Positions 1-64,000 of a DNA stretch of 64,000 nucleotides are shown piece after piece (position 1 is the first letter of the stretch; each line of letters starts with the position of its first letter). Origin of the DNA: Buttiauxella warmboldiae (GTDB lineage Bacteria > Pseudomonadota > Gammaproteobacteria > Enterobacterales > Enterobacteriaceae). The DNA lies in the NCBI RefSeq assembly GCF_003818135.1, contig NZ_RPOH01000003.1, positions 1 through 64,000 on the forward strand, read 5' to 3'. Both the position numbers and the translations under genes were made by a program. Below the pieces are notes generated by a model. The model ran no database searches. It saw nothing but the letters and a program-made list of their open reading frames with translations, and was not told the DNA's origin.

Positions 1-70
1 ACTTAAGTAAGTGATTCGGGTGAGTGAGTGCAGCCAACACCCCTGCAGCTTGAAGGATGAAGGGTAATGT
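1..70. repeat. ERIC element, right part, cut by the window edge
   Basis: The first ~70 bases match the right half of the enterobacterial repetitive intergenic consensus (ERIC/IRU): an AAGTAAGTGA core, then GGTGAGTGAG, GCAGCCAAC and CTGCAGCTTGAAG. The left half lies outside the window. The element ends about 25 bases before the dapD start, so it sits in the dapD promoter or 5' leader region. A full copy occurs at 6850-6977. Confidence 0.8.
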
Positions 71-92
71 CACAATCAGGAAAACTTTAACA

Positions 93-917
93 ATGCAGCA
101 GCTACAAAACGTTATTGAAACCGCTTTCGAGCGCCGCGCCGACATTACTCCGGCAAATGCAGATACCGTGACTCGTGAAGCGGTAAATCAGGTCATCTCC
201 CTGCTCGACAGCGGCGCGCTGCGCGTTGCTGAAAAAATTGATGGCCAGTGGGTGACCCACCAGTGGCTGAAGAAAGCCGTTCTGCTCTCTTTCCGTATCA
301 ATGACAACCAGGTTATTGATGGCGCTGAAAGCCGCTACTTCGACAAAGTGCCGATGAAATTCGCCAACTACGACGCAGCGCGTTTCCAGAAAGAAGGTTT
401 CCGCGTTGTGCCACCGGCGGCCGTCCGCCAGGGCGCATACATCGCACGCAACACCGTGCTGATGCCTTCTTACGTCAACATCGGCGCATACGTTGATGAA
501 GGCTCAATGGTTGATACCTGGGCGACAGTCGGCTCTTGCGCGCAGATCGGTAAAAACGTGCACCTGTCCGGGGGCGTGGGCATCGGCGGCGTTCTGGAGC
601 CATTACAGGCAAACCCAACTATCATCGAAGATAACTGCTTTATCGGCGCGCGTTCCGAAGTGGTTGAAGGCGTGATCGTGGAAGAAGGTTCGGTGATTTC
701 CATGGGCGTCTACATCGGCCAGAGCACCCGTATTTATGACCGTGAAACGGGCGAAGTGCATTATGGCCGCGTGCCTGCGGGTTCCGTGGTGGTTTCCGGT
801 AACCTGCCGTCTAAAGATGGTAAATACAGCCTCTACTGTGCCGTTATCGTGAAAAAAGTCGATGCGAAAACCCGTGGCAAAGTGGGCATCAACGAGCTGC
901 TTCGCACTATCGACTAA
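93..917 (+). CDS. dapD: 2,3,4,5-tetrahydropyridine-2,6-dicarboxylate N-succinyltransferase
   Basis: DapD transfers succinyl from succinyl-CoA to tetrahydrodipicolinate in the cytoplasmic succinylase branch of lysine and meso-diaminopimelate synthesis. The 274-aa product matches the usual enterobacterial length and is near-identical to E. coli DapD. An N-terminal helical domain is followed by a left-handed beta-helix of hexapeptide repeats (about residues 105-220, with [10 protein letters not shown] and [10 protein letters not shown]), then a C-terminal segment ending LLRTID. An in-frame ATG at 57 would add 12 residues encoded by the ERIC tail, so the ATG at 93 (MQQLQN) is preferred. It is a single gene closed by an intrinsic terminator. 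Confidence 0.97.
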
Positions 918-930
918 AAAAATGTGCAAA

Positions 931-952
931 AGGCGGGCTGTCCCGCCTTTTT
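931..952 (+). terminator. Rho-independent terminator of dapD
   Basis: A perfect 7-bp stem AGGCGGG/CCCGCCT with a CTGT loop is followed by a short T-run. It lies 13 bases after the dapD stop. Confidence 0.85.
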
Positions 953-1032
953 AGCATTCTGGGCTGGCGGAAATGGATTTTTCCGTTAATTATCTAAAGG
1001 TTAATGATGCTGATATCGCAAAAGGTAACACT

Positions 1033-1422
1033 ATGTACGATAATCTGAAAAGTCTGGGTATTACCAATCCTGATGAAATCGATCGTTATAGCCTCCGGCA
1101 GGAAGCCAACAACGATATCCTGAAAATCTATTTCCAGAAGGATAAGGGCGAGTTTTTTGCCAAAAGCGTGAAGTTTAAGTACCCACGCCAGCGAAAAACT
1201 GTCGTGGCCGATGGTGTCGGCCAGGGTTACAAAGAAGTGCAGGAGATTAGCCCGAATCTGCGCTATGTGATCGATGAATTAGATCAGCTTTGCCAGCGCG
1301 ATCGCACTGAAGTCGATCTGAAACGCAAAATCCTTGACGATCTGCGCCATCTGGAATCGGTAGTCGCGCATAAAATTACCGAGATCGAGTCCGATCTGGA
1401 AAAGCTTACCCGCAACAAATAA
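1033..1422 (+). CDS. yaeH: DUF3461 family protein YaeH
   Basis: This is a 129-aa cytoplasmic protein of the conserved YaeH/DUF3461 family; its molecular function is not established. It is almost identical to E. coli YaeH ([10 protein letters not shown] start; [11 protein letters not shown] in the middle; charged, probably coiled-coil C-terminal third from about residue 80). The open frame extends upstream to 973, but the family start is the ATG at 1033, preceded by AAAGG. It sits downstream of dapD in the same orientation, separated by the dapD terminator, and converges on degP. In E. coli cdaR lies between yaeH and degP; here it is absent. Confidence 0.93.
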
Positions 1423-1427
1423 TGCCA

Positions 1428-1453
1428 AAGGGCCGCAATCGGCGGCCCTTGTT
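1428..1453. terminator. Terminator between convergent yaeH and degP
   Basis: A 9-bp perfect stem AAGGGCCGC/GCGGCCCTT (1428-1436 with 1442-1450) is followed by GTTATTTC. It lies between the yaeH stop and the degP stop and can serve yaeH; for degP the T-run is weak. Confidence 0.7.
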
Positions 1454-1478
1454 ATTTCACAAAATCAAACAGCTGCGA

Positions 1479-2918
1479 TTACTGCATCAGCAGGTAGATA
1501 GTCGAATCACCGCGCTGGATGTTAAGCGCCATCACCGACGGTTTGGTATCGAGAATTTTACGCAGTTCAGCAATATTGTTCACCGGCTGCTGGTTAACCC
1601 CAATGATGATGTCACCTTTTTTCAGGCCAATACGTGCCGCCGGGCTGTTGCCCTTCACGCTATTAACAATAACCCCTCTCTCATTTTTACCGCTGCGGTT
1701 GCTCATTTCAGCCCCTTCAATGCCGGTAAAGAGGGTGGCGGAATCAACCTGAGTCTGGCTGCTTTGCTGCAGCTCCAGATTGACCGAGAGCGGTTTACCG
1801 TCGCGCAGCAGGCCAAGAGTGAGTTTGCTGCCGACCGGCATAGAGCCGACTTCTGCCCGCAGTGCCGCAAAGCTGCTAATCGCCTTACCGTTCATGGAAA
1901 CCACCACATCACCGGCTTTAATACCCGCTTTTGCCGCAGAGGAGTTTGGCATCACCTGGCTGACAAATGCGCCACGTTGCGCATCGACTTTCATCGCTTT
2001 CGCCAGCTCAGAGTTGAGTTCGGTGCCCATAATTCCCAGCTCACCGCGACGAACCTGGCCATACTGCACCATCTGCGCGGTCAGGTTTTTCACCATATTG
2101 CTTGGAATAGCAAAACCGATCCCGATGTTACCGCCGTCCGGGGCAAGGATAGCGGTGTTAATCCCGATCAGCTCACCGTTGAGGTTAACCAGCGCGCCGC
2201 CGGAGTTACCGCGGTTAATTGCCGCATCGGTCTGAATAAAGTTTTCATAGTTTTCAATGTTCAGGCCGCTACGGCCCAACGCGGAAACAATACCGGAGGT
2301 CACGGTTTCACCCAGGCCATACGGGTTACCGATAGCGACGGTATAATCGCCCACGCGCAGCGTATTCGAGTCCGCCATTTTAATCGCGGTCAGGTTTTTC
2401 GGATCCTGCAGCTGCAGCAAGGCGATATCAGAACGCGGATCTTTACCCACCACTTTCGCTTCGAACTTGCGGCCGTCGCTCAGGGAAACCTGGATTTTGG
2501 TTGCGTTATCAACAACGTGATTGTTAGTCACCACGTAGCCTTTTGCTGCGTCAATAATCACGCCAGAACCCAGTGCGGCAAACTTCTGCTGCTGGCCGCC
2601 CTGGGCGCCATTATCAGCCCCGCCGCCCTGGCAGAATGGCGAGCTCTGGAACGGAGATCCCTCCTGACAGAAAGGTGAATTATCACCAAAGAACTGCTGG
2701 AAATTGCGCCCCATGCGCGGAGTATTAACCGTGGTGCTGCCTTCAACGTTAATGCTCACTACGGAAGGCATCACTTTTTCCAGCATTGGGGCAAGGCTTG
2801 GAAGCGGCTGTGCCGCAGTGGCAGAAGAAGCCGTCTGGGCAGCGATAGCAGATACAGGACCCAGCGCCAGACCCAGGCTCAGAGCCAGCGCGCTCATTGC
2901 TAAAGTTGTTTTTTTCAT
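1479..2918 (-). CDS. degP: Periplasmic serine endoprotease/chaperone DegP (HtrA, Do)
   Basis: DegP degrades or holds misfolded envelope proteins in the periplasm and is needed at high temperature. The 479-aa precursor has a Sec signal peptide (about residues 1-27, ending AIAA) and a cysteine pair in the LA loop (SPFCQ twice). A trypsin-like domain follows with the triad His in NNHVV (~134), Asp in SDIALL (~164) and Ser in GNSGGAL (~239), then two PDZ domains (about 285-375 and 390-475). Two ATGs lie in frame; the second, at 2918, gives the MKKTTLA signal peptide typical of the family and follows TTGAGACTGAAATCG. A sigma-E-like promoter lies upstream. It is transcribed toward yaeH and reads in the same direction as dgt upstream. 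Confidence 0.97.
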   Translation of the reverse strand: MKKTTLAMSALALSLGLALGPVSAIAAQTASSATAAQPLPSLAPMLEKVMPSVVSINVEGSTTVNTPRMGRNFQQFFGDNSPFCQEGSPFQSSPFCQGGGADNGAQGGQQQKFAALGSGVIIDAAKGYVVTNNHVVDNATKIQVSLSDGRKFEAKVVGKDPRSDIALLQLQDPKNLTAIKMADSNTLRVGDYTVAIGNPYGLGETVTSGIVSALGRSGLNIENYENFIQTDAAINRGNSGGALVNLNGELIGINTAILAPDGGNIGIGFAIPSNMVKNLTAQMVQYGQVRRGELGIMGTELNSELAKAMKVDAQRGAFVSQVMPNSSAAKAGIKAGDVVVSMNGKAISSFAALRAEVGSMPVGSKLTLGLLRDGKPLSVNLELQQSSQTQVDSATLFTGIEGAEMSNRSGKNERGVIVNSVKGNSPAARIGLKKGDIIIGVNQQPVNNIAELRKILDTKPSVMALNIQRGDSTIYLLMQ

Positions 2919-2969
2919 CGATTTCAGTCTCAAGTTAATCAGTCACGCAAAATTGCTGTGTAGGCCAAT

Positions 2970-2998
2970 ATAGAGTAACAATTGAGGCGCTAAGTTCC
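2970..2998 (-). promoter_or_regulatory. Putative sigma-E promoter of degP
   Basis: The minus strand reads GGAACTT (2998-2992) then, after 17 bases, TCTAT (2974-2970). This matches the sigma-E -35 GGAACTT and resembles the -10 TCTGA; E. coli degP has the same arrangement with a 16-base spacer. A GTAAAGACAGACAAT stretch further upstream (around 3030-3045) resembles a CpxR half site. The assignment rests on motif and position only. Confidence 0.6.
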
Positions 2999-3061
2999 GC
3001 CGTTAAGTCACTGGAAAAAGTAAAAATTTATTGTCTGTCTTTACAAAACTCAGCGGCGCGT

Positions 3062-4576
3062 TCATTCCACAGCCATCAGGCGGCGATACTCATCCCAGGC
3101 GAATAAGTCCGTCATTCCACTGATGTAATCCTGAATCAGGCGACAGCGGTAGTAATATTCCCATACCGCAAAATCACTGGCTGACGGCGTCAAATCATTA
3201 ACGGCCTCAATATAAGCAAGCCGATGTTTTGTCGATAGTTTATGGAACAAACGCGTCTCAATCGGCAGACGACGTAAACTCTCTTTTTCCACCAGTTCAG
3301 CAAAATCCTCAGCTGATATATGGAGCAAGGGACTGTAAATATCAAGTAACCCGCTGATAACGCGATAGCCTTGTAATTCGAGCTGTTCAACTTCCGGGTG
3401 ACTAAACACATGTTTAAACGCCACTCGTTTATAGAGCTCGAGCAGGCGTGCAAACGGGCTGTCATCTTCAAGCAGGGCATGATTGAACTCGCCGCTAAAT
3501 ACCTCAGCGAGATTATCGATAAAGCGCTGGGCCGCGTAAGGCACCAGCTGGTTTAAGGTGTTGACGCGCAGATACATAAAGAATTGATCTTCTGTACTGC
3601 GGCGCATCTGATTGGTGCGGGATTTTTCCCATGCTTCGTTGACGACGCGCTCAAACAGATCGCCTGTTCTATGTTCGCCCCAGGCATCACGCAGGTGCTG
3701 ATAAAGCTGCTCAACGCTGCAAATACGCTTTTCGACCGCATCTTCGAGATCCGCCACGCAGTAAGAAATATCGTCCGCCGCTTCCATAATCCACGTCAGC
3801 GGAAAACGGCTGTATTCACCCAGCTCCAGCTCGGCACGTAAACGCGCAATATATGAAGCTTCAGAAAGATAGAAACCGGGCTTTTTCATCAGATAAGCGT
3901 GACTTTTCGGCGGTTCGCCGACAAACCAGGCAGGACGGGTATATTTCAGAATGCAGCCCACCTGCGCCCAGGTCAGATTCATGCGTAACAGGCTGTGCAC
4001 CAGGCGAATACCCTGCGCATTACCTTCAAAATGGCAGAGATCCTGACGAACCTTGTAGCGCAAACTATTAATCTGATCTTCACCTTCACGCAGGCGCAGC
4101 ACTTCTACCCGGCAACGATCGTCGCTACGCGGCTGGCTGCCGGCATCACCGGGAAACAGGCGCTGGCGGAACCAGTCATTGATCGCCGACTCGCCAAAAT
4201 GACCAAATGGCGGATTACCGATGTCGTGCATCAGGCACGCCATTTCAACGATGCTTTCAAACGGGCCGCTGAGCTCATGCAAACCATAACGCTCAAGGTC
4301 CTGCTGCTCTTTCAGGCGGCTCAACACCTCTTTGGCGATATAGCGCCCGACCTGCTGGACTTCCATAGAATGGGTCAGCCGCGTGCGCACAGAGGCGTTA
4401 CGCTCCAGAGGAAAAACCTGGGTTTTCTGCTGTAAACGACGGATGGCCGGAGAATTAACAATCCGCCCGCGGTCGCTTTCAAAAATACGCAGGATTTCAT
4501 GTTCGTTCTTCTGCCCTTCAGGGGAGCGGAAACGGCGGTGCCAGTTAATTTTCCTGCGGAAATCTATCTCACTCAT
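3062..4576 (-). CDS. dgt: Deoxyguanosinetriphosphate triphosphohydrolase
   Basis: Dgt hydrolyses dGTP to deoxyguanosine and tripolyphosphate in the cytoplasm and affects dNTP pools and mutation rate. The 504-aa protein matches the E. coli enzyme (505 aa) throughout. The HD-domain metal motif is clear: [10 protein letters not shown] (His near residue 69) and [15 protein letters not shown] (HD pair near 117-118), with [12 protein letters not shown] further on. The ATG at 4576 ([15 protein letters not shown]) aligns with the E. coli start. It is divergent from mtnN, with 78 bases between the starts. Confidence 0.96.
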
Positions 4577-4654
4577 GCCCTCTCCTTCGCCGTTATCTCT
4601 ACAGTTTGCCGTGATAGACTATGCATCTGATTTATAACTTTAGCGAGTATCACC

Positions 4655-5353
4655 ATGAAAGTAGGCATTATTGGGGCAATGGAAGAAGAAGTTACGCTGC
4701 TGCGTGACAAAATTGAAAACCGTCAAACTCTGACCCTGGCCGGGTGTGAAATTTACACCGGCACGCTCAATGGCGTTGAAGTGGCTTTGCTGAAATCAGG
4801 TATCGGTAAAGTCGCCGCGGCAATGGGGGCAACGCTTCTGCTTGAGCGTTGCAAACCAGATGTGGTGATCAATACCGGTTCTGCGGGCGGCCTCGCCCCC
4901 ACGCTGAAAGTGGGCGATATCGTGGTTTCTGATGAAGCGCGTTATCACGATGCTGACGTCACCGCGTTTGGCTATGAATTTGGTCAATTGCCAGGCTGCC
5001 CGGCAGGTTTTGCTGCTGATGCGCAACTGATTGCTGCCGCCGAAGAGTGTATTGCCGAGCTGAACCTGAATGCCGTTCGTGGCCTGGTTGTCAGCGGCGA
5101 TGCGTTTATAAACGGATCTGCGGCGCTGGAAAAGATCCGCCATCACTTCCCGCAGGCCGTGGCGGTGGAAATGGAAGCGACTGCCGTTGCCCACGTTTGC
5201 CATAACTTCACCACGCCGTTTGTCGTGGTTCGCGCTATCTCCGATGTGGCTGACCAGCAGTCTCACCTGAGCTTTGAAGAGTTCCTGGTGGTTGCGGCGA
5301 AGCAGTCCACGCTGATGGTTGAAAAACTGGTGCAGAAACTGGCCCGTGGTTAA
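4655..5353 (+). CDS. mtnN: 5'-methylthioadenosine/S-adenosylhomocysteine nucleosidase
   Basis: MtnN (Pfs) cleaves adenine from methylthioadenosine, S-adenosylhomocysteine and 5'-deoxyadenosine in the cytoplasm, feeding methionine salvage, relieving product inhibition of SAM enzymes and supplying the AI-2 pathway. The 232-aa protein has the PNP/UDP phosphorylase fold. Visible active-site landmarks are GAMEEEV (Glu12), MNTG-type [15 protein letters not shown] (Glu174) and ISDVAD (Asp197). It is first in an operon with btuF and yadS; its last 8 bases overlap the btuF start, suggesting translational coupling. Confidence 0.97.
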
Positions 5354-6146
5354 GAAGAACTTCTGGCGCGGTATCACCGCGCTGCTGTGTTGTATCCCGG
5401 CGCTGCTGCTTGCCGCACCGCGGGTTATCTCACTGTCACCGAGTAATACCGAGCTGGCATTTGCCGCCGGTATTACGCCTGTAGCCGTCAGTACGTGGTC
5501 GAACTATCCGGAAGCGGCCAAAAAGCTTGAGCAGGTCTCAAACTGGCAGGGGATGAACCTCGAACGCATCGTGGCGCTGAAACCCGACGTGGTGCTCGCC
5601 TGGCGTGGCGGCAATGCGGAACGCCAGGTCAATCAACTGCAGGCTTTAGGAATCAACGTCGTCTGGCTTGATCCCACCAGCGTGGCAGGCGTGGTTGCCG
5701 CCCTGCGTCAGCTAGGCCAGTACAGCCCAACGCCCGAAACCGCAAGCCAGGCCGCAGCAAAGCTGGCGCAAGAGTTTGCCGAATTGAAAGCGAAATACGC
5801 CCGGCACACGCCGAAAAAAGTCTTCCTGCAATTTGGCCAGCAGCCGCTGTTTACCTCGGGTCCAGGCTCGATTCAGCACCAAATTCTGGAAGTGTGCGGC
5901 GGGCAAAATATCTTTGCAGATAGCCGGGTTCCCTGGCCGCAGGTGAGCCGCGAGCAGGTGCTGAGCCGCCGCCCGCAGGCTATTATTATCGCTGGCGATG
6001 AAACTCAGATCCCCTCGGTGAGGCAATTCTGGAATACCCAGCTAAAAATACCGGTTATTGCCGTGAATGATGACTGGTTTAGCCGCTCAGGCCCGCGTAT
6101 TATCCTCGCCGCAAAACAGCTCTGTCAGGAGCTGGCAGAAAAATAA
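5346..6146 (+). CDS. btuF: Periplasmic vitamin B12-binding protein BtuF
   Basis: BtuF captures cobalamin in the periplasm and hands it to the BtuCD ABC importer. The GTG at 5346 gives 266 aa, the same length as E. coli BtuF, with a short signal peptide (about residues 1-21, [13 protein letters not shown]). Two lobes follow, joined by a long helix as in class III binding proteins. Typical motifs are [30 protein letters not shown], and [13 protein letters not shown]. The open frame could begin upstream inside mtnN (ATG 5319), but that would put extra charged residues before the signal peptide. btuC and btuD are not in this window. Confidence 0.95.
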
Positions 6147-6166
6147 ACTTTAAGAGGATAGTTGAT

Positions 6167-6787
6167 ATGCTCGTCTATTGGCTGGACATTATTGGCACAG
6201 CCGTCTTTGCCATTTCCGGGGTGCTGCTGGCAGGAAAACTCCGTATGGACCCGTTCGGCGTGCTGGTGCTGGGCGTGGTAACAGCCGTTGGCGGTGGCAC
6301 CATTCGCGATATGGCGCTGGATAACGGCCCGGTATTCTGGGTTAAAGATCCCACCGATTTAGTGGTAGCGATGGTCACCTGTATGTTGACCATTCTGCTG
6401 GTGCGTCAGCCACGTCGCCTGCCGAAATGGATTTTGCCGGTGCTGGACGCCGTCGGTCTGGCGGTGTTTGTCGGCATTGGGGTGAACAAGGCGTTTCTGG
6501 CAGGCGCCAGTCCGCTGGTTGCTATCTGCATGGGGGTGCTGACCGGCGTGGGCGGCGGGATCATTCGTGACGTTTTAGCGCGCGAAATTCCGATGATCCT
6601 GCGTACCGAAATCTACGCCACCGCCTGTATCGCAGGCGGCATTGTTCACGCTACCGCTTACTACACGTTCCACGTGCCGTTAGAGCAAGCCAGTATGATT
6701 GGTATGGTCGTCACGCTGGCGATTCGTCTGGCCGCGATTCGTTGGCATCTTAAATTGCCGACGTTTGCGCTCGATGACCGGCAATAG
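6167..6787 (+). CDS. yadS: TRIC/UPF0126 family inner-membrane protein YadS
   Basis: This 206-aa membrane protein has about seven hydrophobic segments and the internal repeat of the UPF0126 (bacterial TRIC-like channel) family. Each half has a conserved glycine-rich signature, GGGTIRD near residue 43 and GVGGGIIRDVL near residue 129. The E. coli gene is not well characterised; homologues form trimeric cation channels, so a channel role is an inference. It is the last gene of the mtnN-btuF-yadS run, starting 20 bases after btuF with a GAGGA ribosome site. Confidence 0.92.
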   Translation: MLVYWLDIIGTAVFAISGVLLAGKLRMDPFGVLVLGVVTAVGGGTIRDMALDNGPVFWVKDPTDLVVAMVTCMLTILLVRQPRRLPKWILPVLDAVGLAVFVGIGVNKAFLAGASPLVAICMGVLTGVGGGIIRDVLAREIPMILRTEIYATACIAGGIVHATAYYTFHVPLEQASMIGMVVTLAIRLAAIRWHLKLPTFALDDRQ

Positions 6788-6798
6788 AGAATAAAAAA

Positions 6799-6829
6799 GC
6801 CGGATGGCGCTGTTGCTTATCCGGCCTAC
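6799..6829. repeat. REP (palindromic unit) element
   Basis: GCCGGATGGCGCTG...CTTATCCGGCCTAC is a classical enterobacterial REP unit: GCCGGAT arms around a central hairpin. It lies 12 bases after the yadS stop and may act as an mRNA stabiliser. Confidence 0.85.
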
Positions 6830-6849
6830 AAGAATTTTATAACTAACCA

Positions 6850-6977
6850 TTTAAACCGAATAATTCGAGTTGCAGAAAGGCGACAAAGCCGTGACTCCCC
6901 AGCAGCATAGATAACTATGTGACTGGGGCGAACGGGTTTAGCCAACGCATCTGCAGCTTGAAGTATGCAGGTTTAAA
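6850..6977. repeat. Complete ERIC (IRU) element overlapping the erpA 3' end
   Basis: This ~128-bp imperfect palindrome is bounded by TTTAAACC and GGTTTAAA. Inside lie TTCGAGTTGCAG and CTGCAGCTTGAA as near-inverted arms, and the centre is CCCCAG-CAG-CATAG-ATAA-CTATG-TGA-CTGGGG, the ERIC core hairpin. Its right end runs into the erpA stop codon (6973-6975), so the erpA mRNA would carry it as its 3' UTR. Confidence 0.85.
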
Positions 6978-7320
6978 CGCTGAACGAGGAACCACACCCG
7001 CAGGTGCTTTTGGCGTTCGGGTTGGTCACCACAAAACGCGAACCTTCCAGACCTTCGGTGTAATCCACCGCACCACCAACCAGATATTGCAGGCTCATCG
7101 GGTCAACAACCAAAGCAACACCTTGCTTCTCGATAGTCATATCGCCGTCGTTAATCCGATCGTCAAAGGTAAAACCATACTGGAAGCCGCTGCAACCACC
7201 ACCGGTGATGTAAACGCGCAGTTTCAGATTGGGGTTCTCTTCATCTGCGATCAGGTTTTTTACTTTATTGGCTGCGGCTTCGGTAAACTGCAACGGCAGC
7301 ACGGCTACGTCATCACTCAT
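6973..7320 (-). CDS. erpA: Iron-sulfur cluster insertion protein ErpA
   Basis: ErpA is an A-type Fe-S carrier that delivers clusters to essential targets such as the isoprenoid enzymes IspG and IspH. The 115-aa protein is one residue longer than E. coli ErpA. The three conserved cluster-binding cysteines are present: GGGCSGF (Cys43) and CGCG near the C terminus (Cys107, Cys109). ATG at 7320 is preceded by a GGGAGCAAAAA ribosome-binding region. It is a single gene; the stop lies within an ERIC element. Confidence 0.97.
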
Positions 7321-7401
7321 TTTTTGCTCCCAACGAAATAAGAAGTCGGGTAAAATTTAACCCAGTCTTTGGCGTCATTATCTAATACCTGAGTAAATCG
7401 T

Positions 7402-8823
7402 TCAAGTATTCTCCCCGCCCGGGGTTTGCTGCTCTTTGGTCTGTTTTTGCGCTTCCTGTTGCGCAAGCGTGCGCGCAAGAATCGAGGAGTATAGCGGTTT
7501 CCCACCCAGAAACTGTGCCAGTAGTGTCGCGCCAAGGCAGGTAATAATCATTGGCAGAATGAGCTGATAATTGTCCGTCATTTCCAGAACCAGCACAATA
7601 CCGGTCAAGGGCGCACGCACCGATGCGGCAAATAACGCCCCCATTCCGGCTATCGCAAATGTCCCAACGTCAAGATGATAGGCAGGGAACCAGGCGGCAC
7701 TCGCCATACCAAATGCGGTGCCCAGCAGCGTTCCCAATGCCAGCATTGGCGCAAAAATTCCGCCTGGCGCGCCGGAAGAGAAGCACAGCAGTGTGGTAAT
7801 CACGCGGGCAATAAAAATAAACAGCAGCATACCGAGAGTGTAATTACCGGCTGCAGCAATAGGGATGAGGTTAAAGCCACCGCCCGCGGCTGCGGGCTGG
7901 ATCAGCCCCAGAACCCCGCATACGCCCCCCAGCAACCCACCGACGATCACCCATTTTTTCAGGTTACCACCGTGGAGGCGCTGGAACATATGCTGGGTAC
8001 GGAACACCATCGCGTTAAAGAATACGCCGACAATGCCGAACACCATCCCCAGCACCAGATACAGCCACAGCGTGTTGACCGGCGCATTAGACAGCTTCCC
8101 GACTTCAATAACGGCATTCTCGCCATTGAAAATACGGAACACCACGCTCGACATAATCACGCCGATAAACACGGCTTTTATCGAAATCAGGTTGTAGCGG
8201 AACTGCGGGCGCATCTCTTCAATGATAAACAGGATGCCCGCCAGCGGCGCATTAAACGCAGCGGATAAGCCAGCTGCGGCACCGGTTGCCAGCAGTGAAT
8301 GGCGCGCTTCAGCACCTCTGAGCCGGAAGATATCCAGCACCATGCGGCCGATATTGCCCCCCAGCTGCACCGTTGGGCCTTCGCGCCCAAGCACCATACC
8401 CGCACCGAGCGTTCCCATGCCACCGATAAACTTTACCGGAATGACGCGCCACCAGCGCACCGGACGTAACTCTTCCAGCGCGCCTTCAATTTCGGGAATG
8501 CCCGAGCCGCCCGCTTCAGGCGCATAGCGGCGCACCAGAAAATAGCCAAGCATCGCCAACAGCATTGAGCTAATAAATGCTAACGGCCAGACAATCAGGC
8601 TGCTATCGGCCACATGGGCCAGCATCGCCAGGCGATTTTGTTGCACCCAGGTCACCGCCTTTTCAAAGGCGACACCCACCAAACCGGCTAACGTCCCTAC
8701 TATCGCGGCCATAAAAAGAATCGCTACCGGGGTTTTATCCTGTCGAATCAGGCGACGCACCATGTCGCCCCGGCGTAAACGCATAACCTGCTGTGTTTCG
8801 AAAGTGGGATGGGAGTGATTCAT
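7402..8823 (-). CDS. clcA: H+/Cl- exchange transporter ClcA
   Basis: ClcA exchanges two chloride ions for one proton across the inner membrane and supports extreme acid resistance. The protein has 473 aa, the same as E. coli ClcA, with the 18-helix CLC fold. Selectivity and gating motifs are visible: GSGIPE, GREGP (external gating glutamate near 148), IIEEMRP (internal proton glutamate near 203), and the chloride-coordinating tyrosine in GGKPLYS. An ATG at 8835 would add four residues; 8823 aligns exactly with the E. coli start. It is divergent from hemL. Confidence 0.95.
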
Positions 8824-8962
8824 TAGGCTAATCATTTATTGGTAATACAAATCGAGGCGGGCATTCTACTCTCTCGGGGCGTTTGGGCAAAACTTTCATA
8901 ACTTCGCGGGTTTCCCTTAGAATAGCGCGTTATCACTATTTCCACGAATCAGGAGCCGATTC

Positions 8963-10243
8963 ATGAGTAAGTCAGAAAATCTGTACGCTGCCGCACGTAA
9001 AGTCATCCCGGGCGGGGTGAACTCACCGGTTCGTGCTTTTACCGGCGTCGGCGGCGTGCCGCTGTTTATCGAACGCGCTGACGGGGCTTACCTGTATGAC
9101 GCAGACGGCAAAGCCTATATCGATTACGTCGGTTCATGGGGACCAATGGTGCTGGGTCATAACCATCCGGCGATCCGCAATGCGGTCATCGAAGCCGTTG
9201 AGCGTGGCCTGAGCTTTGGCGCGCCAACCGCAATGGAAGTCAAAATGGCCGAGCTGGTCACCGAGCTGGTGCCCACTATGGATATGGTGCGCATGGTGAA
9301 CTCCGGCACCGAAGCCACCATGAGCGCCATTCGCCTGGCGCGTGGCTTCACCGGGCGCGATAAAATCATCAAATTCGAAGGCTGCTACCACGGCCACGCC
9401 GACTGCCTGCTGGTGAAAGCGGGCTCCGGCGCACTGACCCTCGGCCAGCCAAATTCACCGGGCGTTCCAGCTGATTTTGCTAAACACACCCTCACCTGCA
9501 CCTATAACGATCTCGCTTCCGTACGCGCAGCGTTCGAGCAGTATCCGCAAGATATCGCCTGCATTATCGTGGAGCCTGTCGCCGGCAATATGAACTGTAT
9601 ACCTCCAGACGAGGGGTTCCTGCCGGGATTACGCGCCCTGTGTGATGAGTTTGGCGCCCTGTTGATTATCGACGAAGTGATGACCGGCTTCCGTGTTGCC
9701 CTGGCGGGCGCGCAGTCTTATTACGGCGTCGAGCCAGATTTAACCTGTCTGGGCAAAATCATCGGCGGCGGCATGCCTGTAGGCGCATTCGGCGGCCGTC
9801 GTGAAATCATGGACGCGCTGGCACCAACCGGCCCGGTTTATCAGGCGGGGACGCTCTCCGGTAACCCAATCGCCATGGCCGCAGGTTTCGCCTGTCTGAC
9901 GGAAGTTGCCCAGCCAGGCGTTCACCAGACGTTAACCGAGCTGACCGAAATGCTGGCTGATGGGTTGCTGAAGGCGGCGAAAGAGGAAAACATTTCGCTG
10001 GTCGTGAACAACGTTGGCGGCATGTTCGGCTTATTCTTCACCGACGCGCAGTCTGTGACGTGCTATCAGGACGTGATGGCGTGTGACGTGGAGCGCTTTA
10101 AGAAGTTCTTCCACCTGATGCTGGAAGAAGGCGTTTACCTGGCACCGTCCGCGTTTGAAGCAGGCTTTATGTCAGTCGCGCATTCGAAAGAAGATATTCA
10201 GAAGACCATCGATGCCGCGCGTCGGGCGTTTGCGAAGCTTTAA
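8963..10243 (+). CDS. hemL: Glutamate-1-semialdehyde 2,1-aminomutase
   Basis: HemL converts glutamate-1-semialdehyde to 5-aminolevulinate, the committed tetrapyrrole precursor (C5 pathway), in the cytoplasm with pyridoxal phosphate. The 426-aa length equals the E. coli enzyme. It is a class III aminotransferase: [15 protein letters not shown] near residue 120, [10 protein letters not shown], and the PLP lysine in [11 protein letters not shown] (Lys265). An AGGAGCC ribosome site stands 6 bases before the ATG. It is a single gene followed by a palindromic repeat. Confidence 0.97.
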
Positions 10244-10250
10244 TTTGCCT

Positions 10251-10284
10251 CCTCACCCGACCCTCTCCTGAGGGCCGGGTGAGG
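10251..10284. repeat. CCTCACCC-type palindromic unit between hemL and fhuB
   Basis: CCTCACCCG (10251-10259) pairs with CGGGTGAGG (10276-10284), with a second inner CCCTC/GAGGG pairing. The two flanking genes converge on it. There is no long T-run, so a REP-like unit is more likely than a simple terminator. Related units occur at about 28660, 29473, 35156 and 37835. Confidence 0.65.
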
Positions 10285-10291
10285 GCAAAAC

Positions 10292-12268
10292 TTACCGCGT
10301 CTGCTTACGCAGCAAATAGATGAAGTATGGCGCGCCGATAAACGTCGCCAGCAACCCGGCTGGAACCTGATCCGGGAACAAAATCATTCTCCCGCACCAG
10401 TCCGCCGCCACCATCAGCATGCCACCTAATAACGCCGACATCATCAGCTGCGGCATCGCACGCCTGAACCCCAGCATGCGCGCAATATGCGGCGCCATTA
10501 AGCCAACAAAACTTAGCGGGCCGACGGTCATAGTCGCGGCTGCGGTTAACGTTGCCGCCAATAATAACAGCGCAAAACGAGATGGCGTCAGCGCCATACC
10601 GATGGCGCGCGCGGTCGCTCCACCTAGCGGAAGTATTGTTAGCCAACGGCGACACAGCGGCGTCAGGGCAAATAAAATCACCATCAGGATAAGCGTTCTG
10701 ACGGCCTGGTCGCCGGTTACGTTATAGGTTGAACCGGAAATCCAGGTGAGGATCCCCGCCATCCGCGGGTCGCCGCTCGCCATCAACAGCATTAGCAACA
10801 TGGTAAACGCGGTGCTCAGCGCCATCCCCGCCAGCAGCATGCGCTGCGGCGAAAAACCGCCACGGCTGGCAGTCACCATAATCACCAGAAGCGTGACTGC
10901 CGCTCCGAGGCTGCCCGCCGGGAATAGCCACCCGAAGGCATTTCCCGGCACGATGAACAGCATCACCACCACGCCGAAAGCTGCGCCAGAGCTGATCCCT
11001 AACACTTCAGGGCTTGCCATGGCATTGCCCGTCAAACGCTGAATCACACTACCCGCCACCGCCAGCATCATGCCCGCCGTGAGGGCGGCTAATACGCGCG
11101 GCCAGCGCCACTGCAATAAATCATGGAACATCGCCCAGTTCCAGCTGTGGGCATCGCGCCCCAGCGTTAGCGCAGTAACGATAACCAACGCCAGCACGCC
11201 GCTGCCAATTAACAGCCACCAGCCTAAATGCTGGCGCTCAGCGGGAACGTTATCGCCCTGGTTCATCGCGGGCTGACCCACAGTTCGCAACCGCGGCAGC
11301 AGCCACAGCAGCAACGGCGCACCAATCAGAGCCGTTACCGTACCGGTAGAAATTTCACGCCACGCGCTGGCAAGCCAGATAACGGATTGATCCGACAGCC
11401 ACAGAATCAATGCCCCGATCAGCGGCGCGAGGAATAATCTCGCCACCAGCCGGCGCGCACCCAACATTTTCGCCAGCAGCGGAGCAAACAGGCCGATAAA
11501 GCCGATAATCCCGACCGCATTAACCAGCAGCGCACTAATGGCGATAGCCAGCACCAGCGTCGCCAGGCGCACCATGGATAACGCCAGACCCAGGTTACGC
11601 GCCACGCCATCGTCAAGCCCCATCAATGTGAGCGGGCGCAGCAGCAACAGCGTTAATAACAAACCACCGACAAGGCGCGGCCACAGGTCGTTAACGATAT
11701 TCCAGTCCTGCTGGTTCAGCGAACCGGTGCTCCACAGGAACATGTTCTGCAGCTGGTCATGATGGAAGATAGCCAGCAGTTGATTCACCGCGCCGCAGTA
11801 CAGGCTCAGCACCAGACCGGCCAGGATCAGCGTTACAGGCGACAGACGTTTCCCCCAGGCGACACCGAAGACCAGTAAACCAACTACGCCTGCGCCGATT
11901 AACGCGGCAAATTGTTGCGTTGCAAAGCCGCCGGGCAGCGCCCACAGCGTCGCCACGGTAATCCCTAACTGCGCGCCGCTCGCCACCCCAAGCGTGGTTG
12001 GCTCGGCAAGCGGGTTACGCAAAACCTGCTGGAACAGCACGCCCACCAGCCCAAGCCCTGCCCCAACCAGCAAAGAAATGGCCAGCCGCGGCAGCAAGCT
12101 GTAGTGGAATAACATCTGGTTGATGTCATCAATATTGGGCTGCCACCAGGCGGCGCTCCACAGCGCAGAAGGCAGTTGCGCATTCAGGTTGTGCAGGGTT
12201 AAGACGCTGGCAATAACAAATAGCAGCGATAACAGCAGCGCCGGGAACAAAGCATAGCGATGTCTCAT
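10292..12268 (-). CDS. fhuB: Fe3+-hydroxamate ABC transporter permease FhuB
   Basis: FhuB is the inner-membrane channel for ferrichrome and other iron(III)-hydroxamates. At 658 aa (E. coli 660) it is a tandem fusion of two FecCD-type permease halves, each with about 10 transmembrane helices; the halves join near residue 330 and each carries the typical G-x-NPLAxP-type motif (LRNPLAEPTTLG and GNAMASPEVLG). It partners FhuD (substrate) and FhuC (ATPase). Its ATG overlaps the fhuD stop by four bases (ATGA), indicating translational coupling. It is the last gene of the fhu operon. Confidence 0.96.
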   Translation of the reverse strand: MRHRYALFPALLLSLLFVIASVLTLHNLNAQLPSALWSAAWWQPNIDDINQMLFHYSLLPRLAISLLVGAGLGLVGVLFQQVLRNPLAEPTTLGVASGAQLGITVATLWALPGGFATQQFAALIGAGVVGLLVFGVAWGKRLSPVTLILAGLVLSLYCGAVNQLLAIFHHDQLQNMFLWSTGSLNQQDWNIVNDLWPRLVGGLLLTLLLLRPLTLMGLDDGVARNLGLALSMVRLATLVLAIAISALLVNAVGIIGFIGLFAPLLAKMLGARRLVARLFLAPLIGALILWLSDQSVIWLASAWREISTGTVTALIGAPLLLWLLPRLRTVGQPAMNQGDNVPAERQHLGWWLLIGSGVLALVIVTALTLGRDAHSWNWAMFHDLLQWRWPRVLAALTAGMMLAVAGSVIQRLTGNAMASPEVLGISSGAAFGVVVMLFIVPGNAFGWLFPAGSLGAAVTLLVIMVTASRGGFSPQRMLLAGMALSTAFTMLLMLLMASGDPRMAGILTWISGSTYNVTGDQAVRTLILMVILFALTPLCRRWLTILPLGGATARAIGMALTPSRFALLLLAATLTAAATMTVGPLSFVGLMAPHIARMLGFRRAMPQLMMSALLGGMLMVAADWCGRMILFPDQVPAGLLATFIGAPYFIYLLRKQTR

Positions 12269-13164
12269 GCCCGGCTCCCTATGGCTTTAGCCAGCATGGT
12301 GGTGAAATTCATAGCGGAGAGCGTCGCCCCATAAAGCCATACTGCCGGCACACGCTGGAAACGGTTTTGCCGCACGAACGGCATCGCCTTCCACAGCGGC
12401 GTTGCCGCTACGCGCGCCATTTCTGCATCGTTATTGTGATCAAAACAGATAACGTCGGCATCTTTAACGGCGGCCAGGCGCTCAAGCCCCACTACCGCGC
12501 TGCCCCAGAAATTAGTTTCGCCGGACCATGCGTTTTTCACGCCCAGCAGATCCATGACCTGTTGGAACAGACTGCTTTTGCCGATAATCAACGCATGGCG
12601 GGGATCTAACAGCGTCATCAGCAACACGGGTTTATCGCCGCGTCCGGCAAAGCGGGGCTTCATCCGCTCAATAAACTGGTCGAACTTCAGCAGGTGATCG
12701 CTTGCCGCCTGCTGCATACCCAGCATCTCACCCAGTTCGGTTAAGGACTGACGAGCCACGGACAGCGGTTTGCCGGAGGCATCGTTAAAATTGAACCCCA
12801 AACCTGGTGCAATACGCGCCATCTTTTCCGGCGACGGGCCATAGCCTGCGGAATAGAGAATCAGCGAGGGTTTTAACTGCGTGAGCAGCTCAAGATTAGG
12901 CTCGGTACGCAAACCCACGTCAATAATGCCATCCGGCAATTTTGGCTCGCCGACCCAGGTCTGGTAATTAGCGATATCCGCCATGGCATACGGCGTGACG
13001 CCAAGCGCCAGTATCAGCTCTACCGGCAGCCATTCCAGCGCCACAATACGCTGCGGATCGATTACAGCCGCGTGCGTATTATCCATTTTGAACAATAACG
13101 GAGAGAGCGCCAGCGCCGCCAGCAGCTGGCGACGGCTTATCAAAGGATTAATCAGCTCGCTCAT
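12265..13164 (-). CDS. fhuD: Fe3+-hydroxamate-binding periplasmic protein FhuD
   Basis: FhuD binds ferric hydroxamates in the periplasm and docks on FhuB. The 299-aa precursor carries a twin-arginine-type signal (SRRQLLAALALSPLL, residues ~10-24) followed by an A-x-A-like cleavage region near residue 33 (THAA), in line with Tat export of E. coli FhuD. The mature part has the helical-backbone class III fold with IVALEWLPVELILALG and GLRTEPNLELL. Its start overlaps the fhuC stop by one base (TGATG) and its stop overlaps the fhuB start. Confidence 0.96.
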   Translation of the reverse strand: MSELINPLISRRQLLAALALSPLLFKMDNTHAAVIDPQRIVALEWLPVELILALGVTPYAMADIANYQTWVGEPKLPDGIIDVGLRTEPNLELLTQLKPSLILYSAGYGPSPEKMARIAPGLGFNFNDASGKPLSVARQSLTELGEMLGMQQAASDHLLKFDQFIERMKPRFAGRGDKPVLLMTLLDPRHALIIGKSSLFQQVMDLLGVKNAWSGETNFWGSAVVGLERLAAVKDADVICFDHNNDAEMARVAATPLWKAMPFVRQNRFQRVPAVWLYGATLSAMNFTTMLAKAIGSRA

Positions 13165-13961
13165 CAGTAGACAAAGCTTACCGGAGCCGCGCCCGCCGGA
13201 TGTGGCAGAATGCCCATTGGAATACCGTAAATCTGCTCAAGCGTGGCGCTTTGCATTAATTCAGCCGGGCTGCCCTGGGCAATCATTTCACCAGCGCGCA
13301 GCGCCACGAGGCGATCACAGTAGCGAGCCGCCATATTGATATCGTGCAGAACGGCAATCACCGTCAGCCCTCGCTGCTGGCTCAGACGATGAATAAGCGC
13401 CAGCACGTCCACCTGGTGGGCGATATCCAGCGCCGAGGTCGGTTCATCCAGCAGCAGGCAGCGGCTGTCCTGCGCCACCAGCATGGCAATCCACGCCCGC
13501 TGGCGTTCGCCGCCGGAGAGGCTGTCTACCAGGCGATGGGCAAAAGGTTTCAGCCCGACCAGCGTAATGGCCTCTTCCACCAGTTCCCTGTCGGCTGCGC
13601 CAAAACGGCCAAGCGCGCCGTGCCACGGGTAACGACCAATCGCCACCAGCTCACGCACCGTCATACCTTCTGCTGCCGGGAGCTGCTGCGGCAAATAGGC
13701 GACTTTGCGCGCAAACTCCTTGCTGCTCCAGCTATCCAGAGCCCGATCGTTAAGGTTGATCTCCCCGGCAGAGGATTTCTGGTGGCGCCCCAGCATTTTC
13801 AGCAATGTCGATTTGCCGGAGCCATTGTGGCCAATCAGGCCCGTGACTTTGCCAACCGGAAAGGTCATCGTCAGAGGGTGGAGAAGCGTGCGGCCGGGTA
13901 CGCGAAAGGTTACGTCAGCCAGGCTAAACGTGGTATCGGGATGAAGGTGTTTGTCCTGCAT
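13164..13961 (-). CDS. fhuC: Fe3+-hydroxamate ABC transporter ATP-binding protein FhuC
   Basis: FhuC is the cytoplasmic ATPase that drives FhuB. It shows Walker A GHNGSGKST, Q-loop YLPQQ, signature LSGGERQR, Walker B LLLDEPTSALD and switch HDINMA. The frame is open further upstream (14063), but starting at the ATG at 13961 gives 265 aa, exactly the E. coli length, with MQDKHLHPDTTF aligning to the E. coli N terminus; an alternative ATG lies 9 bases upstream. It is the second gene of fhuACDB, separated from fhuA by 47 bases that hold a strong hairpin. Confidence 0.95.
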   Translation of the reverse strand: MQDKHLHPDTTFSLADVTFRVPGRTLLHPLTMTFPVGKVTGLIGHNGSGKSTLLKMLGRHQKSSAGEINLNDRALDSWSSKEFARKVAYLPQQLPAAEGMTVRELVAIGRYPWHGALGRFGAADRELVEEAITLVGLKPFAHRLVDSLSGGERQRAWIAMLVAQDSRCLLLDEPTSALDIAHQVDVLALIHRLSQQRGLTVIAVLHDINMAARYCDRLVALRAGEMIAQGSPAELMQSATLEQIYGIPMGILPHPAGAAPVSFVY

Positions 13962-13980
13962 GGTAGCCATCTTGGTTGAT

Positions 13981-14000
13981 GGGCACGGCGAACCGTGCCC
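13981..14000 (-). promoter_or_regulatory. Intercistronic hairpin between fhuA and fhuC
   Basis: On the minus strand GGGCACGG-TTCG-CCGTGCCC forms a perfect 8-bp stem with a UUCG tetraloop. No T-run follows, so it probably does not terminate. In this position it could block 3' exonucleases and leave fhuA mRNA more abundant than fhuCDB. That role is inferred. Confidence 0.6.
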
Positions 14001-14008
14001 GAATACAC

Positions 14009-16264
14009 TTAGAAGCGGAAGGTTGCCGTCGCAACCACCTGACGCTCTGCGCCCCAGAAGCAACCGTAAGTATTGAAGCAGCTGGCAACGTATTCACGAT
14101 CGAACAGGTTATTGACGTGAACAGCTACGTTGGAACCAGCCATGCCAACACGCGCCAGATCGTAGCGCACCAAGGCATCGACTACAGTATAACTTCCCAC
14201 TTTGAAGGAGTTCGCCGGGTCGCCATAGCTGGAGCCGGTAAAGCGTCCGCCAGTGCCTAAAGTCAGACCAGACAGTGCTCCATCAAAGAAGGTGTAGTCG
14301 GCCCACAGTGAAGCCATATGTTTTGGCACCTGTGCTGGCGTGTTGCCTTTGTAGTTGGTATCTGTGGTGTACTCAGCCTCGGTGTAGGTGTAAGAACCTA
14401 CTACGTTTACGCTCGCAGACAGTGCCGCTTTCGCTTCAACTTCAACACCACGCGCACGAATTTCGCCACCTTCAACCGAGAAGAATGAGCCCGCAGGGTC
14501 AGCCATCAGGTTGTTGGTTTTGGTGAGCTGATACACCGCGCCGGTCAGCACGACAGGACGGTCTTCCGGTACGTACTTCACGCCCGCTTCGTACTGTTTG
14601 CCTTTCGACGGCGCGAAGATGCTGCCATTCTGGCCCACGGTAGAAGCCGGTTCGAAAGACTCGCTGTAGCTGAAGTACGGGGTCACGCCGTTGTCGAACA
14701 GGTAGTTAACACCGCCGCGCCAGGTAAACTCGTTATCATTGCGCGAGTGCTGGACATCCTCTTCACGATCCAGCGAATCCTGCTCCGCCCAGTCGTAACG
14801 GCCGCCCAGGGTCACCAGCACCTTGTCCCACTGCGCCTGATCCTGCACGTACACGCCGGTCTGTTTCTGCTTATTCAGCACCCGGTAAGCCTTACCTGGG
14901 CCGGGGTGAGCGCCAAAATCAAAGTCACTGCGGTCAAGGTCATTGATATCCGATGAAGCCACAGAACCCGCCCAGCCAAACCAAGAGTTGATGTCGTTAC
15001 GCATGCGCATAAAGTCGACGCCAGTCAGCAGGGTGTGGTCCACGGAGCCGGTAGCAAAGGTGCTTTGCAATTGGGTATCAACCGCGAAGTTTTCTAATTT
15101 CTCGTAGTCGTCCACATAACGGCGCGTCAGGGTGTGGCCCCATTCTGACGGCGCGATGGTTGCGCATGGGCCGTTAGCCGGATCGCCGGTGTAAAGCGGG
15201 TCAGAACACATCCCATAACCGTACACGCTATTCTGCGACACTTTAACTTGCGCGTAACGCAGGTTCTGACGCACCGCGAAGGTATCGTTGAATTCGTGGT
15301 CGAAGCTGTAGCCGACCATTTTCTCATTACGAGAATAGGTGTTATTCTTCGCGCCTTCATTGAAGTCAGTAGACAGACGATCGCCGTTTGGCAGCGGTTC
15401 GACCGTTCCCTCTTTTGGTAGCCAGCCGTAGTAACCAGTTTCCGGTTCGTTCTGGAAGTAAGACAAGAAGGTAAAGTTAGTTTTGTCATCCGGACGCCAT
15501 GAGAAAGACGGCGCGATGGTATAACGCTGTTCTTCCGCGCCTTCCTGCTGTGCATTAGCTGAACGCGCCAGACCGGTTAAACGATATGAATACACGCCAT
15601 CATCATCCAGAGCATCGCTGAAATCAAAACCGGTCTGGAACAGACTATTTGTTCCCATTTTGAACTGAATTTCTTTCAGCGGCTCAGTGGTTGGGCGCTT
15701 ACTTACCATGTTCAACAAACCACCAGGGCTGCTTTTTCCGTACAGAACGGAAACCGGGCCACGCATGATTTCAGCGCGCTCCAGCATATAAGGATCTACC
15801 ACCGCGTCGTTATAGAAGTTGCCCTGCATCTTCATACCATCGAGGTAGTTATTCTGACTCTGACCATCGGCCGCAAATCCGCGAATCACCAAATAGTCAT
15901 AGGTATTTGAAGCACCACGAGTTCCTACTGCAACGCCTGGGGTATAGCTCAATGCTTCTTTCACCGATCTAGGTTGATGCAACGCCATCTCTTCGGCGGT
16001 CACCACAGAAATAGACTGAGGTACCTTTTCAATAGGCGTATCGGTTTTGGTCCCGGTAGCAGACTGACGCGCTGCGATCGTGGCCGCAGGTCCCCAGGAA
16101 CTTTCTTGCGGAGCTGTGGAAGAAACAGTGATGGTGTCTTCTTTGGTGGTTGTGTTATCTGCAGCAAAAGCGGGTACGCTCACGCCACTGACGGCGGCGG
16201 CAACAAAAAATGCAAGCTTACGGATTGAGGTATTAACTGGTTGTCCAGTAATTGAACGCGCCAT
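14009..16264 (-). CDS. fhuA: Ferrichrome outer-membrane TonB-dependent receptor FhuA
   Basis: FhuA is the 22-strand outer-membrane beta-barrel that imports ferrichrome using TonB energy and is a common phage and colicin M receptor. The precursor is 751 aa (E. coli 747). It has a signal peptide (about 1-33, ending AFAA), the TonB box EDTITV just after it, a plug domain (ATIAARQSATGTKTDTPIEKVPQSISVVT) and the barrel, ending in the terminal TATFRF. Surface loops around residues 280-340 and 430-480 differ most from E. coli, as expected from phage selection. The frame is open upstream, but MARS at 16264 is the family start. A Fur box overlaps the promoter region. Confidence 0.97.
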   Translation of the reverse strand: MARSITGQPVNTSIRKLAFFVAAAVSGVSVPAFAADNTTTKEDTITVSSTAPQESSWGPAATIAARQSATGTKTDTPIEKVPQSISVVTAEEMALHQPRSVKEALSYTPGVAVGTRGASNTYDYLVIRGFAADGQSQNNYLDGMKMQGNFYNDAVVDPYMLERAEIMRGPVSVLYGKSSPGGLLNMVSKRPTTEPLKEIQFKMGTNSLFQTGFDFSDALDDDGVYSYRLTGLARSANAQQEGAEEQRYTIAPSFSWRPDDKTNFTFLSYFQNEPETGYYGWLPKEGTVEPLPNGDRLSTDFNEGAKNNTYSRNEKMVGYSFDHEFNDTFAVRQNLRYAQVKVSQNSVYGYGMCSDPLYTGDPANGPCATIAPSEWGHTLTRRYVDDYEKLENFAVDTQLQSTFATGSVDHTLLTGVDFMRMRNDINSWFGWAGSVASSDINDLDRSDFDFGAHPGPGKAYRVLNKQKQTGVYVQDQAQWDKVLVTLGGRYDWAEQDSLDREEDVQHSRNDNEFTWRGGVNYLFDNGVTPYFSYSESFEPASTVGQNGSIFAPSKGKQYEAGVKYVPEDRPVVLTGAVYQLTKTNNLMADPAGSFFSVEGGEIRARGVEVEAKAALSASVNVVGSYTYTEAEYTTDTNYKGNTPAQVPKHMASLWADYTFFDGALSGLTLGTGGRFTGSSYGDPANSFKVGSYTVVDALVRYDLARVGMAGSNVAVHVNNLFDREYVASCFNTYGCFWGAERQVVATATFRF

Positions 16265-16291
16265 GATGGTTTCTCTGATGAAGTAACGAAT

Positions 16292-16320
16292 GATAACGTA
16301 AACGATAATTATTATTATGC
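16292..16320 (-). promoter_or_regulatory. Fur box of the fhuACDB operon
   Basis: The + strand reads GATAACGTAAACGATAATT (16292-16310), continuing into GATAATTATTATTATG. These are overlapping GATAAT-type hexamers of the Fur consensus, 28 bases upstream of the fhuA ATG, and match the E. coli fhuA operator closely. It predicts iron repression of the operon. Confidence 0.85.
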
Positions 16321-16419
16321 CCGCAGAATAATAGACGAAAGGGAAAGCGCATAGCAAGCAGATCACACTGCTTCACAGCGTGAGGGAATAATAATTAACC
16401 AGAGAAACAGCATGGATTT

Positions 16420-16457
16420 AACAAAAAAGAAAAGCCCTCGTTAAAAACGGGGGCTTT
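16420..16457 (-). terminator. Rho-independent terminator of mrcB
   Basis: On the minus strand an 11-bp stem AAAGCCCCCGT/ACGAGGGCTTT (one G-T pair; 16447-16457 with 16431-16441) is followed by TTCTTTTTTG. It lies 19 bases beyond the mrcB stop. Confidence 0.85.
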
Positions 16458-16475
16458 ATCAGAATACGGCAGGTA

Positions 16476-19010
16476 TTAATTCCCGCCGAACATATCCTTG
16501 ATCCAACCGGCAACACCATCACTTTTTTCTGGTTGCGGTTGCTGTTGTTGCTGCGGCTGTTGTTGCGGCTGCTGCGACGATTGATCAAACGGGTTATTGT
16601 TCTGCTCAATCTGCTGGCTTTGCTGACACAAGCCATCCGGATTGGTGGTCCACACTGGCAGCACACGATCGCTACCGCCGCCACACTGGAAGTAGCCCGC
16701 GCTATCAACGCCCATATCGACGATATCTTCCGGCGGGTTAAGCACCAGCGGTATTGGCGTCTGGTTTGCAAGGTAGCGCTGATAGAGCGACATCGCACCG
16801 CTTGCGCCGTACAGCCTGGTTGGCTGGTTGTTATCGCGTCCTACCCAGGTGATGGTCACTTCTTTGCCATCAATCCCGGCAAACCAGGTGTCCACGTTGT
16901 TGTTAGTGGTCCCCGTTTTACCCGCTAAATGCAGCTGCGGATATTTTCCGCCTAACGCACGCCCCGTCCCGCGAGCCATAACCTGCTGCATGGTATACAG
17001 CGTCATGTAGGCTGCCTGCGGAGGAACGGCCTGTTCGGCCTGCGGGAAGCTTTGATACAGCACGGTGCCGTCTTCGGCGATAACCGAACGCAATGCCGAA
17101 AGCGTGGCGCGATTACCGCCGCTGGCAATGGTCTGGAAGGCCTGAGCTACCTCAATCGGCGTCAGGTTCAGCGCCCCCAGCAACATTGCCGGAACCGGGT
17201 GAAGCTGCTCTTTCGGCACCCCAAGCTTAATCCAGGTATCGGTGACCGCAGGCAAGCCCAGCGCCATCCCCAGGTTCACCGTTGGCACGTTCATCGAACG
17301 CGCCAGCGCATCGACTAACATCACCTGCCCGCTGTAGCGACGATCGTCGTTCTGCGGTGACCACACTTGCCCATTCGGCTGTTTCAGGGCAATAGGCGCA
17401 TCGGCAATCCAGGTATTCAGGCGGTAGCTATCCGGCTGGCTTAACGCCGTCAGATAGGTCGCAGGTTTAGCCAGAGAGCCGATTGAACGGCGCGCCTGCA
17501 TCGCACGGTTGAAGCCTGCAAACTGTGTTTCTGAGCCGCCAACCATGGCGCGCACTTCGCCGGTCGAACGGTCAACAATCACCATAGCCGCTTCAAGATC
17601 TTTCAGCTTACGGGAAGTACGCAGTACCGGGATCCCTTCTCTCACCGCTTTTTCTGCCGCATCCTGGGAAACGGAGTCAAACGTAGTAAAGATCTTCACG
17701 CCGGACAGGTCTTTAACTTTATCGCCAAGTTTTGTCTGGAGTTCGTTGCGCACCATCTGCATAAACGCAGGCTGTGGCGAAATCACACCACCGCGCGGCT
17801 GAACACCCAGGGGGCGCGCGCTCAGCATGTCGTAAAGTTCCTGGTCGATAACCTTCTGCTCTTGCAGCAGGCGCAGCACCAGGTTACGACGCTCCAGCGC
17901 CAGTTTCGGGTTACGCCACGGGTTATAAATCGATGCGCCTTTCACCATGCCTACCAGCAGCGCCTGCTGGTCAAGGCTCAGCTCTTCTACCGGACGGCCA
18001 AAGTAGTAGAGGCTCGCCAGCGGGAAGCCGCGAATCTCGTTATCGCCGCTCTGGCCGAGATACACCTCGTTCAGATACAGCTCAAGAATGCGATCTTTAC
18101 CGTAACGCGCGTCCATGATCAGCGCCATGTACGCTTCGTTCGCTTTACGCCAGTAAGAACGTTCGCTCGACAGGAACAGGTTCTTAACCAACTGCTGCGT
18201 CAGCGTACTTGCGCCCTGCACGGTACGCCCGGCGGTCAGGTTCGCCAGCACCGCGCGGCCAATGGAGAAGAAGCTGATCCCATCGTGCTCGTAGAAATGG
18301 CGGTCTTCGGTGGCGATCAGCGTATCAACCAGCAGCTCCGGGAAACCGGTGCGCGGCACGAACAGACGCTGCTCGCCATTCGGTGAAGAGAGCATGGTTA
18401 TCAGGCGCGGATCCAGACGGAAGAAACCGAAGCTACGGTTGTTATCCATATTCTGGATCGATTCCAGATGGTCGCCATCAAACACCAGACGCGCGCGGAT
18501 CTGCCCTTCTTTACTGTCAGGAAAATCGAACGGACGGCGGATCATCTCGATGCTGTTGCCCTGCACCGTAAATTCACCAGGCCGCGTCATACGCGTCACC
18601 TGGCGGTACTGTGTGGCCTCCAGCAGGTTAACCATCTCTTTTTTGCTGTACGGCATATCCGGCTCAAGGTTGACCATCCGGCCATACACCGCCGCGGGCA
18701 GCTGCCAGACTTTGCCATCAATACGGCTGCGGATCTTCTGGTCAAGATAGACGCCGTAAATCACTAACAGCACTACAAAAACCACCAACAGTTTTACCAG
18801 GAACCACAGCCAGCGGCGTTTTTTACGCGGCGGGCGGCCGTTACCGCTGCCTTTTCCTTTACGTGGTGGCATCGGCTCCTCGTCATCATAGTCATCGTCG
18901 TAATCCGCATCGAACTCCTCTTCCCGGACCCGACGGCGGCTGACATTCTCTTTTACGGGACGTGTGGGTTTTCCTTTACGTCCAATCGGTTCGCGGTCAT
19001 TCCCCGCCAT
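16476..19010 (-). CDS. mrcB: Penicillin-binding protein 1B (bifunctional transglycosylase/transpeptidase)
   Basis: PBP1b polymerises and cross-links peptidoglycan and is activated by LpoB. From the ATG at 19010 the protein has 844 aa, as in E. coli: a basic/acidic cytoplasmic tail (1-60), one transmembrane helix (~64-87), the UB2H domain (~110-195), the GT51 domain with [10 protein letters not shown] (catalytic Glu near 233), the transpeptidase domain with [10 protein letters not shown] (nucleophile Ser near 510) and KTGTTNN, and a Q-rich C-terminal tail. A GGTGGAG ribosome site precedes the ATG. The frame is open upstream into hrpB, so PBP1b could also be made as the tail of a HrpB fusion; the gene itself looks intact. 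Confidence 0.96.
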
Positions 19011-19089
19011 TGCTTTCTCCACCAAAAATAAGGCGCCAGGCCTGATTTTCCTTTCTTTCGCTAAACGCAAAAGAGGAAATCTCTCAAAG

Positions 19090-21521
19090 TTATTGGTACT
19101 TTTAGTGCGCCGCGTTGGCAGCGCATCTGCTGGCGAATCCGGCCAGACGTGCTTTGGATAACGTCCTTTCATCTCTTTTTGCACTTCCCGATACGCACCA
19201 TTCCAGAATGCGGTTAAATCACGCGTTATCTGCAAAGGTCGCTGTGCCGGGGAGAGTAACTCCAGCACCAGCGGCACACGGCCTTCGGCAATGGCCGGAG
19301 TCCGTGCTTCGCCAAACATTTCTTGCATACGCACCGCAAGAACCGGCGGGTTTTCATCATCATAGCGAATAGCTATCTGGCTGCCAGTCGGCACAGTGTA
19401 ATGAGTTGGTAGCGCACTATCCAGAAGCGCGCGCGCGTTCCAGTCGAGCAGATTCTGTAACGCCCGTGTGACATCAATAGTTTTTAACGCCCGCCACGAG
19501 TGTACACCATCAAGTTCAGGTAATAACCACCGCTCTAAATCGCGCAGCAGAGCCTCGTCCGAAACATCGGGCCATTGCCGTTCCGGCAACCAGCTTGCCG
19601 CGCAGGCGAGACGCGTTCTGAACTGTTGCGCGTGTGGCGACCAGTTCAGCACCGACAGACCTTTTTCACGAATACCGTTGAGCATCGCCTGATGCAGTTC
19701 GCCCGCAGAGGGTTTTGCCAGCGGCTGAACCTTCAGCACCAGTTTGCCAATCTGCGTGCGGCGAAACGCCTTTAGCGTCCCCAGCGCCTCATCCCATTCG
19801 ACGGAGTCACTTTCGCTCAGCAGCGACGGACGCTGAGCCACCAACGCCTCGATGTCCAGCGGAATAGCCTGCAGGATGCGCGCATCGGGCGTATTGCTGC
19901 CCTGTAATAACAGCGGCGCTAACAGCCATTCGTAGCGGGTTAAAGGATCGTCCTGATTAAGCATCGCACCCATACCGTTGGCTAACTGGTAGCGCCCATC
20001 CTGCCCACGGCGGCGAGCGATACGATCGGGAAAAGCCTGAGCCAGCAACGGCGCAGCGAGTGAGAAATCAGCCTCACCACCACGGCTGTTAACACGTTTC
20101 AGAAGCCGGGAGACGCGCTGCTGCCAGTTGTCCTGGCGTCGGCTAAATGCATTACGCAAATCGCTCTCCTGGCCACGCGGCGGCTCTTCAAGGATTGCCA
20201 CCAGTCGTGCCGCCGTAGCCTGTTCATCCGCGGTTTGCGCATTGACTAACATCGCGGCAAAGCGCGGTTCATTCCCCAGATCGGCCATTTTCTGGCCAGC
20301 CGGCGTAAGCCGGTTTTGCTCATCCAGCGCATTGAGCTTACGCAATAAAGCGCGGGCGGCAACCAGATTGGCAGCGGGCGGCGTATCAAGCCAGGTGAGC
20401 GGGCTCGGATCGGCACAGCCCCACTGCAGCAAATCGAGCAGCAGGCCGGAGAGATCGCTTTGCAGGATCTCAGGCTCGCTTTGCAGACTTGCGCGTTCTG
20501 CCTGCTCGGCGCTGGTTAAATGCAGACAGATACCCGGCTCCAGTCGCCCCGCGCGCCCCGCTCGCTGAATCATTGATGCCTGGCTAATACGTTGGGTGAC
20601 AAGCCGGGTCAGCCCGGTGCGCACGTCGAAACGCGCAACGCGCTCTTGCGCGCAGTCCACCACCAGGCGTATCCCTTCAATGGTCAGGCTGGTTTCGGCA
20701 ATGTTGGTCGCCAGCACCACTTTGCGTCTCCCCTTGTCCGCTGGCAGAATCGCTTTGCGTTGTTCACTTAACGGCAGTGCGCCATACAGCGGGCAAAGCT
20801 GAATATCGCTTGCGACACGTTCCTGTAGCTGCTGCTGAACCCGCTGGATTTCCCCCACGCCGGGTAAAAACAGCAGCAGCGAGCCTGCTTCTTCGCGCAG
20901 CAGATTTGCCACCGCAATCGCCACGGCCTCATCAAAACGCTGGTGTGCGGAAAGCGGGCTGTATCGCCGCTCAACGGGAAATGCCCGCCCCTGTGAACTG
21001 ATAACCGGCGCATCCGGTAAACATTGCCGGAGGCGTGAATTATCGAGCGTGGCCGACATAATCAGCAGTTTAAGATCGTCGCGTAACCCTTGCTGCACAT
21101 CAAGCAAGAGTGCGAGAGCCAGATCGGCTTGCAGGCTGCGCTCATGGAATTCATCAAGGATCACCAGCGCGATGCCTTGCAGTTCCGGATCGTGCTGCAC
21201 CATGCGCGTCAGAATGCCTTCGGTTACCACTTCAAGCTGCGTATTCGGCCCGATGCAGGTTTCAGCCCGCATCCGGTAGCCCACCGTTTCACCCGGTTTT
21301 TCACCCAATAATTCTGCGAGACGCTGCGCGACGTTCCGCGCCGCCAGCCGGCGTGGCTCCAGCAGCAGAATGCGGCCGCCTAAGTTTGCCTGCTGTAAGA
21401 TCTGCAACGGCAGCCAGGTGGATTTACCGGCCCCCGTTGGCGCATTCAGCAAGACCTGCGGCGCGTTGTGCAAAGCGTTAAGAAGAGCGGGTAGCACAGC
21501 GGCGACCGGTAATGACGGCAC
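19090..21521 (-). CDS. hrpB: ATP-dependent RNA helicase HrpB, stop lost by a one-base deletion
   Basis: HrpB is a DEAH-family (DEFH) RNA helicase of unclear physiological role. Walker [24 protein letters not shown], and QRAGRAGR are all present, with the HrpB C-terminal domain. The GTG at 21521 follows GGAG by six bases and fits the E. coli N terminus (SLPVAAVLP). E. coli HrpB ends RRTKKYS; here the text reads RRTKST and stays open into mrcB. Adding one A to the four-A run at 19100-19103 restores RRTKKYQ and a stop at 19090 (810 aa, E. coli 809). As written, an uninterrupted 1681-codon frame runs from 21521 to 16476. Real fusion or sequence error cannot be told apart here. Confidence 0.85.
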
Positions 21522-21595
21522 GAAAAGCTCCAAAAGGTTATCATCGAAAGTTCGCTATTGTAGCATCAAGCCAAACCATAACGAGAGAGAGCAAA

Positions 21596-22135
21596 ATGGC
21601 TGAGACTCGCCGTCTGTTTTTCGCCCTTCAACTACCCAAAGAGGTGCAACAGCAGATTATCCAGTGGCGCGCCACGCAGTTTCCTGAAGAGACCGGGCGT
21701 CCGGTGGCGGCGGAAAACCTGCATCTTACGCTGGCTTTTTTAGGAGATATTAGCGCTGAAAAGCAACAGGCTCTGAGCCTGCTCGCCGGGCGCATTCGTC
21801 AGCGTGGTTTTACCCTGACAATCGATGACGCAGGGCAGTGGGTGCGTTCAAATGTGGTGTGGATTGGCCCGCGCCATGCGCCTTTAGGGCTGATTCAACT
21901 GGCAAATATGCTACGCGCACAGGCGGCGCGCAGCGGCTGCTACCAGAGCCCGCAACCTTTTCACCCGCATATTACGCTTTATCGTAACACCACGCGGGCG
22001 GTGGCGATTCCGCCCCCCGGTTTTCGCTGGCAGTTTAAGGTTGAAGCGTTTGCGCTGTATGAGTCGGTTTTCAAACAAGGGCGTACGCGCTATCAGCAGC
22101 TGCAAAGCTGGTCATTAAGTAATAAGGAAGAGTAA
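21596..22135 (+). CDS. thpR: RNA 2',3'-cyclic 3'-phosphodiesterase (2H phosphoesterase)
   Basis: ThpR (LigT) belongs to the 2H phosphoesterase superfamily; it hydrolyses 2',3'-cyclic phosphate RNA ends and can reversibly make 2'-5' linkages in tRNA halves. Both catalytic H-x-T-x motifs are present, HLTL (near residue 42) and HITL (near 125), in a 179-aa protein (E. coli 176). The open frame runs back to 21512, but the ATG at 21596 follows GAGAGAG and gives the family start MAETRRLFFA. It is divergent from hrpB, and its TAA abuts the sfsA ATG directly. Confidence 0.93.
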   Translation: MAETRRLFFALQLPKEVQQQIIQWRATQFPEETGRPVAAENLHLTLAFLGDISAEKQQALSLLAGRIRQRGFTLTIDDAGQWVRSNVVWIGPRHAPLGLIQLANMLRAQAARSGCYQSPQPFHPHITLYRNTTRAVAIPPPGFRWQFKVEAFALYESVFKQGRTRYQQLQSWSLSNKEE

Positions 22136-22840
22136 ATGGAATTTAACCCGCCGTTACAGCAGGCCACGCTCGTTAAACGCTATAAGCGCTTTCTGGCTGA
22201 CGTGATTACGCCTGCCGGTGAAGAGCTAACGCTGCATTGCCCAAACACTGGCGCCATGACGGGTTGTGCCACGCCGGGCGACACCGTGTGGTATTCCACC
22301 TCTGACAGCCTGACCCGGAAATATCCTCATAGCTGGGAAATAACCCAGACGCAAAACGGTGAATTTATCTGCGTTAATACGCTACGCGCTAATACGGTGG
22401 TAAAAGAAGCATTAAGCGCGCAAGCCATTCCAGAATTAATTGGTTACACAACAATAAAAAGTGAAGTGAAATACGGTGCGGAACGCAGCCGCATTGATTT
22501 TATGTTACAGGCAGATTGCAAGGTTAACTGCTATATTGAAGTGAAATCAGTCACGTTATCACAACAGGGATGTGGCTATTTTCCCGATGCCGTCAGCCTG
22601 CGAGGGCAGAAGCATCTGCGAGAGTTGATGAATGTGGTTACACAGGGCGAACGCGCGGTGCTGCTGTTTGCAGTATTGCATTCTGCTATCACTCAGGTTT
22701 CCCCGGCACGCCACATAGACGCCAAATACGCACAGCTATTATGCGAGGCGCAACAGCGCGGAGTTGAAATTATCGCTTATAAGGCTGAACTTTCAGCCTG
22801 TGGCCTTACTCTAATTTCGCCGTTGCCTGTCTGTTTATAA
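22136..22840 (+). CDS. sfsA: DNA/RNA nuclease SfsA (sugar fermentation stimulation protein)
   Basis: SfsA was found as a multicopy stimulator of maltose genes and has a nuclease-like fold. At 234 aa it equals E. coli SfsA. Typical stretches are [22 protein letters not shown] near residue 38, and SRIDFMLQ...[10 protein letters not shown], which resembles a restriction-endonuclease-type D...ExK active site. It begins in the base after the thpR stop, so the two are co-transcribed and probably coupled. Natural role is uncertain. Confidence 0.94.
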
Positions 22841-23028
22841 TTTCTTAATACAGATCGGTTAACGTTTGTCTGTTTTGTGTGCTGGCGGTTCGCGTAAATA
22901 CGCTTTTCTTCACAGGCTTGTCAAGAGAGGAATTTATATAATTGCCATCCTGAAAAGCATCTGCTATTTATAGCGGCCTGATTTTCCCCCGAACAGGGGA
23001 CCGATAGTGCGTGTTAAGGAGAAACAAC

Positions 23029-23484
23029 ATGCAAGAAGGGCAAAAGCGTAAAACATCGTCCCTGAGTATCCTCGCCATCGCTGGGGTGGAGCCATATCAG
23101 GAGAAAGCGGGCGAAGAGTATATGAACGAAGCCCAGCTGTCGCACTTCAAGCGCATTCTTGAAGCCTGGCGTAGCCAACTTATGGATGAAGTTGATCGCA
23201 CGGTAACGCATATGCAGGATGAAGCAGCAAACTTCCCGGACCCGGTAGACCGTGCAGCCCAGGAAGAAGAGTTCAGCCTCGAACTGCGTAACCGTGACAG
23301 GGAACGTAAACTGATCAAGAAAATCGAGAAGACCCTCAAGAAAGTAGAAGACGAAGATTTCGGTTTCTGCGAGTCCTGTGGGGTTGAAATCGGCATCCGC
23401 CGTCTCGAAGCTCGTCCGACAGCTGATTTGTGCATCGATTGTAAAACGCTGGCAGAAATTCGCGAAAAACAGATGGCTGGCTAA
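23029..23484 (+). CDS. dksA: RNA polymerase-binding transcription factor DksA
   Basis: DksA binds the RNA polymerase secondary channel and, with ppGpp, redirects transcription in the stringent response. The 151-aa protein is nearly identical to E. coli: a coiled coil whose tip carries DPVDRA (Asp71, Asp74), and a C4 zinc finger CESCG...CIDC (Cys114, 117, 135, 138). The ATG at 23029 follows AAGGAGAAACAAC; an upstream in-frame start (23011) would add six residues and lacks support. It is followed by a strong terminator that separates it from gluQ, as in other enterics. Confidence 0.97.
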
Positions 23485-23512
23485 CAGCTCGCGATTTCAG
23501 AATATTCATAAT

Positions 23513-23542
23513 GGCGGGAGTCTTCTCCCGCCTTATTTATTT
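23513..23542 (+). terminator. Rho-independent terminator between dksA and gluQ
   Basis: An 8-bp perfect stem GGCGGGAG/CTCCCGCC with a TCTT loop is followed by TTATTTATTT. It ends about 19 bases before the gluQ start; read-through of an equivalent terminator is known to control gluQ in Shigella. Confidence 0.88.
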
Positions 23543-23560
23543 CCAGCCTGCGCCGCCGAC

Positions 23561-24425
23561 ATGAATACATCCCACTACATTGGTCGCTTTGCCCCCTCAC
23601 CTTCCGGTGAACTCCATTTCGGCTCGCTGATTGCGGCCCTCGGCAGTTACCTGCAGGCCCGCGCAAAACAGGGCAGATGGCTGGTGCGCATTGAAGATAT
23701 CGACCCGCCGCGTGAAGTGGCAGGTGCCGCCACCACCATACTGCAGCAGCTGGAACATTACGGCCTGCACTGGGACGGTGAAGTTATGGCAGTCTCAGCG
23801 CCACGAAGCCTACCGTGAGGCGCTCGCCTGGCTGCATCAGCAAGGGCTGAGCTATTACTGCACCTGCACCCGCAGCCGAATTCAGCAGCTTGGCGGTTTT
23901 TACGACGGCCATTGCCGTACGTTAAATCACGGGCCGGAAAATGCCGCAGTACGCTTTCTACAACGCCACCCGGTATTAAGCTTTACCGATAAGCTGCACG
24001 GAACGCTAATAGCTGACGAGCAGCTGGCGCGTGAAGATTTTATCATTCACCGTCGCGATGGGTTATTTGCCTATAATCTTGCGGTAGTGGTGGACGATAG
24101 TTTCCAGGGCGTGAGCGAAATTGTGCGCGGTGCCGATTTAATTGAGCCCACCGTGCGGCAAATTTCGCTGTATCAACAATTTGGCTGGAAGGTGCCGGAT
24201 TACGTCCATTTGCCATTGGTGTTGAATGAGAATGGCGCAAAATTATCGAAGCAGAATCATGCGCCAGCCCTGCCAAAGGGCGATCCGCGCCCTGTTATTC
24301 ACGCCGCGCTGGCTTTTTTGCATCAGCCGGAAATCGCCCACTGGCGAGACCTGACGTTAAATGAGCTGCTTAGCGAGGCGGTGCAAAGCTGGTCGCTTGA
24401 GGCCGTTATGCCAGCATCGTCATGA
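23561..24425 (+). pseudogene. gluQ: Glutamyl-Q tRNA(Asp) synthetase, frameshifted
   Basis: GluQ-RS attaches glutamate to queuosine in tRNA-Asp; it resembles the GluRS catalytic core without the anticodon domain. The 5' part (23561 to ~23785) encodes [22 protein letters not shown] (HIGH-like) up to LHWDGEV. The 3' part continues in another frame with [16 protein letters not shown], the zinc-site-like YYCTCTR, and KLSKQN (KMSKS-like). E. coli reads DGDVLWQSQRH, so two bases are missing near 23784-23786; in the first frame translation stops at 23818 after 85 codons. Apart from this the gene is full length and conserved, so the lesion is recent or a sequencing error. Confidence 0.85.
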
Positions 24426-24510
24426 ATACATCATTCTCAAATGGCGCGCACTGAGCTATGATTAGCCGCTGTTTTTTTTGTCCCTATGATTGACACTGCC
24501 GAGGTGTACT

Positions 24511-25908
24511 ATTTTTACCCGAGTCGCTAATTTTTGCCGCAAGGTGCTTAACCGCGATGACGTCGTGGTCGAGGAGAGTGAAGATCTCCCGCAAATCACG
24601 GTCATTCCGCGTGACCAGCATGCTCTGTCGCGCAAAGATATCAGTGAAAATGCCCTCAAGGTGCTCTATCGTCTGAACAAAGCAGGCTATGAGGCTTACC
24701 TCGTGGGTGGCGGCGTGCGTGACCTGCTGCTTGGCAAACGCCCGAAAGACTTTGATGTCACCACCAGCGCAACCCCCGATCAGGTGCGTAAACTGTTCCG
24801 TAACTGTCGTTTAGTCGGCCGTCGCTTCCGTCTGGCTCACGTGATGTTTGGGCCGGAAATCATCGAAGTCGCCACTTTCCGCGGGCACCACGAAGAGCAA
24901 AAGTCTGATAAACAGACCTCGCAAACGGGCCAGAACGGTATGCTGCTGCGCGATAACATCTTTGGTTCTATCGAAGAAGATGCGCAGCGCCGTGATTTCA
25001 CCATCAACAGCCTCTATTACAGCGTGGCTGACTTCTCGGTGCGCGATTATGTCGGCGGCCTGCGCGATCTGCGCGATGGCGTTATCCGCTTAATCGGCGA
25101 CCCTGAAACGCGCTACCGCGAAGACCCGGTACGTATGCTGCGCGCTGTACGCTTTGCCGCCAAGCTGAATATGACGATTAGCCCGGAAACCGGCGAGCCG
25201 ATTCCGCGCCTGGCAACCTTGATTAACGATGTACCGCCCGCCCGCCTGTTTGAAGAGTCGTTAAAACTTTTGCAGGCCGGTCACGGTTATCCAACCTATG
25301 AATTACTGCGTGAATATCAGCTGTTCCAGCCGCTATTCCCGACCATCACCCGCAACTTTACCGAGCAGGGCGACAGCCCGATGGAACGCATTATCGTTCA
25401 GGTGCTGAAGAATACCGATAACCGTATTCAGAACGATATGCGGGTCAATCCGGCCTTCCTGTTCTCCGCCATTTTCTGGTATCCACAGCTTGAGATGGCG
25501 CAGAAGCTGACTCAGGAAAGCGGCCTTGCCTATATGGACGCCTTCGCGCTGGCGACCAATGAGGTGCTGGATGAAGCCTGCCGCGCGCTGGCGATTCCAA
25601 AACGTATCACTACGCTGGTGCGTGATATCTGGGGCCTGCAGCTTCGTCTGTCACGCCGCCAGGGCAAACGCGCGTGGAAGCTGATGGAGCATCCTAAGTT
25701 CCGTGCCGCTTACGATCTGCTGGCGCTGCGTGCAGAAGTGGAAAATAACCAGGAATTACTGCGCCTGACCAAATGGTGGGGCGAGTTCCAGGTGGCCGCG
25801 CCACCTGCGCAAAAAGAGATGCTCGATGTCCTGGGGGATGAACCTACGGCACGCCGCCGCCATCGCCGCCCGCGTAAACGCGCACCGCGTAGCGGAGGCA
25901 GTGCATGA
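24511..25908 (+). CDS. pcnB: Poly(A) polymerase I, with an AUU start codon
   Basis: PcnB adds poly(A) tails to mRNA and regulatory RNA, promoting decay and controlling ColE1-type plasmid copy number. The nucleotidyltransferase motif is [12 protein letters not shown]...DFDV (near residues 69-84), and the C-terminal basic tail ends [13 protein letters not shown]. No ATG/GTG/TTG fits the family start. The codon before [12 protein letters not shown] is ATT at 24511, four bases after GAGGTG, exactly as in E. coli pcnB, which is known to start at AUU and to be translated weakly under IF3 discrimination. This gives 465 aa, the E. coli length. It overlaps folK by four bases. Confidence 0.94.
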
Positions 25909-26384
25909 CGCTGGCGTATATCGCCCTTGGCAGCAACCTGGCGTCGCCGCTTGAGCAGGTAACTCACGCGCTTGACGCCATTGCAACCATTCCGCACAGC
26001 CGGGTGGTTGCAACCTCTTCGTACTACCGTACCCCTCCGCTCGGCCCGCAAGACCAACCTGATTACCTCAATGCCGCCGTGGCGCTGGAAACTGGCCTGT
26101 CGCCCGCCGCATTACTGGCTCATACTCAACGTATTGAGCTGGAGCATGGCCGCGTGCGCAAAGCAGAACGCTGGGGGCCGCGAACCCTCGATCTCGATAT
26201 CATGCTGTTCGGTAATCTGACCATCGCAACGCCTGCGCTTACCGTGCCGCATTACGATATGAAAAACCGGGCATTTATGCTGGTTCCGCTGCTGGAAATT
26301 GCCCCTGATTGCGCCTTCCCGTGCGGCCTGCGTGTTGCCGAGGTATTAAAAAATCTCTCCCGGGATGGGATTACGTTTTGGTAA
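25905..26384 (+). CDS. folK: 2-amino-4-hydroxy-6-hydroxymethyldihydropteridine pyrophosphokinase
   Basis: FolK (HPPK) transfers pyrophosphate from ATP to 6-hydroxymethyl-7,8-dihydropterin in folate synthesis. The 159-aa length equals E. coli. Signatures are [28 protein letters not shown] and the metal-binding [15 protein letters not shown] (two Asp near 95 and 97). The ATG overlaps the pcnB stop (ATGA), so translation is coupled to the weakly expressed pcnB. The C terminus (after about residue 140) diverges from E. coli. Confidence 0.96.
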
Positions 26385-26455
26385 CCACAACGGTGTTCTG
26401 TTTGCTAATATAGCAATCGATTTCACTCCCTCACCCTTTATTCTCAGGGATTGCC

Positions 26456-27250
26456 ATGAAACCAATCACCATATCTCAGTTGCGCCAGTGGAAACAGGCT
26501 CAACGCAAATTCGCCACTATCACCGCCTACGATTTCAGCTTTGCAAAACTGTTTGCCGACGAAGGCATAGGTGTGATGCTGGTTGGCGATTCATTAGGGA
26601 TGACCGTTCAGGGCCACGACTCCACTTTACCCGTCACCGTAGCAGATATTGTCTACCACACGCGTGCTGTGCGCCGTGGCGCACCAAATTGCCTGCTGCT
26701 GGCCGACCTGCCGTTTATGTGTTACGCCACGCCTGAACAAACCTTTGCCAACTCCGCCGAACTGATGCGCGCCGGTGCCAATATGGTCAAGCTTGAAGGC
26801 GGTCGTTGGTTGGTTGAGACTGTCAAAATGCTGACCGAGCGTGCCATTCCCGTTTGCGGGCATTTGGGTCTGACGCCGCAGTCGGTCAATATCTTCGGTG
26901 GTTATAAGATTCAGGGGCGTGATGAGGCGGGCGCGCAAACGCTGTTTGATGATGCCATCGCGCTTGAAGCCGCAGGGGCGCAGCTGTTAGTGCTGGAGTG
27001 CGTGCCGGTTGCCCTGGCAAAACGCATCACCGAGGCGCTGACTATTCCGGTCATCGGTATTGGCGCGGGCAATGTAACAGACGGGCAGATTCTGGTGATG
27101 CATGATGCCTTCGGGATCACCGGCGGCCATATTCCAAAATTTGCCAAAAACTTCCTCACCGGAAGCGGTGATATGCGCGCTGCGGTGCGGCAGTACATTT
27201 CCGAAGTTGAGTCCGGCGCCTACCCGGGCGAAGAACACAGTTTCCACTGA
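26456..27250 (+). CDS. panB: 3-methyl-2-oxobutanoate hydroxymethyltransferase
   Basis: PanB makes ketopantoate from 2-oxoisovalerate and methylene-tetrahydrofolate, the first committed pantothenate step. The 264-aa TIM-barrel protein shows [25 protein letters not shown], and the catalytic region LLVLECVPV followed by VIGIGAG. It starts 71 bases after folK; in E. coli a fimbrial cluster separates the two. panC follows after 13 bases with a strong ribosome site. Confidence 0.97.
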
Positions 27251-27263
27251 CAGGAGAAGGGTT

Positions 27264-28118
27264 GTGTTGATTATCGAAACCATACCGCTGTTACGTCAGC
27301 AAATCCGCCGCTGGCGCCTGGAAGGTAAACGCATCGCGCTGGTGCCAACCATGGGCAATCTGCACGACGGGCATATGAAGCTGGTCGATGAGGCGAAAAG
27401 CCGCGCCGATGTCACAATCGCCACGATTTTTGTCAATCCCATGCAGTTTGACCGCCCGGATGATTTAACCCGCTATCCGCGCACCTTGCAGGAAGATTGC
27501 GAAAAGCTAAACCGCCGCAAAGTGGATTTGGTTTTTGCCCCTGCCGCTGCTGATATTTACCCACAGGGTCTGGAATCCCAGACCTTTGTCGAAGTACCGG
27601 GTCTTTCGACCATGCTCGAAGGGGCAAGCCGCCCGGGCCACTTCCGCGGCGTCGCCACCATCGTCAGCAAGCTGTTTAATCTGGTGCAGCCTGACATCGC
27701 CTGTTTCGGTGAAAAAGATTTCCAGCAGGTCGCCGTTATCCGCAAAATGGTGGCGGATATGGGCTACGACATCGAGATAATCGGCGTGCCAACGGTGCGC
27801 GCCAAAGATGGCCTGGCGCTGAGCTCGCGCAACGGCTACCTGAACGCTGAACAACGTAAAATTGCACCGGGCCTGCATAAAGTCATGCAGTCTCTGGCCG
27901 ATAAGCTGCGTGCCGGTGAGCGTGATACCGAAGAGATGCTGGTGATTGCCGCCACCGAGCTTAACGAAAAAGGCTTCCGCTCCGACGACCTGCAAATTCG
28001 CGACGCCGATACCCTGCTGGAGCTGAATGTTAACAGCAAACGCGCCGTGGTGCTGATGGCCGCCTGGCTCGGTCAGGCACGTTTGATTGATAATATTCAG
28101 GTCGAACTCTCCCGGTAG
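27264..28118 (+). CDS. panC: Pantothenate synthetase
   Basis: PanC condenses pantoate with beta-alanine using ATP. The 284-aa protein (E. coli 283) has the Rossmann-type ligase motifs [13 protein letters not shown] (HIGH-like, near residue 30) and [13 protein letters not shown] (KMSKS-like, near 185). A GTG start at 27264, 3 bases after AGGAGAAGG, gives [13 protein letters not shown], matching E. coli, which also uses GTG; the longer frame overlapping panB is not the gene. It is in an operon with panB. Confidence 0.95.
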
Positions 28119-28213
28119 ACAGCCCGGAAAAATCGGGTAATACTGCCGGCTAAACTCCGATGGCAGGCGCTAAGCTTGCCGCTTACGTAACTCCAGTGAC
28201 GAAGGTTTAAGCT

Positions 28214-28594
28214 ATGATACGCACCATGCTGCAAGGCAAACTTCACCGTGTCAAAGTGACGCAGGCGGATTTGCACTATGAAGGCTCCTGCGCCATCGAT
28301 CAGGACTTCCTTGAGGCGGCAGGCATTCTGGAATATGAAGCCATCGATATTTATAACGTCACCAACGGCAAGCGTTTCTCCACTTACGCCATCGCTGGCG
28401 AACGCGGTTCGAAGATCATTTCGGTTAACGGCGCGGCGGCACACTGTGCTGATGTCGGTGATATTCTGATTATCGCCACTTACGTCACCATGCCGGATGA
28501 GCAAGCGCGCAGCTGGCAGCCGAAAGTGGCCTATTTCGACAGCGACAACGAAATGAAACGCCTGGCGAAAGCCGTGCCGGTTCAGGTGGCCTAG
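28214..28594 (+). CDS. panD: Aspartate 1-decarboxylase (pyruvoyl enzyme)
   Basis: PanD makes beta-alanine from aspartate for pantothenate synthesis. The 126-aa zymogen self-cleaves between Gly24 and Ser25 (YEGSCAID), turning Ser25 into the pyruvoyl cofactor; PanZ assists this in enterics. It follows panC by 95 bases in the same direction, without the yadD gene found in this gap in E. coli. Confidence 0.97.
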
Positions 28595-28659
28595 CCGGTT
28601 ATAACGCACCGCCCTCATCCCAGCAGTCTCCTCCGGGAGAAGGAAAAAGCCGTACCATT

Positions 28660-28700
28660 CCCTCACCTGAGGGTGAGGGCGTTTTACGCTCAGGTAAAAC
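28660..28700. repeat. Two palindromes after panD
   Basis: CCCTCACC-TGAG-GGTGAGGG (28660-28679) is followed at once by GTTTTAC-GCTCAG-GTAAAAC (28681-28700). The first belongs to the CCCTC/GAGGG family of intergenic palindromes in this window. They sit between panD (+) and a small minus-strand ORF ending at 28701 and may terminate either side. Confidence 0.6.
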
Positions 28701-28943
28701 TCAAGAAGCGGGCTGGTTACTAATCAACCCCGACATGGTTTCCAGCGAATCCGTGCGCAGAATATAAAGCCGTTTTAGCACAAACGGATTATCTCCCGGT
28801 TTAACCTTCCCACGCACCGTTGTCACCGCCATATGGAAACCCGCATCGTTCGCCGCTTTCACTGCCATAACGGATTTAACAGCACTGAGTGTCTCAACAA
28901 CTGATGAAGCCGCTATTCTAACAAAAGGCTGCCCAATACCCAC
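28701..28943 (-). CDS. Unrecognised 80-codon ORF downstream of yadI
   Basis: I do not recognise this 80-aa frame. It begins with GTG 8 bases after the yadI stop and encodes a basic, soluble peptide with no clear motif (middle part [19 protein letters not shown], end LISNQPAS). Its stop touches a palindrome. It occupies the place of yadE in E. coli but shows no resemblance to a polysaccharide deacetylase. No convincing spaced ribosome site precedes the GTG. It could be a small gene co-transcribed with yadI or the remains of a longer one. Confidence 0.35.
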
Positions 28944-28951
28944 CTTGCAAA

Positions 28952-29383
28952 TTAGTATTGGTGGAGTAGTACGAACGGCGGATTTTTCTGCTGCTGGTGC
29001 CAGAGGCTGGTGATACCCGTCCCTCCCTGCTCCACGATGCGTTCGCGAAACGCTTCGCTGCTCAGCGTTTCGCGATGCATACGCATCGCAAACAATAGCG
29101 GCAGCGTGACGCCGGAGATCACTTCACAGTGGGGATGCTGGTGGCTCATCAGCGCTGCCGTGCGATAGGGCGCTGCGCCGGTTTTATCGGTGAGAAAGAC
29201 CACTCCGTCTCCCGAATCACAATGATAAAGCGCATCGCACATCATACGGCTGAGCATATTTGTGCTCAGCCCTTTCCAGTAATTCACCGCGCAACATTGC
29301 GGCTGCGGCCCAAAACGGCGCTCGATTGCATCCAGCATATCCTGAGCGTAGTAGTCATGACCGACAATCACCCAACCTAACAT
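28952..29383 (-). CDS. yadI: PTS EIIA-Man-like protein YadI
   Basis: This 143-aa protein belongs to the mannose-family PTS EIIA domain; the phosphorylatable histidine is His9 in [10 protein letters not shown]. No EIIB, C or D genes are near, so it is an orphan EIIA with unknown partner. It matches E. coli YadI (146 aa) in [22 protein letters not shown] and the C-terminal [14 protein letters not shown]. It reads away from panD and lies downstream of yadGH on the same strand. Confidence 0.92.
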
Positions 29384-29472
29384 AGCGTTCTCCTTTTCGC
29401 AGAGCGCAAGTGTGCCAGAAGCTCAAAAAGGCCATGTGATGTTAATCAAAACGGGGTGGGAAAATTCTTATT

Positions 29473-29496
29473 TACCCTCCCCTTTCGGGGAGGGTA
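29473..29496. repeat. TACCCTCCCC palindrome between yadI and yadH
   Basis: A perfect 10-bp stem TACCCTCCCC/GGGGAGGGTA with a TTTC loop lies 6 bases beyond the yadH stop. No T-run follows on the minus strand. It belongs to the same CCCTC/GAGGG family as the units at 10251, 28660, 35156 and 37835. Confidence 0.65.
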
Positions 29497-29502
29497 GCCG
29501 CA

Positions 29503-30273
29503 TTAGCTGCGCAGGCCGCGCCCGCGTTGGATCAGATACCAGCACAGAATGTAGAAGGCGACGATAAAGCCCACCAGCACCGCTACGGTGAACAGCAATG
29601 GCACGTCATTAATGCCGAGGAAACCGTAACGGAAGCCGCTGATCATATAGACCACCGGGTTAAGGTGCGATAGCGCTTTCCAGAACGGTGGCAACAGCGA
29701 CAGCGAGTAGAATACGCCGCCTAAGTAGGTCAACGGAGTCAGCACGAAGGTCGGGATAAGGCTGATATCGTCAAAAGTTTTGGCAAATACCGCATTCAAC
29801 AACCCCGCCAGCGAGAACAAAATCGCAGTCAGCAGCAGCGTTAACGCAACAAACAGCCACGAGTGAACCTGGAACGGCACGAAGAACAGCGAAACCGCGG
29901 TTACCAGGATCCCCACGCACAGACCACGCGCCACGCCGCCACCAACATAGCCTGCAATAATAATATGCGTTGGCACCGGTGCCACCAGCAGCTCTTCAAT
30001 GTTGCGCTGGAACTTGGCGCTAAAGAACGAAGAGGCTACGTTGGCATAAGAGTTAGTGATCACGGCCATCATGATCAGACCCGGCACGATAAACTGCATG
30101 TAGGTAAAGCCGTGCATGGAGCCGATTTGTGAACCAATCAGGTTACCGAAAATAATAAAATACAGGGTCATGGTAATGACCGGCGGCACCAGGGTTTGGA
30201 TCCAGATCCGCGTGAAACGGTGGATCTCTTTAGTCCAGATACTTTTTAACGCCACCCAATAGAGCCGCATCAT
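29503..30273 (-). CDS. yadH: ABC-2 type transporter permease YadH
   Basis: YadH is a 256-aa inner-membrane protein with about six transmembrane helices of the ABC-2 (drug/polysaccharide exporter) family; the helix cluster 55-130 and the LTPLTYLGGVFY signature (about 178-189) are typical. It pairs with the ATPase YadG, whose stop it overlaps by four bases. The substrate is unknown. Confidence 0.94.
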   Translation of the reverse strand: MMRLYWVALKSIWTKEIHRFTRIWIQTLVPPVITMTLYFIIFGNLIGSQIGSMHGFTYMQFIVPGLIMMAVITNSYANVASSFFSAKFQRNIEELLVAPVPTHIIIAGYVGGGVARGLCVGILVTAVSLFFVPFQVHSWLFVALTLLLTAILFSLAGLLNAVFAKTFDDISLIPTFVLTPLTYLGGVFYSLSLLPPFWKALSHLNPVVYMISGFRYGFLGINDVPLLFTVAVLVGFIVAFYILCWYLIQRGRGLRS

Positions 30274-31196
30274 GCCTGCCCTCCTTTCGGACCGTTAACC
30301 AGCGTGACGAACAACTCTTCAAGACGGTTAGCTTTGTTACGCATACTTAATACCTGCACCCCTTGCGAGCTTAACTGGCTAAAGACGCTATTGATTCCCT
30401 GCTCGCGCAGCACTTCAACTTCAAGCGTTGAGGTGTCGACCAGCCGATACTGGTAGCCATCAAGCTGCGGCAACGGGCTTTTCGGCGCCAGATCGAGGAT
30501 AAACGTTTCTGACTTCAATTTTGCAAGTAGCGATTTCATTGAGGTGTTTTCGACCAGCTCGCCGTTTTGAATAATGCCGATGTTGCGGCACAGCATTTCA
30601 GCTTCTTCAAGGTAGTGGGTGGTCAGAATAATGGTGGTGCCTTTATCATTCAGATCTTTCAGGAAGCCCCACATTGAGCGGCGTAGCTCAATATCGACGC
30701 CTGCCGTTGGCTCATCAAGGATCAGCAGTTTCGGCTCATGCATTAACGCACGGGCAATCATCAAACGGCGCTTCATCCCACCGGACAACATACGCGCACG
30801 TTCATTGCGTTTTTCCCACAGATCGAGCTGTTTGAGGTACTTTTCGCTGCGGGCGATGGCTTCATTGCGCTCAACGCCGTAGTAACCCGCCTGGTGCACC
30901 ACAATCTGCTGCACCGTCTCAAACGGGTTGAAGTTAAACTCCTGCGGCACCAGCCCAAGCTGGCGCTTGGCGTTGACCACATCTTTTTCAAGATCGTAGC
31001 CAAACACTCGTACCCGACCCGCCGTTTTATTTACCAGCGAGCTGATAATACCAATAGTGGTGGATTTACCTGCGCCATTCGGCCCCAGCAGAGCATAAAA
31101 ATCCCCTGCCTCCACGCGAAGATCTATGCCGCGCAGCGCCTGAACACCACCGGGATAGGTTTTCGTTAACTGTTCCAGCTCTAATGCAATGGTCAT
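30270..31196 (-). CDS. yadG: ABC transporter ATP-binding protein YadG
   Basis: This 308-aa ATPase has Walker A GPNGAGKST (near residue 38), Q-loop LVPQE, signature LSGGMKRR, Walker B LLILDEPTAGVD and H-switch TTHYLEEAE, followed by a C-terminal extension of about 80 residues as in DrrA-like exporters. It heads the yadG-yadH pair and is divergent from can, with 108 bases between the starts. Export substrate unknown. Confidence 0.95.
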   Translation of the reverse strand: MTIALELEQLTKTYPGGVQALRGIDLRVEAGDFYALLGPNGAGKSTTIGIISSLVNKTAGRVRVFGYDLEKDVVNAKRQLGLVPQEFNFNPFETVQQIVVHQAGYYGVERNEAIARSEKYLKQLDLWEKRNERARMLSGGMKRRLMIARALMHEPKLLILDEPTAGVDIELRRSMWGFLKDLNDKGTTIILTTHYLEEAEMLCRNIGIIQNGELVENTSMKSLLAKLKSETFILDLAPKSPLPQLDGYQYRLVDTSTLEVEVLREQGINSVFSQLSSQGVQVLSMRNKANRLEELFVTLVNGPKGGQA

Positions 31197-31304
31197 TATT
31201 TCCAGTTACCTTGTTCGGTACAAAAAAGTTAAGCAGTTTTAAAATTTATTCAGTTGCCCTATATTACCCCAACGCACTTCTTCCGTTACAGGTTGTTAAC
31301 CTCC

Positions 31305-31985
31305 ATGAAAGACATTGATACCCTCATCAGCAATAACCAGGTCTGGTCAAAACTGATGGAGCAAGAAGACCCGGGCTTTTTTGAACGTTTGTCTCAGGCC
31401 CAAAAACCTCGCTTCTTGTGGATTGGCTGTTCTGATAGTCGCGTCCCCGCAGAACGTCTGACAGGCCTTGAGCCTGGCGAGCTGTTTGTTCACCGTAATG
31501 TGGCAAACCTGGTGATTCATACGGATTTAAATTGCCTTTCTGTTGTGCAGTACGCGGTTGATGTACTTGAAGTAGAACATATTATTATCTGCGGTCACTA
31601 CGGATGCGGTGGCGTACAGGCGGCGGTTGAGAACCCGGATTTAGGGCTTATCAACAACTGGCTGCTGCATATCCGCGATATCTGGTTCAAGCATAGCTCG
31701 CTACTGGGAGAACTCCCACCGGAGCAACGCCTGGATACGCTGTGCGAGCTCAACGTGATGGAGCAGGTTTATAACCTCGGCCATTCCACCATTATGCAGT
31801 CAGCGTGGAAGCGCGGCCAGAAAGTCACGGTGCACGGTTGGGCCTACGGTATTCACGACGGCCGCCTGCGCGATTTAGAAGTCACCGCCACCAGCCGTGA
31901 ATCGCTGGAGCAAGGTTACCGCAGCGGGATTTCGAACCTGCAAAACTCCCATCGCAGCCATAAGAATAGAACACCTTCGCAGTAA
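31305..31985 (+). CDS. can: Beta-class carbonic anhydrase Can
   Basis: Can interconverts CO2 and bicarbonate in the cytoplasm and is needed for growth at atmospheric CO2. Zinc ligands are visible: GCSDSR (Cys42, Asp44) and HYGCGG (His98, Cys101). The frame is open from 31254, but [11 protein letters not shown] at 31305 is the E. coli start. The protein has 226 aa (E. coli 220), the extra residues lying in a variable C-terminal tail. It converges with hpt across a bidirectional terminator. Confidence 0.96.
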
Positions 31986-31995
31986 GCCAGATAGC

Positions 31996-32020
31996 AAAAA
32001 GGGCCTTAATGGCCCTTTTT
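31996..32020. terminator. Bidirectional terminator between can and hpt
   Basis: AAAAAGGGCC-TTAAT-GGCCCTTTTT is a perfect 10-bp stem with T-runs on both strands, 11 bases after the can stop and 17 bases beyond the hpt stop. Confidence 0.9.
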
Positions 32021-32036
32021 AATGGATGCTACCGAC

Positions 32037-32573
32037 TTATTCGTCCAGCAGCACCACTTTGCCGACGTACGGCAGATGGCGATAACGCTGAGCGTAATCG
32101 ATGCCATAACCCACGACGAACTCGTCCGGTATCGCAAAGCCGACCCACTCCACGTTCACGTCCACTTCGCGGCGCTCTGGTTTATCCAGCAGCGTACAAA
32201 TGGCCAGCGACTTCGGCTCACGCAGGCTCAGAATTTCGCGCACTTTGCTCAGGGTATTACCAGAATCGATAATATCTTCGACAATCAGCACGTCTTTGCC
32301 GCGAATATCCTCATCGAGGTCTTTCAGAATTTTCACATCGCGGGTGGTGGACATGCCGCTGCCGTAGCTGGATGCGGTCATAAAATCGACTTCGTGGGGC
32401 ACCTGTACTTCACGGCACAGATCCGCCATGAACATAAATGAGCCACGCAGCAGGCCAACCAACACCATATCACTACCGCTATCACGATAATGTTCAGTGA
32501 TCTCACGACCCAGTTCAGCGATACGAGTTTTGATCTCCGCTGCGGGGATCATCACTTCAACAGTATGTTTCAT
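32037..32573 (-). CDS. hpt: Hypoxanthine phosphoribosyltransferase
   Basis: Hpt salvages hypoxanthine (and guanine less well) to IMP using PRPP. The 178-aa length equals E. coli. The PRPP-binding signature is [14 protein letters not shown] (near residues 96-109), and the substrate loop is LRGSFMFM near 44. The frame is open upstream to 32729, but [10 protein letters not shown] at 32573 is the conserved start. It is divergent from gcd. Confidence 0.96.
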
Positions 32574-32701
32574 AGTTATAACCATATGATTTAAAAACAA
32601 ATCATTAAATGCCGATCGATATTTAATCAGCATAAAATATTCAGGCAAGCAGTATAACAGCAAAACCCATCGCCGTGCCCAAATGGTAAAAAAGCCATTT
32701 A

Positions 32702-32735
32702 TGTGATGAGTGTCACGCATGTTAATCACTATAAT
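32702..32735 (+). promoter_or_regulatory. CRP-type site and promoter of gcd
   Basis: TGTGA-TGAGTG-TCACG (32702-32717) matches the CRP palindrome TGTGA-N6-TCACA at 9 of 10 positions. A TATAAT -10 lies at 32730-32735, so the CRP site covers the -35 position, an arrangement that fits repression by cAMP-CRP, reported for E. coli gcd. Confidence 0.65.
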
Positions 32736-32769
32736 TAATTGCTGTTAAACTTTTAAGAGCGTGATAATC

Positions 32770-35148
32770 GTGAAAACAAATCACTCTGGTTCGCGACTCG
32801 TCGCAACCTTAACAGTCCTGTTTGCGGTACTGACAGGCGTGTATTTACTTATTGGCGGGATATGGCTAGTGGCCGTGGGTGGTTCCTGGTACTACCCCAT
32901 TGCCGGGGCGGTGATGTTAGCCATCGCATGGTTATTTTGGCAACGCAAAGCGCTGGCGCTCTGGCTTTACGCCCTATTACTGCTTGGCACCGGAGCGTGG
33001 AGCGTGTGGGAAGTGGGCTTCGATTTCTGGGCATTAACTCCCCGGTTAGACGTGCTGTTCTTCTTCGGCGTATGGCTGCTGCTGCCGTTTGTCTATCGCC
33101 GGCTTACCCAGCCTTCAGCAGGTGCGGCTCCGGCACTGGGCGCGGTACTGGTGTTCACGGTGATAGGCCTAGCCTGGGCGGTATTTAACGATCCGCAAGA
33201 GATCAGCGGCACGCTGAAAACTGATACGCAAACCTTCTCTGCCGCAACCTCCACTATTCCTGATGCCGACTGGCCTGCCTATGGCCGCAATCAGGAAGGT
33301 CAGCGCTACTCTCCGTTAAAGCAGATCAACGATAAAAACGTCGGCCAGCTTAAAGAAGCATGGCGATTCCAGACGGGCGATGTGAAGCGCCCAACCGATC
33401 CAGGTGAAATCACTAACGAAGTCACGCCGATTAAAATCCGCGATACGCTGTATCTGTGTACTGCGCACCAGCAGCTGTTTGCGCTGGATGCGGCAACCGG
33501 CAAGCAGAAGTGGAAATTCGATCCGCGTCTGGATACCAACCCTTCATTTCAACACGTTACCTGCCGCGGGGTTTCTTACCATGAAGCAACAGCGGATAAC
33601 GCAGGCCCGGAGGTGGTTTCCGACTGCCCGCGCCGTATTATTCTTCCGGTGAATGATGGCCGCCTGTTTGCGATTAATGCCGATAACGGCAAGCTGTGCG
33701 CAAGCTTTGCGAATAAAGGCATTCTGAATCTGCAAACCAACATGCCTGTCACCACGCCGGGCATGTACGAGCCGACGTCGCCTCCGATCGTCACCGATAC
33801 AACCATCGTGATTGCCGGCGCGGTAACTGATAACTTCTCCACGCGCGAGCCGTCCGGGGTGATCCGTGGTTTTGACGTCAACAGCGGCAAACTGCTGTGG
33901 GCATTCGATCCCGGCGCGAAAGATCCGAACCTGATTCCAGGGGATGAGCACCATTTCACGCCGAACTCGCCGAACTCCTGGGCACCCGCGGCCTACGATG
34001 CGAAACTTGATTTGGTCTATCTGCCGATGGGCGTCGCCACGCCAGATATCTGGGGCGGCAACCGCACGCCGGAACAGGAGCGTTATGCCAGCAGCATTGT
34101 GGCGCTGAACGCGACCACCGGGAAACTGGCCTGGTCTTATCAAACGGTTCACCACGACCTGTGGGATATGGATATGCCGTCGCAGCCGACGCTTGCGGAT
34201 ATTACCGTTAAAGGTGAAACCGTCCCGGTGGTCTACGCGCCTGCGAAAACCGGCAACATCTTTGTGCTCGACCGTCGCAATGGCAAACTGGTGGTTCCGG
34301 CTCCGGAAAAACCGGTGCCACAAGGGGCGGCAAAAGGTGATTACGTGACGCCAACCCAGCCATTTTCGGATTTAAGTTTCCGTCCGAAGAAAGATCTCAG
34401 CGGTGCGGATATGTGGGGAGCCACGCTGTACGACCAGATGGTGTGTCGCATTATCTTCCATAAGCTGCGTTATGAAGGCATCTTCACACCGCCTTCCGAG
34501 CAAGGCACGCTGGTGTTCCCGGGTAACCTGGGGATGTTCGAGTGGGGTGGAATTTCGGTTGATCCTCATCGACAGGTGGCGATTGCCAACCCAATGGCGC
34601 TGCCGTTTGTCTCTAAGCTGATGCCGCGCGGCCCGGGCAACCCAATGGAGCCACCGAAAGATGCCAAAGGCACGGGTTCTGAATCGGGTATTCAGCCACA
34701 GTACGGCGTGCCGTATGGCGTAACGCTTAATCCGTTCCTCTCTCCGATTGGCTTACCCTGTAAGCAACCCGCGTGGGGCTACATTTCTGCGGTGGATTTA
34801 AAAACCAACGAAGTAGTTTGGAAAAAACGTATCGGTACCGTGCGCGACAGCTCACCGCTGCCCCTGCCGTTTAGAATGGGAATGCCGATGCTGGGCGGCC
34901 CAATTTCTACCGCCGGGAACGTGCTGTTTATTGGCGCAACCGCAGATAACTACCTGCGCGCTTATAACATCAGCAACGGTGACAAGCTGTGGGAAGCGCG
35001 GCTGCCAGCCGGTGGGCAGGCAACGCCGATGACCTATGAAGTGAATGGCAGGCAATATGTGGTGATTTCTGCGGGCGGCCACGGCTCTTTCGGAACCAGG
35101 ATGGGCGACTATATTGTTGCTTACGCTTTACCGGACGAGGCTCAGTAA
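32770..35148 (+). CDS. gcd: PQQ-dependent membrane glucose dehydrogenase
   Basis: Gcd oxidises glucose to gluconolactone on the periplasmic side and passes electrons to ubiquinone; it needs the cofactor pyrroloquinoline quinone. Five N-terminal transmembrane helices (residues ~10-135) precede the eight-bladed PQQ propeller, with DWPAYGRNQEGQRYSPL, DVNSGKLLWAFDPGA, HHDLWDMDMP and the C-terminal GGHGSFGTRMGDYIVAYALP. GTG at 32770 gives 792 aa and aligns best with E. coli (796); another GTG 9 bases upstream is possible. No pqq genes are in the window, so cofactor source is unknown. Confidence 0.95.
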   Translation: MKTNHSGSRLVATLTVLFAVLTGVYLLIGGIWLVAVGGSWYYPIAGAVMLAIAWLFWQRKALALWLYALLLLGTGAWSVWEVGFDFWALTPRLDVLFFFGVWLLLPFVYRRLTQPSAGAAPALGAVLVFTVIGLAWAVFNDPQEISGTLKTDTQTFSAATSTIPDADWPAYGRNQEGQRYSPLKQINDKNVGQLKEAWRFQTGDVKRPTDPGEITNEVTPIKIRDTLYLCTAHQQLFALDAATGKQKWKFDPRLDTNPSFQHVTCRGVSYHEATADNAGPEVVSDCPRRIILPVNDGRLFAINADNGKLCASFANKGILNLQTNMPVTTPGMYEPTSPPIVTDTTIVIAGAVTDNFSTREPSGVIRGFDVNSGKLLWAFDPGAKDPNLIPGDEHHFTPNSPNSWAPAAYDAKLDLVYLPMGVATPDIWGGNRTPEQERYASSIVALNATTGKLAWSYQTVHHDLWDMDMPSQPTLADITVKGETVPVVYAPAKTGNIFVLDRRNGKLVVPAPEKPVPQGAAKGDYVTPTQPFSDLSFRPKKDLSGADMWGATLYDQMVCRIIFHKLRYEGIFTPPSEQGTLVFPGNLGMFEWGGISVDPHRQVAIANPMALPFVSKLMPRGPGNPMEPPKDAKGTGSESGIQPQYGVPYGVTLNPFLSPIGLPCKQPAWGYISAVDLKTNEVVWKKRIGTVRDSSPLPLPFRMGMPMLGGPISTAGNVLFIGATADNYLRAYNISNGDKLWEARLPAGGQATPMTYEVNGRQYVVISAGGHGSFGTRMGDYIVAYALPDEAQ

Positions 35149-35155
35149 TATTTGG

Positions 35156-35182
35156 CCCTAACCCTCTCTACGAGGGTTAGGG
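35156..35182. repeat. CCCTAACCCTC palindrome between gcd and cueO
   Basis: A perfect 11-bp stem CCCTAACCCTC/GAGGGTTAGGG with a TCTAC loop, followed by a degenerate CCAGGGAGAGGGG arm. It lies between the convergent gcd and cueO stops and resembles the other CCCTC/GAGGG units of this window. Confidence 0.65.
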
Positions 35183-35206
35183 TTAGGACCAGGGAGAGGG
35201 GCACTT

Positions 35207-36760
35207 TTACGCCACCGTAAACCCAAGCATCATGCCGGTATCTTCATGCTCCAGCAGGTGGCAGTGCGCCATATAGGCCTGATCTTTAGAAGCGGGATGA
35301 TCAAAACGCACTAACACTTCGCTGCGCCCGCCTTCCACACGAACCGTGTCTTTCCAGCCCTGGCGATGAGCGGCTACAGGCTGGCCGTTCTCACTGAGAA
35401 TGCGGAACTGCGTGCCGTGGATATGGAACGGATGCAGCATCATGTCGCCCTCGCCGGAAATCGTCCATTTCTCGTATTTGCCTTTCTCAACGGCAAACGC
35501 CGGCGTATTCATATCAAACGCTTTGCCGTTAATTTTATTGGCATGGTGGAAATCGAAGCCCTGCATGCCGTGACTCATCTTTCCCTGGCTCATCTGGCCC
35601 ATATTGCCATGCCCGGACATGCTCATGCCCGCCATCGCCTGCGGGCCATATTTATCCATCAGCGCCTGCATCCCCATCATGTCCAGCATAGGGTCCATCA
35701 TCAGTTGCAGCCAGCGTTCCGCGATCCCTTCAGGGCTCGGCAGCGCCGGAACGGCGGCCAGTTTGTCAGGCATTTCACCCGAAGCGGCAACAATCAGCGG
35801 CTGGATACGTACCACGGGCTGCGGTTTATCAAACGGTGCAACCGTCATCCCCATTTGCTTAACTGGAAGCGTCACGATATCGAACGCTTTGCCGTCGCGA
35901 GTATCTACCAGCACTTCGAAACGCTCACCCATCAGCATTGGCAGTTCGGTCACTTTTACCGGCTCAGCCAGCAAGCCACCATCGCTGGCAATGACATACA
36001 GCGGACGGTTGTCGCTTGCCGCTATCGTCAGCGAACGGGCGTTACAGCCGTTCAGCAAGCGCAAACGCAGCCAGCCGCGCGGGTTGGCATGTTGCGGATA
36101 CACCGCGCCGTTGCACAGCAGAGTGTCGCCAAACCAGCCTACTGCGGCACTCATCACGTCCAGTTGATAATCAATTTCCCCGCTGGCGGCAAAACGCTTG
36201 TCCTGAATAATCAGCGGGACATCATCAATCCCCCACTGTTTCGGCAAGCGCAGCGCGCGGCTTTCGCTATCGTCGATTAACACCAGGCCTGCCAGCCCCA
36301 TCGCTACCTGATGGCCCGTTTTACCGTGTTGATGCGGGTGGAACCAACAGGTTGCCGCACGTTGCTGGGGGGTGAATTTCACCGTGCGCTTGCCGCCGGC
36401 GGCAATAACACCTTGTGGCCCGCCGTCGACATCTCCGGGAATTTCTAAACCATGCCAGTGAACCGTGGTCTCTTCTGCCAGGTTGTTCTTAATCTCAACG
36501 GTGACTTCCTCACCCTGAGCCAGGTGCAAAGCCGGCCCGAGTAAATTGCCGTTGTAGCCCCAGGTGGTAGCCGTTTTGCCATTAAAAGTGCTTTTGCCCG
36601 CCTGCACGGCCAAACGAATGCTATTCTTTGCATCAGGGGCGAGAAGCGTGGGGATCGGTAATGTGGGTCTGTCGGCGGCCAGCGCCGCTTTACTCCAGAG
36701 CGGCAGCGCGCTAAACGCACCGATGGCCGCAGAATATTTCAGAAAATCACGGCGATGCAT
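35207..36760 (-). CDS. cueO: Multicopper oxidase CueO
   Basis: CueO oxidises Cu(I) and catecholates in the periplasm, giving copper tolerance. The 517-aa precursor (E. coli 516) has a twin-arginine signal ([14 protein letters not shown], cleavage near ALAA at 29), three cupredoxin domains, copper ligands HWHG, HPHQHG, HPFHIHG and [12 protein letters not shown], and a Met/His-rich insert (about residues 375-400, [14 protein letters not shown]) that binds substrate copper. A CueR-type promoter lies upstream. It is convergent with gcd and divergent from yacC. Confidence 0.97.
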
Positions 36761-36793
36761 AGTCGACTCCTTTTATTCGCAGGCATGATCGCC

Positions 36794-36824
36794 AGCATAA
36801 ACCCTCCCCTTACCGGAAGGTCAA
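36794..36824 (-). promoter_or_regulatory. CueR-type promoter of cueO
   Basis: On the minus strand TTGACC (36824-36819) and TATGCT (36799-36794) are 19 bases apart, the long spacer typical of MerR-family promoters. The spacer holds the dyad ACCTTCC-GGTAAGG-GGAGGGT (36821-36801). This is the CueR operator layout known for E. coli cueO and predicts induction by Cu(I). Confidence 0.85.
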
Positions 36825-36916
36825 GTTTTACCCAGCGAATGGCGCTGCGAATATATCTCGTCGCACCTCATTTAACTGTGTTAACGTTTCGTATCTGAGA
36901 AAAAGTGGTAGATGTG

Positions 36917-37264
36917 ATGAAGATGGGAGTGAGGGCAGTATTGCTGGGGTTGTTGCTGGCTTTTTCCACCAGCAGTCAGGCGCTTAGCGAGTCTGAAGCA
37001 GAAGATATGGCCGATCTTACTGCGGTGTTTGTGTTTCTGAAAAATGATTGCGGCTATCAGAATCTGCCTAACGGACAAATTCGTCGCGCGCTGGTCTTTT
37101 TTGCCCAGCAAAACCAGTGGGATTTAAGCAATTACGACACCTTCAATATGAAGGCGCTTGGTGAAGAGAGCTATCGTGATTTAAGCGGTATTGCCATACC
37201 GACGGCCAGCAAATGTAAATCCCTTGCCCGGGACTCGCTCAGCCTGCTTGCCTATGTGAAGTAG
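36917..37264 (+). CDS. yacC: Periplasmic/secreted protein YacC
   Basis: YacC is a 115-aa exported protein, the same length as E. coli YacC, with a signal peptide (about residues 1-22, ending SSQA) and the conserved mature segment LSESEAEDMADLTAVFVFLKN and two cysteines (NDCGYQ, SKCKS). It is related to PulS/OutS-type pilotin-like proteins; its role here is unknown. The ATG at 36917 is chosen by the signal-peptide length; a GTG 12 bases upstream is in frame. In E. coli speE-speD follow; here yacL does. Confidence 0.88.
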   Translation: MKMGVRAVLLGLLLAFSTSSQALSESEAEDMADLTAVFVFLKNDCGYQNLPNGQIRRALVFFAQQNQWDLSNYDTFNMKALGEESYRDLSGIAIPTASKCKSLARDSLSLLAYVK

Positions 37265-37275
37265 CCTGAGCCAGC

Positions 37276-37308
37276 TGTCCCAGAAGTCCGCAACAGGCTT
37301 TTGGGACA
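37276..37308. terminator. Inverted repeat between convergent yacC and yacL
   Basis: TGTCCCA (37276-37282) pairs with TGGGACA (37302-37308), with AAG/CTT extending the stem. It lies in the 61-base gap between the two stops, the place where speE and speD are found in E. coli. Confidence 0.5.
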
Positions 37309-37325
37309 CGGCATAAAGCAAAAGT

Positions 37326-37691
37326 TTAGCGATAAGTCGCGACAAATTCCCGGTAAGCGTTAACCACCTGCATAAAGTCTTCTACGCCGCAGAATGACAA
37401 ACTCTCTTCGTCGTAGTAGTTCATTCCCTCTTCCATTTCATCACCGGAAATTTCCAGCTGGTTCGCGCGAATCATCACCTCTTCACCATCAAGCCACAGG
37501 GTGTATTCGTGTCCGGTGCGCTGCCACTGGCGCTCGCTGCCTTTTACGGCATTGACTGCCTCTTCAACTTCATCCAGCAGGCCCGGGTTATCTTTCACTT
37601 CTTCATTAAACCAATGGCCTACCACTTCGTGGCCCATTGACATACGCACTTTGACAACCCCTGTGACATCGCGCAAAAATTCATATTCCAT
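37326..37691 (-). CDS. yacL: UPF0231 family protein YacL
   Basis: YacL is a 121-aa acidic cytoplasmic protein (E. coli 120) of unknown function; [27 protein letters not shown] and [12 protein letters not shown] are the conserved stretches. It is convergent with yacC and lies downstream of acnB on the same strand order as in E. coli, but without the speED neighbours. Confidence 0.92.
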
Positions 37692-37834
37692 GGTGCTTTC
37701 CTCTGCCTTGCCCGGGGAAACACGGTACCCCTTAGCGTATAAGATAATTATCGCAGCAAAGTCGGCGAAAAACAGCGTGTAAGCCGCAGAGCGGCAAATA
37801 AAAAAGGGGTGGAGCCTGAAGCCCTCACCCCTGG

Positions 37835-37855
37835 CCCTCTCCTGGAGGGAGAGGG
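37835..37855. repeat. CCCTCTCC palindrome between yacL and acnB
   Basis: CCCTCTCC (37835-37842) pairs with GGAGAGGG (37848-37855); GCCCTCACCCCTGG just before it extends the family consensus. It lies between the acnB stop and the yacL start. No T-run follows. Confidence 0.65.
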
Positions 37856-37870
37856 TAGCTTTGATATTGT

Positions 37871-40468
37871 CTATACCGCCGTCTGGAAAATCACCCCGTC
37901 AGCCTTCTCGGTGTACTGAGAAAGCTTATCGAAGTTCAGATAACGGTAAGTATCCAGCGCCGTCTTATCAACCTGGGCCATAAAGGTCTGGTATTCGTCA
38001 GGCGTTGGCAGTTTGCCCAGCAGTGAAGCCACGGCGGCAAGCTCTGCGGAAGCCAGGAACACGTTGGCCCCGGTGCCTAAACGGTTCGGGAAGTTACGCG
38101 TAGAAGTTGAAACCACGGTAGAGCCATCCGCCACACGCGCCTGGTTCCCCATACACAGTGAACAGCCAGGGATTTCAATACGCGCACCGCTCTTACCAAA
38201 CACGCTGTAGTAGCCTTCCTCCGTTAACTGAGCGGCATCCATACGCGTTGGCGGCGCAACCCACAGACGAGTTGGCAACTGGCCTTTATGGCTATCAAGC
38301 AGCTTACCCGCCGCGCGGAAGTGGCCGATGTTGGTCATGCAAGAGCCGATAAACACTTCGTCGATTTTCTCACCGGCCACATCAGACAGCAGACGCGCGT
38401 CATCCGGATCGTTTGGCGCACACAGGATAGGTTCTTTGATCTCGTTCAGATCGATTTCGATGATCTCAGCGTATTCCGCATCGGCATCGGCCTCCAGCAA
38501 CTGAGGGTCCGCCAGCCATTTTTCCATGCCCTGGATGCGGCGCTCAAGCGTACGACGATCGCCGTAACCTTCTGCGATCATCCACTTCAGCAACACAATG
38601 TTGGAACTCAGGTACTCTTCGATCGGCTCGCGATCGAGCTTAATGGTACAGCCCGCAGCAGAACGCTCCGCGGAAGCATCGGTCAGCTCAAACGCCTGCT
38701 CAACTTTCAGCGTAGGCAGCCCTTCAATTTCCAGGATGCGGCCAGAGAAGATGTTTTTCTTACCTTTCTTCTCAACGGTCAGCAGGCCTTGTTTAATGGC
38801 ATACAGCGGGATCGCGTGAACCAGGTCACGCAGGGTGATGCCCGGCTGCATTTTGCCTTTAAAGCGCACCAGCACCGACTCAGGCATATCCAGCGGCATC
38901 ACACCGGTTGCCGCCGCAAATGCCACCAGCCCGGAACCTGCCGGGAAGGAAATCCCGATAGGGAAACGAGTGTGGGAGTCACCGCCCGTACCGACGGTAT
39001 CCGGCAGCAGCATACGGTTCAGCCAGGAGTGGATAACACCATCGCCCGGACGCAGCGAGACGCCGCCACGGTTCATAATGAAGTCCGGCAGCGTGTGGTG
39101 AGTATTCACATCCACCGGCTTTGGATAAGCCGCAGTGTGGCAGAAGGACTGCATCACCAAATCAGCGGAGAAGCCCAGGCAGGCCAGGTCTTTCAGTTCA
39201 TCACGGGTCATGGGACCGGTGGTGTCCTGAGAACCGACAGACGTCATTTTTGGTTCGCAGTACTGGTTCGGGCGAATGCCTTCCACGCCACAAGCGCGGC
39301 CCACCATTTTCTGTGCCAGAGAGAAGCCGCGAGTGCTTGCGACAACGTCTTTTGCCTGCACGAAGACTTCGCTACGTGGCAGATTCAGCGCTTCACGAGC
39401 TTTGGTTGTCAGACCGCGACCGATGATCAGCGGAATACGCCCACCGGCACGAACTTCGTCCAGCAGCACGTCGGTTTTCAGCTCAAAGTTAGCGATAACT
39501 TCGTTGGTTTCATGGTTACGCACTTCGCCTTTATATGGATAGATGTCGATAACATCGCCCATGTTCAGGTCGTTTACGTCAACTTCGATTGGCAGCGCGC
39601 CCGCATCTTCCATGGTGTTAAAGAAGATTGGTGCAATTTTACCGCCGAGCACCACGCCGCCGCCGCGCTTGTTCGGCACGTTCGGGATGTCGTCGCCCAT
39701 AAACCACAGCACGGAGTTGGTTGCAGATTTACGAGAAGAACCCGTACCCACAACGTCACCCACATATGCCAGCGGGAAACCTTTTTTGTTTAACGCTTCG
39801 ATCTGTTTGATCGGGCCAACGCTTCCAGGCTGATCCGGTTCGATACCTTCACGGGCGTTTTTCAGCATCGCTAATGCGTGCAAAGGAATGTCCGGGCGTG
39901 ACCAGGCATCAGGTGCCGGAGACAGGTCATCGGTGTTGGTTTCACCGGTGACTTTAAATACGGTAACGGTGATTTTCTCAGCCAGTTTAGGGCGCGACAG
40001 GAACCACTCGGCATCAGCCCAGGATTTCAGCACTTGTTGTGCGTGGGTATTGCCCGCTTTGGCTTTCTCTTCCACATCATAGAAGTTATCGAACATCAGC
40101 AGCGTGTGGGACAGCGCCTTAGCTGCGATCGGGGCCAGTTTTTCATTATCCAGCGCGTCAATCAGCGGGTGAATGTTGTAGCCACCTTGCATAGTGCCAA
40201 GCAGTTCTACAGCTTTCTCTGGGGAGATTAACGGGGAGGTCGCCTCACCTTTAGTGAGGGCAGCCAGGAAACCGGCTTTAACATAGGCGGCTTCATCAAC
40301 GCCCGGCGGAACACGATTAGTAATAAGATCTAAAAGGAATTCTTCTTCCCCCGCAGGAGGGGTTTTCAGCAGCTCGACCAGTGCGGCCATTTGGGATGCT
40401 TCTAAAGGTTTTGCAACAATCCCATCTGCAGCACGTTCGGCTACGTGCTTACGGTATTCTTCTAGCAC
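37871..40468 (-). CDS. acnB: Bifunctional aconitate hydratase 2 / 2-methylisocitrate dehydratase
   Basis: AcnB is the main TCA-cycle aconitase in growing cells and binds mRNA as an apoprotein. It is 865 aa like E. coli: an N-terminal HEAT-like domain (1-160), the swivel domain 4 placed N-terminally (~165-370), and the catalytic core with cluster cysteines in GSCMTN (near 710) and GCSLCMGN (near 769, 772). The frame is open from 40495, but GTG at 40468, 7 bases after AGGAG, gives [14 protein letters not shown] as in E. coli. It is monocistronic with its own promoter. Confidence 0.97.
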
Positions 40469-40571
40469 GACGGTTCTCCTCGCTCTCATTGTCATTATCG
40501 GTTCCGGCTATGCTCTTCACGCTCCTGTGAGACAGCAGTTTGCAGGGTCAATGCCCGGTTCCGCGATGGGC

Positions 40572-40600
40572 AGCATAGCAGGATTTTCAGGGAGGGTGAA
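40572..40600 (-). promoter_or_regulatory. Putative acnB promoter
   Basis: On the minus strand TTCACC (40600-40595) and TATGCT (40577-40572) are spaced by 17 bases. Transcription would begin about 95-100 bases before the acnB GTG, similar to the E. coli acnB leader length. Confidence 0.5.
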
Positions 40601-40682
40601 TGTGTTTACAAAAAAGCAACATTAAATACAGGCTGAATCGTTACGAATCGCGGCGAAGCTGTCAGAGGGAAGTTTCGTTGAC

Positions 40683-40706
40683 AAAAAAACCGCCTTTCGG
40701 CGGCTC
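40683..40706 (-). terminator. Orphan Rho-independent terminator upstream of acnB
   Basis: On the minus strand CCGCC-GAAA-GGCGG is followed by seven T. It ends a minus-strand transcript that starts after the lpd terminator (41031-41057), yet no gene lies in between, so it suggests a small RNA or a lost gene. Confidence 0.8.
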
Positions 40707-41030
40707 GTTTGTCTCTTCAGGGTGGTAGCACACGATGAGGAGAAATATTTTGTGGCAAACCTAATACGAGAGCTATTTTGCCTTCTGGAATATACAGGTG
40801 CAAGATAAACTGTTTGTTTTGTGCACACCAACTTAAAAATAGATGCAACTCTTTGCAAACATTAAATCACCATATCCCAACACACCACTTTTATTTATAT
40901 TCATAAGCGGCCTGCTTCGCTGGTGTAGCAGCCAGTCACCGGGCCCGGAAGCAGTTCATCCTTCCTGCGTGGCAAATCTAATACTCTTGTCACCCGGCAG
41001 CCACGCCGGATAACGCTACGCTTTTCCCAC
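40707..41030 (-). other. Unexplained intergenic region between lpd and the orphan terminator
   Basis: About 320 bases without a credible ORF. The motif GTGGCAAAYCTAATAC occurs twice on the + strand (40752-40767 and 40969-40984). Around 40912-40955 the minus strand reads CTGCTTC...GAAGCAG, enclosing GCTG-CTACAC-CAGC and the palindrome CCGGGCCCGG, so a branched RNA fold is possible. A weak minus-strand promoter (TTGCAA, 17 bases, TAAGTT; about 40857-40829) could drive a ~130-nt transcript ending at the orphan terminator. E. coli has yacH in this gap. Candidate small RNA; not recognised. Confidence 0.4.
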
Positions 41031-41057
41031 AAAAAACGGCCCCGCAGGGCCGCTTGG
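41031..41057 (-). terminator. Rho-independent terminator of lpd
   Basis: On the minus strand GCGGCCC-TGCG-GGGCCGT is followed by TTTTTG. It lies 14 bases beyond the lpd stop and ends the pdhR-aceEF-lpd operon. Confidence 0.88.
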
Positions 41058-41071
41058 TCAAATCCGGAAAG

Positions 41072-42496
41072 TTACTTTTTCTTCGCTTTCGGGTTTGGCA
41101 GGTCGGTGATGCTACCTTCGAAGATCTCAGCCGCCAGACCTACAGACTCGTGCAGAGTCGGGTGCGCGTGGATGGTAAGCGCGATGTCTTCAGCGTCACA
41201 ACCCATTTCGATAGCCAGACCGATTTCGCCCAACAGCTCGCCGCCGTTAGTCCCGACAATCGCACCACCGATAACACGGTGAGTTTCTTTGTCGAAAATC
41301 AGTTTGGTCATACCGTCTGCGCAATCGGAAGCGATAGCACGGCCAGAAGCAGCCCACGGGAAGGTGGCGGTTTCGTAGCTGATGCCTTTTTCTTTCGCTT
41401 CTTTCTCGGTCAGACCTACCCATGCAACTTCTGGTTCGGTATAGGCGATTGAAGGGATCACTTTCGGGTCGAAGTAGTGCTTCATGCCGGCGATAACTTC
41501 AGCGGCAACGTGGCCTTCGTGAACACCTTTGTGAGCCAGCATTGGCTGGCCGACGATATCGCCGATAGCATAGATGTGCGGCACGTTAGTGCGCATTTGC
41601 TTGTCGGTACGAATGAAGCCACGCTCGTCAACTTCAACGCCAGCAGCGCCTGCATCGAGCAGCTTACCGTTAGGTACGCGGCCGATTGCCACCAGAACCG
41701 CGTCATAACGCTGTGGTTCAGCAGGGGCTTTTTTGCCTTCCATTGTGACGTAGATTCCATCTTCTTTGGCTTCTACCGCCGTCACTTTGGTTTCCAGCAT
41801 CAGGTTGAACTGCTTGCTGATACGCTTGGTGAAGACTTTCACCACGTCTTTGTCGGCAGCCGGGATAACCTGGTCGAACATTTCAACCACGTCAATTTCT
41901 GAACCCAGCGCGTGATACACGGTGCCCATTTCCAGACCGATGATACCGCCGCCCATAACCAGCATGCGTTTTGGTACGGATTTCAGTTCCAGTGCGTCGG
42001 TAGAATCCCACACGCGTGGATCTTCATGCGGAATGAATGGCAGTTGAATCGGACGAGAACCCGCCGCGATGATTGCGTTGTCGAAAGTGATAGTCGTTGG
42101 ACCATTTTCCCCTTCAACAACCAGGGTGTTAGCACCGGTAAATTTACCCAGGCCGTTCACCACTTTAACTTTACGACCTTTCGCCATACCGGACAGGCCA
42201 CCAGTCAACTGGTTAATAACCTTTTCTTTCCAGGTACGGATTTTGTCGATGTCAGTTTTCGGCTCGCCGAAAACGATGCCGTGCTCAGCCAGTGCTTTCG
42301 CTTCTTCGATAACTTTAGCAACGTGCAGCAGGGCTTTAGAAGGGATACAGCCAACGTTCAGACAAACACCGCCGAGGGTGCTGTAACGTTCTACAATGAC
42401 GGTCTCCAGACCTAAATCAGCGCAACGGAATGCAGCAGAGTAACCTGCCGGGCCTGCCCCAAGTACCACGACCTGAGTTTTGATTTCAGTACTCAT
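41072..42496 (-). CDS. lpd: Dihydrolipoyl dehydrogenase (E3)
   Basis: Lpd reoxidises lipoyl groups with NAD+ in the pyruvate and 2-oxoglutarate dehydrogenase complexes and in glycine cleavage. The 474-aa flavoprotein has the FAD motif VVVLGAGPAGYSAA, the redox disulfide GGVCLNVGCIPSKA (Cys pair near 45 and 50), the NAD fold MGGGIIGLEMGT, and the C-terminal HAHPTLHE active-site His-Glu. Two adjacent ATGs exist; the second (42496) is better spaced from AAGAGGT. It follows aceF by about 200 bases that hold a terminator, so it also likely has its own promoter. Confidence 0.97.
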   Translation of the reverse strand: MSTEIKTQVVVLGAGPAGYSAAFRCADLGLETVIVERYSTLGGVCLNVGCIPSKALLHVAKVIEEAKALAEHGIVFGEPKTDIDKIRTWKEKVINQLTGGLSGMAKGRKVKVVNGLGKFTGANTLVVEGENGPTTITFDNAIIAAGSRPIQLPFIPHEDPRVWDSTDALELKSVPKRMLVMGGGIIGLEMGTVYHALGSEIDVVEMFDQVIPAADKDVVKVFTKRISKQFNLMLETKVTAVEAKEDGIYVTMEGKKAPAEPQRYDAVLVAIGRVPNGKLLDAGAAGVEVDERGFIRTDKQMRTNVPHIYAIGDIVGQPMLAHKGVHEGHVAAEVIAGMKHYFDPKVIPSIAYTEPEVAWVGLTEKEAKEKGISYETATFPWAASGRAIASDCADGMTKLIFDKETHRVIGGAIVGTNGGELLGEIGLAIEMGCDAEDIALTIHAHPTLHESVGLAAEIFEGSITDLPNPKAKKK

Positions 42497-42667
42497 CATG
42501 ACCTCTTAATTTATTTCCGGCGATCCTGGGTACTTTGACGCCCATTGCCACCGGGACGTTCTATCCGCCCGCAGTTTACAAAATTGTTAACAATTTTGAA
42601 ACAACAAACGGCAAACGAATTGTCCTTTGCATCAGATAATCTCGAACAGCATCACGAGATTACCAGA

Positions 42668-42695
42668 AAAAAGCCGACCGAAGGGTCGGCTTTTT
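42668..42695 (-). terminator. Terminator between aceF and lpd
   Basis: AAAAAGCCGACC-GAAG-GGTCGGCTTTTT is a perfect 12-bp stem just after the aceF stop. It should reduce but not abolish read-through to lpd, allowing separate lpd expression for the other lipoate complexes. Confidence 0.85.
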
Positions 42696-42698
42696 GGC

Positions 42699-44582
42699 TT
42701 ACATCACCAGGCGGCGAATATCGGCCAGCGTATTGTTGATGATGGTGATAAAGCGCGCGCCATCAGCACCGTCAATCACGCGGTGGTCGAAGGAAAGAGA
42801 CATCGGCATCATCAGACGCGGAGTGAACTCTTTACCATTCCAGACCGGCTCTATAGCCGACTTAGAGACACCCAGGATAGCCACTTCCGGCGCGTTAACG
42901 ATTGGCGCGAAGTGAGTCGTCCCGATACCGCCGAGGCTAGAGATAGTGAAGCAACCGCCCTGCATTTCGCCAGCGGTCAGCTTGCCATCGCGAGCTTTCT
43001 TAGAAATAGCCATCAGTTCGCGAGACAACTCAGAGATGCTCTTCTTGTTCACATCTTTGAACACCGGAACCACCAGACCGTTTGGCGTATCAACCGCCAC
43101 ACCGATGTTGATGTATTTCTTCAGCGTCAGCTTCTGGCCGTCTTCAGACAGAGAACTGTTGAAGCGAGGCATCTGCTCAAGAGCCGCAGCAACCGCTTTC
43201 ATGATGAACACCACAGGCGTGAACTTCACATCCAGCTTACGCTTGGCCGCTTCGTCGTTCTGCTGCTTACGGAACGCTTCCAGGTCAGTAATATCTGTTT
43301 TGTCGAAGTGCGTAACGTGCGGGATCATCACCCAGTTACGGCTCAGGTTGGCACCAGAGATTTTCTGGATACGGCCCAGTTCAACTTCTTCGATTTCGCC
43401 GAACTTGCTGAAATCAACTTTCGGCCATGGCAGCATGCCAGGCAGACCGCCGCCGCTAGCCGCAGCTGGTGCAGATTCTGCACGCTTAACCGCGTCTTTC
43501 ACGTAAGCCTGAACGTCTTCGCGCAGGATACGACCTTTACGGCCAGTCCCTTTCACTTTCGCCAGGTTCACACCGAACTCACGCGCCAGACGGCGAATCA
43601 GTGGGGTGGCGTGAACATATGCGTCGTTTTCAGCGAATTCAGTTTTGCCGGAAGCCGCAGCTGGCGCCGCAGTGGGTTTCTGAGCTGCTGCCGCAGGAGC
43701 CGGAGCTGCTGCTTCTTGCTTAGCGGCAGGAGCAGGTGCTGCGCCTTCCACTTCAAAGACCATAATCAGAGAACCGGTAGACACTTTGTCGCCAGTATTG
43801 ATTTTGATTTCTTTTACCACGCCCGCGAACGGAGCCGGGACTTCCATAGAAGCTTTGTCGCCTTCTACGGTGATCAGTGATTGTTCAGCGGCCACTTTAT
43901 CGCCCACTTTAACCATCACTTCAGTCACTTCAACTTCGTCACCGCCGATGTCTGGCACGTTCACTTCTTTCGAGCCAGAAGCCGCAGGTGCAGCAGCCGG
44001 AGCCGCTTCAGCTTTAGTTTCTGTAGCAGCCGGTGCAGCACCTGCTACTTCGAAGACCATAATCAGGGAACCGGTAGACACTTTGTCGCCAGTGTTGATT
44101 TTGATTTCTTTTACCACGCCTGCGAACGCTGCCGGGACTTCCATAGAAGCTTTGTCACCTTCAACGGTGATCAGAGACTGTTCTGCTTCTACTTTGTCGC
44201 CAACTTTAACCATGATCTCGGTAACTTCAACTTCATCACCGCCGATGTCTGGCACGTTCACTTCTTTCGCCGTAGCTGCTGCCGGAGCGGCCGCTGGCGC
44301 TGCTTCTTTCTTCTCTTCAGCCGGAGCTGGTGCCGCTTGCGCTGCACCTTCGGCGGATTCGAAAATCATCACCAGTTTGCCGGTTTCAACTTTGTCACCC
44401 ACCGCAACTTTGATCTCTTTGACCACGCCTGCTTGCGGAGAAGGGACTTCCATTGAAGCCTTGTCACCTTCCACGGAGATGATGGACTGGTCAACTTCAA
44501 CCTTGTCGCCCACTTTCACCATGATTTCGGTCACTTCAACTTCGTCTGCACCGATGTCCGGTACTTTGATTTCGATAGCCAT
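42699..44582 (-). CDS. aceF: Dihydrolipoyl acetyltransferase, E2 of pyruvate dehydrogenase
   Basis: AceF forms the 24-mer core of the pyruvate dehydrogenase complex and transfers acetyl groups to CoA. The 627-aa protein (E. coli 630) has three lipoyl domains, each with the lipoylated lysine in [10 protein letters not shown] (near 41, 144, 242), Ala/Pro-rich linkers, a peripheral subunit-binding domain (about 325-360, [16 protein letters not shown]) and the catalytic domain with [15 protein letters not shown]. The second and third lipoyl repeats are nearly identical at DNA level with a 297-bp period. It starts 15 bases after aceE. Confidence 0.97.
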
Positions 44583-44597
44583 TTTATTCTTTACCTC

Positions 44598-47261
44598 TTA
44601 TGCCAGACGCGGGTTGACTTTATCTGCATCGATATTGAATTTGGTGATAGCGTCTGCCACCACTTTCTTATCGATTTCGCCACGTTTAGCCAGTTCGCCA
44701 AGTGCTGCAACAACCACATAAGATGCGTCCACTTCGAAGTGGTGACGCAGGTTTTCGCGGCTGTCTGAACGACCGAAGCCATCAGTACCCAGTACACGGT
44801 AATCGCTTGCCGGGATGAAGTTACGGATCTGCTCAGCGAACAGTTTCATATAGTCAGTAGATGCCACGGCCGGTGCATCGCTCAGAATCTGAGCCACATA
44901 CGGTACGCGCGGTTCCGCAGTTGGGTGCAGCATATTCCAGCGCTCACAATCCTGGCCATCACGCGCCAGTTCAGTGAAGGAAGTTACGCTGAACACATCA
45001 GAGCCAACGCCGTAATCTTTAGCCAGGATCTGTGCTGCGTCACGTACGTGACGCAGGATAGAACCGGAGCCCATCAGCTGAACTTTACCTTTGCTACCTG
45101 CAACTGTTTCCAGTTTGTAGATACCTTTACGGATGCCCTCTTCCGCGCCTTCTGGCATGGCTGGCATGTGGTAGTTTTCGTTCAGCGTGGTGATGTAGTA
45201 ATAAATGTTCTCCTGCGCTTCACCGTACATACGCACCAGGCCGTCATGCATGATGACTGCAACTTCGTAAGCGTAAGCTGGATCGTAAGAGATACAGTTA
45301 GGGATAGTCAGCGACTGAATATGGCTGTGGCCATCTTCATGCTGCAGACCTTCACCGTTAAGCGTAGTACGACCGGAAGTCCCGCCGACCAGGAAGCCAC
45401 GCGCCTGTTGGTCACCCGCCGCCCAGCACAGGTCGCCGATACGCTGGAAACCAAACATCGAGTAGTAGATGTAGAACGGGATCATTGGCAGATCGTTGGT
45501 GCTGTAAGAGGTCGCAGCAGCCAGCCAGGATGAACCTGCGCCCAGCTCGTTGATACCTTCCTGCAGGATCTGACCTTTCTCGTCTTCTTTATAGTATGCA
45601 ACCTGCTCACGGTCCTGCGGGGTGTACTGCTGGCCGTTCGGGCTGTAAATACCAATCTGACGGAACAGACCTTCCATACCGAAAGTACGCGCTTCATCGG
45701 CAATGATTGGAACCAGACGGTCTTTGATAGACGGGTTCTTCAGCATTACGTTCAGGGCACGCACGAAAGCGATAGTGGTGGAGATTTCTTTGTTCTGCTC
45801 ATCTAACAGAGAGCTGAAGTCTGCAAGTGTTGGCAGTTCCAGTTTCTCGGTGAATTTTGGCAGGCGAGTCGGCAGGTAGCCGTTCAGTTTTTCGCGCTGG
45901 CCGTGCAGATATTTGTACTCTTCACTGCCTTCTTCGAACTTGATGTAAGGCAGTTTTTCAATTTCAGCATCGGTCACCGGCACATTGAAACGGTCACGCA
46001 CATAGCGCACGCCGTCCATGTTCATTTTCTTAACCTGGTGGGCGATGTTTTTACCTTCGGCAGTTTCACCCATGCCATAACCTTTAACGGTATGAGCCAG
46101 GATGACAGTTGCTTTGCCTTTGGTTTCCTGTGCATTTCTCAGCGCAGCGTAGATTTTCTTCGGATCGTGGCCGCCACGGTTCAGCGCCCAAATCTCATCG
46201 TCGGACATATCTTTAACCAGTGCGGCAGTTTCTGGATAACGACCGAAGAAGTGCTCACGAACGTAGGCACCGTTTTTAGATTTGAAGGTCTGGTAGTCGC
46301 CGTCAACGGTTTCGCCCATCAGCTGCAGCAGCTTGCCGCTGGTGTCTTTACGCAGCAGCTCGTCCCAACGAGAACCCCAAATCACTTTGATCACGTTCCA
46401 GCCGGCGCCCGCGAAGATGCCCTCCAGTTCATTAATGATTTTGCCGTTACCGGTTACTGGGCCATCAAGACGCTGCAAGTTACAGTTAATGATGAAGCAC
46501 AGGTTGTCCAGCTTTTCACGGGTAGCGATAGTGATCGCACCTTTGGATTCTGGCTCATCCATCTCACCATCGCCCAGGAACGCGTAAACGCGCTGTGCGG
46601 AGGTGTCTTTCAGGCCGCGGTGTTCCAGGTATTTCTGGAATTTAGCCTGATAGATTGCACCGATTGGACCCAGACCCATAGAGACGGTCGGGAACTGCCA
46701 GAATTCAGGCATCAGTTTCGGGTGCGGATAAGAGGAGAGACCATTACCGTGAACTTCCTGACGGAAATTGTTCATCTGCTCTTCGGTCAGGCGGCCTTCA
46801 AGGAAAGCACGTGCGTAAACGCCTGGGGAGATGTGGCCCTGGAAGTACACCAGATCGCCGCCGTCTTTCGCATTGCGCGCGCGGAAGAAGTGGTTGAAAC
46901 ACACGTCATACACGGTTGCAGAAGACTGGAAAGAGGACATATGGCCGCCCAGATCGAGGTCTTTTTTAGACGCACGCAGCACGGTCATAATGGCGTTCCA
47001 ACGGATAGCAGAACGAATACGGCGTTCCAGCTCCAGATTCCCCGGGTATTCCGGCTCATCTTCAACGGCGATGGAGTTTACGTACTGGCGGGCAGCAGAA
47101 CCTTCTGCAACTTTTACTCCACCTTTACGGGCTTCGCTCAGTAACTGGTCGATCAGGTACTGGGCGCGCTCAACACCTTCTTCACGGATGACCGATTCGA
47201 TCGCCTGTTGCCAGTCGCGAGTTTCGATCGGATCCACGTCATTTGGGAAACGTTCTGACAT
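44598..47261 (-). CDS. aceE: Pyruvate dehydrogenase E1 component
   Basis: AceE is the thiamine-diphosphate-dependent homodimeric E1 that decarboxylates pyruvate and acetylates E2. The 887-aa length equals E. coli. The ThDP motif GDGEMDEPES...NLQRLDG is near residue 230; HNTP-like DLNRGGHDPKK and the loop at KGYGMG are present; the C-terminal third is the transketolase C domain. It is the second gene of the pdhR-aceE-aceF-lpd operon; pdhR lies upstream across a 149-base gap with a strong hairpin. Confidence 0.97.
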   Translation of the reverse strand: MSERFPNDVDPIETRDWQQAIESVIREEGVERAQYLIDQLLSEARKGGVKVAEGSAARQYVNSIAVEDEPEYPGNLELERRIRSAIRWNAIMTVLRASKKDLDLGGHMSSFQSSATVYDVCFNHFFRARNAKDGGDLVYFQGHISPGVYARAFLEGRLTEEQMNNFRQEVHGNGLSSYPHPKLMPEFWQFPTVSMGLGPIGAIYQAKFQKYLEHRGLKDTSAQRVYAFLGDGEMDEPESKGAITIATREKLDNLCFIINCNLQRLDGPVTGNGKIINELEGIFAGAGWNVIKVIWGSRWDELLRKDTSGKLLQLMGETVDGDYQTFKSKNGAYVREHFFGRYPETAALVKDMSDDEIWALNRGGHDPKKIYAALRNAQETKGKATVILAHTVKGYGMGETAEGKNIAHQVKKMNMDGVRYVRDRFNVPVTDAEIEKLPYIKFEEGSEEYKYLHGQREKLNGYLPTRLPKFTEKLELPTLADFSSLLDEQNKEISTTIAFVRALNVMLKNPSIKDRLVPIIADEARTFGMEGLFRQIGIYSPNGQQYTPQDREQVAYYKEDEKGQILQEGINELGAGSSWLAAATSYSTNDLPMIPFYIYYSMFGFQRIGDLCWAAGDQQARGFLVGGTSGRTTLNGEGLQHEDGHSHIQSLTIPNCISYDPAYAYEVAVIMHDGLVRMYGEAQENIYYYITTLNENYHMPAMPEGAEEGIRKGIYKLETVAGSKGKVQLMGSGSILRHVRDAAQILAKDYGVGSDVFSVTSFTELARDGQDCERWNMLHPTAEPRVPYVAQILSDAPAVASTDYMKLFAEQIRNFIPASDYRVLGTDGFGRSDSRENLRHHFEVDASYVVVAALGELAKRGEIDKKVVADAITKFNIDADKVNPRLA

Positions 47262-47302
47262 GGGTGGTATTCCTTATCTGTGTCTAATACGTTGATTATC
47301 TG

Positions 47303-47351
47303 GAACCTGTCCCATTGTGCTTTCCTTGAAAAAACACAATAAGACAGGTTC
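47303..47351 (-). promoter_or_regulatory. Hairpin in the pdhR-aceE intergenic region
   Basis: GAACCTGTC (47303-47311) pairs with GACAGGTTC (47343-47351), and ATTGTG with CACAAT inside, with a CTTTCC-rich loop. It may stabilise aceEF mRNA or attenuate read-through from pdhR; no T-run follows on the minus strand. Confidence 0.5.
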
Positions 47352-47410
47352 TGCGTTTAGTTGCCGCGCTCTAAAAATTGGCGCTTTTGAGAACCTGAAA
47401 GTTCAGGCTC

Positions 47411-48175
47411 TTATTCCTTACGTTGCTGTAAGCGCCGCAGAGAACGTTCCCGGCGGCTCTGTTCGCGGCTGCGATCCAGCAATATTTCTTCGATAAATGC
47501 CAGGTGACGGTGCGACGCTTCGCGCGCCTGCTCCGGCTCCCGTGCCATAATCGCCGCAAAAATGCTGGCGCGATGGCTGCTCACTTGCGCCAGCATTTCA
47601 CGGCGCGCGTAGAGCAATTCAAAATTCTGACGAACGTTTTGTTCGAGCATCGGTGACATGCAGCGCAGTAAGTGTAGTAGCACTACGTTGTGGGCGGCTT
47701 CCGTTACGGCGATTTGATACTGCATAACCGCGTCAGATTCAGCATCCAGGTCGCCGCTCTCTTGCGCTTGTTCAATGGCCAGATGGCAGTCGCCAATACG
47801 TTTGAGATCTTCGTCGGTACCACGCAATGCCGCGTAATAGGCCGCGATACCTTCAAGTGCGTGGCGGGTTTCGAGCAGATCAAACTGGGATTCAGGATGG
47901 TCAGACAGCAGTTCGACCAGCGGGTCGCTTAAACTTTGCCAAAGACTGTTCTGGACAAAAGTACCGCCGCCCTGACGACGAAGCAGCAGTCCCTTCGCTT
48001 CGAGACGCTGAATGGCCTCGCGCAGTGAAGGACGAGAAACGTCGAACTGTTTCGCCAATTCGCGCTCTGGTGGGAGTTTTTCGCCGGGACGCAAGGTTCC
48101 CTCGAGGATCAGAAACTCCAACTGCTGCTCAATCACATCGGATAGTTTTGGCTGGCGGATTTTGCTGTAGGCCAT
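47411..48175 (-). CDS. pdhR: Pyruvate-sensing GntR-family repressor PdhR
   Basis: PdhR represses its own operon and several respiratory genes, and is released by pyruvate. The 254-aa protein has a GntR winged helix (residues ~9-77, [26 protein letters not shown]) and an all-helical FCD effector domain with the metal-site histidines (HNVV, SHRHL). The frame is open from 48238, but [13 protein letters not shown] at 48175 is the family start. It heads the operon; its operator lies at 48237-48253. Confidence 0.97.
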
Positions 48176-48236
48176 GTGTTCCCTGTCTCTGCCATTAGCG
48201 CTGATGCCCATCAGATCTCTATTTTTCAGGGCAGTC

Positions 48237-48253
48237 AATTGGTATGACCAATT
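48237..48253 (-). promoter_or_regulatory. PdhR operator
   Basis: AATTGGTATGACCAATT is a perfect match to the PdhR palindrome AATTGGTnnnACCAATT, about 60 bases upstream of the pdhR ATG. It indicates autoregulation of the pyruvate dehydrogenase operon by pyruvate. Confidence 0.93.
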
Positions 48254-48752
48254 TCACATTCTTGACGCTAAAGTAACAAAGTATTCACCTTCTGTCCATA
48301 TTGGTTTTGATTGAAATCATTAAAACCGGCACATTTTAACAACATTACAGAAATGACGTTTCAAAACTGCAACCTTGAACAAATGTTACATTTACCCTTT
48401 AGCAGCGGCATTTAACCTTTACGAAACAGTAAAAACTGCCTTTTTTCGCAATCTGAACCGATTCACCTGAGCAAAATACGCATATTCATTCACAGGAGAC
48501 GCTTACATTGCATCAAGAGCCTCTGCAATCAATAACGTGATCGATCTGACGATTGATTTCTTTTTATTCAACTCGTCGCGACAGGCTTAGAAAGCAGGTG
48601 CAAACGCTGGCGCTTACCACTATTCTTTGCGTTGCGGAAGTCTGGTTTGCAAAATACTGGAATTAAAAACCGTAAAATAAAGACTACACATTACGGAATC
48701 ACAAACTTACAGAGGTGCAATCAGCACCCTGAAAATAACCATACGAGGTTAA
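48254..48752. promoter_or_regulatory. Long divergent regulatory region between pdhR and aroP
   Basis: No credible gene is seen in these ~500 bases, which are AT-rich. It must hold the aroP promoter. CGTAAA-ATAAAG-ACTACA (48671-48688) keeps the G-N14-C core of a TyrR box (TGTAAA-N6-TTTACA on the other strand) but is weak. TyrR control of aroP is known in E. coli; here it is only suggested. Confidence 0.4.
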
Positions 48753-50114
48753 ATGATGGAACAAGGCGACACGCTGAAACGCGGCCTTAAAAACCGCCAT
48801 ATCCAGCTTATCGCGCTGGGTGGAGCAATTGGGACAGGCCTGTTTCTGGGCAGTGCGTCTGTTATCCAGTCCGCCGGACCGGGAATTATTCTCGGTTACG
48901 CGATTGCCGGCTTTATTGCCTTCCTGATCATGCGTCAGCTGGGTGAGATGGTCGTTGAAGAACCTGTAGCAGGTTCATTTAGCCACTTTGCCTACAAATA
49001 CTGGGGCGGTTTCGCCGGTTTCGCCTCTGGCTGGAACTACTGGGTGCTGTATGTATTAGTTGCCATGGCAGAACTGACGGCGGTCGGCAAATATATTCAG
49101 TTCTGGTACCCGGAGATCCCAACCTGGGCCTCCGCTGCGGTCTTCTTCGTCGTGATCAACGCCATTAACCTCACTAACGTCAAAGTATTTGGTGAAATGG
49201 AGTTCTGGTTCGCCATTATTAAAGTCATCGCCGTTGTGGCCATGATTGTGTTTGGTGCCTGGTTGCTGTTTGGCGGCCATGCTGGCCCACAAGCGACCGT
49301 GCGTAACCTTTGGGAACAAGGCGGGTTCTTGCCACATGGCTGGACCGGGCTGGTAATGATGATGGCCATCATTATGTTCTCCTTTGGTGGGCTGGAGCTG
49401 GTGGGGATTACTGCGGCTGAAGCCGATAACCCACAGGTCAGCATTCCAAAAGCCACCAACCAGGTGATTTACCGTATTCTGATTTTCTATGTGGGTTCCC
49501 TGGCCGTGCTGCTGTCTCTGATGCCGTGGACGCGCGTTACTGCGGATACCAGCCCGTTCGTACTGATCTTCCACGAACTGGGCGATACTTTCGTTGCCAA
49601 TGCGCTGAACGTTGTGGTACTGACCGCCGCACTTTCTGTTTATAACAGCTGCGTTTACTGCAACAGCCGTATGCTGTTTGGCCTGGCCCAGCAAGGCAAC
49701 GCGCCGAAAGCGCTGCAGAAAGTCGATAAGCGTGGCGTGCCGGTTAATACCATTATGGTATCTGCGCTGTTCACAGCACTGTGTGTTTTGATCAACTACC
49801 TGGCACCAGCAGAAGCATTCGGCCTGCTGATGGCGCTGGTGGTATCAGCTCTGGTTATCAACTGGGCAATGATTAGCCTTGCGCACATAAAATTCCGCCG
49901 CGCGAAACAGCAGCAGGGCGTGAAAACCCGCTTCCCTGCCCTGTTCTACCCGCTGGGTAACTATGTCTGCCTGCTATTTATGGCTGCGGTACTGGTCATC
50001 ATGGCGATCACCCCGGGTATGGCGATCTCCGTATGGCTGATCCCTGTATGGGTGGTAATTCTCGGCATTGGTTATTTCATTAAACAGAAGAACCTGAAAA
50101 CCGTTAAAGCATAA
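48753..50114 (+). CDS. aroP: Aromatic amino acid permease AroP
   Basis: AroP imports phenylalanine, tyrosine and tryptophan by proton symport. The 453-aa protein (E. coli 457) has 12 predicted transmembrane helices of the APC/AAT family, with the signature GGAIGTGLFLGSA near residue 26, VEEPVAGSFSHFAYKY, and FSFGGLELVGITAAEADNP near 210. It starts with ATGATG after a GAGGTTAA ribosome site. It is divergent from pdhR and ends at a strong terminator. Confidence 0.96.
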   Translation: MMEQGDTLKRGLKNRHIQLIALGGAIGTGLFLGSASVIQSAGPGIILGYAIAGFIAFLIMRQLGEMVVEEPVAGSFSHFAYKYWGGFAGFASGWNYWVLYVLVAMAELTAVGKYIQFWYPEIPTWASAAVFFVVINAINLTNVKVFGEMEFWFAIIKVIAVVAMIVFGAWLLFGGHAGPQATVRNLWEQGGFLPHGWTGLVMMMAIIMFSFGGLELVGITAAEADNPQVSIPKATNQVIYRILIFYVGSLAVLLSLMPWTRVTADTSPFVLIFHELGDTFVANALNVVVLTAALSVYNSCVYCNSRMLFGLAQQGNAPKALQKVDKRGVPVNTIMVSALFTALCVLINYLAPAEAFGLLMALVVSALVINWAMISLAHIKFRRAKQQQGVKTRFPALFYPLGNYVCLLFMAAVLVIMAITPGMAISVWLIPVWVVILGIGYFIKQKNLKTVKA

Positions 50115-50130
50115 AGGTTATTTCAGTCAG

Positions 50131-50168
50131 AAAGCGCCCCGCTGAGCAACCACTCGCCGGGGCGCTTT
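50131..50168. terminator. Bidirectional terminator between aroP and ampE
   Basis: An 11-bp perfect stem AAAGCGCCCCG/CGGGGCGCTTT (50131-50141 with 50158-50168) with a 16-base loop, followed by GTT; located between the two convergent genes. Confidence 0.82.
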
Positions 50169-50181
50169 GTTAAATTCAGAC

Positions 50182-51036
50182 TTAAACCAGAGTGCCGTAA
50201 ATAGTCAGTAGCGCCACCGCCACTAAAACCACCAGTGCGCTTTTCTTTGCCATCGACACCGCAGCTTTTGGGGTTTTTATCTTATCGAGATGCGGTTCTC
50301 TTGCCAGCGAATACTGGGCCAGTTGAGTCAGCACCTGATACTGCGACGTATGGCGATCGGCAAGTGAAGCAAACCACGCAGGAAGCGCCCTTTCACCGTG
50401 CCCCAGCAGGGCATAGACCACGCCGAACAGACGCACCGGCACCCAGTCCAGCACATGCAAAATGGCATCAATACCGGAGTGTAAACGCTCTTGCACAGAG
50501 TGATGACGCGCAAGCCACGTCTGCCAGGCTCGCAGGAAAGCATAGCCCGCAAGCGTGACCGGCCCCCAGGTACCGCCGACGATAAACCAGAAAAGCGGTG
50601 CCAGATAAAAACGGAAGTTAATCCATAGCAGCGCATTTTGCAGCTCTTTCAGATACTCGCGCTCATCGCAATCTGGCGGCACCCCGTGGATAAGCGTCAG
50701 TTCACTCGCCATCGCATCACGCGCGTGGCTATCCCCGTGGCTCGCCGCCTGCAAATAGGCATGATAATGCAGACGAACCGGACCCGCTCCGATGCACAAT
50801 ACCCCGAGGGCAATCCAGAACACCAGCAGCGGCACATTGAAGAACAACCCCTGCAATGCGCGAATACAGAGGAACACCACCAGCATACACAGGGCGGTCA
50901 TCAGGATAGTGCGTAACCATGAAAAGCTGTTGATCCGCCTAAAGAGTGCTTCCAGACGGTGATCCAACTGCCAGTGCTCGCCCAGCTTAAACAGCCGCTC
51001 CCAAACCATCACCAGCAATAATGTAAACAGCGTCAT
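50182..51036 (-). CDS. ampE: Inner-membrane protein AmpE (regulatory signalling)
   Basis: AmpE is a 284-aa membrane protein with about four to five hydrophobic helices, at the N terminus (1-15, 40-75), the middle (~135-160) and the C terminus (~262-284). It accompanies AmpD in a conserved operon linked to cell-wall recycling and beta-lactamase induction; its biochemical role is unclear. Its ATG overlaps the ampD stop by four bases. Confidence 0.95.
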
Positions 51037-51596
51037 TCCCTCTCCTTATTTGACATAACCTCTACTAAGTGGCGAAAACGCGGCCAGTCGAATGCAGGGC
51101 CGGGGTCAGTTTTACGCTCCGGGGCAATATCACAATGTCCCGCTATATGGTCTGCTATGGCCGGATAAATATCGATCAGTCGGGCGGTAATCGCCGTAAG
51201 TTGTTGATATTGAACATCACTATAGGGCAGCATATCGGTGCCCTCCAGCTCAATCCCGATGGAAAAATCATTGCAGCGCTCGCGCCCCTGGTAGAGAGAA
51301 ATCCCGGCATGCCAGGCGCGTTTATCGAAAGGAACATACTGAACGATTTCACCATCGCGGCGAATCAGACAATGTGCCGAAACACGCAAATGTGCGATAT
51401 CCGCAAAGTACGGGTGAGCAGCTGGATCCAGCGTTCCGCTAAATAATGCGTCAATCCACGGCCCGCCAAATTCACCGGGCGGCAAACTGATGTTATGCAC
51501 CACCAGCAGCGAAGGGGTTTCCTCCTCCGGGCGACAATCGAAATGTGGCGAAGGGAGATGTTTAATCCCCACCAGCCAGCCGTTTTTTAGCTGCAT
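51033..51596 (-). CDS. ampD: 1,6-anhydro-N-acetylmuramyl-L-alanine amidase AmpD
   Basis: AmpD is a cytoplasmic zinc amidase that removes the stem peptide from anhydro-muropeptides; its loss derepresses ampC in species that carry ampR-ampC. Zinc ligands are visible in VVHNIS (His near 36) and [15 protein letters not shown] (His near 156, Asp near 166). The frame is open to 51680, but the ATG at 51596 follows AAGGAG and gives 187 aa (E. coli 183). It is coupled to ampE and divergent from nadC. Confidence 0.96.
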
Positions 51597-51639
51597 CCGC
51601 GCTCTCCTTAGAGTGGTACTTGAGGTCGCATCAATGTAG

Positions 51640-52569
<930 letters not shown>

Positions 52570-52579
52570 TTCCAGCCGG

Positions 52580-52655
52580 GCAGATGAGGTAAAACACATC
52601 TGCGATGGCTGACATTGCTGAGACAGAAGGAAAAAGGTGGTTTTTCCTTCTGTCT
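52580..52655. terminator. Two hairpins after nadC
   Basis: GCAGATG/CATCTGC (52580-52603) is followed by a perfect 15-bp stem AGACAGAAGGAAAAA/TTTTTCCTTCTGTCT (52621-52635 with 52641-52655, GGTGG loop). The second can terminate nadC or a transcript from the other side, though no T-run follows the full stem. The rest of the 249-base nadC-ppdD gap is AT-rich and must hold the ppdD promoter. Confidence 0.55.
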
Positions 52656-52818
52656 GGCGACGTCCTTTTGCTTGTCACTACGTCACGCCGCGCAATTTTA
52701 TTGCAGCATCTGCAAGCCATAAAAATATCCCGGAACGCAGATTCCCAATGCTTTTATTCACCCTCGCCTGAAAAATTGCAACGGTGCAAAGTGCCGCTAT
52801 CTCACTCAGGAGCGGCAT

Positions 52819-53268
52819 ATGAGCAAACAACGGGGATTCACCCTTATTGAGCTGATGGTGGTTATTGGCATTATTTCGATTCTTAGCGCCATCGGCATTC
52901 CCACCTACCAAAACTACCTGCGCAAAGCGGCCCTCACCGACATGCTACAAACGTTCCTCCCCTATCGCACCGCTACAGAACTGTGCGCTATTGAGCGCGG
53001 TGGAATTAACGCATGCGATGCGGGCAGCAACAGTATTCCTGCGCCAAAAACCAGCCGCTATGTTAGCGGAATCAGCGTTGAAAAAGGCGTCATTACGCTG
53101 ACAGGGCAAGAAAGCCTGAACGGGCTTACCGTTTCTCTGACTCCGCGCTGGAGCGATACGCAAGGCGTCGAAGGCTGGTCGCGAAACTGTGCCGCCGCCA
53201 ATAACAGCGCGCTGCAACAAACATGCGAGGAAGTTTTCCGCTTTGATAATCAACCCGCGGGGAACTAA
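52819..53268 (+). CDS. ppdD: Type IV prepilin PpdD (major pilin)
   Basis: PpdD is the major subunit of the enterobacterial type IV pilus, linked to DNA uptake and adhesion. The 149-aa prepilin has a class III leader (MSKQRG) cut before Phe7, then FTLIELMVVIGIISILSAIG with the conserved Glu5 of the mature chain, and a C-terminal cysteine pair (CAAANN...CEEV). It heads the ppdD-hofB-hofC operon. In E. coli this operon is cryptic and depends on Sxy/CRP. Confidence 0.96.
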   Translation: MSKQRGFTLIELMVVIGIISILSAIGIPTYQNYLRKAALTDMLQTFLPYRTATELCAIERGGINACDAGSNSIPAPKTSRYVSGISVEKGVITLTGQESLNGLTVSLTPRWSDTQGVEGWSRNCAAANNSALQQTCEEVFRFDNQPAGN

Positions 53269-53270
53269 TC

Positions 53271-54650
53271 ATGGCAAATCAGCAAATTCTCGCATTGTGT
53301 AACCAGTATCAGGCGCTATTGCTTTCCGACACGCCAACGCCACATATCGCTATTGCACCCAACCCCCCTGCACAATTTTTTGAAGCGCTGCGCTTTATCT
53401 ATGATAAGCCCGTCAATATTGAATACTGGCCAGCAGAACAGCTGGAAAAAGCGCGTCACTCACGGCTGCCGAGTGGTACAGATGAACCACCGGTGAATAC
53501 CGCACCGGTGGTGCAACTGCTGCAAGAAATGCTCCATAAAGCGATGCAGCTACGGGCATCTGATATTCACTTTGAGCCGGTAGAACAAGGGTATCAAATA
53601 CGTTTTCGGATCGACGGCGTGCTGCAACGGCAACCGCTGCTGCCACTCCATCTGGCCGCACCGTTAACCGCGCGGCTAAAAGTTTTAGCTAATCTGGATA
53701 TTGCCGAGCGCCGCCTCCCGCAGGATGGCCAAATGGCGGTCGAAATTGAACGCCATAAGTGTTCCTTTCGCATCGCGACGCTGCCGGTGTATCACGGTGA
53801 AAAAGTGGTCTTACGCTTGATGACACAGGCAGAGCAAACTTTTGAACTCTCTGAATTAGGCATGCCTCCTGAGGAGTGCACCCGTTTTCGCAGCGCCCTG
53901 GCTAATCCACAGGGCATGATCCTGGTCACCGGCCCTACAGGTAGCGGCAAAACAATCACGCTGTACAGCGCGCTAAAAATACTTAATAAAGTTTCAACCA
54001 ATCTCTGCAGCGTTGAAGATCCGATAGAAATCCCGATGCGCGGCCTTAACCAAACGCAAATTAATCTGAAAGCGGGGCTGAGCTTTCAAAGTGTGCTGCG
54101 CGCTTTACTGCGCCAGGACCCGGATATCATCATGGTGGGGGAAATCCGCGATGGTGAGACGGCAGAAATAGCCATTAAAGCCGCGCAGACAGGGCACCTG
54201 GTCCTTTCAACACTCCACACCAATTCCACGGCTGAGACGGTTATCCGCCTCGAACATATGGGCGTCGAGCGCTGGATGCTGGCCTCTGCGCTAAAGATGG
54301 TGGTGGCGCAGCGCCTGGTGCGTAAGCTCTGCCCGTACTGTAAACAACAACAGCCTGATGACATCACTCTTCCCGCCACGCTTTGGGGCGCACCTTTGCC
54401 ACGCTGGCGAGCAGTGGGCTGTGAACGCTGTTACGGCGGCTTCTACGGGCGTCACGCATTATTTGAAATTATGCTGATTGATCCTGCGCTGCAAACGGCA
54501 GTTATCAGCGGGATGCCAGCCCATGACATCGAAAAGCTGGCGCGTCACCAGGGCATGATGACGCTTTTTGAATGCGGCTGTCAGGCTGTGGAACAAGGCC
54601 TGACCACACTCGAAGAGCTGTACCGGGTGCTTGGCGTGCCCCATGACTAA
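53271..54650 (+). CDS. hofB: Type IV pilus assembly ATPase HofB (PilB/GspE family)
   Basis: HofB is the cytoplasmic hexameric ATPase that powers pilus extension. The 459-aa protein (E. coli 461) shows Walker A GPTGSGKT near residue 222, the Asp box EDPIE, Walker B-like IMVGEIRDGETAEIA, the His box LSTLHTN, and a four-cysteine zinc site (CPYC...CERC, near 365-395). It starts 2 bases after ppdD and overlaps hofC by 8 bases. Confidence 0.96.
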   Translation: MANQQILALCNQYQALLLSDTPTPHIAIAPNPPAQFFEALRFIYDKPVNIEYWPAEQLEKARHSRLPSGTDEPPVNTAPVVQLLQEMLHKAMQLRASDIHFEPVEQGYQIRFRIDGVLQRQPLLPLHLAAPLTARLKVLANLDIAERRLPQDGQMAVEIERHKCSFRIATLPVYHGEKVVLRLMTQAEQTFELSELGMPPEECTRFRSALANPQGMILVTGPTGSGKTITLYSALKILNKVSTNLCSVEDPIEIPMRGLNQTQINLKAGLSFQSVLRALLRQDPDIIMVGEIRDGETAEIAIKAAQTGHLVLSTLHTNSTAETVIRLEHMGVERWMLASALKMVVAQRLVRKLCPYCKQQQPDDITLPATLWGAPLPRWRAVGCERCYGGFYGRHALFEIMLIDPALQTAVISGMPAHDIEKLARHQGMMTLFECGCQAVEQGLTTLEELYRVLGVPHD

Positions 54651-55848
54651 ATTTGTACTCTGGCGCTGGAAAGCGGTCGACAGGCATGGGCAGATACAAC
54701 AAGGAGCGCTGCTGGGGGATGATGCGGCATCGGTCAGCGATCGATTGTTTCATAGCGACCTGCAGCTTTTACAGCTGCGAAGATCGTCCCATCCCCGGCG
54801 AGGCTGCTGGCACATTCAGCAAAAAATCCAGGTGTTCCGTCAGCTAGCCACGTTGCTGCAGGCAGGAATTTCCTTATCCGATGGGTTATTGCTTATCGCC
54901 CGGCAACACCCCTTTCGGGAATGGCAGGCATTACTGACGGAGATTGAGCAACAGGTTTCAAACGGCATCCCCTTCTCCAGCGCGTTACAGCAGTGGCCAG
55001 CCATATTCCCTCCCCTGTTTATTGCGCTGATCCATATTGGTGAGCTAACGGGAAAGCTGGACGAGTGCTGTAAAAAGCTGGCTGAACAACAAGAGAAACT
55101 CTATCAATTGCGCAAAAAGGTGATGAAGGCCCTGCGCTACCCGCTGTTTATTGTCGCCGTCGCGCTACTGGTTACCATTGGGATGATGAGTTTCGTGCTG
55201 CCGGAATTTGCCAGTATCTACCGCTCTTTTAATGCCCCCTTACCCGCAATTACCGTGGCAATCATGGCGGTTTCACACTGGGTGACGACACAAGGGCCCG
55301 GGTGGCTGCTGGCCGCTACGGCACTCGCCTTCATTGGCTATTTTTTGCGGCAAAGAAACCCCCACTGGCAGGAGTACCAACAAAATCTGATGCTGCGAAC
55401 GCCATTGGTTGGGCCGCTGTGGCGCGGGCAAATTCTCAGCCAGATTTACACTACGCTGTCCCTTTCCCAGCAGGCAGGTATTCCCTTGCTACAGGGACTT
55501 GAGGCGGTTGAGGCTACTGTATCCCAGCGATTGTGGCAGAAAGTTATTTTGCAAATCAGCGCCCAAGTGGCTCAAGGGATACCGCTCTGGCAGTCGCTTT
55601 CTGAGAGCGGGCGTTTCACACCGCTATGCAGCCAGCTGGTACGTATTGGGGAGGAGTCAGGCGCTTTAGATTTGATGCTGGAGAAACTGGCAGGCTGGCA
55701 TCATAACAATACCGAAGAGCAGGCAGACAACCTTGCCGCGGCTCTGGAGCCGGTGATGATGTTAGCGGTGGGAATCATTATTGGCACGCTGGTGATTGCG
55801 CTGTATCTGCCTATTTTCCAGCTAGGGGAGGCGATGAGCGCAGGATGA
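54643..55848 (+). CDS. hofC: Type IV pilus inner-membrane platform protein HofC (PilC/GspF family)
   Basis: HofC is the inner-membrane platform that couples the HofB motor to pilin assembly. The 401-aa protein (E. coli 400) has two GspF domains (about 65-190 and 265-395) and three transmembrane helices near 170-190, 225-245 and 370-395; landmarks are FRQLATLLQAGISLSDGL and LVRIGEESGALDLMLEKLA. The start at 54643 (MTKFVLWRW) overlaps hofB. The last ~47 codons are duplicated immediately downstream (see the repeat at 55707-56020). Confidence 0.94.
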   Translation: MTKFVLWRWKAVDRHGQIQQGALLGDDAASVSDRLFHSDLQLLQLRRSSHPRRGCWHIQQKIQVFRQLATLLQAGISLSDGLLLIARQHPFREWQALLTEIEQQVSNGIPFSSALQQWPAIFPPLFIALIHIGELTGKLDECCKKLAEQQEKLYQLRKKVMKALRYPLFIVAVALLVTIGMMSFVLPEFASIYRSFNAPLPAITVAIMAVSHWVTTQGPGWLLAATALAFIGYFLRQRNPHWQEYQQNLMLRTPLVGPLWRGQILSQIYTTLSLSQQAGIPLLQGLEAVEATVSQRLWQKVILQISAQVAQGIPLWQSLSESGRFTPLCSQLVRIGEESGALDLMLEKLAGWHHNNTEEQADNLAAALEPVMMLAVGIIIGTLVIALYLPIFQLGEAMSAG

Positions 55849-56020
55849 TAGCAGCTCAGCAATCAATACCGAAAAGCAGGCAGTCAACCTTGCCGCGGCT
55901 CTGGAGCCGGTGATGATGTTAGCGGTGAGAATAATTATTGGCACGCTGGCGATTGCGCTGTATCTGCCTGTTTTCCAGCCAGGAGAGGCGATGAGCGCAG
56001 GATGATAGCGGCGCAGCAAT
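55707..56020 (+). repeat. Tandem 157-bp duplication of the hofC 3' end
   Basis: Bases 55707-55863 (the hofC tail plus its downstream flank) are repeated at 55864-56020 with an exact 157-base period and about 10 mismatches (~94% identity) and no indels. The second copy lies after the hofC stop and out of frame (157 is not a multiple of three), so it is an untranslated pseudogene fragment. A third copy begins (CAATGCCG) but diverges at once. Confidence 0.93.
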
Positions 56021-56048
56021 CAATGCCGCGCCGTATGGCGCTGATAGC

Positions 56049-57092
56049 TTAGAGGCTATTGAAAACGCGGTTTTCCTGCTCATTCACTCGAATAAAGGTA
56101 GTACGTTTGGTCAACTCTTTCAGGCGAGAAGCGCCAACGTAGGTACATGCAGAACGCAGGCCGCCCATAATATCACGAGCCGTGTTTTCAACCGGGCCAC
56201 GCAGCGGCAGCTTAACGGTTTTGCCTTCTGCTGCACGGTATTGTGCAACGCCGCCCACGTGGCGAGTCATCGCAGATTCGGAACTCATACCGTAGAACAG
56301 CATGAATTTCTCACCGTTTTCTTCAACAAGGGTGCCACCGCTTTCGTCATGACCCGCCAGCATACCGCCCAGCATCACGAAGTCTGCGCCGCCGCCGAAT
56401 GCTTTAGCCACATCGCCCGGCATAGTGCAGCCGCCGTCGCTAACGATCTGGCCGCCAAGTCCATGGGCTGCATCAGCACATTCAATCACCGCAGAAAGCT
56501 GTGGATAACCCACGCCGGTTTTGACGCGCGTCGTACAAACAGAACCAGGACCAATACCCACTTTAACGATGTCAGCGCCAGAGAGGATCAGCTCTTCGCA
56601 CATCTCACCGGTCACCACGTTACCGGCACAGATAACTTTATCCGGCCAGGCTTCACGCGCTTTAGAGACAAACTGCGTGAAGTGCTCGGAGTAGCCGTTA
56701 GCCACATCGATACAGATGAATTTCAGTGCGGGATTCAGCGTGAGGATCTGTTTGGTTTTCTGGAAATCAGCATCTGATGTCCCCGTTGAAACCATAACGA
56801 ACTTCAGAACGTCGTCTGCAACAGAGTTGACAAAGTTGCGCCACTCTTCTACAGAGTAGTGCTTGTGAACGGCGGTGAGGATATCAAACGAGGCCAGCGC
56901 CTGGGCCATACCGAATGTACCAACGGTGTCCATGTTAGCCGCAATGATCGGAACACCTGACCATGCAATACCGGAGTGTTTGAAAGTGAACTGGCGTTCG
57001 AGCTCTACGTCAGAGCGGCTTTTCAGCGTGGAACGTTTCGGGCGGATAAGAACGTCTTTAAAACCTAACTTCAAATCTTCTTCAATACGCAT
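56049..57092 (-). CDS. guaC: GMP reductase
   Basis: GuaC reduces GMP to IMP with NADPH, returning guanine nucleotides to the purine pool. The 347-aa length equals E. coli. The IMPDH/GMPR barrel has the catalytic cysteine in [20 protein letters not shown] (near 186) and [17 protein letters not shown]. The frame is open to 57179; [11 protein letters not shown] at 57092 is the family start. It is divergent from coaE. Confidence 0.97.
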
Positions 57093-57367
57093 GTTACAGA
57101 TTCCTGGGTCGAATGGCGATGGACGCGTGAACGCAATCGGCGATACAACTACCAATTCCAGTGACGTTATCATACGCACTATTAATGGCTCCGCAAGACT
57201 GCGAAAACACTCTTTTTTGCGCTACAATCGTTAGAATTTACCTGAGTAACAGGAAACCGCTAAACGGGCCTGCTCTTTGCCCGTACCACAGCAGGTTTCT
57301 GGTTTTCTTTGCATACCAATACGTTGGCTATCTCTTTGATGAGCGTAGATTTAGGGTCCGGTTTTTT

Positions 57368-57988
57368 ATGGTTTACACGGTGGCGTTAACAGGTGGGATT
57401 GGCAGCGGCAAAACGACTGTCGCCGAGGGGTTTTCCCGCTCAGGTATTACCGTTATCGATGCTGACGTCATTGCACGTCGGGTTGTTGAACCAGGACAAC
57501 CCGCTCTGGGCATCATTTGTAACCATTTTGGTGATGAAATCCTGCTTCAGGATGGCACACTTAATCGCCGGGCTTTGCGCGAGAAGATCTTTTCTTCGTC
57601 CACAGAGAAACAATGGCTCAATGCGCTGTTGCATCCACTCATCCACCAGCAAACCCAGGCTGAAATCAATCGGGCCCTTTCTCCTTATGTTTTGTGGGTT
57701 GTTCCTTTGCTAATTGAGAACCACCTGCAACACAAGGCCGATCGCGTTCTGGTTGTTGATGTCTCGCCAGAAGTGCAAATCGCACGTACTATGGCGCGCG
57801 ATAAAGTCAGTCGCCAGCATGTGCAACAAATTCTCGCGGCACAGGCGACACGCGAGGCGCGCCTGAGCGCTGCCGATGATGTAATAAATAATGATGGTGA
57901 CACCGCACAGGTGGCCGCACATGTTGACCGTCTGCATCGCCAGTATCTGAAACTGGCGAGCCAGGCCGCACAGCAGGATAACGAATAA
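57368..57988 (+). CDS. coaE: Dephospho-CoA kinase
   Basis: CoaE phosphorylates dephospho-CoA, the final step of CoA synthesis that starts from the panBCD product. The 206-aa protein equals the E. coli length, with P-loop [10 protein letters not shown] (residues ~8-16), VIDADVIAR and the lid region ending [14 protein letters not shown]. The start at 57368 (MVYTVALTG) is supported by homology; the frame is open upstream to 57161. Its TAA overlaps the zapD ATG (TAATG). Confidence 0.95.
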
Positions 57989-58731
57989 TGAGCACCCAGA
58001 TACTTTTTGAGCACCCACTAAATGAAAAAATGCGTACCTGGCTGCGTATCGAATTCTTAATTCAACAACTCGAAAGTTCATTACCGGTAGATGACACCTC
58101 CAAAGCGCTGCACTTCTTCCGTAACGTTGGCGATCTGCTCGACGTTTTTGAACGCGGCGAAATTCGTACCGATATTCTCAAAGAGCTGGAGCGCCAACAG
58201 CGTAAACTGTTGAACTGGGCCGAAGTTCCGGGCGTTGATATGCAGCTCATTGATTCACTGCGCAGCCAGTTAAAAGAACGCGGCACCGTCTTAATGGCCG
58301 CTCCGCGTCTGGGGCAGGCGTTACGTGAAGATCGTCTGATAGCCCTGGTTCGCCAGCGTCTTAGTATTCCTGGCGGCTGCTGCAGTTTCGATTTGCCAAC
58401 CTTGCATATCTGGCTCTACTCGCCACAGGCTCAGCGCGATACCCAGATTAATCACTGGCTGGCAACGTTACAGCCGCTGAAGCACGCCTTAGAGCAGATT
58501 CTGGACATTATTCGTAATTCAGCGCCCTTCCGTAAGCAAACCAGCCTGAACGGTTTTTATCAGGACAACGGCGATGATGCCGATCTGCTGCGTTTGCAGT
58601 TGGATCTTTGCACTCAGCTTTATCCGCAGGTTTCGGGCCATAAAAGCCGTTTTGCCATCCGTTTCCTACCGCTTGATAGCGAGAATGGCCTTATTCCTGA
58701 GCGTCTAGATTTCGAGCTGGCATGCTGTTAA
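57988..58731 (+). CDS. zapD: Cell division protein ZapD
   Basis: ZapD bundles FtsZ filaments at the division ring by binding the FtsZ C-terminal tail. The 247-aa protein equals E. coli ZapD (YacF) and is mainly alpha-helical at the N terminus with a beta C-terminal domain; [18 protein letters not shown] is the conserved start. It is coupled to coaE by TAATG and followed by yacG after 9 bases. Confidence 0.96.
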
Positions 58732-58740
58732 GGAGCCACA

Positions 58741-58938
58741 GTGTCTGAACCAACAAAAGTAAACTGCCCGGGCTGCGGCAAAATTGTGGTCTGGAATGAA
58801 ACCAGCACGTACCGCCCCTTTTGCAGCAAACGCTGCCAGCTGATTGATTTAGGTGAATGGGCCGCCGAGGAAAAACGCATTCCAAGCAGCGGCGACCTGT
58901 CTGAAAGCGACAGCTGGAGCGAAGAAGACCTGCGTTAA
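58741..58938 (+). CDS. yacG: DNA gyrase inhibitor YacG (zinc protein)
   Basis: YacG binds GyrB and inhibits gyrase. The 65-aa protein has a Cys4 zinc site (Cys9, Cys12, Cys28, Cys32: CPGC...CSKRC) and an acidic, disordered tail. A GTG start at 58741 follows AGGAGCCACA. It is third in coaE-zapD-yacG, and its last four bases overlap the convergent mutT stop. Confidence 0.95.
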
Positions 58939-59324
58939 CTCTGCTGTAATCTACTGATAACCGGTTCATTAGCTGGTGGGAAATCTGCTGCCACCAGCGC
59001 CTTCTGCGCGATCCACCGGCCCGGCTGCCCCTCTTTCCCCCACGGCTCACCTTCCCAGCCTTCCACCATAAAGAACCACAGCGTGATGTGCCTGTCCGGG
59101 AACTGGTAAGCCAGCTTCTCAAATAGCGTAAATTCCGTCGCGGTAATCCCCGTTTCCTCCTCCAGCTCGCGAACCAGTGCCTGCTCTGGCGTCTCACCGG
59201 CTTCTATTTTGCCACCGGGAAACTCGAGTTTATTCGCCATATGGGCATCGGATGCACGTTGGGTAATAAATATCTCACCCTGTGGATTACGGATAATACC
59301 GACGGCGATTTGTAGTTGTTTCAT
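58935..59324 (-). CDS. mutT: 8-oxo-dGTP diphosphatase MutT
   Basis: MutT removes 8-oxo-dGTP and 8-oxo-GTP from nucleotide pools and prevents A:T to C:G transversions. The 129-aa length equals E. coli. The Nudix box is complete: [24 protein letters not shown] at about residues 37-60. It lies downstream of secA in the same direction; a strong terminator separates them. Confidence 0.96.
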
Positions 59325-59344
59325 TTTTGTGCAGATACTCCATA

Positions 59345-59371
59345 GAAAAAAGGCGCAGCAAGCTGCGCCTT
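59345..59371 (-). terminator. Rho-independent terminator of secM-secA
   Basis: On the minus strand AAGGCGCAG-CTTG-CTGCGCCTT is followed by a T-run (TTTTTTC). It ends 18 bases beyond the secA stop and lies just upstream of the mutT ATG. Confidence 0.9.
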
Positions 59372-59388
59372 CATCGACAATTAAGTGT

Positions 59389-62094
59389 TTAGCTTAAACG
59401 GCCATGACACTGTTTGTATTTTTTACCGGAACCACATGGGCATGGGTCGTTACGGCCCACTTTGCGTTCACCGGTTTCTGCGGCCAGTGCCTCAGCGGCA
59501 AGGGTATCGTCATCCTGGTGGCTCAGCTGTTGCATCTGTGCTAAACGCTCAGCTTCTTCGCGACGCTGCTGCTCCATTGCCTCGACTTCTTCAGGCATAC
59601 GAACCTGTACTTTGCTCAACGTGCTGATCACTTCATATTTCAGCGCTTCAAGCATGGATGCGAACATCGCAAAAGACTCGCGCTTGTACTCCTGCTTGGG
59701 ATCTTTCTGCGCATAACCACGCAAGTGGATGCCCTGGCGCAGGTAATCCATTGCCGCAAGGTGCTCTTTCCACAGTGAATCCAGAGTCTGCAGCATGACG
59801 CCTTTTTCGAAATGACGCATCATCTCCACGCCAACCACTTCTTCTTTACGCTGATACACTTCGATGGAGTTTTGCAAAATACGCTCGCGCAGCGTCTCTT
59901 CGTGCAGTTCAGGCTCTTTATCCAGCCACTCTTTAATTGGCAGTTCAAGATCGAAGTCATTTTTCAGGCGCTCTTGCAGGCCTTCAACATCCCACATCTC
60001 TTCCAGCGATTGCGGTGGAATGTGCGCGTCGATAGTCACTTTAAAGACATCTTCGCGGATGCTGTTAATGGTTTCGCTCACGTCGCTGACATCCAACAAT
60101 TCGTTACGCTGGCTGTAGATCGCGCGACGCTGGTCGTTCGCTACATCATCATATTCCAGCAGCTGTTTACGGATATCGAAGTTACGGCTTTCAACTTTAC
60201 GCTGTGCGTTAGCAATAGCCTTGGTGACCCATGGGTGTTCAATCGCTTCACCCGGCTTCATACCAAGCTTACGCATCATGCCGGAAACGCGGTCCGATGC
60301 AAAAATACGCATCAGGGAATCTTCCATCGAGAGGTAGAAGCGTGAGGAACCCGCATCGCCCTGACGGCCAGAACGGCCGCGCAGCTGGTTATCGATACGG
60401 CGAGATTCGTGGCGTTCAGTACCGATAATATGCAGACCACCAGACGCCAGCACCGCATCATGGCGAACCTGCCAGTCCGCTTTAATTTGTGCAATTTGCT
60501 CAGGCGTTGGGTTCTCAAGCTCGGCAACTTCTGCCTGCCAGCTACCACCCAATACAATATCAGTACCACGGCCGGCCATGTTAGTCGCAATGGTCACGGC
60601 AGCCGGGTAACCCGCCTGGGCAACAATGCCGGCTTCGTTGGCATGGAATTTGGCGTTCAGCACGTTGTGCTTGATACCCGCTTTGGTCAACTCCGCAGAC
60701 ACCACTTCCGATTTCTCAATGGAAATGGTCCCCACCAGCACCGGCTGACCGTTGATGGTACGTTCTTTAATGTCTTCGATAATGGCAGCAATCTTGTCTG
60801 CTTCGGTCATGTAGACCAAATCAGGCATATCCTTACGGATCATCGGGCGGTTAGTTGGCACCACGATGGTATCGAGCTTGTAGATAGAGCTAAATTCGAA
60901 GGCTTCGGTATCCGCCGTCCCCGTCATACCCGCCAGTTTTTCATACAGGCGGAAGTAGTTCTGGAAGGTGATGGAGGCCAGCGTCTGGTTCTCATTCTGA
61001 ATATCAACGCCTTCTTTTGCCTCTACCGCCTGGTGCAGACCATCTGACCAGCGACGGCCCTGCATCGTACGGCCGGTGTGTTCATCAACGATGATCACTT
61101 CGCCATCTTTCACGATGTAATCCACGTCACGGGTGAACAGCACATGCGCACGCAGCGCAGCCGTTACGTGGTGCATCAGCATAATATTAGCTGGGGAGTA
61201 CAATGACTCGCCCTCTTCCATCATACCTTCACGCACCAGAAGTTCTTCAACCAGCACCAGACCGCGTTCGGTAATGTTTACCTGACGCGATTTTTCATCC
61301 ACGGAGAAGTGGCCTTCGCCCTGGAAAGTATCGGAGTCTTCTTTTTCCTGACGGATAAGGCTTGGGATGATTGTATTTACTTTTCTGTACAGCTCAGAGC
61401 TATCTTCAGCAGGGCCCGAGATGATCAGCGGGGTACGCGCTTCATCGATCAGAATTGAGTCAACCTCATCCACCAGCGCGTAGTGCAGCTTACGCTGAAC
61501 GCGTTCTTCAGGGCTGAACGCCATGTTGTCACGCAGGTAGTCAAAACCGTATTCGTTGTTGGTGCCGTAAGTGATGTCAGCCGCATACGCTTCGCGTTTT
61601 GCCGGCGCGGGCATGTTTGGCAGGTTGATGCCAACGCTCAGGCCCAGGTATTCGAACAGCGGACGGTTATTTTCCGCATCGCGCTGCGCCAGATAGTCGT
61701 TCACGGTAACCACGTGAACGCCGCGGCCGCTTAATGCGTTCAGATACGCAGGCAGTGTTGCGGTCAGCGTTTTACCTTCACCGGTACGCATTTCTGCGAT
61801 ACAGCGATCGTTAAGCACCATGCCGCCCAGCAGCTGCACGTCAAAGTGACGCATCCCGAATACGCGCTTACTCGCTTCACGCACCACGGCGAAAGCTTCT
61901 GGGATCAGACTTTCCAGCACTTCGCCTTTTGCAAGACGCGCGCGGAACTCACCGGTTTTGGCTTTTAATTCATCGTCGGAAAGCTTTTCGATTTCCGGTT
62001 CCATGCTGTTGATAAGATTAACAACTTTACGCATACGACGCAGAGTACGGTCATTACGGCTACCGAAAACTTTAGTTAATAATTTGATTAGCAT
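59389..62094 (-). CDS. secA: Protein translocase motor SecA
   Basis: SecA is the ATPase that pushes unfolded preproteins through SecYEG. The 901-aa length equals E. coli. Walker [10 protein letters not shown] (near 103), [11 protein letters not shown] (near 210), the preprotein cross-linking domain, the second nucleotide fold ([12 protein letters not shown]), and the C-terminal zinc motif [13 protein letters not shown] that binds SecB are all visible. It follows secM by 67 bases; its translation is expected to rise when SecM stalls. Confidence 0.98.
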
Positions 62095-62161
62095 AATAAA
62101 TTCTCAAACGCCTGCCGCCAGGGCAGAGCTAAAAATAACGTGATAATGAAAAGGCGTGGTT

Positions 62162-62668
62162 TTAGCTAAGGCGTAATGGACCGGCGCGGATACCCTGGAC
62201 CTGGCTTATCCATACGCCGGGACTGAAAGTCTCGACGGCTGGCGCTTGCCAAAGTGCAGTGTGGCGCACAATAACAGGGGGTTTGCTTTCCTGAGTGAGA
62301 AGCGCGCTGAGCGTATCCAGCAAAGCAAGTTTATGCGCCTGAAGCGGCAAACTCTCTTCTGCGACCGGAAGCGTTTGAGGCGCCATAGCAAAAGAGAGGT
62401 GGCGTATAACGGTACGAATGGCATGCTGATGCCAGTAATCGACACTAAATGATGGCCTGCGGGTACTTTCCTGCAATAATGCCAGACTATTGAAGCTGAC
62501 CTTATTGAGATAGTCGTGGCTGCTGGTAGAGGTTTCCGCGGGGGCTGTCGGCTCGGTATTCTGGCTAAGCGCAGGCATGCCAAAGCTTGCCGCGACCATC
62601 CCCAGTAAGAGATGCGGCCAGAAATAACGTCTGCCAAACTGTCGCCAACAATTTAGAATACCAATCAC
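62162..62668 (-). CDS. secM: Secretion monitor SecM (ribosome-arrest peptide)
   Basis: SecM stalls its own ribosome until SecA pulls on its signal peptide; stalling opens the hairpin covering the secA ribosome site. The protein here is 168 aa (E. coli 170) from a GTG at 62668, as in E. coli. It has a long signal sequence (about 1-37, [18 protein letters not shown]), the conserved [19 protein letters not shown], and the arrest motif F-x4-WI-x4-GIRAGP (residues 148-164). The stretch before the arrest motif (about 128-147) differs from E. coli. Confidence 0.94.
62177..62227 (-). promoter_or_regulatory. SecM translation-arrest sequence
   Basis: These codons encode [17 protein letters not shown]. 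All residues known to be needed for arrest in E. coli (F, W, I, G-I-R-A-G-P) are conserved; the changes (TP to PG, A to V) fall at tolerated positions. Confidence 0.88.
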
Positions 62669-62690
62669 TTTATCCGCCGGAGCATTAAGT

Positions 62691-63209
62691 ATGCGTGATA
62701 GTCGCCCACAATCTTTAGATAATCTGTTCGATGATGCCGGAGCCGCAAGCGTGTTGCAAAACGTGCAACAGCGCGCTACTGCGCTACTTCGTCTCAACAG
62801 GGCGGTGAAAGGGATATTACCCGCTCAATTACACCCCTGGTGCCGGGTCGCCAATTTTCGACAAGGCATTCTGGTACTTGAAACCGCAAATGCCAGCTGG
62901 CTGATGCGCTTACGCTATGAACAAGCCACGTTACTGAGTGCATTACGTGCGCAAATATTACCATCATTGACATCAATCGACATCAGGATTAATCCATCGC
63001 TGGCTGCAATTGGGCAAGAATCAGTACAAGAAAACAGCATTCAGACGGTAACAGGTAAAACTGAAGGGGTGAACAGAGTGCTAAGCCTGCAAAGCGCTGA
63101 GGCATTAAGAATGGTGGCTGAACGTAGCCCGGAAAAACTGAAGGCAATAATAGAACGACTGGCGTCATTGGCCGGAGAGAGTACCAATGAAACCAGTCGC
63201 AATAAATAA
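62691..63209 (+). CDS. DUF721 (DciA-like) family protein
   Basis: This 172-aa protein resembles DUF721: an N-terminal helix [21 protein letters not shown], then [28 protein letters not shown] and [31 protein letters not shown], the DciA-type KH-like domain, and a charged C-terminal half without clear motif. DciA loads the replicative helicase in bacteria lacking DnaC; in enterics, which use DnaC, the role is unknown. It sits between lpxC and secM, divergent from secM with 22 bases between the starts, and convergent with lpxC. The start ATG at 62691 has only a weak GGAG 8 bases upstream. Confidence 0.8.
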
Positions 63210-63217
63210 TTCGGCGC

Positions 63218-64000
<783 letters not shown>

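Follow-up and report, generated by a model that had tools for sequence, protein, structure and literature searches.

The window, a 64,000-nucleotide stretch of Buttiauxella warmboldiae DNA, is part of a 199,969-base contig, C3, in a Buttiauxella draft assembly of 135 contigs and 4.3 Mb. On its minus strand, hrpB and mrcB (PBP1b) are read as a single open frame running from the hrpB GTG to the mrcB stop (Table 1); with an upstream TTG as the start, the same frame appears in the ORF list as 16476..21533 (-), 1685 aa. The HrpB half matched NCBIfam NF008662 over residues 1-809 (profile positions 1-811 of 813, 1405 bits against a cut-off of 1053) and the PBP1b half matched NF007061 over residues 838-1679 (1654 bits against a cut-off of 1120), and Pfam domains of both proteins were found in the joined frame. 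Across the joint the translation reads RRTKSTNNF...VEKAM, in which 30 residues separate RRTK from the PBP1b methionine. With both halves above their NCBIfam cut-offs, an earlier note on this DNA was exact in describing an uninterrupted 1681-codon hrpB-mrcB frame with a linker of about 30 residues, and its statement that mrcB has its own ribosome site fits the GGAG, a likely ribosome site, six bases upstream of the ATG at 19010. This start, the GGAG and a full-length match above the curated cut-off place the second half in the PBP1b/MrcB family. Otherwise hrpB, mrcB and the spacer are intact in the window and further decay is absent. HrpB lacks only its final three residues, those after RRTK, and alignment to the solved E. 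coli protein stops at about the same place.

Table 1. Features of the hrpB-mrcB region of the window
Feature	Coordinates	Strand	Evidence
Single hrpB-mrcB open frame (1681 codons and stop)	16476..21521	-	ORF list, profile matches
hrpB extent in relatives, ending at a TAA not in frame in this assembly	19090..21521	-	Sequence, profile, congener comparison
Four-A run, one base less than in 11/11 congeners	19100..19103	-	Congener alignment
TAA where hrpB stops in relatives, one base out of frame in this assembly	19090..19092	-	Congener comparison
79-nt hrpB-mrcB spacer (mrcB leader), read as linker	19011..19089	-	Length same in 7/11 congeners
Likely ribosome site of mrcB (GGAG), six bases upstream of the ATG	19017..19020	-	Sequence reading
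mrcB (PBP1b; 844 aa with its own ATG as start)	16476..19010	-	Profile matches

The end of hrpB was compared with that of 11 other Buttiauxella genomes. All 11 end in RRTKK followed closely by a stop at the usual place (RRTKKYQ in ten, RRTKKYS in one); this end is missing here and the frame runs on. Ten congeners have five or six A in the run and one has AAGAA, and the window was always one base shorter. In nine congeners ACT or ACC is followed by AAAAAG and TACCAATAA, while B. izardii (G006) has AAGAAG with TGA at the end of hrpB, and in G009 the run is of six A, the spacer is longer and the stop is TAG. By this comparison the difference amounts to a single base in a homopolymer run and is confined to this assembly. 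The proposal that a one-base loss removed the hrpB stop is therefore supported, since every congener is one base longer and keeps the stop, and comparison with close relatives, suggested as a check, found the joined frame in 0/11. One lost base explains the joined frame and nothing further is needed.

The two genes were also separate in wider comparisons. The hrpB stop could be read at 91 of the 93 loci, and no fusion was seen across 82 genomes (80 named contigs, G005 and G010); the remaining two loci, both in reverse, are the window's own place (L004) and one in G010 (L011), and the G010 stop was read in a separate comparison. Nine of the 80 named contigs belong to the congeners, leaving 71 further contigs, one of them titled uncultured Buttiauxella. 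HrpB_C was found in 158 of 246 family genomes, and among the 150 matches listed the joined frame was the longest at 1,692 aa, the next longest being 1,057 aa. The region was matched in 5,374 of 5,426 E. coli genomes, with hrpB and mrcB separate in the 20 matches listed. At four Klebsiella loci (L074, L081, L082 and L094) the stop was read and the stretch downstream of hrpB gave no mrcB match; the two genes may lie apart there.

Between the two genes, the relatives have a spacer of 78, 79, 81 or 144 nt, so that a linker is not kept in frame. The DNA of the 79-nt spacer is well conserved, as expected of a leader carrying a ribosome site. The PBP1b frame is shut by a stop inside the spacer in 7/11 congeners and is open past the hrpB stop in the other 4/11, where the genes would likewise be joined by the loss of one base. 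The spacer is mrcB leader DNA and no protein linker. In Buttiauxella sp. A111 (G009, L015 ~2108-2253) the spacer is 65 nt longer, the extra sequence following directly after the hrpB stop. For E. coli, the accessible part of PMC5493296 lists polymerase-binding sites for several sigma factors between hrpB and mrcB, so that mrcB is not bound to rely on hrpB and may have its own expression. Scanning of 18900-19400 gave a single promoter-like site, at 19387-19359 within hrpB, with no site in the spacer and no terminator in the same stretch. An RNA element was not found by Rfam at the gathering threshold in 15500-23000, and the tRNA search of the window gave none.

A survey of indels covered C3, C9 and most of C10 (197 genes, 214 kb) against stretches of three relatives, with B. 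izardii (G006) and B. noackiae (G008) added as further control targets. The four control assemblies were G006, G008, G010 and G003; G005 served as a reference and not as a target. After weak rows were dropped, private frame-breaking deletions were found in 4/197 genes of this assembly: hrpB, gluQ, cra and mltC, the last three named from relatives' proteins. Each of the four removes bases from a homopolymer run of 2-5 bases. The gluQ gene (glutamyl-Q tRNA synthetase; window 23560-24425, plus strand) has lost two bases from a T run near 23786, a deletion private to this assembly. Outside the window, cra and mltC each have a private one-base loss in a run of two bases, near 82490 and near 93896 (L105) of C3, respectively. 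The gluQ, cra and mltC orthologues are intact in the three compared relatives. All four deletions lie on C3, the source of 285 of 595 gene alignments. A single 3-kb query from contig C21 had no match in three relatives.

Whether this assembly has an excess of deletions over the controls depends on the treatment of weak rows, the p value ranging from 0.006 to 0.098. With weak rows dropped, the counts were 4/197 here against 0/513 control gene tests (p 0.006), the control assemblies overlapping in genes so that the 513 tests are not independent. The raw rows gave 8/197 against 8/513 (p 0.047), and counting three G010 events as real gave 4/197 against 3/513 (p 0.098). Against B. izardii alone (0/153 after dropping, 2 raw) p was 0.099. 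Four of the eight raw rows were dropped here: one in the poorly aligned ORF 57 (134 aa), two where ORF 175 diverges at its end and one in ORF 376 (103 aa). All eight control rows were dropped (two in G006, one in G008, two in G010 and three in G003); these fell in ORFs 57, 98 and 376 (103-134 aa) and at residue 45/804 of ORF 126, which was taken as an over-long start. A second survey, whose filter is blind to hrpB, gave five raw frameshifts in this assembly, three in G010, two in G003 and one in G005. Two of the five were dropped, one at 92364 (G005 has the same break; over-long start) and one at 91899 (short ORF). In the G010 stretch matching C10 (L170-L179), possible frameshifts were seen at joined positions 48733, 101665 and 109658, against two relatives each.

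Interior stops were also counted. The raw rows numbered three in this assembly, two in G010, one in G003 and three in G005. Row 82497 of this assembly stems from the cra break, and two stops were not traced to a frameshift, at 60866 and 61191 of C9 in ORFs of 139 and 169 aa; the pattern at 61191 is common to G010. As the two untraced stops compare with raw counts of two, one and three in the other assemblies, general decay was not seen.

From these comparisons we consider it probable that the joined frame is a sequencing or assembly indel, which is a likelier origin than a private mutation. One A would have been under-called in a five-A run at the hrpB end of the draft assembly. The hrpB gene of the organism itself most likely has the same end as that of the relatives and would be followed by the 79-nt leader and by mrcB with its own ribosome site. 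We infer that the losses in hrpB, gluQ, cra and mltC arose in base calling or assembly and not by mutation. In gene order, strand, ribosome site, full-length proteins and a spacer of the length found in 7/11 congeners, the locus resembles an ordinary Enterobacteriaceae hrpB-mrcB pair, from which it differs in that the hrpB stop is one base out of frame.

The case also resembles the homopolymer indel frameshifts of Ion Torrent drafts, which according to the accessible part of PMC12046094 occur mostly in A runs (mean length 5.5), so that runs of about five A are typical. Here too, one A is lost in a five-A run, and other conserved genes of the same contig are broken by small losses. Counting against error, cra and mltC each lost a base from a run of no more than two, a pattern less characteristic of homopolymer error. 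Of the sources seen in part, PMC6856666 states that B. izardii was sequenced on the Ion Torrent PGM by the Gothenburg collection, and the platform of the present assembly was not found in the parts seen of that paper or of PMC7046819, PMC7526173, PMC9882997 and PMC8928768. Since B. izardii, an Ion Torrent assembly, had no private deletion left after dropping, the platform alone is no explanation.

The main alternative is that the deletion is real: a recent, private one-base loss in the strain, near neutral and not spread, which we regard as possible though distinctly less probable. Run-on translation would then give a little HrpB-PBP1b of ~185 kDa, most PBP1b being made from its own ATG. The frame is clean through both genes, HrpB loses no more than three residues at about the point where the match to the solved E. 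coli protein ends, and the mrcB GGAG site is kept. The sigma-factor sites between hrpB and mrcB in E. coli, as listed in the accessible part of PMC5493296, likewise suit this alternative, since mrcB need not then depend on hrpB. The breaks in gluQ, cra and mltC could be real decay. Against it, the loss is common to no relative compared, and four small private deletions are accompanied by few interior stops. To our knowledge none of the four broken genes is essential in E. coli, gluQ, cra and mltC being dispensable there, so real mutations would fit as well. MutS and MutL look whole, with full open frames, so that a mismatch-repair mutator is not supported. We think it unlikely that the deletion is real and that the strain makes and tolerates some fusion of the DEAH helicase to the cytosolic tail of PBP1b; if it did, the strain would be a natural experiment on whether PBP1b tolerates a cytosolic cargo of 800 residues.

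It is highly improbable that slippage at the A run, programmed or phase-variable, toggles between separate HrpB and an HrpB-PBP1b fusion. AAA AAG resembles slippery sequences and is found at the site in 9/11 congeners. However, the preceding base in those nine is T or C, so the usual -1 heptamer is not formed, and a one-base skip would be required. The spacer is a multiple of three in 4/11 relatives, where such a skip misses the mrcB frame, and in 7/11 the PBP1b frame is shut by a spacer stop. A run of four or five bases is also short for phase variation. A programmed frameshift was rejected on the frames of the spacer and the base preceding the run. A fixed, selected fusion gene linking a helicase to a cell-wall synthase is topologically possible, the PBP1b N terminus being cytosolic, but we give it almost no credence, as the joined frame is the only one among the 150 family matches listed (no other exceeds 1,057 aa) and is found in 0/11 congeners and 0/80 named contigs, and the linker lacks conservation as protein. 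A real HrpB-PBP1b fusion protein, which the earlier note had entertained, thus lacks support: no relative compared shares it, the length of the leader read as linker shifts out of frame, and three more private deletions accompany the one in hrpB. A published hrpB-mrcB fusion was not seen in the literature consulted.

If the joined frame is an artefact, it is mainly a warning that the assembly as read yields a bifunctional protein of 1681 residues, which is probably not real, and also shows gluQ, cra and mltC as broken. If the base change is real, the fusion is private and probably tolerated. The finding is an ordinary one, and its main use is that it flags several conserved genes in which this assembly has either frame errors or genuine small losses.

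Three full-length FlhA-type genes were found in this assembly (on C13, C45 and C19) and one or two in each of the 11 congeners, with additional fragments in G004 and an additional sub-cut-off match in G003. The three genes agree with the three flagellar loci of B. warmboldiae CCUG 35512 given in the accessible part of PMC7526173.
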